Part shown: positions 1 to 64,000 of the stretch, in pieces
How positions within the stretch are numbered: the stretch's first letter is position 1
Layout of the letters: the number at the start of each line of letters is the position of its first letter
Source: Anaerohalosphaera lusitana
GTDB taxonomy: Bacteria; Planctomycetota; Phycisphaerae; Sedimentisphaerales; Anaerohalosphaeraceae
NCBI RefSeq assembly: GCF_002007645.1
Contig: NZ_CP019791.1
Coordinates: 806,001-870,000 of the forward strand
Length of the DNA stretch: 64,000 nucleotides
Reading direction: 5' to 3'
Notes under the pieces: generated by a model
The model's database searches: none
What the model was told of the DNA's origin: nothing
What the model saw: only the letters and a program-made list of their open reading frames with translations
Made by a program: the position numbers and the translations under genes

Positions 1-528
1 TATCTCGGCGATCACGGATGGTTCGATAAGCGGTTCATGTACGAAGAATCGCTAAGAATGCCGTTCCTCGTCAAGTATCCCGGCCTGATAAAACCGGGCA
101 GCGTTAATAAGGACATCGTGGTGAACATCGACTTCGCTCCTACGTTCGTCGACATGGCCGAGGCCCGGATCCCCAACGACATGCAGGGCCGCTCGCTTAT
201 GCCCCTGCTTGCAGGTGATACGCCGGACGACTGGCGTACCGCTATGTACTATCACTATTACGAGTACCCCGCTGTGCACCAGGTGAAGAGACATTACGGT
301 ATACGCACAAAGAGGTACAAGCTCATTCATTTCTACAACGACATAGATGCCTGGGAGCTGTACGATCTCAAGAAGGACCCCAACGAGCTTAACAACATTT
401 ACGGCAATCCGCAATATTCCGACCTTGTGACAAAACTCAAGAGCAGACTCGAGGATCTGCGGGAAAAATACGGCGACAGTGATGAGCTGACCCGCGAGGT
501 CATAAACAGGCGTGCTAAGAAAGGCTGA
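1..528 (+). CDS. Sulfatase, C-terminal part (start lies before the window)
   Basis: The frame is open from the first base, so these are the last 175 residues of a type I sulfatase; the formylglycine motif lies upstream and cannot be checked. Visible are the GDHGWFDKR stretch near residue 4, followed by YEES and the basic/aromatic strand that precedes the C-terminal subdomain, then the [14 protein letters not shown] element typical of the end of S1 sulfatases. The family hydrolyses sulfate esters, usually of glycans in such planctomycetes. A strong terminator follows at 553. The exact substrate cannot be told from this fragment. Confidence 0.9.
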
Positions 529-552
529 GTCATTTAGCCGAGGGAATTTGAA

Positions 553-584
553 GGCCGGCGGCACGGATCGCCGGTCTTTTTTTT
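553..584 (+). terminator. Rho-independent terminator after the partial sulfatase gene
   Basis: An 8-bp stem (GGCCGGCG with CGCCGGTC, one G-T pair) encloses an 8-base loop and is followed directly by eight T. It starts 24 bases after the sulfatase stop codon and isolates that gene from the MATE gene at 640. Confidence 0.85.
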
Positions 585-639
585 ATTTGCGTTTTATTTA
601 CCTTCCTTCCTCACCGCGGATTTAATAGAATCACCCTCT

Positions 640-2064
640 ATGCGACTCAACGGCTTTACAAAAAAATCGCCATATCAGGCAAAGGCTCTCGACCTAAGCG
701 ACGAAAAGCTAGGTCGGACGATCCTCTCTCTGGCCTTGCCCGCGGTCATGGAAAACCTGATGTTTACGCTGGTCTTCATGGCAGACACTATGATCGTGGG
801 CTGGCTGCGCGACCCCAACGCGCTTGCCGCTACTCTGCTGGGCAGTCGCATCATGTTCTTCACACGTGCCCCGTTCTACGGCATCTCGATCGCGGCAACC
901 TCGCTCGTTTCACGGCACTGGGGCGCCAGCGATTTCGCCACCGCCCGCAGACATGCCGCCCACGCTATGGTTGTCGCATTCGTGCTGGCCGGTCTCGCTA
1001 CCGCGATACTTTTTCCGATCGCGTCCTTAGCGATGGACGCACTCGGAGCCGACAGCGACGTACTGCCCCTCGCAGCCACGTACGCAAGGATCGTCATACT
1101 CTCGATCTTCCTCGGTCAACCCATGATAGTCGCAAACGGCATCATCCGTGCAGCCGGTGATACCAAAACGCCCATGGCCAACACCATGATCATGAACTTC
1201 ACCAACGTCGGCCTTAGCCTGGCGCTCGCCTTCGGCATCGGTCCGTTTCCTGCACTCGGCCTTGTCGGTGTTGCGTACGGTACACTTATCTCGCGAAGTC
1301 TGGGCGGGCTGCTTTCGATTATCGCCGTGCTAAATCCGATGGGCGCCGTCAACATGCCGTTCAGTTGGATGTTCAGGCCCCGGCTCGGTTATTACAAAAG
1401 CCTCCTGTCGCTCGCCTGGCCCGCGATCGCCGAACGCTCGTCGTATTCGGTCGCCGACCTTTTCTTTACGCGCATTGTCGCCGGCATCGGCACTACCGCA
1501 CTCGCTGCTCACCAGATCGCGGTACACATCGAATCGCTCGCATTCATGCCCTGCGTCGGCATCAGCTACGCCTCCGCGACAATCGTCGGCCAGGCCATCG
1601 GCGCCCAGCGGCACAGCTTTGCCGAACGCGCGGTCAAACGGATTATCCTCTGGGCAGGTCTGGCTATGGTAGGACTCGGCGTGATCTTTGTTCTGTTCGG
1701 CCCGCTCTGCGTTAGCGTTTTCGGTGCGACCCCGGAGATACTCGAACAGGCAGGGCTTGCACTGCAGATTTCCGCGCTCGAGCTGCCTTTCCTCGCTGCC
1801 GCTCTGATACTCGGCGTTTCGCTGCGCTCCGCAGGAGACACCACCTCACCGCTCTACATCACGATCATATCGCTGATACTCTTCCGCGTCGGCGGGGCGT
1901 ATCTGCTCGGCATTCATTTCGAGATGGGGATCGCAGGTATCTGGCTCGCCACCGCGATGGACTGGATCGGCAGAACCTCCGGCATGTGGTACTTCTTCAG
2001 TGCAGGCAAATGGAAGTGGATACATCAACGCCAGCAGATGAAACAGGCTGCAATGAAAGTGTGA
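640..2064 (+). CDS. MATE family efflux transporter
   Basis: A 474-residue integral membrane protein, the usual length for MATE exporters, with about twelve hydrophobic segments in two repeated halves. Each half has the family pattern of a loop with RAAGDTKTP or RSAGDTTSP before a membrane segment (about residues 169 and 390), and the N-terminal part reads like a NorM-type first helix pair (ALPAVMENLMFTL). MATE proteins export cationic drugs or metabolites in exchange for Na+ or H+. No clear Shine-Dalgarno stands before the ATG. It is convergent with the glycerate kinase gene 22 bases downstream. The substrate is not predictable. Confidence 0.93.
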   Translation: MRLNGFTKKSPYQAKALDLSDEKLGRTILSLALPAVMENLMFTLVFMADTMIVGWLRDPNALAATLLGSRIMFFTRAPFYGISIAATSLVSRHWGASDFATARRHAAHAMVVAFVLAGLATAILFPIASLAMDALGADSDVLPLAATYARIVILSIFLGQPMIVANGIIRAAGDTKTPMANTMIMNFTNVGLSLALAFGIGPFPALGLVGVAYGTLISRSLGGLLSIIAVLNPMGAVNMPFSWMFRPRLGYYKSLLSLAWPAIAERSSYSVADLFFTRIVAGIGTTALAAHQIAVHIESLAFMPCVGISYASATIVGQAIGAQRHSFAERAVKRIILWAGLAMVGLGVIFVLFGPLCVSVFGATPEILEQAGLALQISALELPFLAAALILGVSLRSAGDTTSPLYITIISLILFRVGGAYLLGIHFEMGIAGIWLATAMDWIGRTSGMWYFFSAGKWKWIHQRQQMKQAAMKV

Positions 2065-2086
2065 CGGAACATATGTGCGAGCCCGC

Positions 2087-3208
2087 CTAAGCTATAAGTT
2101 CCTGCGCCAGCTCAGCCGCTCTCTCGCTCAGCAGTTCCCCGGCTTCGCTTATTGCGGCTTCGACCGTCATGTCCGGTTCCATACACTGCATTGCTATGTC
2201 AATACCCTGCTCTTCGAGCGTTCGATCATCCAAAGCCACCTGTCCAGCCAGAACAGCGACCTTTACGCCATGCCGTTTCGCACATTTCATCACCCCATGA
2301 ATCACCTTGCCCTGCAGCGATTGCTCGTCCAGCCTGCCCTCACCCGTAACCACCCAGTCCGCGTCATTAAGAGCCTCCACCAGCCCGGACTTGCCAATTA
2401 TGTATTCGGTCCCCGATGTGAGCCCGGCGTTCATAAACGCAACCGCTCCCGCGCTCAATCCGCCAGCCGCTCCCGCTCCGGGCATGTCCGTGATGGACAT
2501 CCCAAGCTGCTCTTCGACAAGCTCCGCGATATTTTCGAGCCCCGCCTCCAACTCCGCGACCATTTTCGGCGTCGCTCCCTTCTGCGGCCCGTAAACTTTC
2601 GCAGCACCTCTCGGTCCGCACAAAGGATTGTCCACATCACACAGTACCATCACCTCGCGGCCGATCGGCACCTCGGGCTCAACGATCTCACGGATATCAT
2701 TCAGCCGACTCTCGCCCGGCACATAATCACTCCCGTCCGCCAATCGAAACTGCCAGCCAAGGGCACACGCAGCACCCACGCCGCAGTCAACCGTCGCACT
2801 GCCCCCCACAGCGAGATAAACTTTCTCGGCCCCGCATTCGATGGCCTTGCGGATCAACTGCCCCGTGCCGTATGTGGTCGCCCTCAGCGGGTTCCGCTGC
2901 CCATCCGTTAGCAGTTCCAACCCGCTCGCCTTTGCCATCTCGACCAGCGCCGACCTGTCCTTCTCGAACCACGCAAAACCCGCTTCCGCCTGCATGCCCG
3001 CCAACGGCCCCATCACGTCACAGCTTATCCATTCGCCCCCGTCCGCCGCCAGCATCGCATCCGCCGTCCCTTCCCCGCCGTCCGCAAGTGGTTTCGTGAT
3101 CACCTGAGAATCACTCAGGACTTCGCCGATCACACCGGCCGTGATCGCACACGCCCGCCGGGCACTCAGCGACTCCTTGAACGAATCCATTGCGACAACT
3201 ATTTTCAT
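2087..3208 (-). CDS. Glycerate kinase (GlxK/GarK type)
   Basis: 373 residues with the type 1 glycerate kinase start KIVVAMDSFKESLSA, the glycine-rich LADGGEGT near residue 62, VGGSATVDCGVGAA near residue 137, and the C-terminal VVTGEGRLDEQSLQGK active-site stretch. The enzyme phosphorylates D-glycerate with ATP and feeds it into glycolysis. It is the last gene of an apparent minus-strand operon (sulfatase, GH95, sulfatase, glycerate kinase), 48 bases after the sulfatase. That position suggests glycerate may arise from the sugar released by these enzymes; this is inference. Confidence 0.93.
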   Translation of the reverse strand: MKIVVAMDSFKESLSARRACAITAGVIGEVLSDSQVITKPLADGGEGTADAMLAADGGEWISCDVMGPLAGMQAEAGFAWFEKDRSALVEMAKASGLELLTDGQRNPLRATTYGTGQLIRKAIECGAEKVYLAVGGSATVDCGVGAACALGWQFRLADGSDYVPGESRLNDIREIVEPEVPIGREVMVLCDVDNPLCGPRGAAKVYGPQKGATPKMVAELEAGLENIAELVEEQLGMSITDMPGAGAAGGLSAGAVAFMNAGLTSGTEYIIGKSGLVEALNDADWVVTGEGRLDEQSLQGKVIHGVMKCAKRHGVKVAVLAGQVALDDRTLEEQGIDIAMQCMEPDMTVEAAISEAGELLSERAAELAQELIA

Positions 3209-3256
3209 GATTGCGACACGAACTGATACTTCAATTTATGCTCTGACATAGAGCAT

Positions 3257-4747
3257 TTAATGATGCCGAACCTTCAGCCCGTCAAACCGAATATCCTCGG
3301 TCCCGGGCAGATACGTGCCGACCTTGTTTTTCGTATGAGCAACGTCCGCAAACGCAAGCAGCTTCTTCACGACGTCCGGCTTCTCAGCGGCGATATTGTT
3401 CTGCTCTTCAATGTCTTCCGAAAGATCGTACAGCTCAGCACGCCCCTTGTTGTTGCGCCGCGTAACCAGCTTGTGATCGCCGTACCTCACAGCGATCCAC
3501 CTGCCGAATTCCCAGTACAGATATTCGTGCTCGTCCTGTTCTCGGCCCGCTGCTTTTTCACCACACAGCGTGGGAGCGAACGATATCCCATCCGTATCCG
3601 TCGGCACATCGGCACCGCATATCTCGCCAAGCGTAGGCATTACATCCGGGAAATATCCAAGATGCTCGCTCACGCTGCCCGCCTCGACCTTGCCCGGCCA
3701 GCGAACAATGAACGGAATACGCAGCCCGCCCTCGTAGAGATTGCCCTTGCCGCCGCGGAACCGCTCACCCGTTTCAGGATTCAGGTTCGGCCCGATAAAT
3801 CCATGCGGATAAGGCATCTTCTCCGGTCGCGGCGTCGAGGGATCGCCCCAGCAGAAGTACGGCTGCCCGCCGTTGTCGCCGCAGAAGAATATGATCGTAT
3901 CCTCATCTATGCCAAGCTCCTTGACCATGTCCATGATCTCGCCGATCTGCCGGTCGACCATGTTGATCATCGCGGCATAGACACGCGAATCCGTCGGCTG
4001 TCTCTGACCCGCCCGCCACGGCTTGTCCTCATACATCTGCCACGACGGATCATCCTCGGGCATACCCCACAAACCGTGCGGCGGCGTCCACGGACAGTAA
4101 CAGAAAAACGGCTTGTCGGCGTTCGACTTGATGAACTTCTTCGCCTCTTCGAAAATCTTATAGTGCGCGAACGTCTCGCCTTCGTAGAAGTCGTCCGTAT
4201 TGCCCGGCAGATATTCCTTCTCGCTGTTCCGCAGCAGATAGCGCGGATAATAAGTGTGCGCGTGCACCTGGTGATAATAGCCGTAGAACGTATCGAAGCC
4301 GTGCTTTTCCGGCACACCCGTCGTGCCCGCATCGCCCAGCCCCCACTTGCCGAAGCCGCCCGTCGCGTAACCGGCACATTTCAGCATGCTTGCGATCGTC
4401 GCATCATCTTCAAGCAGTGCCAGCCCGCCGCCGTTTACGCGCACCGTTGTATGGCCCGCATGCTTGCCCGTCATCAGCACACTGCGCGTCGGCGCACAAA
4501 CAGCACTGCCTGCAAGCATCTGCGTGAACCGCATACCCTCACTCACCATCCTGTCGATGTTCGGCGTATGTACCTTCTCATTGCCCATGCAGCTAAGCTC
4601 GAAATATCCAAGCTCGTCCAGCATGATATATATGACATTCGGTTTTCTCTTCTCGGCCCTGGCGAGTTTCGCCGATGCGAAGCTCATATTCAGCCCAGCC
4701 GCACCAGCAGTAACGCCGGCCAGTTTCAAAAAATCACGTCTGTCCAT
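3257..4747 (-). CDS. Tat-exported sulfatase (arylsulfatase A-like)
   Basis: 496 residues. The N-terminus DRRDFLK followed by a hydrophobic stretch is a Tat signal, so the enzyme is probably exported after folding. The formylglycine motif CAPTR sits at Cys84 and is followed by SVLMTGKH, as expected for type I sulfatases. The first metal-site pair, usually DD, reads DE at residues 44-45 in the element MLDELGYFE; the second metal element FFCGDNGG is near residue 290. AGGAG stands seven bases before the ATG. It lies nine bases after the GH95 gene, so the two are probably translated from one message. Confidence 0.95.
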   Translation of the reverse strand: MDRRDFLKLAGVTAGAAGLNMSFASAKLARAEKRKPNVIYIMLDELGYFELSCMGNEKVHTPNIDRMVSEGMRFTQMLAGSAVCAPTRSVLMTGKHAGHTTVRVNGGGLALLEDDATIASMLKCAGYATGGFGKWGLGDAGTTGVPEKHGFDTFYGYYHQVHAHTYYPRYLLRNSEKEYLPGNTDDFYEGETFAHYKIFEEAKKFIKSNADKPFFCYCPWTPPHGLWGMPEDDPSWQMYEDKPWRAGQRQPTDSRVYAAMINMVDRQIGEIMDMVKELGIDEDTIIFFCGDNGGQPYFCWGDPSTPRPEKMPYPHGFIGPNLNPETGERFRGGKGNLYEGGLRIPFIVRWPGKVEAGSVSEHLGYFPDVMPTLGEICGADVPTDTDGISFAPTLCGEKAAGREQDEHEYLYWEFGRWIAVRYGDHKLVTRRNNKGRAELYDLSEDIEEQNNIAAEKPDVVKKLLAFADVAHTKNKVGTYLPGTEDIRFDGLKVRHH

Positions 4748-4756
4748 TGAAAGCTC

Positions 4757-7060
4757 CTACTTCCTTGTAAATACAAATTCATCTCCCGCCTTGCAGTCAA
4801 ATACCAGCGTACCGCCGTCTTCCTTGACCGACCGGAACCACGGCTTGTCTACTTTGTACTCGGCCGAACCAAACGGATTCTCAACTCTGCACGTGCCTTT
4901 CTTTTCCGCTGTGACAATGACGCGTTCCGTCTTGCCGTCCTCGCGTTCCGCTGAGACAAGGAACGCGCCCTCGGTCCTGAGCGTATCGAACGATGCGTTT
5001 TTCCAATCCGCTGGCACTGCAGGGAACAGTCTGATCGTGCCGCTGTAGCTCTGGATCAGCATTTCCTGCAGACCCGCCGCCGCCGCGAAATTACCCTCCA
5101 GTGTGAACGGCCTGTAGCGGAACCTGGAGTAGCCCTTGCCGCTCTGATCGCCGTTGCAGTGGAAACTGTTCCGCAGACAAAACGCCGTAGCAAACTTCTC
5201 CAGCGCATCTTCCGCCTTCTCACCGTTTCGAGCACGAGCCCACATATTGCCCAGCCAACTGAAGCTGTATCCAGTCCACCATGCGGTTCCTTTTTCCTCC
5301 AGCTCCGCAAGCGAAGCTTTTATGATCTCACGGTCTTTCTCGCCGCCTTCCCAGGTTACCAGTCCAAGCGGATGGAACGCCATCAAATGCGAAAAATGTC
5401 TATGCGATCCCGGCAGCGGATAATCCTTCGTCACCAGAAGCTTGTCCGTTTCCTCATCGAGCCAGAGCTGCGGCATCTCACCCAGCAGCGCATTCCATTT
5501 TTCAGCTTCCGCATTCTTGCCAAGCTCTTCCGCAAGTTCACCAGCCTTATCGAACGTCCACCGGATCAGCGCCAGATCATAGTTCGTGATATTGTCAAAC
5601 CACGCGTCCAGCCGATTGTCGTTTATCTCAGGCGAAGAGCTCAACGGCAGTGTCCTCTTGCCGTCATCGGTCTTTTCCGTGATCGCTTCATAGAATGTCG
5701 CCGTCTCGCTCAGCCACGGATACGCACGCTTTTCCAGAAATTCACGATCCATGCTGTACCGCCAGTGCAGGTAGAAATGATGCGCCAGCCATCCCGCTGT
5801 CGTCGCCGAATGCGTATACTGATGCCACCCGCCGATCTGCCGCTGATTAAGGTCGGCCGTCATCGGCACGTTCAGACCGGGCAGACCGAAGAAATCCTCC
5901 GTCCATTCTTTCGCATTGTCCTTTGTCTCCCACAGCCACTTGAGAAATCCGCTCTCGCCCTCGAGATGATTACCGCTGTAGCTAGGCCAGTAACTCAGTT
6001 CCGTGTTCAGGTCATGATGATAGTCGCCTTTCCACGGCGGTATCCGCCCGTTATCCGCGGTCCACGGTCCCTGCAGAGTGATAGGCGGAGCATCGTCTCT
6101 CGCTGCCGCACCGAACTTGTACGTCTCAAGATACCACATCCGCTCCAGCACATCGTTCGGCACTGTCACGGACGACTTCGCCCAGAAGTCCTGCCACCAG
6201 TCTCTATGCGATTCAAACGCTTCATCATGACCCGCCCCGAGGGCGTCACGGCAAACCTGCTGCGCAGCCTCAAACGGCTCATCGTTCTTTTCGTTAGTCA
6301 TAACCGACCAGACGCCCAGCCAGTCATCACCGCTTTTCTCCCAGACCAGCGCAACCGCAAACTTCAGCTCGCCCCAGCCCTGCTGTTCGTATCCTTTGTA
6401 ATCGTCACCTGCAAAAGTCTTCGGCGCGGGATAACCCAGAAACTTCAGTTCCTTGCCCTGGACTATCTCGTCTGCGGTCCCATCTTGTTCGTCCCCCTCA
6501 AATGCCGGCACGACAAGTTTCGGCGTAACCTCAGTACCCGTCACCCTGATAAACCCGAACGGCTCATCGCCATGCACAAATACTTTCGCGCTAACACCTT
6601 CGCCGAGCTCCACACTCGCGATCGCATCCGCCAGATCCAGCTTGCCGCTGTTAAACGTCGCCCCATTGCCCAACGTCAGCTCTATCCTGCCCGCCGGTAT
6701 CTTCGTAGGCCCGGCATTGCGATACGGCAGGTCGTAAAGCTTGTGCAGCTCGCCTATCTTGCCTTCCTTCACCCACTGCCGCATCGTCTCGTAATTATAG
6801 TCCGGCGAATCAAACTGCGGCACCGGACGCAGATCCCACAGGTCCGTCCGGTCCAGCGATATCTTCAACGGCTGCCCGTCGCCCCAGACCAGCCCGCCCA
6901 GCAAACCGTTACCCAGCGGAAACGCCTCATCCCACACAGTCGCAGGCTCGTCATAATTGAGCCCATGCTCCGGCTTCGGCTCAGCTACCGCAACACCGGC
7001 TGCAATCAAACAGAACACACCCATCAAAACAACTGTCATAATTTTTTTCGCTGCGCCCAT
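4757..7060 (-). CDS. Glycoside hydrolase family 95-like enzyme (alpha-L-fucosidase/galactosidase type)
   Basis: 767 residues with a cleavable signal peptide (about residues 1-26). The family layout is visible: an N-terminal beta domain (AFPLGNGLLGGLVWG at about 47-61), then an (alpha/alpha)6 barrel with HHDLNTELSYWP at about 348-359, GWLAHHFYLHWRYS and SHRHFSHLMAFHPLG, and a C-terminal beta domain. GH95 members release alpha-1,2-linked L-fucose or related L-galactose by inversion. The first of two catalytic Asn in the family motif is Asp350 here, while Asn352 is kept, so specificity may differ. GGGAG precedes the ATG by eight bases. It sits between two sulfatase genes in one operon. Confidence 0.82.
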   Translation of the reverse strand: MGAAKKIMTVVLMGVFCLIAAGVAVAEPKPEHGLNYDEPATVWDEAFPLGNGLLGGLVWGDGQPLKISLDRTDLWDLRPVPQFDSPDYNYETMRQWVKEGKIGELHKLYDLPYRNAGPTKIPAGRIELTLGNGATFNSGKLDLADAIASVELGEGVSAKVFVHGDEPFGFIRVTGTEVTPKLVVPAFEGDEQDGTADEIVQGKELKFLGYPAPKTFAGDDYKGYEQQGWGELKFAVALVWEKSGDDWLGVWSVMTNEKNDEPFEAAQQVCRDALGAGHDEAFESHRDWWQDFWAKSSVTVPNDVLERMWYLETYKFGAAARDDAPPITLQGPWTADNGRIPPWKGDYHHDLNTELSYWPSYSGNHLEGESGFLKWLWETKDNAKEWTEDFFGLPGLNVPMTADLNQRQIGGWHQYTHSATTAGWLAHHFYLHWRYSMDREFLEKRAYPWLSETATFYEAITEKTDDGKRTLPLSSSPEINDNRLDAWFDNITNYDLALIRWTFDKAGELAEELGKNAEAEKWNALLGEMPQLWLDEETDKLLVTKDYPLPGSHRHFSHLMAFHPLGLVTWEGGEKDREIIKASLAELEEKGTAWWTGYSFSWLGNMWARARNGEKAEDALEKFATAFCLRNSFHCNGDQSGKGYSRFRYRPFTLEGNFAAAAGLQEMLIQSYSGTIRLFPAVPADWKNASFDTLRTEGAFLVSAEREDGKTERVIVTAEKKGTCRVENPFGSAEYKVDKPWFRSVKEDGGTLVFDCKAGDEFVFTRK

Positions 7061-7123
7061 TACACATACTCCCTAAAAATCAAAAACGATCCCCCATGAC
7101 CACCTGCAGTTAATTTCATCAGA

Positions 7124-8608
7124 CTATTTATCCTTCCACGCCGGGTTAGGCTCGGGCATATCGGCCCCGACTTCCTCGCGCCACTGATGCAGCATCTTAC
7201 GCACCGTCGCCGTTTTCTCCGGCATTTTCCCGCTCAGATCATTATGCTCGCCCGGATCCTTTTCCAGATCGTAAAGCTCGACCCGCATGTCCTCAAAAAA
7301 TTCGATCAGCTTCCACTTACCCACGCGGATCGCACCGCTCGGCCTGTGCCCCGATCCATGGTAATGCGGATAGTGCCAGTGCAGAGCCTCCCGCCCCAGA
7401 CTTTCACCGCCTTTGAGCAGACCCACCAGGCTCAGACCGTCGACATGCTGCTCGGGCTTCAACTCCAGCCCCGCCATCTCCAGCATCGTCGGATAAAAAT
7501 CCATCGTGATCACAGGCTCCGAACATACACTGCCCGCCTTTGTCACGCCCGGCCACTTGACCACCATCGGCACCCTGATCCCGCCCTCATAACACCATCC
7601 CTTGCCCGCCCGCAAAGGCCTGTTCGACCCCCACGGCGGCCCCCAGTTCGCAAACAGTATCGACTGCCCGCCGTTATCCGAACAGAAGATCACGATCGTA
7701 TCATCCGCGATCCCCAGCTCATCTATCTTGCCCAGCACCCGGCCGACATTCGCATCCATCGCTTCGATCATCGTCGCGAACGCCGGATTGTCCTGCCATT
7801 CACGATTCCTCGCATCCGGCCCTTCCTTCACGAACTTGGGACCGTCCGGCGTGTCCATCTGCTCTTTCTTCTCGCGGTATTTGCCAAGCAGTTCCGGCTT
7901 GGCCTGTACCGGCGAATGAACCGTGTAATGACTCAACTGCACATAGAAAGGCTCATCCTTGTTCTCTTCCATAAACTGCATCGCCTCATCCGCAAGCCTG
8001 TTCGGCAAATACTCACCCTCGGGCCCGTCCTCGAGATTCTTAAGTCCGTAGGGACTGAAGTACCCGTTATATTTGCCCCGTGTGTTCGGCCCGCCTTTGT
8101 GATTGCCCGCGATGTTCACGTCGAACCCTTGCTTTTCGGGCCAATACTGTTCCCCGCCAAGATGCCACTTGCCCACGTATGTCGTCCGATACCCCGCCTC
8201 CTTGAGCGATTCAGCAATAGTCACTTCGCCCAACGGAAGCTGCTGCTCGAAATCCATCTGATCGAGCTTCTTCCTGCTTCGATTGCCCGGTATCCAGTCC
8301 GTTATATGCAGCCTTGCCGGATGCTTGCCGCTCATCAGCGCCGCCCGCGTGGGCGAACACACCGGACTCGCCGCGTAAGCATCCGTAAACCGCATTCCCT
8401 CACTCGCCAGCCTGTCCAGATTGGGCGTCTCATAGAATGTGCTCCCCCCGGCTCCGTAATCCTTCCACCCCATATCATCGATAAAGATAAAAACGAAATT
8501 GGGTTTTCTCCTCTTCGGCTCTTCCCCAGCCAAAAGCAGATCCCCACCCAGCAGAGATGCTCCAACTCCAACCCCCACACCCTTCAAAAAACTACGCCGA
8601 TTCAGCAT
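7124..8608 (-). CDS. Tat-exported sulfatase
   Basis: 494 residues from the ATG at 8608. A longer frame begins with GTG at 8704, but the ATG is preferred because it puts the Tat motif NRRSFLK at residues 3-9. The metal pair DD is at 44-45 (IFIDDMGWKD), the formylglycine motif CSPTR at Cys84 is followed by AALMSGKH, and FCSDNGGQ gives the second metal element. The C-terminus has VELYDLEKDPGEHNDL, as in other S1 sulfatases. It is the first gene of the minus-strand operon continuing into the GH95 gene 63 bases downstream, so it probably desulfates the same glycan. Confidence 0.93.
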   Translation of the reverse strand: MLNRRSFLKGVGVGVGASLLGGDLLLAGEEPKRRKPNFVFIFIDDMGWKDYGAGGSTFYETPNLDRLASEGMRFTDAYAASPVCSPTRAALMSGKHPARLHITDWIPGNRSRKKLDQMDFEQQLPLGEVTIAESLKEAGYRTTYVGKWHLGGEQYWPEKQGFDVNIAGNHKGGPNTRGKYNGYFSPYGLKNLEDGPEGEYLPNRLADEAMQFMEENKDEPFYVQLSHYTVHSPVQAKPELLGKYREKKEQMDTPDGPKFVKEGPDARNREWQDNPAFATMIEAMDANVGRVLGKIDELGIADDTIVIFCSDNGGQSILFANWGPPWGSNRPLRAGKGWCYEGGIRVPMVVKWPGVTKAGSVCSEPVITMDFYPTMLEMAGLELKPEQHVDGLSLVGLLKGGESLGREALHWHYPHYHGSGHRPSGAIRVGKWKLIEFFEDMRVELYDLEKDPGEHNDLSGKMPEKTATVRKMLHQWREEVGADMPEPNPAWKDK

Positions 8609-8726
8609 AATAACCCTGGAAAAAAATATACATGATTTGAAAATGCACTCTGCTAATCTATCCAATAGTCTTGAGATTGTCAAAACTATTTGAAACCATC
8701 CCACCGGTGCAGTCGGATCACCATCC

Positions 8727-9443
8727 TCAGCTTATCTCCTTCATTCTGTCCAGATTGCCGAAACAGATCAGCTCGTCACCTTCTCGCAGTATCGAATCGG
8801 CAGGGGGGTTAGCAGTGGTGGTCTCCTTTCGCTCGATCGCAAGCACGGTGATATTCTTCCGGCGAAGCCTCGATTCCCGCAGGGTTTTACCTATCAAACT
8901 GTTCTTTCTATTGATCGATATTCTTGAGATTCCGAACCCGCCGCTGACGAACATCAGTTCCTCAAATGTCACCGGCCTGACAACATCACTCTGTCTGACA
9001 AGCAGTCTCCGCATCTTTCGCGTCATTTTCTTCACAAAATTCGCGTTCGTGAACACGCGATAGATCACATAAACACCAACCGCTATCACACCGATATTCA
9101 CCCACGGCAGTATCTGGTAAGGCACATCGAACGGCAGATAAGGCACCGCCAGCTTCTCCTTTATCGCCGACGGCCGGATCGTATTCGCAAACGTCGCGAT
9201 CATACTCACCAGCCCCGCATGCCCCAACACGATAAGTATCGTCGCGATCCGCCGCCGCCTCGGATCACTCGTGATCAGTTCCGACTCTCGCGTAGTAAAC
9301 CCCGTCCCCGTAAAACACGAAAGCGACTGAAACTTCGCCAACGGCCACGAAACCCCCGTCAACTGAAACGCGATCGCACCGATCCTCACGACGATAAACG
9401 AACACACCACGAACGACAGGAACAGTATCAGGTTGGTAAGCAT
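8727..9443 (-). CDS. Membrane protein with C-terminal RCK_C (TrkA_C) domain
   Basis: 238 residues. The first 140 hold about three or four membrane segments and a CFTGTGFTTRESE stretch resembling one pore/filter repeat of Trk/Ktr potassium channels. The last 80 residues, from about VSGGFGISRISI on, match the RCK_C ligand-binding fold of TrkA, ending in REGDELICFGNLD. It is probably a regulatory or transport subunit for a cation, but the half-channel alone could not form a normal TrkH. It lies 24 bases after corA, in a minus-strand group with UPF0316. Confidence 0.75.
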   Translation of the reverse strand: MLTNLILFLSFVVCSFIVVRIGAIAFQLTGVSWPLAKFQSLSCFTGTGFTTRESELITSDPRRRRIATILIVLGHAGLVSMIATFANTIRPSAIKEKLAVPYLPFDVPYQILPWVNIGVIAVGVYVIYRVFTNANFVKKMTRKMRRLLVRQSDVVRPVTFEELMFVSGGFGISRISINRKNSLIGKTLRESRLRRKNITVLAIERKETTTANPPADSILREGDELICFGNLDRMKEIS

Positions 9444-9467
9444 CTCTCTTCCTCCCCGCTAGTCGGT

Positions 9468-10544
9468 TCAGAGCCATTTCTTATATTTGAAAAATCCCAG
9501 CATCCCTACCGCCACCGCAAAAACCATCAACCAGAACCCCAGCGGATACATCCACCCGGTCGTCAGCTCAGGCATGTTATTGAAATTCATCCCGTAAACG
9601 CCAGCGATAAAACTCAGCGGAATAAATATCGTTGCAATGATCGTCAGCACCTTCATAACACTGTTCATGCGATTGCTCACGCTCGACAGATACATATCGA
9701 ACATGCCCGCCACCACATCGCGAAACGTCTCCAGCGTCTCGATGATCTGCATCGTATGGTCATACACGTCATTTACATAAATGCGCGTTTCCTTGCGTAT
9801 CACCGGGCTGTCGCTCTTCGACAAAGCATTAATAGCTTCCCGCAACGGCCATACAGCCCGCCGCAGAAATATCATCTCACGCTTGAGCCCATGAACCTCC
9901 GCCAGCACCTCCTCGTCCGGTTCTTCCATCAACTGTACCTGGTCCGCCTCGATCCGCTCACCGAGCTGCTCCAGAACTGCAAAATAATTGTCCACGATCG
10001 CGTCCAGCAGGCAGTACGCCAGGTAATCCGCCCCAGCCTTGCGAACCCGCCCGCGTCCGCTCCGCAGCCGTTCACGCACAGACTCGAACACATCGCCCGC
10101 CCGCTCCTGAAAACTAATCACATACCCGTCACCCACGATCATGCTCACCTGCTCCGAGCTTATCTGCCCCTCATTCGCCTGCAGCATCTTAACGGTAATG
10201 AACAGGCCCTCTTCCGCCTCCTCCAGCTTCGGCCTCTGACCCGTATTCAGAACATCTTCGAGTATCAGGTCATGTACCCCGAACGCCTCCCCGATGCGAT
10301 CAATTACGTCAACGTCATCCAGCCCGTCTACATTGAGCCAGCAGACCTTATCCTCCTTACGCAAGGCCCCAAAATCAGTATCTGCTTCTATACTCGATTC
10401 GTGTACATCATCTGCGTCATATTGAATCAGAGAAAGTTCGCATGTGCGTGCCTCTTCCTCGCCGACATGCACCAATGTACCGGGCGCTAGCCCAACCTTT
10501 TTCTTGTAGCCGACGATTCCGTTTAGTATCGATATTCGCTTCAC
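9468..10544 (-). CDS. corA: Magnesium/cobalt transporter CorA
   Basis: 358 residues: a long soluble N-terminal funnel domain, then two C-terminal membrane helices (about residues 297-317 and 329-350) with the signature GVYGMNF between them. The pentameric family moves Mg2+ or Co2+ through the membrane. The basic tail FKYKKW is typical. It follows the UPF0316 gene by 19 bases and precedes the RCK_C membrane protein by 24, suggesting a small ion-homeostasis operon. Confidence 0.95.
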   Translation of the reverse strand: MKRISILNGIVGYKKKVGLAPGTLVHVGEEEARTCELSLIQYDADDVHESSIEADTDFGALRKEDKVCWLNVDGLDDVDVIDRIGEAFGVHDLILEDVLNTGQRPKLEEAEEGLFITVKMLQANEGQISSEQVSMIVGDGYVISFQERAGDVFESVRERLRSGRGRVRKAGADYLAYCLLDAIVDNYFAVLEQLGERIEADQVQLMEEPDEEVLAEVHGLKREMIFLRRAVWPLREAINALSKSDSPVIRKETRIYVNDVYDHTMQIIETLETFRDVVAGMFDMYLSSVSNRMNSVMKVLTIIATIFIPLSFIAGVYGMNFNNMPELTTGWMYPLGFWLMVFAVAVGMLGFFKYKKWL

Positions 10545-10563
10545 GCATCCTCCGCCCGATTAA

Positions 10564-11142
10564 CTATTTACCTTTACGCAGCGGCCTCGCCAGTGCCCTG
10601 TGCGATTGCCTCTGCGGGAACACGCCCTGTCTTACGACCTTCACATCCTCGACCGAATAAAATGCTTTTGGATTGAACCTGTTTATAATGCCCACCACTT
10701 CTTCCAGGTTGCTCCGCTTTATCACCGCGAACACCAAATCAACCTCTCCATGCTGACCGTGCCCGATCACCTTGGTCACACCGTAACCCTTCAGACGCAG
10801 CTTGTTTATCAGCGCCGTCGGATCACTCCGCGTGATCACCCGCACGATCAGGTTGCCCACCGCCAGCTTCTCTTCCATCCATATACCGATCGCGCTGCCC
10901 GCTGCGAAACCGCCCGCATAGCCGATATACGCAAAAACGTTAGTCGCGTCCGTCATCACCTTGTTGATCACGACCAGCCAGACCAGTATCTCGAAAAAGC
11001 CCAGGATCGCCGATACCAGCTTGTGCCCGCGCGATACGGAAATAATACGTATAGTCCCGATCGATACATCGAATATCCTCGCCACAGCGATAAGCAGCGG
11101 CAGTATCAGATAGTTAAACAGTTGCGTGTCAGGAAGCTCCAT
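10564..11142 (-). CDS. UPF0316 / DUF2179 membrane protein
   Basis: 192 residues. Three hydrophobic segments (about 9-30, 42-62 and 67-87) are followed by a soluble alpha/beta domain with ITRSDPTALINKLRLKGYGVT and a final DVKVVRQG strand, the DUF5698-DUF2179 arrangement of UPF0316 proteins. The molecular role of the family is not established. It is the first gene of the group with corA and the RCK_C protein and is divergent from rmuC. Confidence 0.85.
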   Translation of the reverse strand: MELPDTQLFNYLILPLLIAVARIFDVSIGTIRIISVSRGHKLVSAILGFFEILVWLVVINKVMTDATNVFAYIGYAGGFAAGSAIGIWMEEKLAVGNLIVRVITRSDPTALINKLRLKGYGVTKVIGHGQHGEVDLVFAVIKRSNLEEVVGIINRFNPKAFYSVEDVKVVRQGVFPQRQSHRALARPLRKGK

Positions 11143-11342
11143 ACTAAAAAATCCTTATGATACATGTTAGCGTTAAATGTTAGAATAACGATCCAGACAA
11201 CTTAACATTGCTTACCGGCCAATGCAAGACAGTCAGGTCGATATATTTGCCGCATCTATCATGATAACCGCTCATCGCGAACTAGCCAACAATATACACA
11301 CTTCTTACACCGTATTTCTCTCGCTAACCTCCCAAATGTATT

Positions 11343-11371
11343 TTGACCTCGGCCCGACCTCAGTCTATAAT
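11343..11371 (+). promoter_or_regulatory. Predicted sigma70-type promoter for rmuC
   Basis: TTGACC, a 17-base spacer and TATAAT. Transcription would begin near 11378, about 25 bases before the ATG at 11403. This also argues against a TTG at 11343 being a start codon, since it is the -35 box. Confidence 0.7.
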
Positions 11372-11402
11372 GGCCGAAAATCCCCTGTTTAATGGAGCAA
11401 GA

Positions 11403-12431
11403 ATGGAAATCCTCATAACTATAGTCGTAATTCTAACCGTCCTCGTCCTGATCCTGCTCGCGGTGCTCATGCTCTCGAACAACGCCAGCCGCCGCGACCT
11501 CGCCGCCCAGTCCGCGTCAATCAATATGCTCACCCAGCAGCTCGATTCGCTCAAGGGCTCGCAGGACAACATCTCGCAGACCCTCGAAAAGAACCTCACC
11601 ACCGGCCAGCAGAACATCACCCGCACCCTCCAGGCCTCCCACGAAACTCTCTCCAAGCTCCACACCCAGATCGGCCACCTCCAGGGCTCCTCCAGCCAGA
11701 TACTCCAGCTCGGCACCGACGTCCGAAAGCTCCAGGACATTCTCAAAAGCCCCAAAATGCGCGGCCAGCTCGGCGAACGCTCCCTAGAAAACCTCCTCTC
11801 CGATATCCTCCCCGCCGGCAGCTTCAACCTCCAGCACCCCTTCAAGTCCGGCAAGATCGTCGACGCCCTCATAACCCTGCCCGACTACTCCGTCCCCGTC
11901 GACGCGAAGTTCCCCCTCCCCTCGTTCGAAGCCATGCTCGCAGCAGAGAACGACGACCTCAAAAAACGCCTTCGCCGCCAGTTCCAGTCCGACGTCGTCA
12001 AGCACATCGACAAGATCGCCGCCCAGTACATCAACCCCGACGAGGGCACGCTCGACTTCGCCCTGATGTACATCCCCGCCGAGAACGTCTACTACGAAAC
12101 GATCATCAAATACGAAACCGACCGCACCGACGTCCTCAACCACGCCCTCGAAAAGAAGGTCATCCCCGTCTCGCCCAACCTGCTCTACGTCTACCTCATG
12201 ACCATCGTCATGGGCCTGCACGGCCTCCAGATCGAAAAACAGGCCGCCCGCATCCGCACCAACCTCGGCAAACTCTCCGGCCTGTTCGACGACATCACAC
12301 AAACATACACCGTCCTCGGCAAACACCTCAAAAATGCATACTCCCAGTACGACGAAGGCCAAAAACGCATCGACCGCTTCTCAATGAACCTAGACCAGAT
12401 AACAAACGACCACGAAGAAACCCCCGAATAG
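11403..12431 (+). CDS. rmuC: DNA recombination protein RmuC
   Basis: 342 residues from the ATG at 11403, chosen because GGAGCAAGA stands just before it and the promoter at 11343-11371 lies upstream. An N-terminal membrane anchor (about residues 4-24) is followed by a coiled coil rich in Gln, Ser and Leu (about 40-115), then the RmuC nuclease-like domain with MRGQLGERSLENLL, PVDAKFPLPSFEAM and YETIIKYE. RmuC is thought to limit recombination at inverted repeats, probably as a nuclease. The DNA is strongly C-rich at third positions. Confidence 0.92.
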   Translation: MEILITIVVILTVLVLILLAVLMLSNNASRRDLAAQSASINMLTQQLDSLKGSQDNISQTLEKNLTTGQQNITRTLQASHETLSKLHTQIGHLQGSSSQILQLGTDVRKLQDILKSPKMRGQLGERSLENLLSDILPAGSFNLQHPFKSGKIVDALITLPDYSVPVDAKFPLPSFEAMLAAENDDLKKRLRRQFQSDVVKHIDKIAAQYINPDEGTLDFALMYIPAENVYYETIIKYETDRTDVLNHALEKKVIPVSPNLLYVYLMTIVMGLHGLQIEKQAARIRTNLGKLSGLFDDITQTYTVLGKHLKNAYSQYDEGQKRIDRFSMNLDQITNDHEETPE

Positions 12432-12451
12432 TAAACACAAAGAGGTACCAA

Positions 12452-14215
12452 ATGCAGTCCACGCATCCCAAGCAAAACGACAAAGCGATCCCAACCCCAA
12501 CAATCCTCAACCCCTCACCCACAGCCCGCTGCGATTGTCATCCCGGGCTTGACCCGGGATCCAGAGAATGTGATACCGTCGCAGTGCCCAACGCGCCCGG
12601 AAGGCTGCTCATAAACCGCATGCACCTGCCTCGGCCAGGAAAAGGGTGTCGCGCCCAACAAAGCCGCGCCCAAATCAAAACGCCGACGACTATCAACAGC
12701 TATCGCGAAAAACGCATCTCCCACCAGTATTGTCATTGCGAGCGGCAAAGCCGCGTGGCAATCTCAACGCCGACGATTTTCAACGGCCCGTTCACTCTCA
12801 CAATTTTAACCATCCTGCTGATAACCTCCTCCCTGACCACGCCCGCAACAGCCGAAGACAAACCACAACCAAAGCCGCAACCAAAAATAACCGTCGACTA
12901 CGTCCAGCGAATAAACGAACTCACCAAACCCGAAAACTACGACCCCGCCCAAAACGCAATGCCCCTCTACGAAAAGGCATTCGAACTGCTCACCGAAAAA
13001 CCTCCTGAGTTGCCGAAAATTTTCAAGCCGGGTAATTTTAAGTTCTCCGAAGAAGAGGTCGGCCAATTAAAACAATGGGTTGATGAGAACGATAATGTTT
13101 TTGACATCTTTCGTCAGGCAGCACGAAAGAAATATGCCTGGAAACAGTATTCTTCTTCTCCTGAGGGTTGCGATGTACTGTTTGAGCAAAGAACAGTATT
13201 TAATTCATCCAAGCTTTTAGAGCTCTCTTGGTCTAAGGCAGTAATACTTGCTCATGACGGAAATTTTGGTCGGGCTTTTGATGTCCTGGAAGATTCTTAT
13301 CGATCCGCACATCATGTTGAACAAGGTGGTCTTTTAGTCGACTCCTTTTTTAAAAATGCTATTGTGGCCATTACATCGAAAACTGCTTTGAATATCCTGG
13401 AGCACTTTCGGGGCTCAATTCGGCAGATTAAGCGGTTTCGTAAATCTCTAAACAGTGTAATTAGTCCTGATGATATTTATATTTCTTATTCAGAAGTTGA
13501 GAAGCAGTACATCCTAGACTCCTTCCAGAGAATCTTTTCAGATGATGGCAACGGTAATGGCATATTACTCCCCAGCCTATGGCTTGAGCGACGCTCATCT
13601 GTGTTATTGCCGGAACTTACCGCTGAAGAAGCCGCAGAAATAGCAGCAAAACATCCGGACAGAAAGACTACCTGTCTCATGCTTGACGAGATGATCGAGA
13701 AGATGAACTCACTCCTGGCCACACCCCCATGGAAATTAAAACAGGAAGGCACAACCTATCATCAGGTCAGTGATGACATATTACCGGACTCATATATATT
13801 GCGTGAAGAGCCTGTCTTAATGGGGCTTACGTGGGAGGCTACTTTCCGCGCAAAAGCATCCCTTGAAGCCCTCGACTGCGTCCTCGCTATCATGCAGTAC
13901 GAGGCAATTAAACACCGCTACCCAGCCAGGCTTGACGATATCAGCTACTACCTCGACGAACTCCCCATCGACCCCTACAGCGGCAAACCCCTCGTCTACA
14001 AACGCACCCCCGACGGCTTCACCCTATACAGCGTCGGCGCAGACTTCGAAGACGACAACGGCAAGCATAGCGTAGACTGGGGCAGAAAAGACGGCGACTA
14101 CGTCTTCTGGCCCGTCGAGAAACCAAAAAAGAAGAACCCCGCTCCAAAGTTTGTACCCGGCAGTCTTCCTCCTGGTATGAAAACGTTTACAGGTACGCCG
14201 CCGACCAGCCCTTGA
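12452..14215 (+). CDS. Secreted hypothetical protein whose 5' end is interrupted by dispersed repeats
   Basis: The open frame is 587 residues from an ATG with AGAGG six bases upstream, but a clear signal peptide (FTLTILTILLITSSLTTPATA) only appears at about residues 111-131. Between lie about 300 bases made of two dispersed repeats (12537-12567 and 12731-12766) read in frame. A GTG at 12755 inside the second repeat would give a normal secreted protein of about 486 residues. The C-terminus (ELPIDPYSGKPLVYKRTPDG and a following GADFEDDNG) is a tail I recognise from planctomycete hypothetical proteins. The middle, about 13005-13860, has more T-ending codons than both ends. Function unknown. Confidence 0.65.
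   Translation: MQSTHPKQNDKAIPTPTILNPSPTARCDCHPGLDPGSRECDTVAVPNAPGRLLINRMHLPRPGKGCRAQQSRAQIKTPTTINSYREKRISHQYCHCERQSRVAISTPTIFNGPFTLTILTILLITSSLTTPATAEDKPQPKPQPKITVDYVQRINELTKPENYDPAQNAMPLYEKAFELLTEKPPELPKIFKPGNFKFSEEEVGQLKQWVDENDNVFDIFRQAARKKYAWKQYSSSPEGCDVLFEQRTVFNSSKLLELSWSKAVILAHDGNFGRAFDVLEDSYRSAHHVEQGGLLVDSFFKNAIVAITSKTALNILEHFRGSIRQIKRFRKSLNSVISPDDIYISYSEVEKQYILDSFQRIFSDDGNGNGILLPSLWLERRSSVLLPELTAEEAAEIAAKHPDRKTTCLMLDEMIEKMNSLLATPPWKLKQEGTTYHQVSDDILPDSYILREEPVLMGLTWEATFRAKASLEALDCVLAIMQYEAIKHRYPARLDDISYYLDELPIDPYSGKPLVYKRTPDGFTLYSVGADFEDDNGKHSVDWGRKDGDYVFWPVEKPKKKNPAPKFVPGSLPPGMKTFTGTPPTSP
12537..12567 (+). repeat. Dispersed palindromic repeat (CHPGLDPGSR-type)
   Basis: TCCCGGG and CCCGGGA form a perfect 7-bp stem round CTTGA. 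Read in frame the element gives CHPGLDPGSRE, a string seen in mistranslated intergenic repeats of many bacteria (from memory, not searched). Confidence 0.75.
12731..12766 (+). repeat. 36-base dispersed repeat, copy 1
   Basis: Starts TGTCATTGCGAG and ends GGCAATCTCA, the same length and ends as the copies at 20241 and 62318. Reads CHCERQSRVAIS in the frame of the hypothetical gene. Confidence 0.85.
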
Positions 14216-14540
14216 TCATCAGGACCTCGGCATCGGTCGATCGCAAAATTTACCATATGTAATTCCAACTTCCGGCTTATATGAGTTGAGATATTAAACT
14301 CCCACAGGTCAAATGCCTTCGCATGCGCGAATCGGTTCGATTTGGCACCCGCACAAAGCATTTTCCCACGCGAAAACGGCCAAAACCCGCCGAAGATCCC
14401 AAATTTGCTCAGGCCGAAACCCCCGCCGCCGCTGCTCCATGAATACTTAGCAGATCAGCCAGCAATAACCAGAAAGACTCAAAAACAGAGCTAGGTAAAG
14501 TCAAATACAAAAAAATGAAAGCAAAAACTAAGAAAATGTA
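14216..14540. other. Intergenic stretch without recognised features
   Basis: 325 bases between the hypothetical gene and the prepilin promoter. No ORF with a credible start, no tRNA-like fold and no strong hairpin was seen. The second half becomes A-rich towards the promoter. Confidence 0.5.
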
Positions 14541-14569
14541 TTGTCATTTCGTGGGCCTTCATGTAAAAT
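14541..14569 (+). promoter_or_regulatory. Predicted promoter for the first prepilin-like gene
   Basis: TTGTCA, a 17-base spacer and TAAAAT. It would give a leader of about 95 bases before the ATG at 14673. Confidence 0.6.
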
Positions 14570-14672
14570 AGCGTTTAATTGGTTTATTATTTGTCCCAGG
14601 CGCACATACATAATAGTAGAAGCATTCATGCGCATGGAAAAAATTGAGAAAAGAAAAAAGGAGCGTAGTAAG

Positions 14673-15530
14673 ATGAATAAGAAAGCATTCACGCTTATCG
14701 AACTGCTCGTCGTCATCTCGATCATCGCTTTACTGCTGGCGATCATGATGCCCGCCCTCGGAGTCGTCAAACAAAAGGCCCAGGGCGTCGTCTGCACCTC
14801 CAGACTCAAAAACCTCTTGATTGCCTACAGAACCTACACCGCTGAAAACGACGGCAAACTGCCTTCGGCCTACACCATGCATCCGGACCTTGCCAATACT
14901 CAAGATCAGGCAGATTATTACCGCACTTCCTGGGCCTGGAGCCCAACAAGAGATGACGGCAGTGCAATCGACTGGAGTCAGGCACAAAGCGGAACAGTTG
15001 AAGAAAAGATCAACGGAATAGAAAATGGTTCCCTCTGGCCCTATATAAAGGACGCAGAGGCCTATCATTGTGCTGCCGACAAGCGATACACAAAGCCGGC
15101 AGAAGAGCCCGGCTGGGAGGGTATGGGCGGATATCGAAGCTATTCGATACCTGCAGGCCTCAACGGACCCTGGCAAATGTACACGGAAGATCGTGTCTAT
15201 ACTAAGCTTTCACAGATAAGACGCCCGTCCAATGTTTACGCCTTCATCGAAGAAACTGAAGGACGCGGCTTCAACATCAATTCATGGGCTCTTGCTGTGC
15301 CGGAGGTTGACCCTGGTGTTACAACGGAATGGACCGATCCCATTGCCATCATGCACAATGAGGCCAGTACACTCGGCTTTGCAGATGGTCATGCCGTAAT
15401 CCACAAATGGCGCGGAAAAACCACTCTCGAGATGGGTTACAATCAGACAGTCAGACAGTTCGTCGACCCCGACGATGAGGCAAGCATGGCAGATCTCATA
15501 TACATGCGCGAGCACTTCCCATATAAGTAA
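14673..15530 (+). CDS. Prepilin-type N-terminal cleavage/methylation domain protein 1
   Basis: 285 residues. The start at 14673 has AAGGAG nine bases upstream and gives a short basic leader and KKAFTLIELLVVISIIALL, the class III signal cut by prepilin peptidase before Phe. The rest is a globular head with DPIAIMHNEASTLGFADGHA and a C-terminal YMREHFPYK. Such FTLIE proteins are numerous in planctomycetes and are thought to be pseudopilins or surface-exposed pilin-like proteins. It is a close paralogue of the gene at 15892. An association with glycan uptake is suggested only by the GH29 and sulfatase genes downstream. Confidence 0.88.
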   Translation: MNKKAFTLIELLVVISIIALLLAIMMPALGVVKQKAQGVVCTSRLKNLLIAYRTYTAENDGKLPSAYTMHPDLANTQDQADYYRTSWAWSPTRDDGSAIDWSQAQSGTVEEKINGIENGSLWPYIKDAEAYHCAADKRYTKPAEEPGWEGMGGYRSYSIPAGLNGPWQMYTEDRVYTKLSQIRRPSNVYAFIEETEGRGFNINSWALAVPEVDPGVTTEWTDPIAIMHNEASTLGFADGHAVIHKWRGKTTLEMGYNQTVRQFVDPDDEASMADLIYMREHFPYK

Positions 15531-15891
15531 GCGGCCGCCCATGACAACAAATCAGGTCAGCGAAACACAATCGATATGTTTCTGATCACGCGAAAATAAC
15601 TCGCAACGAGCCAACCAGCTTTCATGGTTAACGTTCCAGCACCGCTGCCATGCAGTCATGCGCGATAATTAAAACGTGCAAGTCGATATATAGAATTTCA
15701 GCCATTCACACCTCTATATATGTACGATTCAGTATGATTTGCCGGTCTCAAGCTGTCTTTTCCTCCCTCCCGAACTGCTTACAACCATTGAATCCTCTTC
15801 CATCGCCCAGCCCGAAACTATAAAATGTTTGTATACGGTTAAAGTTTCGCGCTGCGCAGGATGCAGCAATATCCTCAAAAAGGAGAGTGTT
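15531..15891. other. Intergenic stretch between the two prepilin-like genes
   Basis: 361 bases. No coding frame with a signal or ribosome site of its own was seen apart from the 5' extension of the downstream frame. Several AT-rich boxes (TATATA near 15715, TATAAA near 15821) could hold a promoter for the second gene, but none has a convincing -35 partner. Confidence 0.45.
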
Positions 15892-16689
15892 ATGAAGAAA
15901 TCCGCTTTCACCCTCATTGAACTGCTCGTAGTAATCGCCATCATCGCATTGCTCCTCGCCATAATGATGCCAGCCCTCGGCATAGTAAAGCAAAAGGCCC
16001 AGGGCGTCGTCTGCCTGGCAAGACTTAAGAACCTTTCCATTGGTTACCAAACCTATGCGGTTGAAAACGGTGGCAAATTGCCCAACGCCAACACACCCCG
16101 ACCAAACGATCCTTACTATAATACCGCCTGGGTTGTGGCTCCGCAGACGGAGGACGAGGTGGACAAGAGCGGTGGATCAACAGTTGAAGAAAAGATAAAC
16201 GGAATCGAACGAGGAGTTCTATGGGACTTTATCAAGGATGCGGACGCATACCACTGTGTAGGTGACCAGCGATATAAAAAGCCCTCCGAGCACGGAAGTT
16301 ACGGCGGTATGGGAGGCTTTCGCAGCTACTCGATACCCGGCGGCCTCAACGGAGGTGACGCTAATTGGGTGTACAAACGCCTTTCCCAGATAAAGAAGCC
16401 CTCAAGTATTTACGCCTTTGTAGAAGAAGCAGAGCCCCGTGGATATAACTTGAATTGGTGGGCACTTCCCAGGACCGGTGACAAATGGACGGACCCTATT
16501 GCGATATGGCACAACGAAAAGAGCGCGCTTGGCTTTGTTGACGGCCATGCCGAAATGCACAACTGGAAAGATAAAACCACCCTCGAAATGGGTTGGAACC
16601 AGACCATACATAAATATGTCGATCCCGAAAAAGACGGCGAAATAGAGGACCTGCGATACATGCAGGAACATTACCCGTACAAGGGCTGA
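15892..16689 (+). CDS. Prepilin-type N-terminal cleavage/methylation domain protein 2
   Basis: 265 residues from the ATG at 15892, which has AAGGAG six bases upstream. The leader MKKSAFTLIELLVVIAIIAL is a type IV prepilin/pseudopilin signal. The head is like that of the protein at 14673 (TVEEKINGIE, FRSYSIPGGLNG, DPIAIWHNEKSALGFVDGHA, YMQEHYPYK), so the two arose by duplication. It precedes the GH29 gene by 44 bases and probably shares its message. The role, whether a minor pilin of a secretion apparatus or a surface protein, is inference. Confidence 0.88.
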   Translation: MKKSAFTLIELLVVIAIIALLLAIMMPALGIVKQKAQGVVCLARLKNLSIGYQTYAVENGGKLPNANTPRPNDPYYNTAWVVAPQTEDEVDKSGGSTVEEKINGIERGVLWDFIKDADAYHCVGDQRYKKPSEHGSYGGMGGFRSYSIPGGLNGGDANWVYKRLSQIKKPSSIYAFVEEAEPRGYNLNWWALPRTGDKWTDPIAIWHNEKSALGFVDGHAEMHNWKDKTTLEMGWNQTIHKYVDPEKDGEIEDLRYMQEHYPYKG

Positions 16690-16733
16690 TTGAGATACTG
16701 ATCTAAATGCAATTCTTACAATGGAGTGTGAAA

Positions 16734-18518
16734 ATGAACGATCGCCTGCCGAATTATAGATCCCTCTTGATAGTTGTTTCTTCACTCATGCTGTTCTCGA
16801 TGCTCGCCCCAGCAGCCCCAGCCGCAGAAAACGACACCGCAGACAAATACCTCAACGAAACCCCCGCCGAAAAAGCCGCCCGCCTCGACTGGTGGACCGA
16901 CGCCCGCTTCGGTATGTTCATCCACTGGGGCCCCGTTTCGCTCAAGGGCACAGAGATCGGCTGGTCACGCGGCACACAGATCCCCCGTGAAGAATACGAC
17001 AACCTCTACAAATCCTTCAACCCCGAAAAATTCTCCGCCCAAGACTGGGTCTCCACCGCCAAAGCCGCCGGCATGAAATACATCGTCCTCACCACCAAGC
17101 ACCACGACGGCTTCTGCCTCTGGGACAGCCACGCCACCGACTACGACATCATGAACACACCGTTCGGCCGGGACGTCGTCGCCGAACTCGCCGCCGAATG
17201 CAAAAAGCAGGGCATCCGCTTCTGCGCGTACTACTCCATCGCCGACTGGTACCAGCCAGATTACAACACCTGGAACACCCACGGCGGCCCCGGTTACGAA
17301 CTCCCCGCAGGCCAAAAACCCAGCATGGACCGCTACTTCGAATACATGAAGACCCAGCTCGCCGAGCTCGTAAACAACTACGGCCCCATAGGCCTGTTCT
17401 GGTTCGACGGCGAATGGGAAAAGCCCTGGACCACCGAATACGGCACCGCACTCTACAAACACTGCCGTTCCCTCCAGCCTGACATCATCATCAACAACCG
17501 CGTCTCAAAGGGTCGCCACGGCATGGCGGGCACCACCAAGCAGACCGTACACAACCCCGGCGACTACGATACACCCGAACAGCAGATCGGCGGCTTCAAT
17601 ACCGAACGCCCCTGGGAAACCTGCATGACCATCTGTCGTCAATGGGCATGGAAACCCGACGACAACATGAAATCTCTCAAGCAGTGCCTCCAGACGCTCA
17701 TCTACGTAGTCGGCGGCGACGGCAACTTCCTCTTCAACGTAGGCCCAATGCCCGACGGCCGCATCGAACCCCGACAGGTCGACCGCCTCCGCGAAATGGG
17801 CGACTGGCTCGACAAGTACGGCGAGGGCATCTACCAAGCCCACGGCGGCCCGTTCAAGCCCGGCAAGTGGGGCGCCTCCACACACAAAGACAACAGCATA
17901 TACCTCTACGTCATGAACTGGCCCACCAGCAGCGAACTCGCTCTCCCACCGATCCCCGCAAAAATAGAAAACGCAACCCTGCTCACCCCAGGCTCAGACC
18001 TAGCCTGGTCACAGTCCGCCGACCGGATCACACTCTCGCTCCCAGATTCTCAGCAGGACCCCGTCGCAACCATCGTCGAACTGACCTTGAATACAAACAC
18101 CGCGAACCTCAAACCTGTAGACGTTCCATCCCTTTCCGTCGCACACGATAAACCCGCAGAAGCTTCCAATGTTTACAAAAATCAGACAGCCCAATACGGC
18201 CCAGCCAAAGCATTCGACGATGACGACGCCACCCGCTGGGCGACCGACGCAGGCACATCATCCGCATGGCTCGCAGTCGATCTGCAAGAACCGACGAAGA
18301 TCAGCAAGGCCCTTATAAAGGAAGCCTACCCCGGCCGAGTCAAAAAATTCCAACTGCAATACAAGCAGGGCGGCACCTGGCAAACCTTCCACCAGGGCAC
18401 AACCCTTCCCGCTGAAACCGAGATCACCTTCGAACCCGTAAACGCCCAGCACATACGCCTCAACATACTCAACGCAGCCGAGGGCCCGACCATCTACGAA
18501 TTCCAACTGATGAAATAA
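16734..18518 (+). CDS. GH29 alpha-L-fucosidase with C-terminal discoidin-like domain
   Basis: 594 residues from the ATG at 16734, preceded by GGAG at seven bases; a signal peptide covers about residues 1-31. The catalytic barrel shows DARFGMFIHWGPVS, KYIVLTTKHHDGFCLWDS and GLFWFDGEWEKPW; Asp225 in WFDG is the expected nucleophile of this retaining family. About residues 455-594 resemble an F5/8 type C (CBM32-like) domain, with an AFDDDDATRWAT turn and a terminal YEFQLMK strand. It should release alpha-L-fucose outside the cytoplasm. It lies between a prepilin-like gene and a sulfatase gene 15 bases downstream. Confidence 0.94.
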   Translation: MNDRLPNYRSLLIVVSSLMLFSMLAPAAPAAENDTADKYLNETPAEKAARLDWWTDARFGMFIHWGPVSLKGTEIGWSRGTQIPREEYDNLYKSFNPEKFSAQDWVSTAKAAGMKYIVLTTKHHDGFCLWDSHATDYDIMNTPFGRDVVAELAAECKKQGIRFCAYYSIADWYQPDYNTWNTHGGPGYELPAGQKPSMDRYFEYMKTQLAELVNNYGPIGLFWFDGEWEKPWTTEYGTALYKHCRSLQPDIIINNRVSKGRHGMAGTTKQTVHNPGDYDTPEQQIGGFNTERPWETCMTICRQWAWKPDDNMKSLKQCLQTLIYVVGGDGNFLFNVGPMPDGRIEPRQVDRLREMGDWLDKYGEGIYQAHGGPFKPGKWGASTHKDNSIYLYVMNWPTSSELALPPIPAKIENATLLTPGSDLAWSQSADRITLSLPDSQQDPVATIVELTLNTNTANLKPVDVPSLSVAHDKPAEASNVYKNQTAQYGPAKAFDDDDATRWATDAGTSSAWLAVDLQEPTKISKALIKEAYPGRVKKFQLQYKQGGTWQTFHQGTTLPAETEITFEPVNAQHIRLNILNAAEGPTIYEFQLMK

Positions 18519-18533
18519 CAGGATTTTATCTCA

Positions 18534-20075
18534 ATGATTGGTACCGCAAGCATGGACCGCAGAAGATTCATAAAAACAGCAGGCCTAACCCTGACCTCGG
18601 CGTTAGTCTCAACGAAGATCGCACCACTGCACGCCAAAGAAACCGCACCCGCCTCAAAACCAAACATCGTCTTCATCCTTGCCGACGACATGGGCTACGG
18701 CGACCTCGCCTGCCAGAACCCCAAATCAAAGATCCCAACCCCCAACCTCGACCGCCTCGCCGCCCAGGGCATCCGTTTTACCAATTCGCATTCACCCAGC
18801 GCGGTCTGCACACCCACCCGCTACAGCATACTCACCGGCCGATACTGCTGGCGATCACGCCTCAAGAAAAGCGTCCTCTGGCAATGGGACAAACCCCTCA
18901 TCGAACCCGACCGCCTCACTGTAGGCGACATGCTAAAACAAAAAGGCTACCACACCGCATGCATCGGCAAGTGGCACCTCGGCTGGGACTGGCCAACAAA
19001 AGACAATAAGCCCCTCAACAACCGCGATACCGGCGAAACCGTCGACTTCACCAAACCAGTCGCAAACGGCCCGACAACCCGCGGCTTCGACTACTACTTC
19101 GGCGACGACGTTCCCAACTTCGCACCATACTGCTTCATTGAAAACGACCGCACCGTCGGCATTCCCGACAAACTCAAACCCCGTAAAATGTTCGGCGCTC
19201 ACGGCGTAATGCTCGAAGGCTGGAAACTCGAAAACGTCATGCCGACCATCACCGACCGCGCCGCAGAATACGTCACCGACCGAGCAAAACAGTCCGACCC
19301 CTTCTTCCTGTACTTCTCCCTCACCGCGCCGCATACACCGATCGCACCCGCAGAAGAGTTCATCGGCAAAAGCGACGCCCACCGCTACGGCGACTACGTC
19401 TATCAGGTCGACCACTCCGTGGGCCAGGTCCTCGACGCCCTCGACAAAGCAGGCATCGCAGACAACACCATCGTCATCTTCACCTCCGACAACGGCTCAC
19501 CCGCCCGCGACGGCAGAAACTACTCCGGCCCCACCCGCTCCGTCCTCAAGTACGGCCACGACCCCTCCCGCCCCTGGCGCGGCATCAAAGCAGACATATG
19601 GGAAGGCGGCCACCGCGTCCCGTTTGTCGCCCGCTGGCCCAAACATTTCCCCGCAGGCAAAACCTCCGACGAGCTTATCTCCCACGTCGACTTCATGGCA
19701 ACCATGACCGCCGTCCTGAACATCGACCTGCCCAACTCCGCCGCCCCCGACAGCTATAATATCCTCCCTGCACTGCAAGGCAAGGCTCAAGCAAAGCCCA
19801 TCCGCGAGGCCCTCGTCCACCATTCCATCCAGGGCCTGTTCGCCATCCGTCAGGGCAAGTGGAAATTCGTCGACGGCCTCGGCGCAGGCGGCTTCTCCGG
19901 CCCGATCAGAAAACCAAAACCCGGCGAATCCCCCGGCCGGCTCTACGACATGCATGCCGATCCGCAGGAGAAAAACAACCTCTACGACCAGCACCCCGAA
20001 GTCGTAAAGCAACTGAAAGCACTGCTCGAAAAGTATAAAAAGGATGACCGAAGCGTACCGCATCGAACGGCCTGA
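18534..20075 (+). CDS. Exported sulfatase
   Basis: 513 residues. The ATG at 18534 has CAGGA about ten bases upstream; an alternative ATG at 18552 would start directly at the Tat-like DRRRFIK. The metal pair DD is at residues 51-52 (ILADDMGYGD), the formylglycine motif CTPTR at Cys92 is followed by YSILTGRY, and TSDNGSP is the second metal element. The C-terminus RLYDMHADPQEKNNL is typical of S1 sulfatases. Its position 15 bases after the GH29 fucosidase suggests desulfation of fucose-containing oligosaccharides. A hairpin at 20098 ends the unit. Confidence 0.94.
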   Translation: MIGTASMDRRRFIKTAGLTLTSALVSTKIAPLHAKETAPASKPNIVFILADDMGYGDLACQNPKSKIPTPNLDRLAAQGIRFTNSHSPSAVCTPTRYSILTGRYCWRSRLKKSVLWQWDKPLIEPDRLTVGDMLKQKGYHTACIGKWHLGWDWPTKDNKPLNNRDTGETVDFTKPVANGPTTRGFDYYFGDDVPNFAPYCFIENDRTVGIPDKLKPRKMFGAHGVMLEGWKLENVMPTITDRAAEYVTDRAKQSDPFFLYFSLTAPHTPIAPAEEFIGKSDAHRYGDYVYQVDHSVGQVLDALDKAGIADNTIVIFTSDNGSPARDGRNYSGPTRSVLKYGHDPSRPWRGIKADIWEGGHRVPFVARWPKHFPAGKTSDELISHVDFMATMTAVLNIDLPNSAAPDSYNILPALQGKAQAKPIREALVHHSIQGLFAIRQGKWKFVDGLGAGGFSGPIRKPKPGESPGRLYDMHADPQEKNNLYDQHPEVVKQLKALLEKYKKDDRSVPHRTA

Positions 20076-20097
20076 ATCAAAGTGAATGGACAAAAAC

Positions 20098-20119
20098 GGG
20101 ACGTCATCAAAGACGTCCC
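20098..20119 (+). terminator. Hairpin, probable terminator after the sulfatase gene
   Basis: GGGACGTC and GACGTCCC form a perfect 8-bp stem round ATCAAA, 22 bases after the stop codon. The following run (ATTCCAATTCTT) is only partly T-rich, so termination may be weak. Confidence 0.55.
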
Positions 20120-20146
20120 ATTCCAATTCTTCCCAAAGCCAGCCGC

Positions 20147-20222
20147 ACCCAGCAAAAATCAGCCGTCGCGACAAAAGAATGTCACCCGCCTCAGGCGGAC
20201 CCAGCATAAATCAGCCGTCGCG
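20147..20222 (+). repeat. Pair of 24-base direct repeats
   Basis: 20147-20170 and 20199-20222 are identical except for one base (ACCCAGCAAAAATC versus ACCCAGCATAAATC, both then AGCCGTCGCG), with a 52-base period. They lie in the 309-base gap 20076-20384, which also holds the hairpin at 20098 and the dispersed repeat at 20241 and no gene. Confidence 0.75.
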
Positions 20223-20240
20223 CAGCGACTCAATATATTC

Positions 20241-20276
20241 TGTCACTGCGAGAAGCAATGCGACGTGGCAGTCTCA
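20241..20276 (+). repeat. 36-base dispersed repeat, copy 2
   Basis: Starts TGTCACTGCGAG and ends GGCAGTCTCA. Same length and pattern as the copies at 12731 and 62318. Confidence 0.8.
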
Positions 20277-20384
20277 AACGTACAATAAAATTGACCCATC
20301 CCGCAAACGCACCAACTCGAAATTCCTGTCATGTCAAACTTGAACAGCATACAAAGGACCCAACGCCAGATGCACACCACTCAC

Positions 20385-23321
20385 TCACCGACTTCGTATC
20401 GTCGCAGCCGCAGCCTCCAACCCGTCCGCCTCTGCCGTCACGATGATCTCACCCGGCTCACGCGTCGCCTGCAGCAGCACCGTCGCGACCCCCGCCTCGG
20501 CATCGACCACGCTCGGCCCAAAGATCCGGCCCGGCCCGTCAACCTCGAACGTAACTCCATTATCCGCAAGATAATTCGGATTGCCCTCGCCGTCCACAAC
20601 CGTAGCATAAACGAAGATCACGTCCGCACCATCCGCCGCCAGCTCCTTACCGCATGTGCCGAACTCGATCCGTAGCCCCGCCGGCTCACCAGCCGTCACA
20701 ACAGCGTCATTCGCAGCCGCTTCGCCGTCAATATATCCGACAGCCTTCAACGTCCCCGGCTCATAATCCACCCCGCTAAACGTAAACGGCGGACTCTCCA
20801 GGTTCTCGCAATTGCCCCCGTCAAAAGGCCTGCCGCCTTCATACCTCGGCCCGTACTCAGTCGATGGCCCGTCGTCCGGCCGCTGCCTCGCAACCCTCTC
20901 CCCGTTCACCAGCAGCGCGACCTCGTCACAGTTCGAATACACCACAACCTTCGTCGGCGACTTCCGCTTCGTCCAGTAATTCGCTATCTCAACCATCGGT
21001 CCGCTTTCAATACCGTCCGGCAGATCCACGTCCGGATCCCGCTGCGACTGGAAGAAATAGTACGTGAACTTCGGAAGCCTGAAAATGTCGCTCGTCCCGC
21101 TGCCCTCGATGTTTTCGGATCCCCCGCGATTATGGTCAAACATCAGCCACGTCGCACATCCGACCGTCCACGGATACTGCGCCTTGTAACGATTCAGTGA
21201 CCATTGAAAATTCCACGCGGACTGCAGCAGCGCCTTTTCACCGTCCCCGCGGTACTGCCGCGTCGTCGAATAATGCCCGCCGAACTCGTAATCACCGTAC
21301 TCACGAATAAACCCCGGCACGTCCGGCTGCGCATCCTGCGGCCGCGTTATATCCTCCCTCCACTGATTATAACTAACATCCCAGCATTTCGCCCCGTACG
21401 GATCGCCGCACGCAAAACACTGTTCGCCCGGCATCTCCTCATGCGCGATCTCATAGGCGTTCCGCTCCACAAAATGCGGTGCATGCGATTCGTTAAGCAC
21501 CACCTCCCACAACGCAACACACGCATGGTTCCTGTCCCGCCGGATCATGTCCCGCACATCCCGGTAAACACGCTTCACGAACGTTTCGTTATTGTTGAAG
21601 AACTGCCATCCCGGTATCGGCTCGATAACTATCATGCCGAGCTCATCGCACGCCTCCAGCACTGCCGGGTCCTGCGGATAATGCCCAAGCCGCAAAGTGT
21701 TGTACCCCGCGTTACGTATCCGCCATACATCCCGCCACTGCGCATTGTTCGACAATGCATTGCCGATGTACGGATGCTCCTGGTGCCGATTCGTCCCCAG
21801 CAGATAAACGGGCTCACCATTGATCTTGCACCCGCCTTCACGAGTAAACTCAAACCACCGTATCCCGATCCGCGTCCGCACCGAATCGATCACCTCACCC
21901 CCAGCCGTAACCTTCGTCACCATCCGGTACAGGTTCGGCGAATCCGGCGACCACAGCTTCGGATCATCGACCACAAACGACTGCTGGATATGCTCGTTTC
22001 CGCCTGCGGTGACTTTCACTGCCTCGGACTTATCCCGCAACACAACCGCGCCCTCCGCATCCCGCAGCACCTGTTCGATAACCACATCGCGCATGTTAAT
22101 CGAGTCGTTCCGCACATGCGTCTTGACCTTCACCGTCGCTGCCTTCTCGCTCACATTTTCATACTGTACGAACACGCCCCCGCCCGCGATCTCATTCGCT
22201 GAAACCGCATCGGTAATATAAACCTCATTCGTCACCACCATCCGAACATCGCGGTATATTCCGTGATAATACGAAAAGTCCACTCCCGACAAGGGCTTGC
22301 CCGGCGGTATCGTCGGATGATCATTGTTGTCCAGCCGAACCAGCATCTCGTTCTCCTCGCCGTACTCGACTACATCCGTCAGGTCGACAGTAAACGGCAG
22401 ATACCCCCCAGCATGCTGCATCAAATGCTCACCGTTCACCCAAACGTCCGCCAGCTCCATCGCGCCCTCGAACTCCACGAAAATTTTGCGGCCCGCCAGC
22501 TCTTCGCCCACATCGAACGTCTTGCGGTAAAAACATATTCCCTGCCACTGATTGTTCACCACCAGCGGCTCGACATACGCGGTGTGCGGCAGCGAAACCT
22601 TTTCCCATTCCTTATCCGCAACCGCACCCAGCTCATCCCCCACTGAACTCTCATCCTCGTCGCCTTCTAAATCATCCTCGCTCACGTGCAGAACCGAAAA
22701 CTGCGATTCCCAGTCCGCTCCCTTTTCCGCAAGGTTCACCCGCAGAAACCCCAGCTCCGCGACCGAAGCAAAATCCTCACCATGTATCGCATCCAGCGCA
22801 ACCAACTTGACATATTCCGCCTCCACCGGCTCAGCAAAACTGATCACCTGCAGCCGCTTCTCATCCCTGAACCGCCCGCTTGCGACCGCCTTTCCCCACT
22901 CGACGGGCTCCATGGAAGCATAAACCTCAAACCGACCTATCATGCCGTTCGATCCGCTCTGCCTCGCAAGATATGTCAAACCCTGCAGTTCGAAAACACC
23001 GCCCAGGTCGATCACCATTTCGTGGGGATATTCTGCTGCCTGCCCCTGCCATTTCGAGTGCCAGAACGTTCCCTCGTTTCCGTCGATCGCATTCACTGCC
23101 CCGGCGTTTTCACCTTCGGTTTCCTCGCTCGAAACCGAAACGATCTCCATCTGCTCCCGCGGCACGAGGAATTTCGCATCGATGGGCCTTGGTTTGTCAT
23201 TCAGCCTGACGAATTCCCACCCGTGATTGAAATTGATAATTTCCCTGCTGGCCGAACTCTCAGCGGCCACAACCGCACCGCAGACAGCACACAATACTAA
23301 CGCTAAGACTCTACTGACCAT
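20385..23321 (-). CDS. GH2 family glycosidase (beta-galactosidase type) with inserted discoidin-like domain
   Basis: 978 residues from the ATG at 23321, which has CAGGAG upstream; the first 20 residues are a signal peptide. A GH2 sugar-binding start (INFNHGWEFV) is followed by an F5/8C-like stretch (about 55-200), then the rest of the jelly roll (WKTFDVGEEL-like, DVWVNGEHL), an immunoglobulin-like domain and the TIM barrel with LLGTNRHQEHPYIG, WEVVLNESHAP (acid/base Glu) and FIREYGDYEFG (nucleophile Glu). The C-terminus holds Big-like domains (GLRIEFGTCGKELAADG). It probably cleaves beta-galactosides or related sugars outside the cytoplasm; the exact sugar is uncertain. Confidence 0.9.
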   Translation of the reverse strand: MVSRVLALVLCAVCGAVVAAESSASREIINFNHGWEFVRLNDKPRPIDAKFLVPREQMEIVSVSSEETEGENAGAVNAIDGNEGTFWHSKWQGQAAEYPHEMVIDLGGVFELQGLTYLARQSGSNGMIGRFEVYASMEPVEWGKAVASGRFRDEKRLQVISFAEPVEAEYVKLVALDAIHGEDFASVAELGFLRVNLAEKGADWESQFSVLHVSEDDLEGDEDESSVGDELGAVADKEWEKVSLPHTAYVEPLVVNNQWQGICFYRKTFDVGEELAGRKIFVEFEGAMELADVWVNGEHLMQHAGGYLPFTVDLTDVVEYGEENEMLVRLDNNDHPTIPPGKPLSGVDFSYYHGIYRDVRMVVTNEVYITDAVSANEIAGGGVFVQYENVSEKAATVKVKTHVRNDSINMRDVVIEQVLRDAEGAVVLRDKSEAVKVTAGGNEHIQQSFVVDDPKLWSPDSPNLYRMVTKVTAGGEVIDSVRTRIGIRWFEFTREGGCKINGEPVYLLGTNRHQEHPYIGNALSNNAQWRDVWRIRNAGYNTLRLGHYPQDPAVLEACDELGMIVIEPIPGWQFFNNNETFVKRVYRDVRDMIRRDRNHACVALWEVVLNESHAPHFVERNAYEIAHEEMPGEQCFACGDPYGAKCWDVSYNQWREDITRPQDAQPDVPGFIREYGDYEFGGHYSTTRQYRGDGEKALLQSAWNFQWSLNRYKAQYPWTVGCATWLMFDHNRGGSENIEGSGTSDIFRLPKFTYYFFQSQRDPDVDLPDGIESGPMVEIANYWTKRKSPTKVVVYSNCDEVALLVNGERVARQRPDDGPSTEYGPRYEGGRPFDGGNCENLESPPFTFSGVDYEPGTLKAVGYIDGEAAANDAVVTAGEPAGLRIEFGTCGKELAADGADVIFVYATVVDGEGNPNYLADNGVTFEVDGPGRIFGPSVVDAEAGVATVLLQATREPGEIIVTAEADGLEAAAATIRSR

Positions 23322-23494
23322 GCACACTCTCCTGAAAATTGGTTTGAAAGTAAGCCGCATTTTAATGAATTCCTTACAAAATTTCCACCCGGCACTCGTC
23401 CATATTTCAGATTGGCGGCAATTGCGGCACTTTTACGAAACCCGCACGCCGTTACCTGCGTAACAGACTCAGGAACTGCTCGTACTCAAGCAAG

Positions 23495-23523
23495 TTGCAA
23501 GAAAGACCGATTTATTCTAATAT
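23495..23523 (+). promoter_or_regulatory. Predicted promoter for the MauE-thioredoxin gene
   Basis: TTGCAA, a 17-base spacer and TAATAT. The -10 box lies inside the palindrome at 23515-23536. The leader would be about 65 bases. Confidence 0.6.
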
Positions 23524-23536
23524 GTGCATATTAGAA
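23515..23536. promoter_or_regulatory. 22-base perfect palindrome, operator-like
   Basis: TTCTAATATG and CATATTAGAA are exact reverse complements separated by TG. The site covers the -10 box of the predicted promoter for the gene at 23595, so a bound dimer would block RNA polymerase. The regulator is unknown. Confidence 0.6.
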
Positions 23537-23594
23537 GCTGTATTGAAGCAGTTTTAAGCTCAGCCGTTTTTGTCTAAGTATAGGTTTTGAGTCC

Positions 23595-25268
23595 ATGAAA
23601 ATAATGAACCGCATCGTAATGACCGCTGCAGGTCTTTTCCTCATAGTCGCCGGTCTGATGAAGGCCCACCAGATCATGAACGAGCCCATAATTTCCGACG
23701 GATTCTGGGAATCGTGGCTGTTTTTCGTGATCCAGGTTCCATTGGAGATCGGTCTGGGCATCTGGATGGTTTCGGGCCTTTTCCGCAAGGCTGCCTGGTT
23801 GCTCGGTACGCTGTCATTTTTTGGTTTCATATTCGTCACCGCCTGGAAATGGTACACCGGCGCGGCTTCGTGCGGATGCTTTGGGCAGGTCCACGTTGAC
23901 CCCAAAATCACGCTTTTTGCTATTGACATCCCGCTTTTTCTGCTTTTGGCGATCTTCAGGCCGAAGGGTGAGAAGCTTCTGCCGCCGCCATGGCCGCACC
24001 CGCTGCACTGCCTGATCGTAGCGGTGCCGGCATGTCTGTTTCTCGGCGCTATCGTACCTGTCATGTGGCACAACAAAGTGGAACCGGTAACTCCGGATAA
24101 TGTCGGCGAATTTACGATACCTGCGGACACCACGGAGGATTCTGGGGACGGGACGCCGGGTGAAAACCTTGATAATATGATCGAAAACGCGGATTCTGCA
24201 GGACAGCAGGACGATTCGGGCGACGATGATGTAGGCGATAACGTGGACAGTTCGGGTGCCGACGCAGCCGATCAGCAGGGCGGTTCTGAGGAAAATGCAG
24301 GTGGAGATGCCGCCGATCAGCAGGGTGATTCCGGGGGTGATTCAGGTGGTGAGCAGGGTGATACCGGCGATAATTCCGGCAGTGATGAGGCTGATCCACA
24401 GGATCCGGACGGCAGTCAGGACGAGCCTGAGGGTCAAAATCAGCCGATCGAGGGGCAAAATGGGGCCGACAAAAGTGGGCAAAACGAGCAAAAAGTGGGT
24501 GAAGAACAAGGAAAAGACATACAAAACGAGGACAAAACCGGGCAAAAAGAAATTGCTAATGGCGATACAGAAGGTGACAATGCACAGGCAGACGAGTCCG
24601 GTCAGGAGGCTCAAGAGGAGGCAGAAAAGGGCGGAGAAACCGACCAGTCGGTACTGGAAAATACCGGGGAAAATGCGCAGGAAATTGCCGACCCTGATGA
24701 GCAGGAAACAGCGGGTCAGCAGGAAGTGGATGCCGCAGGGTCCGAATCTGGGTCGGGTGATGACGAGGCCGACCAGCAGAGCAAAACAAGAAAAGTCTGG
24801 GGAACATACCGATATATTCCCGAGGCCAAAAAGCTTGTAGACGGAATGTCGATCATGTTCTTCTACCATCACGACTGCCCGGACTGCCGGCAGGACGTAC
24901 CGAACTTCAGCGAACAAGCAGAGCAAATGGGCCTGATAGGCCAGTTGAATTTCGCATTTGTCGCGCTGCCTCCATATAAAGAGGAAGAATCTCCCGTTCC
25001 GGATGAAACCAAATGGCTGAGAACCAAACTTGAACAGCCTGAAAAGGGCAAGTGGACCATCGGCAGTCCGTGGGTAGTGATAACACTCGACGGCCAGAAG
25101 ATCAAAGAGTGGAAATACACCGAATGGCAGGACGGCGAGGGTCCGTCATTTGATGACGTGATCGAAGCAGCGTTCTCGGGCGAAACTGAAGAATCCAGCG
25201 ACGATGAAAAGACCGACGTAGAGCAGTACATAGACGAAACCCCGGAAAAGCCGCAGCAGACCGACTGA
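23595..25268 (+). CDS. MauE-like membrane protein fused by an acidic linker to a thioredoxin-like domain
   Basis: 557 residues. Residues 1-125 are a MauE/DoxX-type four-helix membrane domain, including AASCGCFGQVHVDP with Cys93 and Cys95, as in MauE; a further helix follows near 138-158. Residues about 170-400 are a low-complexity linker made almost only of Asp, Glu, Gly, Gln, Asn and Ser, with repeated DQQGDSGG-like units. The C-terminal part has FYYHHDCPDCRQ-like sequence with CxxC at Cys428 and Cys431, a thioredoxin-like disulfide site. MauE proteins pass electrons or help disulfide formation, so this may carry reductant across the membrane to a tethered thioredoxin. The substrate is unknown. 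Confidence 0.78.
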   Translation: MKIMNRIVMTAAGLFLIVAGLMKAHQIMNEPIISDGFWESWLFFVIQVPLEIGLGIWMVSGLFRKAAWLLGTLSFFGFIFVTAWKWYTGAASCGCFGQVHVDPKITLFAIDIPLFLLLAIFRPKGEKLLPPPWPHPLHCLIVAVPACLFLGAIVPVMWHNKVEPVTPDNVGEFTIPADTTEDSGDGTPGENLDNMIENADSAGQQDDSGDDDVGDNVDSSGADAADQQGGSEENAGGDAADQQGDSGGDSGGEQGDTGDNSGSDEADPQDPDGSQDEPEGQNQPIEGQNGADKSGQNEQKVGEEQGKDIQNEDKTGQKEIANGDTEGDNAQADESGQEAQEEAEKGGETDQSVLENTGENAQEIADPDEQETAGQQEVDAAGSESGSGDDEADQQSKTRKVWGTYRYIPEAKKLVDGMSIMFFYHHDCPDCRQDVPNFSEQAEQMGLIGQLNFAFVALPPYKEEESPVPDETKWLRTKLEQPEKGKWTIGSPWVVITLDGQKIKEWKYTEWQDGEGPSFDDVIEAAFSGETEESSDDEKTDVEQYIDETPEKPQQTD

Positions 25269-25326
25269 TCCACCGACGAGACCGACCAGCCGTGCCAAGA
25301 TCCCGGCCGGCAGACTAACCACCAAG

Positions 25327-25366
25327 TGACGCGTATGCGTCAGCCTACCAGCTTTGGCTGGTTTTG
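25327..25366 (+). terminator. Tandem hairpins after the MauE-thioredoxin gene
   Basis: TGACGC and GCGTCA form a stem at 25327-25342, and ACCAGC with GCTGGT form a second stem at 25347-25362 running into TTTT. The second is a plausible terminator and marks the boundary before the RHS fragment. Confidence 0.55.
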
Positions 25367-25380
25367 CTGACATTTCTTGA

Positions 25381-26250
25381 AATCATATCATAAACGACTC
25401 GGATCAATGGCTTTACGACGGCCTGGGCTCAGTCGTTGCCGTCACCGACTCTAACGGCCAGATTGTCGAGACATACACCTATGACCCCTTCGGCAGCGTC
25501 ACGATCAACACCGGCACTGGTTCGGACGGCAAGTGGTTCACGCCTGAGGATGGCTACAAAGCAGCCCACTCCCAGATCGGCAACCCCTACATGTACACCG
25601 GCAGACGCTGCGACCCCGAGACCGGCCTGTACTACTACCGCGCCCGCATGTACGATACCGAACTCGGCCGATTCCTCCAGCCGGACCCCATAGGCTACGC
25701 CGACGGCATGAACATGTACGCCTACACCGCCAACAACCCGATAAACTTTGTTGATCCGTGGGGGTTGGATGCGGAACATAGAAAGGGGAAAAGAAAGTCA
25801 ACTAAAAATAAGCATGAGAAAGGCCAACGTAGAAAACAACAAGTGCGTAAGGATAAAAAACGGCAGAAACATAAGAAGTGGAAAAGTCATAAAATAGAAG
25901 TTGCTGGTGGTGCGGGTTTGTTTTATCTTGCTTGGAAAAAGGTGCGTCATGGGGCTACAGTTGCTGCAAGGGGTGGAGCTAAACTTGCTGGAGGCGTAGC
26001 GAGTATCCTTTTCCTTTTCGGCGATGATATGTGTACAGATCTCAGTGCCGGAACCATTTATCCGTGGCTTCCACGTGAATTTGAGATTGTTAGAAATGAT
26101 TTGAGTGTAGAAGCATTGGAAGAGATAATGGGATATATAGGTATCGAACAGTTGACAGAGGAAGAAATGTATCAAATAATTGACAAATGGGATAATCAAA
26201 AAGATTGCGATAAAGATGGGGCAGAGGGGAGTCTGACTGGTGAGCGATAA
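25381..26250 (+). CDS. RHS repeat-associated core fragment with variable C-terminal tip, 5'-truncated
   Basis: The frame opens after a TGA at 25378-25380 and has no usual start codon until ATG 25591. Translation from the open end gives the end of an RHS core: WLYDGLGSVVAVTDSNGQ, YDPFGSV, GRRCDPETGLYYYRARMYD, GRFLQPDPIGYADGMNMYAY and NPINFVDPWGL. After DPWGL the DNA turns AT-rich and the protein becomes a Lys/Arg-rich segment, a hydrophobic segment (about 25910-26030) and an acidic tail of no known family. In complete RHS proteins this is where the toxin begins. The thousands of bases that should encode the RHS shell are absent, so this is a remnant or a silent tip. The next gene starts inside its last codons. 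Confidence 0.8.
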   Translation, partial: NHIINDSDQWLYDGLGSVVAVTDSNGQIVETYTYDPFGSVTINTGTGSDGKWFTPEDGYKAAHSQIGNPYMYTGRRCDPETGLYYYRARMYDTELGRFLQPDPIGYADGMNMYAYTANNPINFVDPWGLDAEHRKGKRKSTKNKHEKGQRRKQQVRKDKKRQKHKKWKSHKIEVAGGAGLFYLAWKKVRHGATVAARGGAKLAGGVASILFLFGDDMCTDLSAGTIYPWLPREFEIVRNDLSVEALEEIMGYIGIEQLTEEEMYQIIDKWDNQKDCDKDGAEGSLTGER

Positions 26251-27181
26251 AATGACAGCAAAGAAACCTTCAGACGATTTAACAGATAAAGGCTTATTGC
26301 TCAGGGCCATGAGATTTTGTGATCCGATTTCCATTTGGGAGTGCGGAGCCATTCTGGATTTTAGGGAGAGGTATGACTCTGCTAAAAAGTGCTTCAAACG
26401 AATTCTATCCTTGCCTTTTAGGGATGTTCTTTCATGTTCAGACCTTAAAAGAGATGAGGTACATGGGATCAAGAACGATTCCAGATTACGCATTAGTCAA
26501 TGCTGTTTAAATATGAGTCAGTACGATGAAGCACTTAAATGGATGAATCAGCATATAAGATTTCGAGAACAAAAATATCCCTCCGCCTACACAGATGATG
26601 AAGCAAAAAATATACTACTCCAAATAGAGACTGAACTAGAGTCTTACGAGGCTTCACAAAAACTGTCGGAATTGATTGCTAAAGAGAAATGGGACGCTGC
26701 GGAAGATCTGATAAAGCGAGAGTTGGAACGAGAGCCGGATTGTGCTTGGTGGTATTCTCAGCTTTCTAGCGTGCTTTACGAGATGCATAAATACCAGCAG
26801 GCACTCGAGTACAGTGAAATGGCTTGTGAAATTGCGCCTTGCGATCCCTTGTATCTTTGGCACTACGCAGGGGCACTTAATATGTTGGGAAGAAATAGGG
26901 AAGCAATAAAGATATATAAAAAAATATTGGCTATGGGGCCTTTAAAAGTTGGCAGTATACATACATCTGAAGGAATACGCTGGGCCAAGTCTTTACTAAA
27001 TGACTGCAGATACCGAGTAGGCTTGTGCTATAGCGATCTTAGAAGAAAAGGACTTGCAAAAAGGTGGTTAAAGTCTCATATTGAAAATCGGTCACCAGGT
27101 ATCCCTAGCATATACAAAAAATCTGAGGTGATTGCTAAGCTGAATAGTTTGGATAATGCAAAATGCAATACCAACAAATAG
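26240..27181 (+). CDS. Tetratricopeptide repeat protein next to the RHS tip
   Basis: 313 residues from a GTG at 26240, chosen for the GAGGGGAG eight bases upstream; an ATG at 26252 is possible. It overlaps the end of the RHS tip by 11 bases, which points to translational coupling as in toxin-immunity pairs. The protein is helical with TPR-like units (YDEALKWMNQHI near 97, WWYSQLSSVLYEMHKYQQAL near 172, LWHYAGALNMLGRNREAIKI near 210). There is no signal peptide. It could be the immunity partner of the tip or an unrelated scaffold. The codons are AT-rich compared with the flanking genes. Confidence 0.75.
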   Translation: MSDKMTAKKPSDDLTDKGLLLRAMRFCDPISIWECGAILDFRERYDSAKKCFKRILSLPFRDVLSCSDLKRDEVHGIKNDSRLRISQCCLNMSQYDEALKWMNQHIRFREQKYPSAYTDDEAKNILLQIETELESYEASQKLSELIAKEKWDAAEDLIKRELEREPDCAWWYSQLSSVLYEMHKYQQALEYSEMACEIAPCDPLYLWHYAGALNMLGRNREAIKIYKKILAMGPLKVGSIHTSEGIRWAKSLLNDCRYRVGLCYSDLRRKGLAKRWLKSHIENRSPGIPSIYKKSEVIAKLNSLDNAKCNTNK

Positions 27182-27226
27182 GGACAGTCACCCGTTACCG
27201 CCCTCAGTAAATAGGGACAGTCACCA
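27177..27226 (+). repeat. Pair of 17-base direct repeats
   Basis: AAATAGGGACAGTCACC occurs at 27177-27193 and again at 27210-27226, right after the TPR gene and overlapping its stop codon. The motif resembles short dispersed sequences I associate with REP-type transposase elements, but this is from memory. Confidence 0.7.
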
Positions 27227-27319
27227 GTTATTGTCACGATGAAGTCACCGAGACCACGGCGAAATCATGGTGGACGTTTGATGGTGCACATTGGAATCCA
27301 CCAAAATCGGAGCACTTTG

Positions 27320-27892
27320 ATGACAGATTCTGGGCTTTTAACGAACTTCACCGATACGGTTCAAGTGAAGTTCAAATTTCTGGAGAAAAAATTTGGATTT
27401 ACCTTAGTAGGTATCGATAGGCAAGCACGAACTGCTTGCGTAAGTTATCAATCTGAAAATGTTTTATTGCAAATCACTTACAATCTAGTTGATTGGGAAA
27501 TAGGCGTAACATTTCGACATAAAGACGAAGAGCCATTATTCGATAAATTCGATTTATTGTACGCTGCCGAGTGTCAATCTGTCGATTTCGGCGTGGCTTT
27601 TTCACCTGAGATGATATGCACATGGCTTGATAAGCTAACGGTAATTTTGAAAACAAAGGGCCACGGCTATTTGGTAGGTGACAAGAAGGCGTACCGTAAT
27701 TTACGTAAATTAGCAAATCGCAGGCGGAATCTACAAAAGCAAAAACTTGCTCTGGATAGCTTGCGAGACGAATTTGACAGAGCTTGGCAGGACAAGAATT
27801 ACCACCGAGTTGTAGATTTGTTGGCTCCCTACTCCGACTTGTTGACTCACACAGAAAAGGCAAAATTGGACTATGCTAAGCGCCACGCATAA
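27320..27892 (+). CDS. Hypothetical protein in the RHS/HINT island
   Basis: 190 residues from the ATG at 27320. The frame extends back to 27239, but that part overlaps a HINT-like DNA scrap, so the inner start is preferred. The N-terminal half looks like an alpha/beta domain (KFLEKKFGFTLVGIDRQ, LLQITYNLVDWEIGVTFRH); the C-terminal half is a basic coiled-coil (LRKLANRRRNLQKQKLALD). No family was recognised. Size, AT-rich codons and place among RHS/HINT fragments make it a candidate immunity-type cassette gene; this is inference only. Confidence 0.6.
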   Translation: MTDSGLLTNFTDTVQVKFKFLEKKFGFTLVGIDRQARTACVSYQSENVLLQITYNLVDWEIGVTFRHKDEEPLFDKFDLLYAAECQSVDFGVAFSPEMICTWLDKLTVILKTKGHGYLVGDKKAYRNLRKLANRRRNLQKQKLALDSLRDEFDRAWQDKNYHRVVDLLAPYSDLLTHTEKAKLDYAKRHA

Positions 27893-27956
27893 GTATAACC
27901 TTTACAATCATTGAACCAGCAAAACTATTATAGCGACCTTTATGACTTGATTGAAC

Positions 27957-28598
27957 ATGAAAAGAATAATTGAAAACAAGCAAATAAGGGGTTGGCGGAC
28001 ATTCACACTCATTCTTTATAGAGGCGGTCCCCAGTGGATTGCCTATAATGAACTTGATTTTGAACACAGGAAAGAATGGGATGCTTTTGAGTCTATTCTT
28101 CTGAAGCTTTCTGAGGATAAAAATCTCTTAGTCTGTGGATCTTTCAGTGCTGATTTCAGAAATAAAGCATACTATTTTCATGCTGATGCTAAAGATTGTT
28201 GGACTGGGGCCTGTTTGGCTCAAACTGAATCGGACTTACATGACTTGTTAATTCACCACCCGGATGAATATTATTCATTTGTGGTTGTTGCCAGGGATGT
28301 AGATGCGGAAACGTTAACTAATGTTTTAGGTCCGCACCTCGCCAAATCAGTTCCAATTTGTGATTTGGTAGTGGGGCATGACGAAATATTTTGTGGCGTT
28401 GAGGAATGCATTGACCGAAACAGGGCTGAACTTGTGTGCCATGTGGATGACTACGACTCCATTGTTGGCCTCATAACCACTTTACTGAGCGAATATCAGG
28501 TTGCCAAAAAGCCTATAATAGATTCAAGTGATCAAGTAACTATCCTGAGTAGCAAGGCTTTGTGGGAACAAATGAAAAAAATCATTTTTAGACATTAG
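27957..28598 (+). CDS. Hypothetical protein in the RHS/HINT island
   Basis: 213 residues from the ATG at 27957 (a TTG two codons upstream is an alternative; neither has a clear ribosome site). The protein is soluble and acidic, with no signal peptide, and contains FTLILYRGGPQWIAYNELDF, a Cys-containing LVCGSFSADFRNKAYYFHAD, and Asp-rich strands DLVVGHDEIF and HVDDYD. I do not recognise a family. It lies 64 bases after the previous orphan gene and 36 before the next, on the same strand. Confidence 0.6.
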   Translation: MKRIIENKQIRGWRTFTLILYRGGPQWIAYNELDFEHRKEWDAFESILLKLSEDKNLLVCGSFSADFRNKAYYFHADAKDCWTGACLAQTESDLHDLLIHHPDEYYSFVVVARDVDAETLTNVLGPHLAKSVPICDLVVGHDEIFCGVEECIDRNRAELVCHVDDYDSIVGLITTLLSEYQVAKKPIIDSSDQVTILSSKALWEQMKKIIFRH

Positions 28599-28634
28599 AA
28601 GAAAGGTTAGCGACACCTCGCTTTAGAACAGATT

Positions 28635-28994
28635 GTGAAAGAACCAGTTATAATATGTGAAGGCCCTCTGGATGCGGACGTTTTTGAAAGTATTCAAGCT
28701 GCCGTGAGATATATTGAGCCCGTGGATGTGGCGGACGGAATATTTACTGGTTACGACAGCGAAGGTCGTCTGCTTGAAATCTTTCTGACAGATCCGACCA
28801 AGCCCCTGTATGGTCGAGATATTAACATTACGATAAAAGATGCGGAAAAGGTACCCAGTCATCAAGGGGAGCTGATCTGCGTTCTGCGGCACTTTCTGAA
28901 ATCGGTTCAAAAGAAGCCTGTTTCAGATAAGCAGGTTGATGCTATGTCTCTTGCTGAGTTAGTGGACGAGGCACTGAAATATAAAACCGATTAG
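28635..28994 (+). CDS. Small hypothetical protein in the RHS/HINT island
   Basis: 119 residues from a GTG at 28635. The sequence is soluble and mildly acidic, with short strands (PVIICEGPLDADVFESI, RLLEIFLTDPTKPLYG) and a helical, polar C-terminus (MSLAELVDEALKY). No known domain was recognised. Its stop codon is followed at once, in the same frame, by the HINT remnant at 28995, so the cassette junction lies exactly here. The call as a real gene rests on the clean frame and AT-rich codon use. Confidence 0.55.
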   Translation: MKEPVIICEGPLDADVFESIQAAVRYIEPVDVADGIFTGYDSEGRLLEIFLTDPTKPLYGRDINITIKDAEKVPSHQGELICVLRHFLKSVQKKPVSDKQVDAMSLAELVDEALKYKTD

Positions 28995-29303
28995 TTCCTT
29001 TTCTCGCTGGTCTGTGAAGTTGATGCCATTTACGTTCTGACGGTCGGCGACGAAGTCATCGAGACCACGGCCGAGCATCCGTTCTTTGTCAAGGGCAGGG
29101 GCTGGTACAAGGCCGGCGAGTTCAAGGCAGGCGATCTGCTCTGCGACGTCGCAGGCCGAGCCGTCACGCTCGACAAGATAGAAGTTGTCAAAACTACGAC
29201 CACCGTTTACAATCTTGAAGTAGCCGACGCACACACATACTTCGTCTCAGACGCCCAACTGCTGGTGCATAACAAACCGATGGGCGTTGCCGGTCTTACT
29301 TGA
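28995..29303 (+). pseudogene. Pretoxin HINT domain remnant (C-terminal half)
   Basis: The frame runs 102 codons without a start. It reads YVLTVGDEVIETTAEHPFFV, then GRGWYKAGEFKAGDLL and VYNLEVADAHTYFVSDAQ, ending in LLVHNK and a stop. This is the second half of the Hedgehog/intein-like HINT domain that precedes toxins in secreted polymorphic-toxin proteins. The N-terminal half with the splicing Cys is missing. GC rises sharply at its first codons, so it belongs with the RHS fragment at 25381 and not with the AT-rich genes between them. It is not expressed as it stands unless fused to the upstream gene. Confidence 0.8.
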
Positions 29304-29331
29304 TGAACTTTCTACTAGCCGTAAGGACCTT

Positions 29332-30783
29332 CTAGTCTTTGTATTTAATCTCGTAAAGTGTGAGTTTTGAGGGGTCTGGCAGGGGGCCATTGAGGGGTTT
29401 GTCACGGCGTGAGCCGAGGGATTCCCAGGCCATTACATATTTTGTGTTGTCGGTTCGGCTGCTGTTCTTGTCGATGCTAATGCGTCTGGTCATGCCGGGG
29501 AACTTGCTGGTGACTTTTGTGACCTGCGGCGGGAAGCGGCGGGGCAGGTCGACTGTTCCGATTTTTTCCAATTGCTCATCGAGCAGCCAGGTGCCTGAAC
29601 CGTATTTTACGTGCCTGTAATTCAGCGTCATCAGGCCGGTATCCACTCCGAGCGGTTTAACCTCACCCAGCCGGACATCTACACCCGGCAGGGTCCCATA
29701 GCCTTCGAAATACCAGCGGTGGTCCCAGTCTGTTAGTTTGTCGATGGCCCATTCGTTGTCTTCGTATCTGGCGGTGTATGCCTGGGTGTTGCCGTCGTCG
29801 TCGAACTTGTGGTAGGCAAGGACCGCTCTGCCGAGGTGGTCGAAACCGACCTTGCCGGATCCGTTGATGATCCCCCCCTGCGGCGGGATGGGGTCGACGA
29901 TCACGCCGGGGGTCTCAAGTGTGATGGGCAGTTCGACTTCTTTGCCTGCCGCGGTGTACCAGTTTACGAGGTCGGGGCTTTTGGCGTAGGACAGGTCGTG
30001 GTTGGTCGAGCAGTCGGGGGTTTGTCGCCAGACCCAGGACATGTGGAACCAGCCGTCAGGGCCGACTTTGGGGCCGAGGTAGTAGGCGTTGTTTTTATCT
30101 TGACCGTCGTGCAGGGGCGTGTCGAGCAGGCGGGACCATGTCTTTGTGTCGGTGTCGTAGACGTTGTATATGTTGTTGCCGTTGCCGCTGCCGCCGTGTC
30201 GGTAGCCGAAAACGAGTCGGCCGTCCGGGAGGGTTAGGAACTTTGGATATGTGACGCGATCTTCCAGTTCGCCGGTCATTTGTTCGACCAGGACGAGGGT
30301 AGAGATGTCGTAGGGTTCGGTGGAACGGAAGTAGGTGAGGTTGTTGCCGTGCATGTTGCCGCTGAGATGTATATAGCCGTCCCGATCGAGGGCCATGGTT
30401 ACGGAGTTGTGGCTGTCCCAGCCGAGGGTCGCGCTTGGTGCGGAGCCGCCGTGCGGGGGTTCCTTGCGCGGGGTTTGGGGGTGGAATTTCGTGAACTGTT
30501 CGTCGCCCAGCTTTCGCATGGCGACGGTCATTTGTCTGTCGGCGTTGTAATAGGCGGCGTACTGACGCTGGTCAGCGGTCATCAGGAAGAAACCCACCCT
30601 GTGACCCGGCCAGACTTTGTCGATGGTGATCTTGTCGGCCACGAAGGGTTTTTGAGCGTTCGGCAGTTCGGGGATGATTGTATTGCTGTCCGTTTCGGCT
30701 GCGATCACTGCCGGGTTGGGCAAAAGCGAAGCAATCAGCAGGATCGTGACAGCTATTAAAGTTGTTTGAGCGACAAATCTCAT
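29332..30783 (-). CDS. Secreted BNR-4 repeat protein (possible polysaccharide lyase)
   Basis: 483 residues with a signal peptide (about 1-29). The core has the BNR_4 pattern: GWDSHNSVTMALDRDGYIHL, SGNMHGNNLTYFRS, YRHGGSGNGNNIYNVYD, and a later WVWRQTPDCSTNHDLSYAKS. This beta-propeller-like family includes several uronic-acid or ulvan lyases and many uncharacterised secreted proteins. The role is probably in glycan degradation, but lyase activity is inference. It has its own promoter at 30841-30869 and is convergent with the RHS/HINT island. Confidence 0.85.
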   Translation of the reverse strand: MRFVAQTTLIAVTILLIASLLPNPAVIAAETDSNTIIPELPNAQKPFVADKITIDKVWPGHRVGFFLMTADQRQYAAYYNADRQMTVAMRKLGDEQFTKFHPQTPRKEPPHGGSAPSATLGWDSHNSVTMALDRDGYIHLSGNMHGNNLTYFRSTEPYDISTLVLVEQMTGELEDRVTYPKFLTLPDGRLVFGYRHGGSGNGNNIYNVYDTDTKTWSRLLDTPLHDGQDKNNAYYLGPKVGPDGWFHMSWVWRQTPDCSTNHDLSYAKSPDLVNWYTAAGKEVELPITLETPGVIVDPIPPQGGIINGSGKVGFDHLGRAVLAYHKFDDDGNTQAYTARYEDNEWAIDKLTDWDHRWYFEGYGTLPGVDVRLGEVKPLGVDTGLMTLNYRHVKYGSGTWLLDEQLEKIGTVDLPRRFPPQVTKVTSKFPGMTRRISIDKNSSRTDNTKYVMAWESLGSRRDKPLNGPLPDPSKLTLYEIKYKD

Positions 30784-30840
30784 TTTCTTTCCTTAAACTA
30801 AAATATGCAGTTACGGCGGTTAGGCTGTATTTTGTGCTGT

Positions 30841-30869
30841 ATGATACTCGATATTGGGGCGGTTGTAAA
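30841..30869 (-). promoter_or_regulatory. Predicted promoter for the BNR-4 gene
   Basis: On the minus strand TTTACA, a 17-base spacer and TATCAT, each one mismatch from consensus. The leader would be about 50 bases. Confidence 0.6.
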
Positions 30870-31001
30870 AGTCTATGTTTGCCGGTAATTGCCTCACTGG
30901 TCCTGGGTTGCGGATTTCGGTAGCGCGGAGGTGTAAATTGAATGTGGGTGCCACAGTCAATATGGCGATGGTATTTGTTCTGCTGGTAATTGGAAAGATA
31001 A

Positions 31002-31030
31002 TTGCCGTTGGGGTGGGGATGGGGTATAAT
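31002..31030 (+). promoter_or_regulatory. Predicted promoter upstream of the aldo/keto reductase gene
   Basis: TTGCCG, a 17-base spacer and TATAAT. Transcription from here would include the whole palindrome at 31055-31216 in a leader of about 195 bases. Together with the BNR-4 promoter this accounts for the gap 30784-31232. Confidence 0.55.
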
Positions 31031-31054
31031 GAAGTTTAGCTATGATCTTGTTCT

Positions 31055-31216
31055 AGAAGCGGTTTCAAAACTCAGATTTGCCTTTCGGCGGCCCTTTTTC
31101 CGTTCGGCTGCGTTGTGCAAAACCGTCAATAGAATAGCTATGGCCGGTTTTACACGCCTTGCCGACACGAAAAAATTGCTCGCCGGCAAGCCAAAAGCAG
31201 TTTTGAAACAGCTTCT
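31055..31216. repeat. 162-base imperfect palindrome (MITE-like or structured leader)
   Basis: The left arm (AGAAGCGGTTTCAAAACT at 31055) and right arm (AGTTTTGAAACAGCTTCT at 31199-31216) are reverse complements with one mismatch. The match continues inwards with gaps as far as GTGCAAAACCG (31115-31125) and CGGTTTTACAC (31145-31155). The centre is about 19 bases. A short ORF across it (31002-31229) is not credible as a gene. It ends 16 bases before the next start codon. Confidence 0.75.
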
Positions 31217-31232
31217 GATCTGGAGGTGAGGT

Positions 31233-32222
31233 ATGGAACGGCGTGATTTTTTGAAACGCGGTGTATTTACGACGGGGCTATTGACAATGGACAATCTCAA
31301 TCTTTTTGCTGATCCGAAAAATTGCCCGGTACGGACCGAACGGCGGCCGGGGTTTATTCCGAAACGCCAGTACGGCAAGACCGATCTTATGCTTTCGGTG
31401 ATCGGGTTCGGGGGCATTGTCGTGATGGGGCATGAACAAAATCAGGCCAACCGCATCGTGGCTGAGGCTTTCGAGCGGGGCGTGAACTATTATGACGTCG
31501 CGCCGTCGTATGGCGATACCGAGGCCGAGACCAAGCTGGGGCCGGCGCTGCAGCCGTATCGCGACCGGGCGTTCCTGGCGTGCAAGACGACCGAGCGGAC
31601 CTATGCGGGGGCGAAGGAAGAGTTCGAGGCCTCGCTGAAGCGGCTCAAGACCGATCATTTCGACCTGTATCAGCTTCACGCGATCACGGACGTGGAAAAG
31701 GATGTGGATGCAGCGTTCGCCGAGGACGGTGTGATGAAACTGCTGCGGGAGGAAAAGAAGAACGGCCGAATACGGTACCTGGGGTTTTCGGCGCATTCGC
31801 ATGCGGCGGCGCTGGCGGCGATGGACCGTTTCGATTTTGACTCGGTGCTGTTTCCGGTGAATTTTGCGGGGTATCTGGAGGGCGGGTTCAGTCCCGAGGT
31901 GATCGAGAAGGCCCGCGAAAAGCAGATGGCGATTTTGGCATTGAAGATGCTTGCGCGGCAGCGGGCGCCGAAGGAGGACCCGGTCCGCCGGCAGTATCCG
32001 AAGTGCTGGTATCAGCCGATTACGGATCCTGATGAGGCTAAGCTGGCGATGGCGTTTACGCTAAGTCAGCCGGTGACCGCTGCGATACCGCCGGGGCATG
32101 TGGATCTGTTTCGGATGGCGCTGGATGCGGCGACGGAGTTGGAACCGGTGACCGAACAGCAGATGCGGAAGCTGAAAAGCTGGGCGGCCGAGCTGAACCC
32201 GATCTTTTCGCATGAGGCGTGA
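31233..32222 (+). CDS. Aldo/keto reductase with Tat-like N-terminus
   Basis: 329 residues, preceded by GGAGGTGA. The start ERRDFLKRG is a Tat-type motif, although the following hydrophobic stretch is short. The AKR barrel shows YGKTDLMLSVIGFGGIVV, FERGVNYYDVAPSYGDTEA with the Asp and Tyr of the catalytic set, FLACKTTERTYAGAKEEF with the Lys, and HFDLYQLHAI with the His. These enzymes reduce carbonyls of sugars or other metabolites with NAD(P)H. Tat-bearing AKRs are common in planctomycetes. The substrate is unknown. Confidence 0.9.
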   Translation: MERRDFLKRGVFTTGLLTMDNLNLFADPKNCPVRTERRPGFIPKRQYGKTDLMLSVIGFGGIVVMGHEQNQANRIVAEAFERGVNYYDVAPSYGDTEAETKLGPALQPYRDRAFLACKTTERTYAGAKEEFEASLKRLKTDHFDLYQLHAITDVEKDVDAAFAEDGVMKLLREEKKNGRIRYLGFSAHSHAAALAAMDRFDFDSVLFPVNFAGYLEGGFSPEVIEKAREKQMAILALKMLARQRAPKEDPVRRQYPKCWYQPITDPDEAKLAMAFTLSQPVTAAIPPGHVDLFRMALDAATELEPVTEQQMRKLKSWAAELNPIFSHEA

Positions 32223-32269
32223 GCGGTTAGGATTTGCAGGAGGAATTTTCTAAAAACTCAGGAGTTGCT

Positions 32270-32686
32270 GTGCCAACATTGTTTAAGCCGATTTGTGTAA
32301 CGATAATTTGTTCTTTTGTCGGGGCATTGATTTCCTACGCGATTATTGTATTTGGGGACTTGTACTATGGAATGGCCAGTAGAGAGGTGTTTATTGGAAT
32401 AGGAGGGGTGGTTTTAAGCATTGCTGGAATCCACGCGTATAGTTTAATTGGAAGGCATAAGCCAAAGCCTTTAATGCTTGCTTTGGTGCCAATAATTACT
32501 TTTGTTTGTGTAATGATTTCATCTCTGGCTTATGGTTTTTTGTGTTATTTAGTTGCAAGTATAACGCCTATTAATGACATCTTCTGGGGCCTAATGGTGT
32601 ACATTGCGTTTTATGCCCCGAGCAATGTCTTTGTGCTCTATTATTTACTCATTCATCGTCATACTATGCCCCTGCCAGAAAAATGA
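32270..32686 (+). CDS. Small hypothetical membrane protein
   Basis: 138 residues from a GTG at 32270, which has AGGAG five bases upstream; a TTG at 32234 would add 12 residues. About four hydrophobic segments are visible (near residues 9-28, 42-58, 71-94 and 103-124). The DNA is AT-rich against its neighbours, which suggests recent acquisition. No family was recognised. Confidence 0.6.
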   Translation: MPTLFKPICVTIICSFVGALISYAIIVFGDLYYGMASREVFIGIGGVVLSIAGIHAYSLIGRHKPKPLMLALVPIITFVCVMISSLAYGFLCYLVASITPINDIFWGLMVYIAFYAPSNVFVLYYLLIHRHTMPLPEK

Positions 32687-32781
32687 ATCGGAAAGGGACG
32701 ACGGGAAATCGGAGACGAGATGGCGATTAAGCTGCTGCCTGCCCCTAATTTGGGTTGTGAAAATTCGGCGTTCTTTCCCCC

Positions 32782-32810
32782 TTCAAAATGGGTTTGTGTT
32801 CTGCTATAAT
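32782..32810 (+). promoter_or_regulatory. Predicted promoter for recJ
   Basis: TTCAAA, a 17-base spacer and TATAAT, about 85 bases before the recJ start codon. Confidence 0.5.
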
Positions 32811-32893
32811 GGGCGATAATTGTGTGGAATTTGGGGCAGGCGGGTCTTGAACGGGCTTGCCCGGAGAAAAAGCAGGTCTAATCAGGGATTAAA

Positions 32894-34636
32894 ATGAAGT
32901 CCGCCGCAGGGATGCAGTCAAAAAAGTGGAACCTACGCTCGATCAATCCTCTTGCTGATGAGTTTGCGTCGAAGCTGCGCATTCCCGGCTTTCTTGCCCA
33001 GGTGCTGTTGAATCGTGAGCTGGATACGCCTACGATCGCGGAAAAATTTCTCAATCCCAAGCTCAGCGACCTGATCGAGCCGGAGAAGATGCCCGGCGTG
33101 CCGAAAGCGGTCGAGAGGGTCGCGAAGGCGATCACGTCCAAAGAAAAGATAGCGATCTACGGCGATTACGACGTGGACGGCATCACCTCGACCGCGATAC
33201 TGTGGCACCTGCTGCGGATGGTCAACGCGAACGCGGAATACTACATCCCGCACCGGATCGACGAGGGCTACGGGCTGAATGCGGACGCGATCAGGCAGAT
33301 CGCCGAGAACGGGACCGATTTGCTGATCACGGTTGACTGCGGCATAAACGCGAATGACGAGATCGCGCTGGCGCGTGAGCTCGGGATGGACGTGATCGTG
33401 ACGGACCATCATCAGCTTCCCGACGAGCTGCCGGCGGCGACGGCGATCGCGCATCCACTGCTGGACGGCGACTATCCGAACCCGGATTCGGCAGGCGCGA
33501 TGGTCGCGTTCAAGCTCGCGTGGGCGATCGTCAACAAGGCCAAGCCCACCGCGCAGACGCCGCCCAAGCTGCGGCAGTTTTTGCTGAACGCGACGACGCT
33601 GGCGGCGATGGGCACAATCGCGGACGTGGTCGATCTGCGAAACGAAAACCGCATACTGACGTCGTACGGGCTGAAGGCTCTGCCGGACTCGAAACTGACC
33701 GGCATACGTGCGCTGATCGAGTCGGCGGACCTTACGGGCGAGACGCTGGACTCGTACCATATCGCGTTCCTGCTCGCGCCCATGCTGAACGCGGCGGGGC
33801 GAATGGGGCATGCGCGGCTGGCGGTCGAGCTGCTGACCAGCGATAACGAGATGGACTGCTTTCAGACAGCACGGTATCTGAAGGAGCAGAACAAGCTTCG
33901 CCAGAAGTGTCAGCGGGATATTTTTACGCAGGCTAAGGAGATGATCGGGCATGCCAAGCTGAATCATCCGGACCGCAAGACTATCGTGCTGGCGAAGGAG
34001 GAATGGCATACGGGCGTTATCGGCATCGTCGCATCGAAGGTTGTCGACCGCTATTACCGGCCTTGCATAATGCTGAACGCCGACGGCGAATTCGCGCAGG
34101 GGTCGGCACGTTCTATCGAGGGTTTCGATCTGTATGCGGCGCTGCAGGCGTGTTCGGAGCATCTGGAAACGTACGGCGGGCATACCATGGCGGCGGGGCT
34201 GAAGCTCAAGAAGGAAAATATCGCGGCGTTTACGCAGGCGTTCGAGGATTATGCACGCGAGAACATCCACCCCGACAAACTCGTCTCGATGCTGGACATC
34301 GACGCTTTGTGTCCGATCTCGGAATTCACCGAGTCCAGCGTGGGGCATTTGCGTCGACTCGAGCCGTTCGGCCAGGGCAACCCGAAGCCGGTCTTCGCAA
34401 CCAAGGCGGTGCACTGCATCTCGCCGCCTCGCAGAGTCGGCGCGAAGGGCGACCACCTGCAGATCGCGATATCGGATAATACTTCGGCGGTTCGGTGTAT
34501 TGGGTTCGGCATGGGTAAGCTCGAAAAGAAGCTCGTCGAGTCGGACTGCTTTCACGTCGCGTACGAGCCTCAGCTCAATACGTGGAACGGCAACACGTCG
34601 GTGCAGTTCGTGCTCAAGGACATCAGCTTCGAGTGA
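32894..34636 (+). CDS. recJ: Single-stranded-DNA-specific exonuclease RecJ
   Basis: 580 residues, a normal RecJ length. The DHH phosphoesterase motifs are present: GDYDVDG at residues 90-96, VDCGIN near 151, and DHH at 171-173. The DHHA1 domain ends with GGHTMAAGLKL near residue 432, and an OB-fold domain follows (RVGAKGDHLQIAI). RecJ degrades single-stranded DNA 5' to 3' in recombination and mismatch repair. An ATG at 32912 is a possible alternative start. It is convergent with the antiporter gene 16 bases downstream. Confidence 0.95.
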   Translation: MKSAAGMQSKKWNLRSINPLADEFASKLRIPGFLAQVLLNRELDTPTIAEKFLNPKLSDLIEPEKMPGVPKAVERVAKAITSKEKIAIYGDYDVDGITSTAILWHLLRMVNANAEYYIPHRIDEGYGLNADAIRQIAENGTDLLITVDCGINANDEIALARELGMDVIVTDHHQLPDELPAATAIAHPLLDGDYPNPDSAGAMVAFKLAWAIVNKAKPTAQTPPKLRQFLLNATTLAAMGTIADVVDLRNENRILTSYGLKALPDSKLTGIRALIESADLTGETLDSYHIAFLLAPMLNAAGRMGHARLAVELLTSDNEMDCFQTARYLKEQNKLRQKCQRDIFTQAKEMIGHAKLNHPDRKTIVLAKEEWHTGVIGIVASKVVDRYYRPCIMLNADGEFAQGSARSIEGFDLYAALQACSEHLETYGGHTMAAGLKLKKENIAAFTQAFEDYARENIHPDKLVSMLDIDALCPISEFTESSVGHLRRLEPFGQGNPKPVFATKAVHCISPPRRVGAKGDHLQIAISDNTSAVRCIGFGMGKLEKKLVESDCFHVAYEPQLNTWNGNTSVQFVLKDISFE

Positions 34637-34652
34637 TTGTGCGGCCGAGAGC

Positions 34653-35654
34653 TCATTTCATTATTTTCGGATCCCTGTGCACCATGTACGTCATGATGAA
34701 CGGGAACACCAGTGTCGTCACGAGTGTCATTACGACCAGGCTCGAATACAGCTTTGAATGGATCAGGCCGCTGCGGAAGGCCACCAGTGCAAGGGCCATC
34801 TCCAGTGCTCCGCGCGAGTTCATGCTCCACGAGATCAGGTGCAGTTGCTTATAGCTGAGGTCGAGGAAAAATTTCGTGAGGAACACGCCTGCGAATTTGC
34901 CCAGGGTCGCGATCGCGATAACCGCGACGAGTATCCAGGCGTTCATCACCAGCGACTGAAAGTCGAAGTGCAGGCCGATGGATACGAAAAAGAACGGCAC
35001 GAGGCAGACGTTGAGGACCTTCTCAAGATACACCATGGTTTTGGGTTCTCTGCCGACGACTCGCTTGATCGCGAGTCCGGCGAAGAAGCAGATGATCGAG
35101 GCGACGACCAGGAGCTGTTCATTGCTGCCGCCTTCTTCGATGAAGTACGTTATCAGCACGAACAGCGAGAGGCCGATCGTGTCGTCGATAAGGCCGGCGC
35201 CGATGAGTGCAGATCCGACGCGGGTGTTGAGCTTGTCCAGTTCCATCAGCACCTTTGCCCGGGTGGCTTCGGCGCTTATGCTCATGCATACGCCTACGAT
35301 CAGAGATGTAGACAGCTCGTAGCCCATCAGCCAGAACGCTGCCGCGCCGACGACCAGCGGAACGAATGCGGCGAACACAGCAATATAGGCGGCCTCTTCC
35401 TTTTCCTTGTAAAGCATACGCCAGGAGCTTTCCAGCCCCGCCATGAACATCAGTGCCAGCAGTCCGGCGTCTCCGATCATGGTGATGGTGTGCTCGTGGC
35501 CGCCGATGATCCTTTCGCGTATGGGCGGGTAAGCAAGCACCAGCCCCGCTATGATCAAGGCTACAACTGAGGGCAGGCGTATGTGCTCAGCAGCCCATTT
35601 GAAAACTGCCGCTAAGGCTATTACCGCAACCAGCGTAAAAGCCAGGTAAAACAT
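34653..35654 (-). CDS. Cation/proton antiporter (CPA2/KefB-like)
   Basis: 333 residues with about ten hydrophobic segments. The pattern is of the Na+/H+ exchanger domain: LPSVVALIIAGLVLAYPPI, LLALMFMAGLESSWRML (the conserved Gly-Leu-Glu loop), SISAEATRAKVLMEL and GAGLIDDTIGLSLFVLI with the Asp-Asp ion site. The protein lacks a C-terminal RCK/TrkA_N domain and is somewhat shorter than most CPA2 proteins. It should exchange Na+ or K+ for protons across the inner membrane. The PAP2 gene lies 16 bases upstream. Confidence 0.88.
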   Translation of the reverse strand: MFYLAFTLVAVIALAAVFKWAAEHIRLPSVVALIIAGLVLAYPPIRERIIGGHEHTITMIGDAGLLALMFMAGLESSWRMLYKEKEEAAYIAVFAAFVPLVVGAAAFWLMGYELSTSLIVGVCMSISAEATRAKVLMELDKLNTRVGSALIGAGLIDDTIGLSLFVLITYFIEEGGSNEQLLVVASIICFFAGLAIKRVVGREPKTMVYLEKVLNVCLVPFFFVSIGLHFDFQSLVMNAWILVAVIAIATLGKFAGVFLTKFFLDLSYKQLHLISWSMNSRGALEMALALVAFRSGLIHSKLYSSLVVMTLVTTLVFPFIMTYMVHRDPKIMK

Positions 35655-35670
35655 AACACCTCATTATTTA

Positions 35671-36405
35671 TTAAGGTTCTCGTACTTTCTTGCCTTCACT
35701 ATCGTCTTCGCTTTCGACCATGCCGCGACGCTGCAGATACAGAACGACCAGCCAGCAGGCCGCCGCCCATGCGAGCCCAAGCATCCAGCCGCCGAGCACG
35801 TCCGTCGGGTAGTGTACGCCGACCAAAACCCGGCTGCAGCCGATCAGGAACGCCATCGTCGCTGCGACCGCGATGGTGTATATCCGCAGGGTGTGCGTCG
35901 GCAGTACTCGGCAGACCACCGCGCCGAGCGTGGCGTATACGATGGTCGAGATCGCTGCATGTCCGCTGGGGAAACTGGCGGTGGTGACCTCGGCCAGGTG
36001 CGGGACAATGTCCGGGCGGGGCCTGTCGAACAGTCCTTTGAGGGCGAAGACGAGAAATGCTCCGCCGCAGACGGTGATCAGTACGGTCCACATGGCCTTG
36101 TGGTTGCCGCTGATGAACAGGTAGCCGCATGTGACAAGCACCACGAGGATCAATACCGTGCTGTTTCCGGTGGCGCTTATGCTCTGTACAGTTTTACGCA
36201 GCCAGTCCGGGCCTCGCATCGCGGCAGGGTCCTCGGGGTCGCGGAACGTTTGCAGGATCTTTTCTTCCATGGGCTGCGTGTCCGATTCGTACACTTCGTC
36301 AACGACTTCGATAAAACCCCACAAGCCGCCGGCACATATCACCATCGCCGCGAATATCATTATCTCGCTGCCGTACTTATCGAAATATCCCCGCAAGTCG
36401 ATCAT
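35671..36405 (-). CDS. PAP2 family phosphatase
   Basis: 244 residues with about six membrane segments. All three PAP2 signatures are present: KGLFDRPRP, FPSGHA and SRVLVGVHYPTDVLGG, with the catalytic His residues. Members dephosphorylate phosphatidate, phosphatidylglycerol phosphate or undecaprenyl diphosphate. It overlaps the acetyltransferase gene by four bases. The tail is acidic and polar (ESEDDSEGKK). Confidence 0.9.
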   Translation of the reverse strand: MIDLRGYFDKYGSEIMIFAAMVICAGGLWGFIEVVDEVYESDTQPMEEKILQTFRDPEDPAAMRGPDWLRKTVQSISATGNSTVLILVVLVTCGYLFISGNHKAMWTVLITVCGGAFLVFALKGLFDRPRPDIVPHLAEVTTASFPSGHAAISTIVYATLGAVVCRVLPTHTLRIYTIAVAATMAFLIGCSRVLVGVHYPTDVLGGWMLGLAWAAACWLVVLYLQRRGMVESEDDSEGKKVREP

Positions 36406-36998
36406 TCCAGCTCCTTATCGTGCTGCTCAATTTCTCTGATAACCCTGCACGGATTGCCTGCTGCGACCACGTTGGCGGGGATGTCCTTCGTTACCACGCT
36501 TCCCGCTCCGATGGTCGTGTTGTCGCCGATACGCACACCCGGACATACTATCACACCGCCGCCGATCCAGATATTGCTGCCGATCGTGACCGGCTTTGCG
36601 TTTTCCAGGCCCTTCGCCCGTACCTTCGGGTCCGTGGGATGCGTCGCGGAGTAGATATGCACGCCCGGTCCGATCAACGTACCGTCGCCGATCCGGATTT
36701 CCATCGAATCGAGGATCGTGCAGTTGAAATTGATGAAAACGCCGTCACCGAGGATGATGTTATAGCCGTAATCGCAGTAGAAGGGCGATTCGACCCAGAC
36801 ATCCTGTCCGCATTCACCGAGCAGTTCCGTCAGGATCTTCGTACGATCCGCCTGAAACGTCCTGCCGATATTGTTGAGCTGCGAAAAAAGCTCGTACGCT
36901 CTGCCCCTTTCGGCGACCAGTTCGGCGTCGAACCCGTCGTAAAGATCGCCGGTGAGCATCTTTTCTTTTTCGCTCTTCAAAGCTGCCTCCGATTTCAT
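36402..36998 (-). CDS. Sugar O-acetyltransferase (Maa/LacA type)
   Basis: 198 residues from the ATG at 36998, chosen because family members begin with a short basic helix then EKMLTGDLYDGFD; the frame is open up to a GTG at 37061. The left-handed beta helix of hexapeptide repeats is clear (IRIGDGTLIGPGVHIYSATH, VTIGSNIWIGGGVIVCPGV, IGDNTTIGAGSVVTKDIPAN). The family transfers acetyl from acetyl-CoA to sugars such as maltose or galactosides; His in YSATHP is catalytic. The stop codon overlaps the start of the PAP2 gene. Confidence 0.9.
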   Translation of the reverse strand: MKSEAALKSEKEKMLTGDLYDGFDAELVAERGRAYELFSQLNNIGRTFQADRTKILTELLGECGQDVWVESPFYCDYGYNIILGDGVFINFNCTILDSMEIRIGDGTLIGPGVHIYSATHPTDPKVRAKGLENAKPVTIGSNIWIGGGVIVCPGVRIGDNTTIGAGSVVTKDIPANVVAAGNPCRVIREIEQHDKELE

Positions 36999-37127
36999 TG
37001 CTGCTGTTAGGTTCAAGTCAGTATGGCCTTTATCATAAGGGATAATGGTAAATTTGACCACCTTGCAAGTTTATTCGACGGCAAAACGCCCTATTTTTGC
37101 CTTTGTGCTTGAACAGCACCCCCCGAT

Positions 37128-37634
37128 ATGGTGATAATGCAGGCAATAATTACGACAGAACTGATTTCACAGGCGAATATGGGTAAAATAAGAGAAAAAT
37201 GGTACCGCTCCGGCCTGCATTTCGAGTGCATGGGCTGCGGTTCGTGCTGCGCGGGCCCGGAGGAGGGCTATATATGGATAACCAGACCCGAAATACAGAA
37301 GCTGGCGGATTTCCTCGGTGAAAGCGTCGAAACCGTCATGCAGAAATATATCAAGAAGGTTCGCAGCCGGTACAGCATCGTCGAAGACCGCAAAACCAAG
37401 GACTGCATCTTCCTGGTCGATACGCCCGAGGGCAGGGGCTGCGCGATATACGACGTGCGGCCGAACCAGTGTCGGACCTGGCCTTTCTGGACGGGTAATC
37501 TGCGGTCGTCGGTCGACTGGAACATGGCTGCGATGAGTTGCGGGGGGATCAACCGCGGCCCGCTGTTTACGCTGAACGAGATCGAAGAGAGACGTCTGCA
37601 GCAGAAGTGGTGGGGCGATGACGATGCGAAGTGA
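37128..37634 (+). CDS. YkgJ family cysteine-cluster protein 1
   Basis: 168 residues. The CxxCxxCC core (CMGCGSCC at about residues 34-41) and later Cys residues (KDCIFL, RGCAIYDVRPNQCRTWPFW, MSCGG) fit the YkgJ Fe-S or zinc cluster family of unknown function. It overlaps the next gene, a shorter member of the same family, by 17 bases, so both are translated together. The start could be the ATG at 37128 or an inner ATG. Confidence 0.85.
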   Translation: MVIMQAIITTELISQANMGKIREKWYRSGLHFECMGCGSCCAGPEEGYIWITRPEIQKLADFLGESVETVMQKYIKKVRSRYSIVEDRKTKDCIFLVDTPEGRGCAIYDVRPNQCRTWPFWTGNLRSSVDWNMAAMSCGGINRGPLFTLNEIEERRLQQKWWGDDDAK

Positions 37635-38031
37635 TGTTGTTGCGCAGGTGCGGGAAGTTTACGACTGGCTCGAATTGAAATTGGCGGATCGCAAACCCGT
37701 CTGCGGGGCGTGCGGGAACTGCTGTGATTTTGCGGGGTTCGACCATCGGCTGTATGTGACGTTGGCCGAGCTGGAATATTTTCGTGCGGCGATGGGGCCG
37801 GACATACTTGAGATGAGCGAGGGCAGGTGTCCGTATCAGCAGGACAGCAAATGCAGCGTTTACGATCACCGGTTCGCGGGGTGCCGCATCTTCAATTGCC
37901 GTGGCGACGAGAATTTTCAGAGCGAGCTGAGCGAAGAAACCATCCGCAAATTCAAACGCATCTGCCGGGATACAGGCATGGAATACCTGTACATGGAACT
38001 CGGTGCCGCCCTCAAGCTCGCGCAAGAGTAG
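37618..38031 (+). CDS. YkgJ family cysteine-cluster protein 2
   Basis: 137 residues. The CGACGNCCDF core is at about residues 29-38, followed by RCPYQQDSKCSVYDHRFAGC and FNCRGDENFQ, the second half of the cluster-binding pattern. The start overlaps the end of the previous YkgJ gene. A bidirectional hairpin follows its stop codon. The pair may act as two subunits; this is inference. Confidence 0.88.
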   Translation: MTMRSDVVAQVREVYDWLELKLADRKPVCGACGNCCDFAGFDHRLYVTLAELEYFRAAMGPDILEMSEGRCPYQQDSKCSVYDHRFAGCRIFNCRGDENFQSELSEETIRKFKRICRDTGMEYLYMELGAALKLAQE

Positions 38032-38058
38032 GCCCCGCCGAACGATATCCGACGGGGC
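38032..38058 (+). terminator. Hairpin between the YkgJ pair and the PEP-CTERM gene
   Basis: GCCCCG and CGGGGC enclose a partly paired 15-base loop, starting at the base after the YkgJ stop codon and followed by ATTTGTT. It could serve both convergent genes. Confidence 0.6.
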
Positions 38059-38079
38059 ATTTGTTCAGTTATTGATCGA

Positions 38080-38679
38080 TCATCGCCGCGGTTTTCTGGT
38101 GCAGATTACAGCTCCGGCGGCAAGGATCACTAACGTCGCCGGCTCGGGGACAACCGAAATGCTCAGGAACGCGTCATCGAGGTACGAATCGAGATTCGAC
38201 CCCTCATACCGCACGCCGTAGAACTCGTAGATTATCTGTTCGGTCCCGCCCGGCAGCACAGCCGTGCCTTCCTGCAGTTCCCACGGCACCGGCGAATGAA
38301 ATCCCAGCGAGTCGGAACCGAGCGCGGCACCGGTCTGATCGAGAAAGTACAGCGTGATTTTGCCCGCATCAGCCTGACCGTGCCATCTGGCCTGCCAGCC
38401 GCCGTAATTCGCTTCATAGTCGCCTTCTGTGAATGTGCCCAGATCCAGGTCGACTGTCTGGCTCACAGCGCCCGTCGACGTACTGGGGAAGAACACATAG
38501 CTGGATCCCGAATGCGGAGCCGGGTCGTTGCTGCGGTTGTCTCCGCCGTTGCTGACCCAGCCGTTAAGCGAATCCTCAAATCCCGGATTGACCAGCAGGT
38601 TGGTGTTAAGCACCGTTCCTGCGAGCGCCGCCCCCGGCAGCAGTAATACTGCCAACGAAAGTAATAGTAAATGTTTCAT
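38080..38679 (-). CDS. PEP-CTERM sorting domain protein
   Basis: 199 residues from the ATG at 38679, which has GGAGGA just upstream. A signal peptide (about 1-20) is followed by a beta-rich domain starting LLVNPGFEDSLNGWVSNGG, which resembles a carbohydrate-binding-like jelly roll. The C-terminus VVPEPATLVILAAGAVI followed by RKPRR is a PEP-CTERM sorting signal for exosortase-dependent anchoring or export. The function of the domain is unknown. Confidence 0.85.
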   Translation of the reverse strand: MKHLLLLSLAVLLLPGAALAGTVLNTNLLVNPGFEDSLNGWVSNGGDNRSNDPAPHSGSSYVFFPSTSTGAVSQTVDLDLGTFTEGDYEANYGGWQARWHGQADAGKITLYFLDQTGAALGSDSLGFHSPVPWELQEGTAVLPGGTEQIIYEFYGVRYEGSNLDSYLDDAFLSISVVPEPATLVILAAGAVICTRKPRR

Positions 38680-38755
38680 CGTGTCCTCCAATCTCAACAA
38701 ATCATATTTCAAATACAATCAGAACAGGTCTTTAGTTTGAAAATATCCTGGTGTA

Positions 38756-39454
38756 TTACTTAGCTGATTTGAGTTCCATCGCAAGCTGGTGGTATTTGTG
38801 GTGGAACCCTTCGCCAAGCTCGACGAACTCCACGGTATAGAAACCCATGCCAACCTTGTCGAGCTGCTCGGCAGTGAGCGAGTTATGTGCTGCGGGCCAG
38901 AGGATGTTATCTTCTTTTTCAATGTGCTTGTACATCAGGTCGGCGAAATCCTGCAGATGCTGTGCGAGCTGTCCGGTCTGATCACCCGGCACGGCAGCCT
39001 GTTTCCTGTTAAGCGTCTCGATCATGTTCACCAGGTCACGGCCGAGCTCATGTTCAGCTTTAACCACTGCGATCGTGTCCGCATGCTGACCTGCCTTATG
39101 CAGGGCCGGGAAAAGATAGCGTTCTTCTTTGGCGTGATGGCAGCGGTCGGTGAAGTTGCGGGCGAATTTGATGATCTTATCCACTTTCGCGGTGTCGATT
39201 TTGCCCGTGGTTCTGATATTTTTCGCTTCCTGCTCCGCTGCGTTGAGCACGATCTCGGTCGCCCGGTGCTCTTTGCTCAGGACCTTGACCGGTGCTTCAC
39301 GATTCATCTGGATGTCAGATGATTGTTTGTTCTGCGTGCTCTCTGCCGCAGGTGTGGCCGAATGTGCTTGAGCCTGCCGGGCAGGGCAGGTGCACCCAGC
39401 GATTGCTGTCGCGACAACACTAGAAATGATCAAGGTGGCAATATGCTTTTTCAT
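38756..39454 (-). CDS. Hemerythrin domain lipoprotein
   Basis: 232 residues. AIAGC at Cys21 is a lipobox, so the protein is probably anchored to a membrane outside the cytoplasm. The helical domain holds the His and Glu/Asp pattern of hemerythrin-like di-iron proteins: LSKEHRATEI, CHHAKEERYLFPALH, EHELGR and YKHIEKEDNILWPAAH. Such domains bind O2 or NO or sense iron and oxygen state. A palindrome lies directly on its predicted promoter. Confidence 0.88.
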   Translation of the reverse strand: MKKHIATLIISSVVATAIAGCTCPARQAQAHSATPAAESTQNKQSSDIQMNREAPVKVLSKEHRATEIVLNAAEQEAKNIRTTGKIDTAKVDKIIKFARNFTDRCHHAKEERYLFPALHKAGQHADTIAVVKAEHELGRDLVNMIETLNRKQAAVPGDQTGQLAQHLQDFADLMYKHIEKEDNILWPAAHNSLTAEQLDKVGMGFYTVEFVELGEGFHHKYHQLAMELKSAK

Positions 39455-39490
39455 AGTCGTACCTCCAAAGTTGAATGTTAATCTCGTACT

Positions 39491-39507
39491 AGGACTATTT
39501 TAGTCCT
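39491..39507. promoter_or_regulatory. 17-base perfect palindrome over the hemerythrin promoter
   Basis: AGGACTA and TAGTCCT with TTT between. It covers the -10 box of the predicted promoter and lies 37 bases from the start codon. The shape resembles operators of Rrf2-type iron-sulfur regulators (recalled, not searched). Confidence 0.6.
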
Positions 39508-39525
39508 CGATGGTGTTGCGGACAA
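39497..39525 (-). promoter_or_regulatory. Predicted promoter of the hemerythrin lipoprotein gene
   Basis: On the minus strand TTGTCC, a 17-base spacer and TAAAAT; the -10 box is the centre of the palindrome. Confidence 0.6.
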
Positions 39526-39598
39526 GTAAAAAACAAATGTTTTTAAAATTAAACAGGCTTCCGCTTTAGTAACATCGGCAGCATGATCTGTTACTGAC

Positions 39599-40654
39599 TC
39601 AACAGGATCGATCTTTCCTGACGGCTTGAGCGGCTTCCACCATCGCCAGATAGCCTTCCACGGGCACATAATTGGGAATTGAATTGCCCGATCCGAGTGC
39701 AAAGCCGTTAGCCTTTTGCCGAAAACGCAGGGCATCCGCCTGGACCCTGCTTTTTATATACTCCGGCGTTTCCAGGCAGAGCAGATTGACGTCGATGCCG
39801 CCAAGAAGTCCGATCCTCTGGCCATATAGATCGATCCATCTGTCAAACGGTGCGATCTGATCCTCGTTTGAATGCTTTGCATCGATCCCCAGCTCGATCA
39901 TTTCATCCATGACTCCGAAGACGCACCCGCAGCTATGCCATAAAAACGGCTTGCCGTGGGAATGTATCAGATCGGTGATTCTCTTGTACTGAGGCATGAT
40001 GTGTTTTCGGATCGTGGCGGGCGAGATCAGAAAGCCGCTCTTGAAGCCCAGGTCGTCGCCCATTCTGCAGACCGCATAAGCGTTGCCGAATTGCTTGAGA
40101 AACCTGTCCCAGAGCTTATACATCAAGTCGCCGATCCGCGTATAAAGTTCAGCATGCAGTTCGGGATCGTCAGCCTGCAGGTAGGCGAGATACTCCATCC
40201 CCACCAGATCTTCGCTGATCTCGAATACTCCGTTACCGACTCCGCCGACAGCCTTCATGCCTTCAGGCATCATCTCTTCAAGTGCAGCGAATCGTTTTTG
40301 TGCCTCCGCCCAGTACAACTCGGGCAGCCGGTCCCACGGATACGCTTGGAAATCACTTCGGGACTGGATCGGGCCGGGCTTGCCGCCCAGAATGGCACCA
40401 TGCCCGGGCAATCGATCCGCAATAGTTACCTCGTAAGAGACCGTGTCATATGTCATGGACTTGAAAAAATGGCAGTAGTTTTCAAAAAACAGCCCCAGGT
40501 CGTTCGCGTCGCCGTTTTCCAGGTCGGAAAATTTCCTGTTGAGGATCTTTTCCATAACCTGCGGCGCGATGATATGCTCGTATAGAGGGAGTCTCGTCGG
40601 CCTGCGGTTAGCAAGCACGTCCAGGATCATTCTGTAATCAGGCTGGAAGTTCAC
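39599..40654 (-). CDS. Uroporphyrinogen decarboxylase (URO-D) family protein
   Basis: 351 residues from a GTG at 40654 that has AAAGAGG six bases upstream. The TIM-barrel fold of URO-D and the MtaA/CmuA methyltransferases is suggested by RRPTRLPLYEHI, the HSCGCV stretch, and GLLGGIDVNLL near residue 295. The HxC element is typical of the corrinoid-methyltransferase branch and not of heme synthesis. Its partner is not visible in the window, so the role is open. Confidence 0.82.
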   Translation of the reverse strand: MNFQPDYRMILDVLANRRPTRLPLYEHIIAPQVMEKILNRKFSDLENGDANDLGLFFENYCHFFKSMTYDTVSYEVTIADRLPGHGAILGGKPGPIQSRSDFQAYPWDRLPELYWAEAQKRFAALEEMMPEGMKAVGGVGNGVFEISEDLVGMEYLAYLQADDPELHAELYTRIGDLMYKLWDRFLKQFGNAYAVCRMGDDLGFKSGFLISPATIRKHIMPQYKRITDLIHSHGKPFLWHSCGCVFGVMDEMIELGIDAKHSNEDQIAPFDRWIDLYGQRIGLLGGIDVNLLCLETPEYIKSRVQADALRFRQKANGFALGSGNSIPNYVPVEGYLAMVEAAQAVRKDRSC

Positions 40655-40705
40655 GCTTAACCTCTTTGTGTCAGTGTCGAAACTGAATGAAAGCGCCCGT
40701 CATAT

Positions 40706-40734
40706 AAAAGGCCCGCGACTTACTGCCGCGGGCC
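40706..40734 (-). terminator. Rho-independent terminator of ilvD
   Basis: A perfect 8-bp stem (GGCCCGCG with CGCGGGCC) on the minus strand, about 27 bases after the ilvD stop codon and followed by TTTT. Confidence 0.8.
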
Positions 40735-40760
40735 TGCTGGTTCGTTCAGTTTATGTTCGG

Positions 40761-42431
40761 CTAGTCCCATTTGAGGACAGCACCGGTGTCCGCACTCGTG
40801 GCCATCGATGCGTACTTTGCCAGGTATCCCTTTGTGATACGCGGGGGCTTGGGCTTCCATTCCTTGCCTCGCTTGGCCAGTTCCTGTTCGCTGAGCTTGA
40901 CGTCGATCTGATTTTTGAGAATGTCGATCTCGATGACGTCGCCGTCCTTGATCAGGCCGATCGGCCCGCCTACTGCTGCCTCGGGCGAGACGTGGCCAAT
41001 GCACGCACCGCGTGTGCCGCCCGAGAAACGTCCGTCCGTGATCAGTGCGACCGAATCGCCGAGCCCTGCGCCCATTATATAGCTCGTGGGCGAGAGCATT
41101 TCCTGCATGCCGGGTCCGCCCTTGGGCCCTTCGTAGCGGATGATGACGACGTCGCCGCTCTTGACCTTGCCGGCCAGGATGCCGTCGCATGCTTCTTCCT
41201 GCGACTCGAATATCACGGCCAGCCCGCTGTGCTTGAGCATGGATTTGCTCACGCCCGCCGTTTTGACCACGCAGCCGTTCGGCGCGAGATTACCCATCAG
41301 GATCGACAGCCCGCCGGTCTTGGTGTATGCATTCTCGATGCTATGAATGCAGTCGCTGTCCTTGATCGGGGTATCGGCGATATTCTCGCCCAGCGTCTTG
41401 CCGGTCGCGGTCATGCAGTCAGCCGCCAGCAGATTTGGTATTTTGTTCACTTCGTTGAGTATCGCGCTGATGCCGCCTGCCTTGTCAACGTCCTCGATGT
41501 GCCATTCGCTGGAGGGCGAAACCTTGCAGATATTAGGGCACTTCTGTGTGATCGCGTTTATGCGTTCCAGGTCGTACTCGATGCCCGCTTCGTTCGCAAC
41601 CGCCAACGCGTGCAGAACGGTGTTCGTCGAGCCGCCCATCGCCATGTCGAGCGTGAAGGCGTTGTCGAAGGACTTGTCGCAGAGGATGTCGGAGGGCTTG
41701 AGGTCCTCGCCGACCATCTCGACGACGCGTTTGCCTGCGGCTTTGTAGAGGTCCTGGCGTTTCGGATCGATCGCGAGTATCGTCCCATTGCCGGGCAGGG
41801 CCATGCCGATCGCTTCACAAAGACAGTTCATGCTGTTGGCTGTGAACATGCCCGAGCAGCTTCCCTGCGAGGGGCAGCCGGAGCATTCGAGTTCGTGCAG
41901 CTCTTCCATGCTCATTTTGCCCGCGTTATATGCCGCGATGCCCTCGAAGATGCTGATCAGGTCCACGGTCCTGCCGTTTTTGGTTCTGCCCGCCGCCATC
42001 GGTCCGCCCGAGACGAACAGCGTCGGTATATCTGTCCGCACAGCGCCCATCAGCATGCCCGGCACGACCTTGTCGCAGTTTGGTATGCAGACCATGCCGT
42101 CAAAGCAGTGCGCACGCACCATCGTCTCGACCGCGTCGGCGATGATCTCACGCGATGCAAGAGAATATTTCATGCCCGTATGGCCCATCGCGATGCCGTC
42201 GCATACCGCGATCGTGTTGAACTCGAACGGGATCCCGCCCGCTTCGCGGATCGCCTGTTTGACCGTTTCGGCGACCTTGTTGAGGTGGACATGGCCGGGC
42301 ACGATCTCGCAGAAACTGTTGGCGACCGCGATGAACGGCCGTTTCATATCATCGTCACCAACTCCGCAGGCACGTAACAGACCGCGGTGCGGACTGCGCT
42401 GAAAACCATCTTTTATCGCATCACTTCTCAT
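40761..42431 (-). CDS. ilvD: Dihydroxy-acid dehydratase
   Basis: 556 residues from the ATG at 42431, which has GGAG six bases upstream; the frame is open further but the family begins at [16 protein letters not shown]. The iron-sulfur Cys motifs are clear: [27 protein letters not shown] and [18 protein letters not shown]. The enzyme makes 2-oxo acids from dihydroxy acids in valine and isoleucine synthesis. It is transcribed alone from the region that also drives the lipoprotein pair on the other strand. Confidence 0.96.
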
Positions 42432-42855
42432 TGTAGCTCCAGAAACTGTATCAAGTTTGGGCCCGCGACAAACGATCGCTGGCCGCTGATAGATCAAAAA
42501 CGCCGATTATAGCATCACCAATAGCTGCCGTAAAGCCGTTTTTAGCACTGTCAGACCGGCTTCGCACAGTTCCCGCCTTATTTGGTGAACGCGGAAACAA
42601 ATCGAAGGCGTTTTTCTCGGGCCGCCTGCCCCACATCTTTTTAAATCTTTTGGGCATGTTTTGCCGACCTCAAAAGAACGTAAATTGTGTTGCGTTCTCG
42701 GACTTACCATTATTTATTTGTAAATATGGTGTCTAAAGTTATAATTGGCAGTTAATTGCAGCTTGAATTCTCCGCTTTGCTTTTGACGGCGGCGGTTTCA
42801 AGGCTGTCTTAGCGGACCGGTAAGAAAATTAATATCCAACTTCAAGGAGTCTGAT
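42432..42855. other. Intergenic region between ilvD and the lipoprotein pair
   Basis: 424 bases with the promoter at 42718-42745 and an isolated plus-strand hairpin at 42574-42615 (CGCCTTATTTG with CAAATCGAAGGCG, then TTTTT). The hairpin has a terminator's form but follows no recognised plus-strand gene, so it may end a short non-coding transcript. No tRNA or ORF was supported. Confidence 0.5.
42718..42745 (+). promoter_or_regulatory. Predicted promoter of the lipoprotein pair and HIT gene
   Basis: TTGTAA, a 16-base spacer and TATAAT. The leader would be about 104 bases. Confidence 0.6.
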
Positions 42856-43839
42856 ATGTTCCGTAAATGCTTTTCGCTGATCTTTGTCGTCTCTATCATC
42901 GCAGTGATCTTCACCTCCGGCTGCGGCCAGAAGACCGCAAATCTCCAGTTGCAGTTTCAGCCCGACGAGACTGACACATTCAAGGTTACGACACGTACCA
43001 TCCAGAGCTACGAGTTCTCGGAACCGGCCCTGGAAAAGGTCAAGCAGGAAAAGACCGGCTCCACTGTTGAGATGGTTTATGACCGCAAGATCACCGGCGT
43101 TGCCGAAGACGGCACGGCCCAGATCGAAAACACGATCAAGGAGCTCAAGGTCTTTCTGCAGGACAAAGACGGCATCAAATATGACTTCGACAGTCAGCGA
43201 GACGATGACAGCAATGATCCTCTGGCAAAGATCGTCGGCATGTCATACAAGATCAGCAAGACGCCCGCGGGCAAAGTAACTGTGATCGACGCGGCCGATA
43301 TTCGCAACGCAGTCAAGGCAGGTTTTGCGGGTACCATCAACAAGGGTCTGTTCGAGGACAAAGCCATCATCGAAAGGCACGAGATACTCGCACTGCCAGA
43401 TCCCGAACAGGGCGAGGTAGAGGTAGGTGAATCGTGGACACGAATCAAGGGCTCTCACCCGCGTCTGCTCGACCCGAAATCGTTCGAAAAGACCTATACG
43501 CTTACAAGCATCGACAAGGAGGACGGCAGTACGGTCGCGACCATAGACATGTCCGCTATTGAGAGCGCCGTCCGCGCAGAGGACCATCCGCAGTCAAAGG
43601 GTTTCGGCTTCATGATCAAGATGTTCGACACCCAGGAAGAATTCACCGGCACGCTCAAACTCAACCTCGACACGGGCGACATTCTCCTTTATGATGAAAC
43701 ACTCGACGCTAAATACATTGCGACAGAAGAATCGTTCGGCGCACAAGGGCCCCAGCAACAGCAGCCCGAACCACAGCAGCAGCCAGATACGCTGACGATG
43801 GGTTTCTTAAACAGCATCAGGCTCGAAAAACTTAACTAA
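42856..43839 (+). CDS. Hypothetical lipoprotein 1
   Basis: 327 residues with AAGGAG upstream. TSGC at Cys23 is a lipobox. The mature part is a beta-rich domain with DRKITGVAEDGTAQIENTI, FEKTYTLTSI and DTGDILLYDETLDAKYI, and ends in a Gln/Pro-rich segment. It is a distant paralogue of the next gene. The pattern recalls DUF6263-like planctomycete lipoproteins, whose function is unknown. Confidence 0.75.
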   Translation: MFRKCFSLIFVVSIIAVIFTSGCGQKTANLQLQFQPDETDTFKVTTRTIQSYEFSEPALEKVKQEKTGSTVEMVYDRKITGVAEDGTAQIENTIKELKVFLQDKDGIKYDFDSQRDDDSNDPLAKIVGMSYKISKTPAGKVTVIDAADIRNAVKAGFAGTINKGLFEDKAIIERHEILALPDPEQGEVEVGESWTRIKGSHPRLLDPKSFEKTYTLTSIDKEDGSTVATIDMSAIESAVRAEDHPQSKGFGFMIKMFDTQEEFTGTLKLNLDTGDILLYDETLDAKYIATEESFGAQGPQQQQPEPQQQPDTLTMGFLNSIRLEKLN

Positions 43840-43877
43840 GGCAACTGCGAACCTAAGATACAAAGGATTGCCCTGTG

Positions 43878-44867
43878 ATGAGATTATTCTGCACACTGTT
43901 GATATCTCTACCGATCATCGCGATTTGCGGCTGCGGGCCCCAGGCTCAGACAGCGGAAGGAGATGACGAACTTCTCATCGTGGAGTTCGACCCCGACAGA
44001 CCTGTTTCATACAGAATGGTCTCCGAAAGGGTTGTAGATGTGAATCTGGGCCAGAAGACCGGCGGCGGATCGCAGACCGCGACCGAAAAGCTCGAACTGA
44101 TCATGTCCTACAAGCCGCAGGGCGAGATAAACCCGTACGGCCTTACGACCATCGAAGCAACCTGCAGGTCCGCATCGGTTCAGCGCAAGACCCTCAGCGG
44201 CAGAACCGAAAATACCGATGCTGTAACTTTCCTGCAGGGCAAGACCTTCACCTTCAAGGTCGGTCCGACCGGCAAGATCGAGGATTACACCGATCTCGAA
44301 CGCGTCGTCAAAGAACTCGGCGCAAAGGCCTTCGCTGGTTCCGCTGACCAGGGCAACATCAAAAACGCAGATATGATCTCGGATTTCGTGACCCTGCAAT
44401 GGTATCTCTGGGACAGCGTGGGCAAGCTCGCATCCGCGAATCCGCCCGTCGAAGTCGGCAGGGAATGGCAGACCACTCAGCTCATCCCCTTCGCCTCTCC
44501 CATTCGCGGCATCCGCCGGACCACCTACGAGCTGACCGACATCAAGACCACCGACGAAGGCAAAAAAGCCGTCTTCGCCATGAGCTTCGAACCGACTACC
44601 GGCAAGCTCGAGAACATCCCTGTTCCCTACGACCGCCAGTACCGCATGCGGGGCCTGTTCGGGTTCCTCCGCAACTACGAGCTCAAATCGCTCGAGGGTT
44701 CAGGCAAGCAGGTATTCAACATCGACCGCGGCGTGGTCGAATCCGAAACACAGAACTACACCGTGAAACTCTCGGCCAGCTTCATGCTGCCCCTGCAGGA
44801 CACCGAGCCCGCACTGACTGTCGACCAGAACATCTCCATCGATCTAATTGAACAGCCGGAGCTTTAA
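43878..44867 (+). CDS. Hypothetical lipoprotein 2
   Basis: 329 residues from the ATG at 43878 (a GTG one codon earlier is possible). A short signal ends at ICGC, Cys19. The mature part (EFDPDRPVSYRMVSERVVDV, TSGRTENTDAVTFLQG-like strands, PVEVGREWQTTQLIPFA) has the same domain layout as the protein at 42856. Its stop codon overlaps the ATG of the HIT gene by one base. Function unknown. Confidence 0.75.
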   Translation: MRLFCTLLISLPIIAICGCGPQAQTAEGDDELLIVEFDPDRPVSYRMVSERVVDVNLGQKTGGGSQTATEKLELIMSYKPQGEINPYGLTTIEATCRSASVQRKTLSGRTENTDAVTFLQGKTFTFKVGPTGKIEDYTDLERVVKELGAKAFAGSADQGNIKNADMISDFVTLQWYLWDSVGKLASANPPVEVGREWQTTQLIPFASPIRGIRRTTYELTDIKTTDEGKKAVFAMSFEPTTGKLENIPVPYDRQYRMRGLFGFLRNYELKSLEGSGKQVFNIDRGVVESETQNYTVKLSASFMLPLQDTEPALTVDQNISIDLIEQPEL

Positions 44868-45376
44868 TGGAACGCAAGAATCTCTGGGCACCATGGCGAA
44901 TGAAATACATCAAGGGGCTCACCGAAGAACACGAATGCTTCATCTGCCATCACCTGCAGGACAAGGACAACGATCGGCAGAACCTCGTGCTCTGGCGCGG
45001 CCAGCATTCGGTCGTGCTCTTCAACCGCTTTCCGTACAACAACGGCCATATGCTGATCGCACCGAATCGGCACATCCCCGATATGAATGCGGCGACTGAC
45101 GAAGAGCTGTTCGAAATAACCAAACTCACCCGCGAGATACAGAACGCGCTCAGCGATACGATCCACCCGCACGGCTTTAACGTGGGGCTGAACTTCGGCC
45201 GATGCGCAGGCGCGGGTCTGCCCGGCCACATGCATGCCCACATCGTCCCACGCTGGAACGGCGACACGAACTTCATGGCCGTCTGCTCGGACACGGACGT
45301 GATAAGCCAGGACCTGATCGAACTGTATGACCTGCTAAAGCAGATCAGCGTCGAAAAGGGCTATCCGAAACTGTAA
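44867..45376 (+). CDS. HIT family hydrolase (Ap4A phosphorylase-like)
   Basis: 169 residues. The catalytic HIT triad appears as GHMHAHIVPRW near residue 120, and an N-terminal CFICHHLQDKD gives a zinc-type CxxC. The length and order fit the HIT branch with Ap4A phosphorylase or nucleotide hydrolase activity. The ATG overlaps the stop codon of the lipoprotein gene, so it is the third gene of that operon, although a functional link is not evident. Confidence 0.9.
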   Translation: MERKNLWAPWRMKYIKGLTEEHECFICHHLQDKDNDRQNLVLWRGQHSVVLFNRFPYNNGHMLIAPNRHIPDMNAATDEELFEITKLTREIQNALSDTIHPHGFNVGLNFGRCAGAGLPGHMHAHIVPRWNGDTNFMAVCSDTDVISQDLIELYDLLKQISVEKGYPKL

Positions 45377-45399
45377 CAGCCGTTCACCGCTCAATCCAC

Positions 45400-45429
45400 T
45401 TGCAAACCGGCATCAACTTAAGGTACAAT
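45400..45429 (+). promoter_or_regulatory. Predicted promoter for the dGTPase-like gene
   Basis: TTGCAA, an 18-base spacer and TACAAT, with the start codon about 42 bases after the -10 box. Confidence 0.5.
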
Positions 45430-45470
45430 CCCGGCACATAAGTTACCGATGCGCCAAAAGGAACAGCAAT

Positions 45471-46568
45471 ATGCTTGCACAATACGCGATTATCCCCGAC
45501 ATCAGCCGGGGTCGAAAATATGATACAAAGCCTCACCCGTACCGCGGCGATTTCGAGCGTGACCGCGACCGGATCATCCACAGCCAGGCGTTCCGCAGGC
45601 TCGAGGGCAAGACCCAGGTCTTCGTCGCGGGCGTAAACGACAACTACCGCAACCGCCTGACGCACAGCATCGAGGTCGCGCAGATCGGCCGAACAATCGC
45701 CCGCGCACTCAACCTCAACGAGAGCCTGACCGAGGCTATCTGCCTTGCGCATGACGTGGGCCACAGTCCTTTCGGGCACGCAGGTGAACACACCATAAAC
45801 GAAATAATGGCCCCGCACGGCGGCTTTGAACATAATCTCCAGGCCATGCGCATCGTCGATCTCATCGAGCATCCCTACCCCGACTTCCAGGGGCTGAATC
45901 TCATGTACGAAACACGCCTCGGCCTGGCGCTGCACTCGAGCCCGTACGACAAGCCCGAAACGATGTCCGAGTTTGCCGAGCTGCGGTGCTCGCTGGAAGG
46001 GCAGATCGCCAATGTCGCCGACCGCATCGCCTACAACTGTCATGACCTCGAAGACGGCCTGCGTTCCCGCTTCATCGAAGAACCTGACCTGACCGGCATC
46101 GAACTGTTCGACCGGGCCCGCGAGCTGATAAACGCACCTGCCATCACCGACATAGTCGTCCGCAAGATCCGCACCGCAAAAGCGGTCATCGACATGCTCG
46201 TCAGCGACTGCATCGCCACCAGCACCCGCGCCATTGCCGACGCAAACATCGCGACCGTCCGGGACGTCTACCGGCACACGGACCCGCTGATCATCCTCAG
46301 CGATGACGCCGATGCGAAACTGCAGAAACTCGAATCCTTCCTAATGAAGAACATGTATAAACATGACGACCTGATCAAGGGTTTCGACACCGCGAGCGGC
46401 TGGCTTCGCGGCCTGTTCGAAAAGCTCTGCGAAGACCCCGAACAGATGCCCTCTTACTACCGCGGCTTCATCGAATCCGAGGGCCTTCAGCGAGTCGTCT
46501 GCGACTACATCGCGGGCATGACCGACCGCTACTGCGAGCAGATGGTCCGGCGGCTCTCAATCGCATGA
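45471..46568 (+). CDS. Deoxyguanosinetriphosphate triphosphohydrolase-like protein
   Basis: 365 residues with AAGGAA upstream. The HD domain motifs are present: RLTHSIEVAQIGR, CLAHDVGHSPFGHAGE with the metal-binding His-Asp, and DVADRIAYNCHDLEDGL. The N-terminal SQAFRRLEGKTQVF is typical. The family cleaves dNTPs to nucleosides and triphosphate, controlling the dNTP pool. It is shorter than E. coli Dgt and belongs to the type common in non-enteric bacteria. Confidence 0.92.
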   Translation: MLAQYAIIPDISRGRKYDTKPHPYRGDFERDRDRIIHSQAFRRLEGKTQVFVAGVNDNYRNRLTHSIEVAQIGRTIARALNLNESLTEAICLAHDVGHSPFGHAGEHTINEIMAPHGGFEHNLQAMRIVDLIEHPYPDFQGLNLMYETRLGLALHSSPYDKPETMSEFAELRCSLEGQIANVADRIAYNCHDLEDGLRSRFIEEPDLTGIELFDRARELINAPAITDIVVRKIRTAKAVIDMLVSDCIATSTRAIADANIATVRDVYRHTDPLIILSDDADAKLQKLESFLMKNMYKHDDLIKGFDTASGWLRGLFEKLCEDPEQMPSYYRGFIESEGLQRVVCDYIAGMTDRYCEQMVRRLSIA

Positions 46569-46677
46569 CAACGCACAAATTTCATCCTCAACGCGCCCAC
46601 AAAAAACTGGCAAACTCACCCGCAATAGCTTAGAATCCAACCAGTTATGATATCTTTCCGCGTTTAAGGAAACTCAT

Positions 46678-47193
46678 ATGCTAGGCATAAAACGTTTTCT
46701 GACAAGCAGTTTCGGACTCGGCTGGCTGCCGATCGCCCCCGGCACATGGGGCTCTCTCGGGCCCGTCGGAATTTTCGCCCTCCTTTACTACCTCGGCGTC
46801 AAGCCCGGCCCGATGCGATACGCCATGATCATCGTGGCCCTGCTATCGAGCATTATCTGCGTGCTGTGCTCGCCCGCTTCCATCAAGGCGGCAGGCCGAA
46901 AGGACCCCGGCGAAGTGGTCGTCGACGAAGCAGCGGGCCAGGCCATAACGCTCATGTTCATCCTGCCCTCAGCCTACGCAATGCCCCAGGTTGCGATCGC
47001 AGCGGGCGGCAGCTTCCTGCTGTTCCGGCTTTTCGATATAATCAAACCCTATCCATGCAAACTGCTCGAAAAGTTCCCCGCCGGCTGGGGCATACTCGCC
47101 GACGACCTGATGGCGGGACTCTACGGTGGCATAGTGCTCCTGCTCGCCCAGGTAGTCTATCTCAAAGTAAGCGACGTCACACCGCCCGCGTAA
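46678..47193 (+). CDS. pgpA: Phosphatidylglycerophosphatase A
   Basis: 171 residues with AAGGAA upstream and about four membrane helices. GLGWLPIAPGTWGSLG and GEVVVDEAAGQAI are the PgpA signatures, and RLFDIIKPYPC with a late GWGILADDLMAGLYGG complete them. It dephosphorylates phosphatidylglycerol phosphate at the membrane. The uppP gene follows by 44 bases. Confidence 0.92.
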   Translation: MLGIKRFLTSSFGLGWLPIAPGTWGSLGPVGIFALLYYLGVKPGPMRYAMIIVALLSSIICVLCSPASIKAAGRKDPGEVVVDEAAGQAITLMFILPSAYAMPQVAIAAGGSFLLFRLFDIIKPYPCKLLEKFPAGWGILADDLMAGLYGGIVLLLAQVVYLKVSDVTPPA

Positions 47194-47237
47194 ATTAGAA
47201 CATAGATCGCGCATTGAAATTCCCAGGAGTATAAAAC

Positions 47238-48215
47238 GTGCTCGGAAAAACCAATAAAATGCAGTCCGCCTTTGATTCGCTGCGAAAACCTGCCTTGATC
47301 GCTGCTTTTTTCGCAACAGCGTTGTTAGTCTTGCCCGTTTTCGCGGCTGAGACACCTGCATCCGCCGAAACCCCGCCGGCCGAAAACAATTTTTCAACCT
47401 TCGACGCCATACTGCTCGGAGTTGTCGAAGGCATCACCGAATACCTCCCCGTAAGTTCCACGGGCCACCTGCTGTTTTTGCAGAAAATGCTCGGCCTTGC
47501 TGAAACCGAACAGGCCGAAGCTGCGGCCGATTCTTACGCTATAATCATCCAGTCCGGCGCGATCCTGGCTGTGCTCGGCCTGTACTTCAAGCGTGTCCGG
47601 CAGGTCTCCGTCGGCATGTTCACGGGTGATCCGGGCAGGCAGATCGGCATAAACCTGATCATCGCCTTTCTTCCCGCCGCGATCGTGGGGCTTTTGCTGC
47701 AGTCCACGATAAAAAGCGTCCTTTTCGGCCCCTGGCCCATAGTCGTCGCCTGGCTGGCCGGCGGTATAGTAATTCTTGCCTGGAAGCGTCATCCCGACAA
47801 AAAGGCTTCGCCCGCCGATACCATCCTCGAAACGATGACCGCTCGCCAGGCCCTGATCATCGGCCTGATCCAGTGCATCGCGATGTGGCCCGGCGTGAGC
47901 CGTTCGCTCGCTACCATTCTCGGCGGTCTGCTGGTGGGCCTGCCCCTGGTCGCCGCAGTGGAGTTCAGCTTTCTGCTGGGCGGCATAACCCTAGGCGCAG
48001 CAACGGTTTATGAGCTTGTAGTGCACGGTTCGATAGTCCTGGAGGCCTACGACCCGGCGACCGCTTTTGTCGGCTTTCTTTTCTCACTCATCTCCGCCGC
48101 CATCGCGGTAAAATGGCTGGTGACATACCTGAAAACCCACAGCATGGCCATTTTCGGCTACTACCGAATAGGTCTCGCCATCGCAGCCGCTGCCTACCTT
48201 TTGTGGGTCGCTTAG
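47238..48215 (+). CDS. uppP: Undecaprenyl-diphosphatase with N-terminal extension
   Basis: 325 residues from a GTG at 47238 that has AGGAG nine bases upstream. The family signatures GVVEGITEYLPVSSTGHLLF and WPGVSRSLATILGG are present, with about eight helices. About 55 residues precede the usual start and look like a signal sequence ending at PVFAAETPA followed by a Pro/Ala/Glu linker. It recycles the lipid carrier for cell-wall or surface polymer synthesis and can confer bacitracin tolerance. Confidence 0.93.
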   Translation: MLGKTNKMQSAFDSLRKPALIAAFFATALLVLPVFAAETPASAETPPAENNFSTFDAILLGVVEGITEYLPVSSTGHLLFLQKMLGLAETEQAEAAADSYAIIIQSGAILAVLGLYFKRVRQVSVGMFTGDPGRQIGINLIIAFLPAAIVGLLLQSTIKSVLFGPWPIVVAWLAGGIVILAWKRHPDKKASPADTILETMTARQALIIGLIQCIAMWPGVSRSLATILGGLLVGLPLVAAVEFSFLLGGITLGAATVYELVVHGSIVLEAYDPATAFVGFLFSLISAAIAVKWLVTYLKTHSMAIFGYYRIGLAIAAAAYLLWVA

Positions 48216-48379
48216 GCCTGTTTACATCCCGTCTTTTTGGTTTCACCTGCTATTCGTGCTTGTAATACCCCGCTTTTTATGCGAAAATGCTCGCTGTTTG
48301 TGGCATTGGAATTGCGTCTTTGGTGCGCAGATTTCCTGCCGAAGGATTGCAGTAGAAGATTATTGTTGCGGACTCAAAA

Positions 48380-49129
48380 ATGGATAACAGTTTCAGCTCA
48401 CTTTGCGATGCGTTCTACGTGGACATGCAGGTAAACACTGAGCTCGAATTACCGAATCAGAGGGATACGGTCCTGACGTTTTTCGAACGGATCCGAAAGC
48501 AGTTCCCCGCGATGGGCAATTTCTACCGCCGCGAATCGGGCGATTTCTGCCTGGAACAGGAAATGCTCCAGGAACGGTACAGGTACGTAAACCTCGACAC
48601 GGACAGACTTTGCAGCGGCTGCGTGTGCCCGACCACTATGGAGGACGCTCACGAGCTCAACATGTCCGTTCTCGAGCTTGCACCCTATATGCTGGGGCTG
48701 AGCTCGCTCGATATAGCATCGCTCGATCTGACCTATACTATGGATTTCGACTGCAAGGGCAACCATCACGAGATCGTCTCCGAGGCATTTATGGCCGGCA
48801 CACCGTTCGCCTCATTCGCCGACACTCCCGGAGCGACCCAGATCGGCTGCTGTCCGTCGGCAATAATCGCCTTCGATGAGGACTGCCGTCTGCAGGCCCG
48901 AGTCGCCGTCGAATCCCGCACGCCGGTGTTCGATATCCGCAACCGCAAATATCGTCCCGGCGACCCGATCAGCATATATATGACCATCAGGCGTTACCCG
49001 GGTCCGGACGCAAAGTTTGAGGCCCCGGCCGAGTATCGCAGGCAGGTCGAGTTGGCCGAGCAGCTCATGGTCGAGAAAATATTGCCGAATTTTGTTAGTC
49101 CGTTAACCGCTGCGATCGCGCGGAGATAA
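48380..49129 (+). CDS. Conserved-looking hypothetical protein with Cys clusters
   Basis: 249 residues, no signal peptide. The chain has a CSGCVCPTTMED stretch near residue 77, FDCKGNHHEI near 122 and QIGCCPSAI near 154, so metal binding or a disulfide is possible. The N-terminus FFERIRKQFPAMGNFYRRES and C-terminus VEKILPNFVSPL look globular. I recall similar proteins only from planctomycetes and cannot name a domain. It stands alone, with no promoter match. Confidence 0.75.
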   Translation: MDNSFSSLCDAFYVDMQVNTELELPNQRDTVLTFFERIRKQFPAMGNFYRRESGDFCLEQEMLQERYRYVNLDTDRLCSGCVCPTTMEDAHELNMSVLELAPYMLGLSSLDIASLDLTYTMDFDCKGNHHEIVSEAFMAGTPFASFADTPGATQIGCCPSAIIAFDEDCRLQARVAVESRTPVFDIRNRKYRPGDPISIYMTIRRYPGPDAKFEAPAEYRRQVELAEQLMVEKILPNFVSPLTAAIARR

Positions 49130-49177
49130 TACTGAGTAAATGGGCGTTAGCGTAATTTAGAAACAGGAGAGATTCGG

Positions 49178-49636
49178 ATGGCCATACAGGCACCTTACAG
49201 CAGCTACAGAAAAAAGAATCTAGTTATCTGGGCAGTCGTCCTGCTTGCCGCAGCGGCATGGTTCGCATACGATGGATACATCAACGAGGATTTCATCCAG
49301 GAACATACCAGCGAAGAGGGGGTTGCGGACTCCGACCTCAAGCTAAACCGCATGGCTCCGTTCGTACTCGTTCCAGGTGCGGCACTGCTCGGTATCGGCT
49401 ACTGGCTGTTTGGCAAGAAAAAGGTAACCGCCGACGAAGAGGGCATCACAGCCGAGGGTCGGAGCATAAAATACGATCAGATCGAAGCGGTCAACAAGAC
49501 GCATTTCGATAACAAGGGCAAGTTCACGGTCATATACAAAGACGCCAACGGTAAACAGGACGAGCTGGTCCTCAGCCGTTACAAGTATGACAACATCTCG
49601 GCCGTACTTGATAAAATAGTTGAAAAGATCAGTTAA
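49178..49636 (+). CDS. Hypothetical membrane protein with PH-like domain
   Basis: 152 residues with AGGAGAG upstream. Two membrane segments (about 15-32 and 63-80) are followed by a small beta domain of the bacterial PH type (KVTADEEGITAEGRSIKYDQ, KFTVIYKDANGKQDELVL). It precedes purA by 54 bases and may share its message. Function unknown. Confidence 0.7.
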   Translation: MAIQAPYSSYRKKNLVIWAVVLLAAAAWFAYDGYINEDFIQEHTSEEGVADSDLKLNRMAPFVLVPGAALLGIGYWLFGKKKVTADEEGITAEGRSIKYDQIEAVNKTHFDNKGKFTVIYKDANGKQDELVLSRYKYDNISAVLDKIVEKIS

Positions 49637-49690
49637 ACACAGGCCTCTCTGCAGGCCCGCAAATTGGATAGATAGAAAGGTTTGAATTCG

Positions 49691-50968
49691 ATGAATTGTT
49701 GTGTAGTCGGATTGCAATGGGGTGATGAAGGCAAGGGCAAGGTCGTTGATATCCTCGCCGAGAAAAGTGATATCGTAGCACGCTACGGCGGCGGGGCCAA
49801 TGCGGGCCATACCGTAATAATCGGCGACGAAAAATTCGCCCTGCACATAATGCCCAGCGGCGCCGTTCGACCCGGCACCGCGTGCGTGATCGGCAACGGT
49901 GTTGTCGTCGACCCCGAAATACTCATCGGCGAGATCGAAGGACTTGCCGAACGCGACATCAGCCTCGCGGGCAGACTGTTCATCAGCGAAAGCGCAAACG
50001 TTGTGCTCGACTATCACAAGCTCGAGGATCGCCTCCGCGAACAATCTCTCGGCAAGGACAAGATCGGCACAACCGCTCGCGGCATCGGCCCCTGCTATGC
50101 AGACAAAGTTGGCCGAAGCTTTGCCGTACGCATGTCCGACTTCAAGCACCTCGACAACCTCAAGCAGCGGCTCGAAAAGATCATCGCATACAAGAACAAA
50201 GTTTTCGCCGCTCTCTACGACGCCGAACCGATCAGCGTCGACGACATTTTCGCGAAGTGCCGGGTCTACGCTCAGAAGCTCGGGCCGTACATCCGCAATA
50301 CGACGCAGTACCTGCACGAATCCATCGAACAGGGCAAGAACATCCTCTTCGAAGGCGCACAGGGCGCACTGCTCGACCTCGACCACGGCACGTTCCCGTT
50401 CGTGACCAGCTCCAACGCCAGCGCGCTTGGCATGGGCCCCGGCTGCGGCGTACCGAACCAGAAGGTCGACCGATTCATCGGTCTCGTCAAGGCATACACC
50501 ACCCGCGTCGGCGAGGGGCCGTTCCCGACCGAGCAGGACAACGATACGGGCCAGCTCATTCGCGACAAGGGCAACGAGTACGGCACTACGACCGGCAGGC
50601 CGCGACGCTGCGGCTGGTTCGACGGTGTCGCGACCGCGTACACCGCCAGGATCGGCGGTATAACCGAGGTCGCGATGATGCACCTCGACACGCTCGCCGG
50701 CATGCCCGAACTGAAAATATGCAAGGCCTACAGCGTCAACGGCCGCGAAACCGACTTCTTCCCGATCGACGGCGAAGAGCTCGCCTCCGCCGAATGTGTT
50801 TACGAAACCCTGCCCGGCTGGGACGAGGACATCAGCGGCGTACAGAACTTCGAGGATCTGCCGCAGAATGCCAAGAACTACGTCGAGAAGGTCGAGCAGA
50901 TCATCGGAGTACCTGTCACCATGATCGGCGTCGGACCCAAACGCAGCCAGGCGATAACCCGCAAGTAA
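49691..50968 (+). CDS. purA: Adenylosuccinate synthase
   Basis: 425 residues from the ATG at 49691. The GTP-binding GLQWGDEGKGKVVD, the GGANAGHTV loop, HIMPSGAVRP, GTTARGIGPCYADK and TTGRPRRCGWFD are all intact, and the length is normal. The enzyme condenses IMP and aspartate with GTP in AMP synthesis. It is the first core gene of the operon running to recO; uppS follows by 25 bases. Confidence 0.97.
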   Translation: MNCCVVGLQWGDEGKGKVVDILAEKSDIVARYGGGANAGHTVIIGDEKFALHIMPSGAVRPGTACVIGNGVVVDPEILIGEIEGLAERDISLAGRLFISESANVVLDYHKLEDRLREQSLGKDKIGTTARGIGPCYADKVGRSFAVRMSDFKHLDNLKQRLEKIIAYKNKVFAALYDAEPISVDDIFAKCRVYAQKLGPYIRNTTQYLHESIEQGKNILFEGAQGALLDLDHGTFPFVTSSNASALGMGPGCGVPNQKVDRFIGLVKAYTTRVGEGPFPTEQDNDTGQLIRDKGNEYGTTTGRPRRCGWFDGVATAYTARIGGITEVAMMHLDTLAGMPELKICKAYSVNGRETDFFPIDGEELASAECVYETLPGWDEDISGVQNFEDLPQNAKNYVEKVEQIIGVPVTMIGVGPKRSQAITRK

Positions 50969-50993
50969 CACGGAAATATTACAGGAAGATATA

Positions 50994-51773
<780 letters not shown>

Positions 51774-51785
51774 GACCTTCACAAC

Positions 51786-52652
51786 ATGCTTAAATACAGA
51801 CTCATCTTTGGAACATTGATGATCGCGGCCTTCCTCGGTCTGCTCATATTCGACGCGTGGCTGGACGGGTCCCTTCTTGCCGACACAGAAAACCTCCCCA
51901 TTCAGGCCAGCATTCTCGCCGGTCTTCTAGCGGGCCTTGCGATCCCGGCGACATTCGAACTTTCGCACCTGCTGGCCAACGTCGGCGCAAAAGTATTCAA
52001 GCCCCTCACGATAATCCTGACCGCACTTATGGCGACCAACTGGTACTGGGCCCAGTTTTACACCGATCCGGCACAATTCCAGCTCTACTACCTGCTTTTC
52101 ACCTCCGCATTCGCCGTTCTGGGTGTATTTCTGTACCAGGGAAAGTGGTTCGGCACATCCGACGTGCTGAAAAACTGCAGCGCCAACCTCTTTTGTATTT
52201 TTTATCTCGGTCTTCTCAGTAGCTTCGTACTCGGAATTCGTATAGAATTCGGCGTGTGGGCGCTTCTGATGTTCGTTTTTGTCGTAAAGTCCTCTGATAT
52301 AGGGGCTTACACTGCCGGCAAACTTTTCGGAAAGCACAAATTCGCCCCCCGCATCAGCCCGGGCAAGACCTGGGAAGGGCTCGCGGGCGCAATAATATTT
52401 GCAGCTATTGTTTCTTTTATTTTTGGGTATTGCTGTGATATAATGGCTCCCTGGTCAGCCGTTTTGTTCGGAATCGTCTTTGCTGTATGTGGCCAGTTGG
52501 CTGACCTGGCTGAATCTATGATCAAAAGAGATGCCCAGCAAAAGGATTCGTCGGCAGTTGTGCCGGGTTTTGGGGGTGTTTTGGACGTTATTGACTCTCC
52601 GCTCGGGACCGCACCGCTGGCCTATGCTTTTCTGATGTTCGCATCTGCTTAG
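51786..52652 (+). CDS. cdsA: Phosphatidate cytidylyltransferase
   Basis: 288 residues with about eight membrane helices. The signature KSSDIGAYTAGKLFGKHKF, ISPGKTWEGLAGAI and the C-terminal DSSAVVPGFGGVLDVIDS identify CdsA. It makes CDP-diacylglycerol from phosphatidate and CTP. The DNA at the 3' end is more AT-rich. The start has AGGA ten bases upstream. Confidence 0.93.
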   Translation: MLKYRLIFGTLMIAAFLGLLIFDAWLDGSLLADTENLPIQASILAGLLAGLAIPATFELSHLLANVGAKVFKPLTIILTALMATNWYWAQFYTDPAQFQLYYLLFTSAFAVLGVFLYQGKWFGTSDVLKNCSANLFCIFYLGLLSSFVLGIRIEFGVWALLMFVFVVKSSDIGAYTAGKLFGKHKFAPRISPGKTWEGLAGAIIFAAIVSFIFGYCCDIMAPWSAVLFGIVFAVCGQLADLAESMIKRDAQQKDSSAVVPGFGGVLDVIDSPLGTAPLAYAFLMFASA

Positions 52653-52667
52653 TTTTTGGGAGAGAAA

Positions 52668-53624
52668 TTGGAAGTAAAAGTTAAACTTGCACCAGATCTG
52701 GACAGCCCAGAGCTTTTCGGCCCTGCGGACAAGTATCTGCGCAAGCTCCGAGGCTCGATGGGTCTGCGGATAACCGTTCGCGATGCCGTGGTTACCATTA
52801 CAGGCGACCCGGAAAAGGCTCGCAAGGCGGGCGATATTATCGGACGAATGCAAAAGCGTCTCATGAAACGCGGCCTGCTTACCGAAGCAGACGTCGACGA
52901 AATAATCTCTCAGGCCAAAAACCAGATAAAACCATCAAAAGACGAAAGCATCATCGTTTTTGGCCATCGAGGCGTGATCGAACCCTTCACCCGAGGCCAG
53001 CTCGACTACATCCGCACCATCCAGAAAAACGACCTCACGCTCTGCACCGGACCTGCCGGCACCGGAAAAACCTACCTCGCCGTCGCTGCAGCAGTCTCGA
53101 TGCTCAAGCAGAAGCTCGTGCGAAAGGTCATCCTCGCCAGGCCAGCGGTCGAAGCAGGTGAAAAACTCGGCTTCCTGCCCGGCGACCTGCAGGCGAAAGT
53201 GAATCCCTATCTGCGTCCGCTCTTCGACGCGCTCGAAGAGATGATGGACTTCGGCCAGATGCGCAAGTTCATGGAAATGGACATAATCGAGATCATCCCG
53301 CTCGCCTTCATGCGAGGCAGAACGCTCAACGAAGCAGCGATCATCTGCGACGAGGCCCAGAACACCTCGCCATCTCAGATGCTCATGCTTTTGACCCGTC
53401 TCGGCCGAGGCTCCAAGATGATCATCACGGGCGATATCACCCAGGTCGACCTCGAAAAGGGAAAACCCAGCGGAATGGTCGACGCCTGGCGAACACTAAA
53501 GGGCATCGACGGCGTAGGATTCGTACAGCTTGGAAAAACCGACATCGTAAGGCATTCTCTCGTTCAGAACATCGTCCAGGCATACGATAAGAAGAAGACG
53601 GATCAGAATTCGAAACAGGATTGA
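52668..53624 (+). CDS. PhoH family ATPase
   Basis: 318 residues from a TTG at 52668 with GGGAG five bases upstream; a TTG at 52656 would add four residues. An N-terminal KH-like segment (LRGSMGLRITVRDAVVTITG) precedes the Walker A loop GPAGTGKTYLAVAAA, the GEKLGFLPGDLQ element and Walker B IICDEAQNTSP, then TGDITQVDL. PhoH proteins are RNA-associated ATPases, often encoded next to ybeY as here. Twelve bases separate it from the HDIG gene. Confidence 0.94.
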   Translation: MEVKVKLAPDLDSPELFGPADKYLRKLRGSMGLRITVRDAVVTITGDPEKARKAGDIIGRMQKRLMKRGLLTEADVDEIISQAKNQIKPSKDESIIVFGHRGVIEPFTRGQLDYIRTIQKNDLTLCTGPAGTGKTYLAVAAAVSMLKQKLVRKVILARPAVEAGEKLGFLPGDLQAKVNPYLRPLFDALEEMMDFGQMRKFMEMDIIEIIPLAFMRGRTLNEAAIICDEAQNTSPSQMLMLLTRLGRGSKMIITGDITQVDLEKGKPSGMVDAWRTLKGIDGVGFVQLGKTDIVRHSLVQNIVQAYDKKKTDQNSKQD

Positions 53625-53636
53625 TCGGCGAAACTA

Positions 53637-55169
53637 ATGGCAAGAAAGAAAAAGAAAATCTCAGCCCGGCGGCAGCACGTCCGCGACACCATCTCCGCCG
53701 AACGGCTCGAGCGAGTCAGCAAAGCGGTCAACAGCCCGCTGCCCGCAGCCATCGCCGTACTCGTCCTGTTCATCGTACTCGCAACTGCCATCCTCAGCGT
53801 TCAGACTCGTGCGCTCGACACGTTCTTCCAGGACATGTGGCGGCCGTGGTCGCAGATATTCTCCATCGCCGCACTCGTATCGATCATTTCGCTCGGCGGC
53901 GCGATGTACGTGCATCATTTCAAGCATCGCATAATCGAACGCGCCCCGCGCGCGATAGCTCTTGCGACGCTGTTTCTGCTGCTGCTCGCGATAACACGCG
54001 CAGCGTCCTTCTATTCCGAATGGACATACCTTGCAACAGGCTCAGCGATCACCAGTGCTGTCATCCTCACCATCGCATACGATCAGCGATTCGCGATAGG
54101 CATGACGACGTTCTTCTGCATCCTCGCCTGTTTCGCCGCACGAGCGGACGAAGCAACCACGCTCAAGCTCTTCCAGCTTTTCCTGACGATGATCGCAGGC
54201 GCGGTCACCTGCTGCTTCGCGCTTCGCGAGATCCGAACACGCATGAAGCTCATCGAAGTCACGACGCTCGCGGCTGTCATCGTTATGCTTGTAGCGACCA
54301 GCCTTGGCGTACTGGACGACTGGACCGCAACGAAAATATCCAAAACCAGCGGAGCCGCCGCAGCCGTAACAGTCGCGGTTGGCTTCCTCATTCAGGGCTT
54401 CCTGCCGCTGATCGAACGTGCCTTCGGCATCGCAACCAGCATGACGCTTCTCGACTACAGCGACGCCAACCAGCCCCTGCTTAAAAAGCTCGCTATGGAA
54501 GCACCGGGCACATTCAGCCACAGTCTGCTGATCGGCAGTATCGCCGAATCCGCCGCCGACTCGATCAACGCCAACGGCCTGCTCTGCCGGGTCGGTGCCT
54601 ACTATCACGACATCGGCAAGATAAACAAGCCCCCGTATTTCGTCGAAAATCAGATGGGCTCGGCCAGCCGTCACGAGGCACTTTCGCCTGCGATGAGCCA
54701 GCTCGTCATTGTAGGTCACGTAAAGGATGGCATCGAGATCGCCCGCGAGTACGGCCTGCCCGCTGTGCTTCGCCAATTCATTGAAACACATCACGGCACG
54801 ACCCTGATCGAATACTTCTACAACGAAGCGAAAAAACAGGCCGACGAAAAGGGCACCACCATCAGCGACACCGAGTTCCGCTATCCGGGCCCGAAACCGC
54901 ATTCAAAAGAAGCCGCCATTGTCATGCTCTCGGACACCTGCGAAAGCGCGGTCCGCTCACTCGGCGACGTCTCACCAACCCGCATCGAGGCCGTCGTTCA
55001 CAACATGGCAATGAAACGCCTGCAGGACGGCCAGTTCGACGAATGCGATCTCACCCTGCGCGAACTCAGTACGATCGAAGAAACGCTCTCAAAATCGCTC
55101 GCCGCTCATCACCACGGCAGGATCAAGTACCCGACCCCGCCCGACGAACCACAAAAGGAGAATGGTTAA
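53637..55169 (+). CDS. HDIG-domain membrane protein (PgpH-like)
   Basis: 510 residues. A short basic N-terminus is followed by one helix (about 39-57) and a seven-helix block (about 77-262), then a cytoplasmic HD domain with GTFSHSLLIGSIAE, RVGAYYHDIGKINKP and ETHHGTTLIEYFY. PgpH-type proteins hydrolyse cyclic di-AMP. The extracellular 7TMR-HDED domain that normally lies before the membrane block is missing, so the protein is about 200 residues shorter than PgpH. It lies between phoH and ybeY, a common order. Confidence 0.87.
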   Translation: MARKKKKISARRQHVRDTISAERLERVSKAVNSPLPAAIAVLVLFIVLATAILSVQTRALDTFFQDMWRPWSQIFSIAALVSIISLGGAMYVHHFKHRIIERAPRAIALATLFLLLLAITRAASFYSEWTYLATGSAITSAVILTIAYDQRFAIGMTTFFCILACFAARADEATTLKLFQLFLTMIAGAVTCCFALREIRTRMKLIEVTTLAAVIVMLVATSLGVLDDWTATKISKTSGAAAAVTVAVGFLIQGFLPLIERAFGIATSMTLLDYSDANQPLLKKLAMEAPGTFSHSLLIGSIAESAADSINANGLLCRVGAYYHDIGKINKPPYFVENQMGSASRHEALSPAMSQLVIVGHVKDGIEIAREYGLPAVLRQFIETHHGTTLIEYFYNEAKKQADEKGTTISDTEFRYPGPKPHSKEAAIVMLSDTCESAVRSLGDVSPTRIEAVVHNMAMKRLQDGQFDECDLTLRELSTIEETLSKSLAAHHHGRIKYPTPPDEPQKENG

Positions 55170-55171
55170 AC

Positions 55172-55639
55172 ATGAGTGCGGGTAATATCGAAATAACACT
55201 AAACGTCGAAGCTCCCGATGTCGACATCGACACGCTTCGCGATCTGGTCATGTCGGTTCTTGACCGCTACGACGCTACGGACGCCACGGTAAGCATCTCC
55301 ATCGTAGGCGATGAGATAATAACCCAGGTCCACCAGCAGTTCCTCGGCGACGAAAAGACAACTGATGTAATCAGCTTCGATCTCTCGGAAGCCGAAAGTG
55401 AAAATGAACGGATTTTCGACCTCGTCGTAAACTACGAAATGGCCTCGCGCCAGGCACAGCAGCGATCTCACGACGCCCAGGCCGAGCTCGCCCTTTACAT
55501 CACCCACGGCTTGCTGCATAATCTCGGCTTCGACGACATCGACCCCGCCGACGCGGAAAAAATGCACAAAGCGGAAGATGAGATTTTACAAACTGCCGGT
55601 TTTGGCGTAGTATACGCCGCTCGGCCGAAGGAAAGTTAG
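55172..55639 (+). CDS. ybeY: YbeY family rRNA maturation endoribonuclease, atypical metal site
   Basis: 155 residues from the ATG at 55172, two bases after the HDIG gene; the frame is open upstream but the family starts at SAGNIEITL. FLGDEKTTDVISFDL and THGLLHNLGFDD match YbeY, but the usual zinc motif HGxLHxxGxDH has Asp122 where the third His should be, while His112 and His116 are kept. YbeY processes 16S rRNA ends and supports ribosome quality control. The changed residue may alter metal binding. Confidence 0.88.
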   Translation: MSAGNIEITLNVEAPDVDIDTLRDLVMSVLDRYDATDATVSISIVGDEIITQVHQQFLGDEKTTDVISFDLSEAESENERIFDLVVNYEMASRQAQQRSHDAQAELALYITHGLLHNLGFDDIDPADAEKMHKAEDEILQTAGFGVVYAARPKES

Positions 55640-55661
55640 CTTAATTACAGGAGAATTTTTA

Positions 55662-56939
55662 GTGGACGACGTTGGATGGTCAGGCTTATTGATCGCTCTG
55701 CTCTGTGGGGGTAGTCTGTTTTTCTCGCTTCATGTTGTGGCCTTGCGCACATTTTCACGCGTGCGCCTCGCCGAATCTTTCAAAGCACGCGGCAAAGAGG
55801 ATCGCTTCGACGATTTCCTCGACAACGCCGAAAGATATACCCAGGCATGCTCGCTGTACCGACTCGCCTGCAATCTCGGACTGCTGATACTCAGCGTTAC
55901 CCTTTTCCCCGACACGCCAGTCATCGCGGTAATCGTTGCCGTGATCGTCATCGGCATACTCACCATCGCCGTCCCGCATTCCTGGGCCAAGTACACCGGC
56001 GAATGGGTACTCGCCCGCACCTGGTCGATACTCAAACTCACCACCTGGCTGCTCTCGCCCATCGTCTGGCTGCTCAAGCTCCATGATCAGCTCGTGAAAA
56101 GACTTGCAGGCGTGCCGGAATCTACCATCGAGGAAATGCACGAGGAAAAACAGGAAGAGTTCCTCAGCGTCGTCGAGCAGGGCCGGCTCGAAGGCATCGT
56201 CGACGAAGAAGAACTCGAGATGATCGAAAACGTCCTCGAACTTAACGACAGCACCGCTGCCGAGATCATGACCCCGCGCACGGACCTGATCGCGCTCGAT
56301 ATAAAATCCGACCGCGAGGACGTCCTCCAGACAATCAGCAAAGCGGGTCACTCACGCATTCCGGTCTTCGAAGAGAACATCGACAGCATCATCGGCATGG
56401 TCTACGCAAAGGACCTTCTCGCCGAGGTCGGCAAGGAGCCCACCGAGTTCCGCCTGGCCGACAAGATTCGCAAAGCCTATTTCGTGCCCGAGACAAAACC
56501 CGTCCGCGACCTGCTGCACGAGTTTCAGAACCAGAAACTGCACATCGCCGTTGTCCTCGACGAGTACGGCGGAACCGCAGGCATCGTCACTATCGAAGAC
56601 ATTCTCGAAGAGCTCGTCGGCGAGATCGTCGACGAATACGAAGAGGCCCAGCCCGAACCGATCGTCGAGCTCACCGAGGACACGTTCGAAGTCGATGCCC
56701 GAACACCCATCGACGACCTCAACAACGAATGCGACCTCGACCTGCCCGAAGAAGAGGACTACGACACCGTCGGCGGATTCGTACTGTCGCACCTCGGCTA
56801 CATCCCAAAAGCAGGCAATACCTTCGTCTACGAGGACCTGAAGTTCCAGGTCTCCGACGCAGAGGCCCGACGCATCCGCCGAATAAAGATCGAACGCATG
56901 CACCCGCAAGAGGGAAAGTCAAAGCAAAATGCGAAATAA
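55662..56939 (+). CDS. CNNM/CorC-type transporter (hemolysin family)
   Basis: 425 residues from a GTG at 55662 with AGGAG nine bases upstream. Three or four N-terminal helices (DUF21/CNNM domain, about 1-145) precede a pair of CBS domains (about 205-325; MTPRTDLIALDIKS, GHSRIPVFEENIDSIIGMVY) and a C-terminal CorC_HlyC domain (DYDTVGGFVLSHLG near 365). The family is linked to Mg2+ export. It overlaps recO by 11 bases. Confidence 0.92.
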   Translation: MDDVGWSGLLIALLCGGSLFFSLHVVALRTFSRVRLAESFKARGKEDRFDDFLDNAERYTQACSLYRLACNLGLLILSVTLFPDTPVIAVIVAVIVIGILTIAVPHSWAKYTGEWVLARTWSILKLTTWLLSPIVWLLKLHDQLVKRLAGVPESTIEEMHEEKQEEFLSVVEQGRLEGIVDEEELEMIENVLELNDSTAAEIMTPRTDLIALDIKSDREDVLQTISKAGHSRIPVFEENIDSIIGMVYAKDLLAEVGKEPTEFRLADKIRKAYFVPETKPVRDLLHEFQNQKLHIAVVLDEYGGTAGIVTIEDILEELVGEIVDEYEEAQPEPIVELTEDTFEVDARTPIDDLNNECDLDLPEEEDYDTVGGFVLSHLGYIPKAGNTFVYEDLKFQVSDAEARRIRRIKIERMHPQEGKSKQNAK

Positions 56940-57663
56940 GGATATCGCAATCTGCCTCCGCACGGTTGACTACTCCGAAACTTCGCAGATCGCAACGCTC
57001 TTCTGCCGCGAGGCCGGCAAGATATCCGCAATCGCAAAAGGCTCCCGCCGCAAGAAGAGCTCCTTCGACGGACCGCTCGAAATTTTCACTTACGGCGACG
57101 TCATCTACACCTTACCCAAACAGGACGGCTCACTCGCCACCCTCATCGAGCTCGATCAGCGTCCCGTCTTCGTCGGCCTGCGCCACCGTCTCTACACCAT
57201 GAACTGCGCACTGTTCGCCGCCGAGCTCACCAACAAATTCACCCAGGACTTCGACCCCCATCCGGACCTGTTCGACAATTTCGTACAGTTTCTGCAGGAC
57301 CTCCGGACCAGCGAAGACGAAACAGCCGCAATCCGCCTGCTCGTCATCTTCCAACTGACACTGCTCAGCGACATCGGCAGCGGACTGATCCTCAGCCGTT
57401 GTGCGAACTGCTCCGCCCCGTACAGCTCCACCTGGCCCCGCATCTACTTCACCAGCCAGGCCCACGGCATCGTCTGTCCCGACTGCGAAATATCCTACCC
57501 CGACAAGATACGCCTTTCCCGCACCTCCGCCGCCTGCATCTCGGACCTGCAGAAATTCAAGAACGCCGACCCCGACCGCGTTCGCGAAATAGAACGCCTC
57601 CTCGTCCGCCACTTCACCGAACTGCTGCACAAACCCCCGCGCATGGCAAAATTCTTCAGTTGA
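56929..57663 (+). CDS. recO: DNA repair protein RecO
   Basis: 244 residues. The N-terminal OB fold starts NKDIAICLRTVDYSETSQI and has AKGSRRKKSSFDGPLEIF. A four-Cys zinc site (CANCSAPY and HGIVCPDCE, about residues 156-188) is followed by the basic helical end. RecO loads RecA with RecR at gaps. It starts inside the end of the CorC gene and closes the purA operon. It is convergent with the nuclease-like gene 28 bases downstream. Confidence 0.93.
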   Translation: MRNKDIAICLRTVDYSETSQIATLFCREAGKISAIAKGSRRKKSSFDGPLEIFTYGDVIYTLPKQDGSLATLIELDQRPVFVGLRHRLYTMNCALFAAELTNKFTQDFDPHPDLFDNFVQFLQDLRTSEDETAAIRLLVIFQLTLLSDIGSGLILSRCANCSAPYSSTWPRIYFTSQAHGIVCPDCEISYPDKIRLSRTSAACISDLQKFKNADPDRVREIERLLVRHFTELLHKPPRMAKFFS

Positions 57664-57691
57664 CCCCGCCGGCAGGGCGGTTACCTCGCCG

Positions 57692-58534
57692 CTAAAGCTT
57701 CAGCTCAGCAACCACCGGCAGATGATCGCTCGCCTTCGCCGTCACATCGTTCCGCACCGGCCCGCAGTCGACCACGTTACTTGCAATATCATCCGAAACG
57801 AAAATATAATCGATCTTCACGCCCGAGCCGACCGTCGCTTCGGCCGGTCCACCACCAATACTGCATGCCGGATCAAGCGTCTTTATTATCCGAGCAACAG
57901 CATTCACCGACTGCTTGTCCCCAGCCTCGGTCCCGGGCGGCGGACAATTAAAATCCCCCATCAGGATCGTACGCTCCGGCTGTTCACCAACGATCTCTAT
58001 CAGCCCCTTCGCCTGCTCGTCCCGCAGCTCGGCCGACTTATGATCCAGATGCGTCACCAGCACCGCATACGTATCGCCCGCCAGCTCAACCCGAGCTTTC
58101 AGGCACGCACGCTGCTCATGACCCTCGAACTTCGCCAGCAGATGATTCTCCGTCCCCGCGATCGGATACCGGCTCAGCAACGCATTGCCGTAAAGCCGTT
58201 CGCCATCCTTACCGCCATATCGTATCGCCGGCCCGTACGCATAATACATCCCCAGCTTCTCCGCCAGGTACTTCGCCTGATCGACAAACTCCGACCGCGC
58301 GCCGAAATTATTGTCCACCTCCTGCAGTCCGACTACATCCGCGCCGCTTGCCTCGATCACCTCCGCGATCCGATCCATATCCAGCACACCGTCCGCCCCC
58401 TCGCCGTGATGAATATTATACGTCATCACGCGAACGCTTTTCGAATCGCCATTGCCCGGCACCGCGCAGCCACCCAGCAACCCAACGGCCAATATGCCGG
58501 CAACCAGAAATACCCGTTTCGTCAGTCCCGCCAT
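57692..58534 (-). CDS. Endonuclease/exonuclease/phosphatase family lipoprotein
   Basis: 280 residues from the ATG at 58534 with AAGGAG six bases upstream. LLGGC at Cys23 is a lipobox. The fold motifs are RVMTYNIHHGEGADG, DVVGLQEVDNN with the catalytic Glu, LMGDFNCPP and ASDHLPVVAEL with the Asp-His pair. Members cleave phosphodiesters or phosphoester lipids; the substrate here, outside the cytoplasm, is unknown. It lies 26 bases after ruvB on the same strand. Confidence 0.92.
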   Translation of the reverse strand: MAGLTKRVFLVAGILAVGLLGGCAVPGNGDSKSVRVMTYNIHHGEGADGVLDMDRIAEVIEASGADVVGLQEVDNNFGARSEFVDQAKYLAEKLGMYYAYGPAIRYGGKDGERLYGNALLSRYPIAGTENHLLAKFEGHEQRACLKARVELAGDTYAVLVTHLDHKSAELRDEQAKGLIEIVGEQPERTILMGDFNCPPPGTEAGDKQSVNAVARIIKTLDPACSIGGGPAEATVGSGVKIDYIFVSDDIASNVVDCGPVRNDVTAKASDHLPVVAELKL

Positions 58535-58560
58535 CTCGTTCTCCTTAGCTCCTGCAAATA

Positions 58561-59601
58561 TCAAAACAGATCCTTCTGCTCATGCTCTTCCTTGTCCGCG
58601 CCCTTGTAAGGCAGGCCGAGATGATCGCACGCCGCCTTTGTTATCTCCCTGCCCCGCTTCGTCCGCCGCACAAATCCGACCTGCAGCAGATATGGCTCGA
58701 CCACATCCTCCAGCGTATCCCGCTCCTCGCCCAGCGTCGCAGCGATCGCGTCGATCCCCGCCGGCCCGCCGTCATAAACATTCACCAGCGCCCGCATGAA
58801 CGACCTGTCCAGCTCGTCCAGCCCAAGCTCGTCTATCTGTTCCATCTTCAGCGCACGCTCCACGATATCCACCGTCAGCCGACCGCTGCCCTTGACCTGT
58901 GCATAATCCCGCACACGCTTGAGCAGCCGATTCGCGATACGCGGCGTCCCCCGCGATCTGCTCGCGATCAGCCCCAGCGAATCAGCATCGCTGTCCAGTC
59001 CCAACAATCTCGCCGACCGCGCCACGATCTGCGTCAACTGTTCGTCCGAATAGTACTCAAGGTGCAGCAGCATACCGAACCGCCCCCGCAGCGGTGCACT
59101 CAACAACCCCGCCCGCGTCGTCGCCCCGATCAGCGTGAATCGCTTGAGCGGGAAATTGATCGTCTTCGCATGCATGCCGCTCTCGACCGTGAAATCAACT
59201 TTGAAATCCTCCATCGCCGGATAAATAAATTCCTCCACCGGCGCGCTGAGTCTGTGTATCTCGTCGATAAAAAGAATGTCCCCCTCGTTGACGTTCGTCA
59301 GCATCCCCATCACGTCACCCTGCTTCGTAAGCGCGGGCCCCGACGAAACCCGTATTGCCGAGTTCATCTCGTTCGCGATGATATTCGCCAGCGTCGTCTT
59401 GCCCAGCCCGGGCGGTCCGTAAAACAGAATGTGCTCCAACGGCTCACCTCGCTGCGCCGCCGCCTGCACCGCGATCTTGAGCTTCTCGCGAACATTGTCC
59501 TGCCCCACGCATTCCTCTATCGTCCTCGGCCGAAGCGCCAGACTGAAATTCTCCTCCAGCGGCCCGCCCGAATCCGAACTCAAAACTCTATCTATCGCCA
59601 T
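58561..59601 (-). CDS. ruvB: Holliday junction branch migration DNA helicase RuvB
   Basis: 346 residues. The AAA+ motifs are Walker A FYGPPGLGKTTLANII, Walker B ILFIDEIHRLS, sensor GATTRAGLLSAPLRGRFG and the C-terminal winged helix ending FVRRTKRGREIT. RuvB is the hexameric motor of the RuvAB complex. It follows ruvA by 26 bases. Confidence 0.97.
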   Translation of the reverse strand: MAIDRVLSSDSGGPLEENFSLALRPRTIEECVGQDNVREKLKIAVQAAAQRGEPLEHILFYGPPGLGKTTLANIIANEMNSAIRVSSGPALTKQGDVMGMLTNVNEGDILFIDEIHRLSAPVEEFIYPAMEDFKVDFTVESGMHAKTINFPLKRFTLIGATTRAGLLSAPLRGRFGMLLHLEYYSDEQLTQIVARSARLLGLDSDADSLGLIASRSRGTPRIANRLLKRVRDYAQVKGSGRLTVDIVERALKMEQIDELGLDELDRSFMRALVNVYDGGPAGIDAIAATLGEERDTLEDVVEPYLLQVGFVRRTKRGREITKAACDHLGLPYKGADKEEHEQKDLF

Positions 59602-59627
59602 AACGCAAATTCCTTTTCGTCAATCCC

Positions 59628-60263
59628 TCAGACTTCCGTTCCCTGCTTGATCTTGTACACCAGCGGCACCAGCTCTTCGGCGCTCTTCACATCCGGATGC
59701 TTGTTGCTCGCCAGCTCGATCAGCTCCATCGCCTCCGCACGCTTCTCACCCCACGCGACCAGTATCTCCAGCGCCTCCACCTGGTAATTCGCAAAGCTCG
59801 CTCCGCCTCCGCCGCCCGCTGCCGTCGTCTCGCCCACCGCATACCCCTCCAGCTTGCCCTGCAACTGCGCGATCATCAACTGCGCCAACCTCTTACCCAC
59901 CTGCGGCAAAGTCTTCAGCAGCTTCTCATCCCCGCTTTCTATCGCCCCGGCAATCGTCGCCACCGGCAGTGTCAGCGACTTGAGCCCCTTGCGTATCCCC
60001 ATGCCCTTCACGCTCGTGTACTGATGAAAGAATTCGCGTTCGGCCTCCGACAGAAATCCCACCAGCCTCGGCAGCAAATTCCCGCCGCCCGGCGACCCCT
60101 CCAGATACTGCATCGTATAAAACGAAACATCCGAATTGATCTGCCCGGCCAACTGACTCACCGCATAACCCGGCAGCATTATCTCGTAACTGATCGGCCC
60201 CACCTTCAGCAATCCGCTCTCAGGCGTCAGACTCGTCAACTTCCCTTCGATCTGTGCGATCAT
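59628..60263 (-). CDS. ruvA: Holliday junction DNA helicase subunit RuvA
   Basis: 211 residues. The N-terminal OB domain starts MIAQIEGKLTSL and is followed by helix-hairpin-helix repeats (SVKGMGIRKGLKSL, LPQVGKRLAQLMIAQL) and a C-terminal helical domain (ILVAWGEKRAEAMELIE) that contacts RuvB. It tetramerises on four-way junctions. It lies 21 bases after ruvC. The fold is a normal length. Confidence 0.95.
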   Translation of the reverse strand: MIAQIEGKLTSLTPESGLLKVGPISYEIMLPGYAVSQLAGQINSDVSFYTMQYLEGSPGGGNLLPRLVGFLSEAEREFFHQYTSVKGMGIRKGLKSLTLPVATIAGAIESGDEKLLKTLPQVGKRLAQLMIAQLQGKLEGYAVGETTAAGGGGGASFANYQVEALEILVAWGEKRAEAMELIELASNKHPDVKSAEELVPLVYKIKQGTEV

Positions 60264-60284
60264 TCTATTCCCTTACCGTTTTCT

Positions 60285-60767
60285 CTAAATCTGTATCCGT
60301 ACCGCGTTCGCACAACAAAGCGCCGCCGCTATAGCATCCGCAACGTCGTGCGGCTCAGGCGCCTCCGCAAGCCCGAGCACCGTCTGTATCGCACGCTGCA
60401 TCTGTTCCTTGCTCGCACGGCCGTGACCGGTCAGCGATTTCTTTATCCGGGTCGCAGAGTAGCTCTTAACTTCCGCGCCGCTCGCCGCCGACTTCTGGAA
60501 TATCACCCCCCGCGCATGCCCCATCAGTATCGCCGTCCGCGGATGCTTGTAATGAGCATACAGCTCCTCCACCGCGACCACATCCGGCCCATGCTTGTCG
60601 AGTATATGTTCCACGTCCGCCGCGATCTGATTCAGCCGCGTCTCCAGGCTCTTGCTCCTGTCCGTCCTGAACACGCCCGCTTCGATCAGCCGCATATCGC
60701 GCTGGCCGTCATCGATCACCGAATAACCGCAGACCTGCAGTCCCGGATCGATTCCCATGATCCTCAT
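60285..60767 (-). CDS. ruvC: Crossover junction endodeoxyribonuclease RuvC
   Basis: 160 residues from the ATG at 60767; its first base is the last base of the cysS stop codon. The acidic active site is clear: MGIDPG, VAVEELYAH and DVADAIAAAL. RuvC cuts Holliday junctions. A GTG one codon earlier is an alternative start. Confidence 0.96.
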   Translation of the reverse strand: MRIMGIDPGLQVCGYSVIDDGQRDMRLIEAGVFRTDRSKSLETRLNQIAADVEHILDKHGPDVVAVEELYAHYKHPRTAILMGHARGVIFQKSAASGAEVKSYSATRIKKSLTGHGRASKEQMQRAIQTVLGLAEAPEPHDVADAIAAALCCANAVRIQI

Positions 60768-62248
60768 CACTTACGTCTCCACGTCGAAGCACCGCCGGGC
60801 TTGTCCTCCAGCAGTATGCCGAACTCGCTTAGCTTGTCTCGTATCCCGTCCGCAGTTGCGAAGTCCTTGTTCTTCCTTGCCTGCTGACGCTGTTCGATCA
60901 TCATGCCGATCAGATGGTCCAGCAGCTCTTCGTCGCCCGCGCCGGCCTGTGCGTATTCGTCTTTGACGATCCCCAGCACGTCACCGCCCAGCCGACGGAA
61001 CATCCCGTCAACCGCCGCAAGCGTGCCCTTCGTCGTCTTCTCGTCTTCCAGCAGCTTATTGCTCAGCTTCACCAGGTCGAACATCACCGACAGCGCGACC
61101 GCCGTATTAAGATCGTCGTTCATTGCCCGCTCGAACTTCGCCTTCGCTTCTTCAAGCTGCTTTGCGACTTCCGCATCGATCTCACCCTCAGCCGCATTGC
61201 CCATCTGCTTGCGAACCGCGACAACAGCATCCGTTATCCTGTCATACCCGCTCTGCGCACTGGTCAACGCCGCGTCCGAAAAATCTATCGGGCTGCGATA
61301 ATGACTGTTCAATATCAACTGCCTCACCGCCAGCGGATCGTACCCCCGCGACAGCAGCTCATGCTCACCACTGAACAGCTCCGAGCACAGAATAAAATTG
61401 TTCAGGCTCTTGCCCATCTTCGTGCCGTTCACCGTCACCATATTATTGTGCAGCCAGTACTTCACGAAAGGCTTGCCCGTCACTGCCTCTGCCTGCGCGA
61501 TCTCGCACTCATGATGCGGAAACTGATTCTCCAGCCCGCCGCCGTGAATGTCCACCGTCTCACCCAGATACTTCATGCTCATCACCGAGCACTCCAGGTG
61601 CCACCCCGGATAACCCATCCCCCACGGGCTGTCCCACTGCATAATATGGTTCGGCTCAGCCTTCTTCCACACAGCGAAATCCGCCGGGTTCTTCTTCTCC
61701 GGATTGACGTCGATCCTCGCGCCCGCCTGCATATCTTCCAGCTTGCGACCGCTCAGCTTACCGTACTCGTTGAACCTCGCAACGTCGAAATAAACCGACC
61801 CGTTCGACTCGTACGCAAAACCCTTCTCCAGCAGCTTCTTCACAAGCGCGATCTGCTCCGGTATATGCCCGCTCGCCCGCGGACTGATGTCCGGCCGAAC
61901 ACAGTTCAGCTCATCCATATCCCGAAAATAGCTCGCCGTATAAAACTCCGCCAGCTCCATCGGGTGCTTATGCTCTTTCCTCGCGGCCACCGCCAGCTTG
62001 TCCTCACCCTCGTCCGCATCGTCCGTCAGATGCCCCACGTCCGTAATGTTCTGCACATACGTCAGACTGTATCCCAGATACCGCAGATACCGCGCGAGCA
62101 CATCGAACGAAACATAGCTCTTCGCATGCCCCAGATGCGCATGCCCGTAAACCGTCGGCCCGCACACATACATCCCCACCCGGCCTTCCTGCACCGGCTC
62201 AAATTCCTCAACCTGCCTCGTCAGCGTATTATAAAGTTTCAAACCCAT
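60767..62248 (-). CDS. cysS: Cysteinyl-tRNA synthetase
   Basis: 493 residues of normal length. The class I signatures are [16 protein letters not shown] (HIGH-like) and [12 protein letters not shown] (KMSKS-like, with Gly for Ser), and the zinc ligands are Cys in [10 protein letters not shown] and GWHLECSVM with HHECEIAQ. It charges tRNA-Cys. The gene is followed without a gap by ruvC, so the recombination genes are read from its message. A 132-base repeat-bearing gap separates it from ispF. Confidence 0.96.
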
Positions 62249-62317
62249 TGAAATAACCTCAGTCAGTAACTTCTATCACTTTCAAACTTGTCATCGCGAA
62301 AAGCGATTCAATTTTTT

Positions 62318-62354
62318 GTCATTGCGAGGAGCGTAGCGACGCGGCAATCTCAAA
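62318..62354 (+). repeat. Dispersed repeat, copy 3
   Basis: Starts TGTCATTGCGAG and contains GGCAATCTCA. Same family as 12731 and 20241. A partial related piece (GTCATCGCGAAAAGCGA) lies at about 62290. They fill the ispF-cysS gap. Confidence 0.85.
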
Positions 62355-62380
62355 GCCAACGCGTCCAGCAGTCCTTAACC

Positions 62381-62902
62381 TCACGAATCCGCAAGCGTCC
62401 GCTTCAGTCTTCGCCGCAGCAGCACGCTGACCGTCGACTCTATCGCCAGCCCTTCACCGACCGGCCCGAGGCCCTCGTTCGTCTTCGCCTTGATATTCAC
62501 GTTATTAAAATCAGCACTCAGCAGACTCGCCACGCATCGCTTGATCTGACCCTTATAGGCCCCAAGCTTCGGCTCCTCCGCATGAATGATTACGTCAACG
62601 TTCACAACCTCCCATCGCATCTCCTCCATCAGATCACGAACCAGCAGCACCAGAGCCTTACTGTCGATGCCCTTGTACTTCGCGTCCGTATCCGGAAACA
62701 GCGTCCCGATATCGCCCGCGCACATCGCGCCCAGCACCGCGTCTATCACCGCATGCAGCACCACGTCGCCGTCACTGTGTCCGAGCAGTCCCTTCGGATA
62801 CGGCACCTCGACCCCGCCAAGCTTGAGCTCCCTGTCAAGCACCAGCTTGTGGATGTCCGTCCCGATCCCGGTCCTGTACTCGTACTTCAGATCAAGATTC
62901 AC
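62381..62902 (-). CDS. ispF: 2-C-methyl-D-erythritol 2,4-cyclodiphosphate synthase
   Basis: 173 residues from a GTG at 62902 that overlaps the hisB stop codon by four bases. GIGTDIHKL supplies the zinc Asp and His, and LGHSDGDVVLHAVIDAVLGA is the family signature; DIGTLFPDTD follows. The enzyme acts in the non-mevalonate isoprenoid pathway and so feeds UppS. The length is slightly above average. Confidence 0.95.
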   Translation of the reverse strand: MNLDLKYEYRTGIGTDIHKLVLDRELKLGGVEVPYPKGLLGHSDGDVVLHAVIDAVLGAMCAGDIGTLFPDTDAKYKGIDSKALVLLVRDLMEEMRWEVVNVDVIIHAEEPKLGAYKGQIKRCVASLLSADFNNVNIKAKTNEGLGPVGEGLAIESTVSVLLRRRLKRTLADS

Positions 62903-63480
62903 AGCGTGCCCTTCGTACTCGGTATCTCCTTGCCGACGATCTTCGCAGCCGTACCGAACGCCTGACCGATCGCCTTGAATATCGCCTCGGCAATATGATG
63001 GCTGTTCGTTCCGTAGGGCACATTCACGTGCAGATTGAACCTGCCCGCATTCGTGAACGCCCGCAAAAATTCCTCGATCAGCTCCACGTCAAAATCGCCG
63101 ATCCGCTCCGTACGATACTCAGCGTTGTAAACGCAGAATGGCCGACCCGACAGATCCAGCGCCACGTTTGCCAGCGCATCCTCCATCGGCAGCGAAGAAT
63201 GTCCGTATCTCGCGATTCCCTTCTTATCGCCCAGCGCATCGTTAAGGCACTGGCCCAGGCATATCCCAACATCCTCGACCGTGTGATGCGCGTCCACCTC
63301 CAGATCGCCTTTCGCCTTCAGCGTCAGGTCTATCTTGCTGTGCTTCGACAGGTGCGCCATCATGTGATCGAAAAATCCCACACCCGTATCAACGTCGTAC
63401 CTGCCCGCACCGTCAAGGTTCATCTCGATGCTGATCTTCGTCTCGTTCGTCTCGCGTTTCAGTTCGGCTGTCCTGGCCAT
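62899..63480 (-). CDS. hisB: Imidazoleglycerol-phosphate dehydratase
   Basis: 193 residues. VDTGVGFFDHMMAHLSKHS, DAHHTVEDVGICLGQ, GHSSLPMEDALA and NSHHIAEAIFKAIGQA give the paired metal-binding His motifs of the family. It performs the seventh step of histidine synthesis and is the single-domain form, without a phosphatase fusion. hisC lies two bases upstream and ispF overlaps downstream. Confidence 0.96.
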   Translation of the reverse strand: MARTAELKRETNETKISIEMNLDGAGRYDVDTGVGFFDHMMAHLSKHSKIDLTLKAKGDLEVDAHHTVEDVGICLGQCLNDALGDKKGIARYGHSSLPMEDALANVALDLSGRPFCVYNAEYRTERIGDFDVELIEEFLRAFTNAGRFNLHVNVPYGTNSHHIAEAIFKAIGQAFGTAAKIVGKEIPSTKGTL

Positions 63481-63482
63481 AT

Positions 63483-64000
63483 CTATTCCTCGTTTCCTGT
63501 AATATCTTTCAACGCACCCAGAAGGGCGTCATTCTGCTCGGGCGTTCCCACCGTCACCCGCAGTTTATCTTTCAGCTTCGGCAGGTCGAAATATCTCACG
63601 AATATGTTCCGCCTTGCAAGTTCTTCGTATATGTCCTTCGCACTCGGCTTGCTTATCTGCGCCAGCACGAAATTCGTCGAGCTGTCCTCAACCGCAAACC
63701 CCAGCTCGCGCAGATTTTTCGTCAGCCGCTGCCTCTCCGCTACCACCTTCATCACGTTCGAACGAAAATAGTCCTGATCCTCTATCGCCGCCGTAGCCGC
63801 CTCTATTGCGACCGCATCCACGTTATAAGAATCCTTCACCTTCAGCAGCTCACCGATCAGCTCCGCCGACGCGATACAATACCCGAACCGTATACCCGCA
63901 AGCGAATAACCCTTGCTCATCGACCGCAGGATCATCACGTTATCCAGCTCCCGCACCAGTCCGACACAGTCCTGCTCGGCAAAGTCCGCATACGCTTCAT
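63483..64000 (-). CDS. hisC: Histidinol-phosphate aminotransferase, C-terminal part (start beyond the window)
   Basis: The minus-strand frame is open to the end of the window, so at least 171 C-terminal residues are present; an inner ATG at 63956 is not the real start. SMSKGYSLAGIRFGY holds the pyridoxal-phosphate Lys and the phosphate-binding Arg, and NFVLAQISKPSAKDIYEEL and RYFDLPKLKDKLRVTVGTPE are the C-terminal features of HisC. It transaminates imidazole-acetol phosphate with glutamate. It lies two bases before hisB. A related class II aminotransferase cannot be excluded without the N-terminus, but the neighbour supports HisC. Confidence 0.92.
   Translation of the reverse strand, partial: EAYADFAEQDCVGLVRELDNVMILRSMSKGYSLAGIRFGYCIASAELIGELLKVKDSYNVDAVAIEAATAAIEDQDYFRSNVMKVVAERQRLTKNLRELGFAVEDSSTNFVLAQISKPSAKDIYEELARRNIFVRYFDLPKLKDKLRVTVGTPEQNDALLGALKDITGNEE

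Follow-up and report, generated by a model that had tools for sequence, protein, structure and literature searches.

A palindromic MITE in the leader of an aldo/keto reductase gene of Anaerohalosphaera lusitana and the hairpin core of its relatives

In the genome of Anaerohalosphaera lusitana, an imperfect palindrome separates a promoter-like site from the start codon of an aldo/keto reductase gene, raising the question of whether it is a leader RNA that belongs to the gene or a mobile element that landed in front of it, the two readings offered in the preliminary description of this DNA. The window referred to throughout is the whole 64,000-nucleotide stretch that was analyzed, positions 806001–870000 of a genome (G000) of 4,250,973 bases in one contig; coordinates given without further label are counted from its first base. 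With high confidence, the palindrome is interpreted here as an IS5-type MITE inserted at a TA in the leader of the gene, its hairpin core belonging to a wider superfamily and kept, most likely, by selection.

The palindrome and its copies

The outer arms of the palindrome, 31055–31072 (AGAAGCGGTTTCAAAACT) and the reverse complement of 31199–31216 (AGAAGCTGTTTCAAAACT), match at 17 of 18 positions and pairing continues, with gaps, up to the centre. The predicted RNA fold reaches −66.5 kcal/mol, shuffled sequences averaging −42.6 (z −6.1; equalled by none of 200 shuffles), confirming that the imperfect palindrome originally described is real. Its placement was also described correctly: it lies between a promoter-like site on the forward strand (TTGCCG-17-TATAAT, 31002–31030), detected solely as a consensus match of 10/12, and the forward-strand gene at 31233–32222 (PF00248, 89.3 bits, cut-off 24), which has GGAGG at 31222–31226, and the element stops 16 bases 5′ of the ATG at 31233. 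The extent proposed earlier, 31055–31216, holds for the palindrome and needs trimming for the mobile unit, which is the 160 bp at 31056–31215 on the forward strand, with ends GAAGCNGTTTCAAAACT (GAAGC...GCTTC); the A and T at the two extremes of the palindrome are part of the TA target site. The left TA occupies 31054–31055, and on the right, at 31216–31217, a decayed TG replaces TA. The 17-bp terminal inverted repeats, located by an end-pattern search, are GAAGCGGTTTCAAAACT on the left (31056–31072, forward strand) and GAAGCTGTTTCAAAACT on the right (31199–31215, reverse strand), and the only two exact matches to the pattern in the window are those of the element itself. Two short frames that cross the element have no Pfam match, and Rfam gave no match at gathering between 28000 and 34000.

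Searching the genome with the element returned 42 matches, several being opposite-strand self-matches of palindromes. Among them are 18 near-full-length copies of 142–163 bases with both ends (L001–L016, L020, and L021), whose alignment at both ends delimits the unit. TA stands on the left of 12 of the 18, on the right of 10, on both sides of 8, and on at least one side of 14, a count in which L015 was anchored one base off at its right end. The closest pair, the window copy and L002, is 98.8% identical, which suggests recent movement. Other copies adjoin unrelated genes. By mechanically called ORFs, no ORF of at least 100 aa spans 17 of the 18, L005 being the exception with one of 140 aa, while in L003 and L021 the next ORF’s first start codon falls inside the element. 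As regards a peptide reading, one frame of the element is open in 14 of the 18 copies versus 6% of shuffles, the copies being related to one another. The palindrome is thus short, ends in terminal inverted repeats, lacks a transposase, is present in many dispersed copies, often flanked by TA, and shares its ends with an insertion sequence described below: it is a MITE, a small non-autonomous transposon, and the genome search proposed in the preliminary description came out on that side. No match to the element was found in the plasmids and phages searched, nor did a core pattern occur in the viral_contigs collection. An exact core pattern was likewise absent from genome_contigs, a collection that may lack the organism’s own genome, and the pattern was narrow enough to miss relatives found later.

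Several copies depart from the standard form. L112 and L113 (G000:C1:951212-951467 and 3712247-3712502) share the same 98-base central hairpin insert, which itself contains short palindromes; as a separate repeat this insert was rejected, being present at only two places in the genome and having no Rfam match (none in L112 or L113 up to E 1). Three related, diverged copies, L023, L024, and L025 (G000:C1:4080796-4080930, 4016741-4016875, and 3006227-3006362), lie inside RHS-type genes, that of L023 matching PF05593 at 24.3 bits (cut-off 22). It is for these RHS copies only that an empty site was found, in the paralogue L196, and comparison with the three filled genes places the insertion at a TA with a net gain of 162 bases, or 54 codons. 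L023 and L024 keep the frame open across the element, L025 has it broken, and all three can be traced to one ancestral insertion into an RHS gene. Rickettsia palindromic elements are palindromic repeats translated in frame inside proteins, and in this two of the RHS-type genes resemble them; the present family differs in that its copies are mostly intergenic and its RHS trio stems from one ancestral insertion.

Copies are locally clustered: six copies or fragments fall within about 44 kb (G000:C1:1453217-1497212, at 1453217, 1460981, 1467154, 1470645, 1496322, and 1497052), and a 35-bp remnant at 1480594 lies inside this cluster. At G000:C1:1496322-1497212 (positions 1501–2391 of L013), two same-direction copies bracket a 189-aa gene that scores 23.5 bits against zf-dskA_traR, slightly below the cut-off of 24.9, and whose TAG stop takes its TA from the target site and its G from the start of the second copy. 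Copies L008, L010, L027, L028, L030, and L060 are flanked by another short repeat, GGGCCGCCGCAGAATTTAACAGCCGCGCCTCCGACG, or variants of it; within three mismatches, this repeat does not occur in the window.

The genome also holds much shorter derivatives. The 22-base palindrome GAAGCNGTTTCAAAACNGCTTC was found, with up to three mismatches, at 36 forward and 36 reverse places, as against 0 and 0 for the reversed pattern. With up to two mismatches there are 21 sites outside the full-length copies, four of which continue into the inner arm (genome positions 1094963, 1128144, 1532900, and 1933604). Seventeen 22-bp remnants, nine with TA on both sides and 15 with TA on at least one, are consistent with loss of the sequence between AAAC (or GTTT) repeats at the hairpin base, and two 35-base derivatives (L046 and L047) are consistent with a join at TTTG. 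In 58 other genomes, the 22-base pattern with up to two mismatches gave five sites. We infer that the 22-bp sites are scars of element collapse, a process for which the literature search found no description.

The hairpin core and its conservation

Relatives of the element were sought in 397 genomes across the class, scoring only two candidates per genome, and matches were obtained in 11 genomes including that of A. lusitana. Whole elements are present in four of the ten others (G373, G090, G129, and G237); the one in G373 is full length, 74% identical, and flanked by TA. In the other six (G052, G072, G096, G097, G199, and G225), the matches are only 23–31 bases long and probably due to chance, and a model of the core, R1, gave no match in the stretches fetched from five of them (all but G052). 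Model R1 was built from 14 sequences, including the window copy, and 15 of its 29 pairs change on both sides; the conserved core at 31081–31194 on the forward strand scores 123.2 bits against it, the window sequence being one of the 14. A scan with R1 of 350,340 bases of G237, in contigs not picked for matches, gave 18 matches representing 16 distinct copies, a density that extrapolates to roughly 300 copies in 6.5 Mb, and G373, G090, and G129 together gave one match in 288,657 bases. No match up to E 1 arose in 316,767 control bases (95 loci). In the A. lusitana genome, R1 additionally picked out a diverged core copy at positions 1319–1433 of L015 (38.1 bits) that adjoins the main L015 copy and was missed by BLAST, so that the genome probably has further diverged copies.

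The ends of these elements vary more widely. GAAGC ends occur in G373, G090, and G129, and those of G237 differ, falling into three kinds, GGCTNTGTCNGAAAACTC, GAGCYTGTCGGAGAATTC, and AAGAGCACCTACGCAAAATGA, with some copies having one end only; a fifth type, GAGCATCTCAAAGTTGA, was seen in a G090 copy. The differing ends may be diverged forms of one type. Common to these at least five kinds of terminal repeat is a shared core of about 114 nt.

An alignment of 37 copies (16 from A. lusitana, one from G373, three from G090, one from G129, and 16 from G237; left out, among others, were L002, L004, the main L015 copy, L021, L024, L025, and L244, L250, and L275 of G237) was used to examine this core. 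Pairing is possible in 86.4% of cells (shuffled mean 72.0), and both partners have changed in 22 of 29 pairs (152 cells), compared with 17 pairs and 63 cells in the best of 300 shuffles. Because one gap was shifted by hand in 25 of the 37 rows and the structure came from 14 of the included sequences, the count of 22 leans towards structure; RNAalifold on the unmended MAFFT alignment of the same 37 rows returned only 12 pairs and −1.94 kcal/mol. The inner helix is weak in G237, where columns 43–45 with 72–74 are mostly unpaired. Among the most conserved positions are the unpaired ones of an asymmetric internal loop (left side TGCRTY, right side YCYTT), with 89–100% conservation at six columns. 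In the window, its left side is TGCGTT (31109–31114, forward strand; columns 33, 34, and 36 conserved at 89%, 95%, and 100%) and its right side GCCTT (31156–31160, forward strand; columns 81, 83, and 84 at 97%, 100%, and 95%). As judged from these aligned sequences, the core folds as a hairpin whose stems covary and whose asymmetric internal loop is almost unchanged across five genomes.

Pairing is also maintained among the A. lusitana copies themselves. In 17 of them (without L021), 96.1% of cells pair and both partners vary in nine of 51 pairs, where shuffling gives 3.3 on average (none of 500 shuffles as high); further pair types are not raised (19 vs 19.6). Both-side changes above shuffled levels indicate that pairing has been kept, through selection or template switching. 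It is conceivable, though unlikely, that covariation in the whole family reflects a mutation process, namely template switching between arms or gene conversion, and that the elements are neutral MITE debris. According to one report, template switching can create and maintain hairpins with compensatory changes and so mimic compensatory evolution (PMC8794818); long, close arms such as these favour it, and the mutability of the palindrome is evident from its 22- and 35-bp remnants, which are joined at short repeats. Template switching should, however, even out an internal loop, yet the loop positions are among the most conserved in five genomes, and the core has been retained alongside no fewer than five kinds of ends. 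Selection on the hairpin itself, for the tolerance or spread of the element, is accordingly the most likely reading that we would draw, perhaps aided by template-switch mutation.

The leader, the gene, and the source of the transposase

It now seems very improbable that the palindrome evolved as a cis-acting leader RNA regulating the aldo/keto reductase gene. The element does lie wholly between the promoter-like site and the ribosome site and its predicted fold is strong, and over GGAGGT the predicted unpaired probabilities are 0.73, 0.56, 0.86, 0.75, 0.60, and 0.36 without it and 0.69, 0.30, 0.88, 0.85, 0.12, and 0.08 with it, only a modest predicted fall in accessibility where the preliminary description had suggested a possible limit on translation. 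Against this reading stand the element copies next to unrelated genes and the leaders of the orthologues. All 40 genomes searched have some aldo/keto reductase match, mostly paralogues, and ten of the best loci were compared (L219, whose match begins at residue 42, was excluded, and start codons are approximate). None of these ten 200-nt leaders carries the element and their folds range from z +1.0 to −2.6, compared with −3.8 for the window leader, which argues strongly against a leader RNA belonging to the gene and decides against the earlier proposal by the orthologue comparison that accompanied it. The closest orthologue found, in G012 (86% identical), has a different neighbour on its upstream side and lacks the palindrome; with no homology in the upstream region, it provides no empty site for the window copy. 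No near copy was found in 58 other relatives, in which there was one 23-base match only. Conserved pairing, which the preliminary description would have taken as the mark of a leader RNA, does exist, but it characterizes the family of mobile elements.

A likely source of the transposase was found through the ends. Allowing two mismatches, the end pattern occurs at 43 forward and 43 reverse places in the genome (reversed control, 4 and 1), and one locus, L044, is an 898-bp insertion sequence whose ends lie within one mismatch of the MITE pattern, with TA on both sides. It has overlapping frames at locus positions 1641–2060 and 1862–2413, with a run A7G5, that match PF13340 and PF01609 above their cut-offs; against the IS5-type profile NF033580, frame 2 scores 144.1 bits and frame 1 103.6 (cut-off 110), and by this transposase profile L044 is an IS5-type element. 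Its inner sequence has nothing in common with the MITE beyond the ends. L044 is the only full copy, the other DNA-level relative being a 215-base piece at genome positions 2809870–2810084. In other genomes, 270 relatives of its transposase were confirmed, 80 loci fetched, and 36 examined: 32 of the 36 have TTTCA-type ends that pair at 13 or more of 18 positions, TAGAAGC stands at either end of four (L114, L126, L142, and L163), and L122, L144, L145, and L154 do not fit the end pattern. It is scarcely credible that the genome’s abundant IS630-type transposases (32 DDE_3 matches, L064–L093) mobilize the MITE instead, since although IS630 elements use a TA target, which that of the MITE fits, their two multi-copy families in this genome end in TACGCATTGTGA and CTAGTGCCGTTTC, unlike the MITE, and were rejected as its parent on these ends, and the MITE pattern lies within two mismatches in one of 30 DDE_3 loci only, L069, which adjoins MITE copy L010. 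L044 may belong to the IS427 group of the IS5 family, with which it would share two overlapping frames with a putative slippery run for programmed frameshifting, inverted repeats, and a 2-bp duplication. Elements of that group are given as 832–865 bp long, with repeats of 13–21 bp and a mostly 2-bp duplication (PMC3281130), as against 898 bp and one full copy for L044.

A superfamily of hairpin elements

The course of events at this locus would then be as follows. A non-autonomous IS5-type MITE would have landed in the leader of the aldo/keto reductase gene, at a TA that follows the promoter and precedes the ribosome site, moved by the L044 transposase, or by a lost close relative, through recognition of the 17-bp ends, as the matching ends and TA flanks of L044 suggest. 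Within the leader, the element would be transcribed as a hairpin, which might be cut by RNase III, by analogy with Correia elements, or bound by a host protein; it would be cleaved or merely tolerated there rather than acting as a regulator evolved for the gene.

Correia repeat enclosed elements of Neisseria resemble the MITE in size, inverted-repeat ends, TA target, and many copies near genes. Their target is reported as TA, sometimes CA (PMC2649163), and one such element that separates mtrCDE from a native promoter is described as transcribed and cut by RNase III (PMC2649163; also PMC10969869). They differ in sequence and host, and the present family has an identifiable source insertion sequence and an asymmetric-loop core. 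REP/REPIN repeats are likewise short, palindromic, mobile, and intergenic; compared by description, they are distinguished by a length of 20–40 bp and by their own tags and transposases (PMC3733652, PMC3116915). A search of open-access papers found no description of the window element.

It is the class-wide superfamily, rather than the single insertion in the window, that is the interesting part. One tentative explanation, somewhat more doubtful than not, is that the core is a transposon-borne module: an invariant-loop hairpin long kept in the class, its ends replaced or diverged for different transposases, because the hairpin serves the element as RNA (processing, polarity protection) or as single-stranded DNA (host factor binding). 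Bacterial MITEs are usually regarded as leftovers of insertion sequences whose inside is free to vary. If the shape of the core and its loop outlast the ends, something inside a MITE is selected, and the core would constitute a testable module. The element family also supplies mRNA leaders with ready-made hairpins of 160 nt, gives rise to 22-bp scars, and has added 54 codons in frame to an RHS-type protein.
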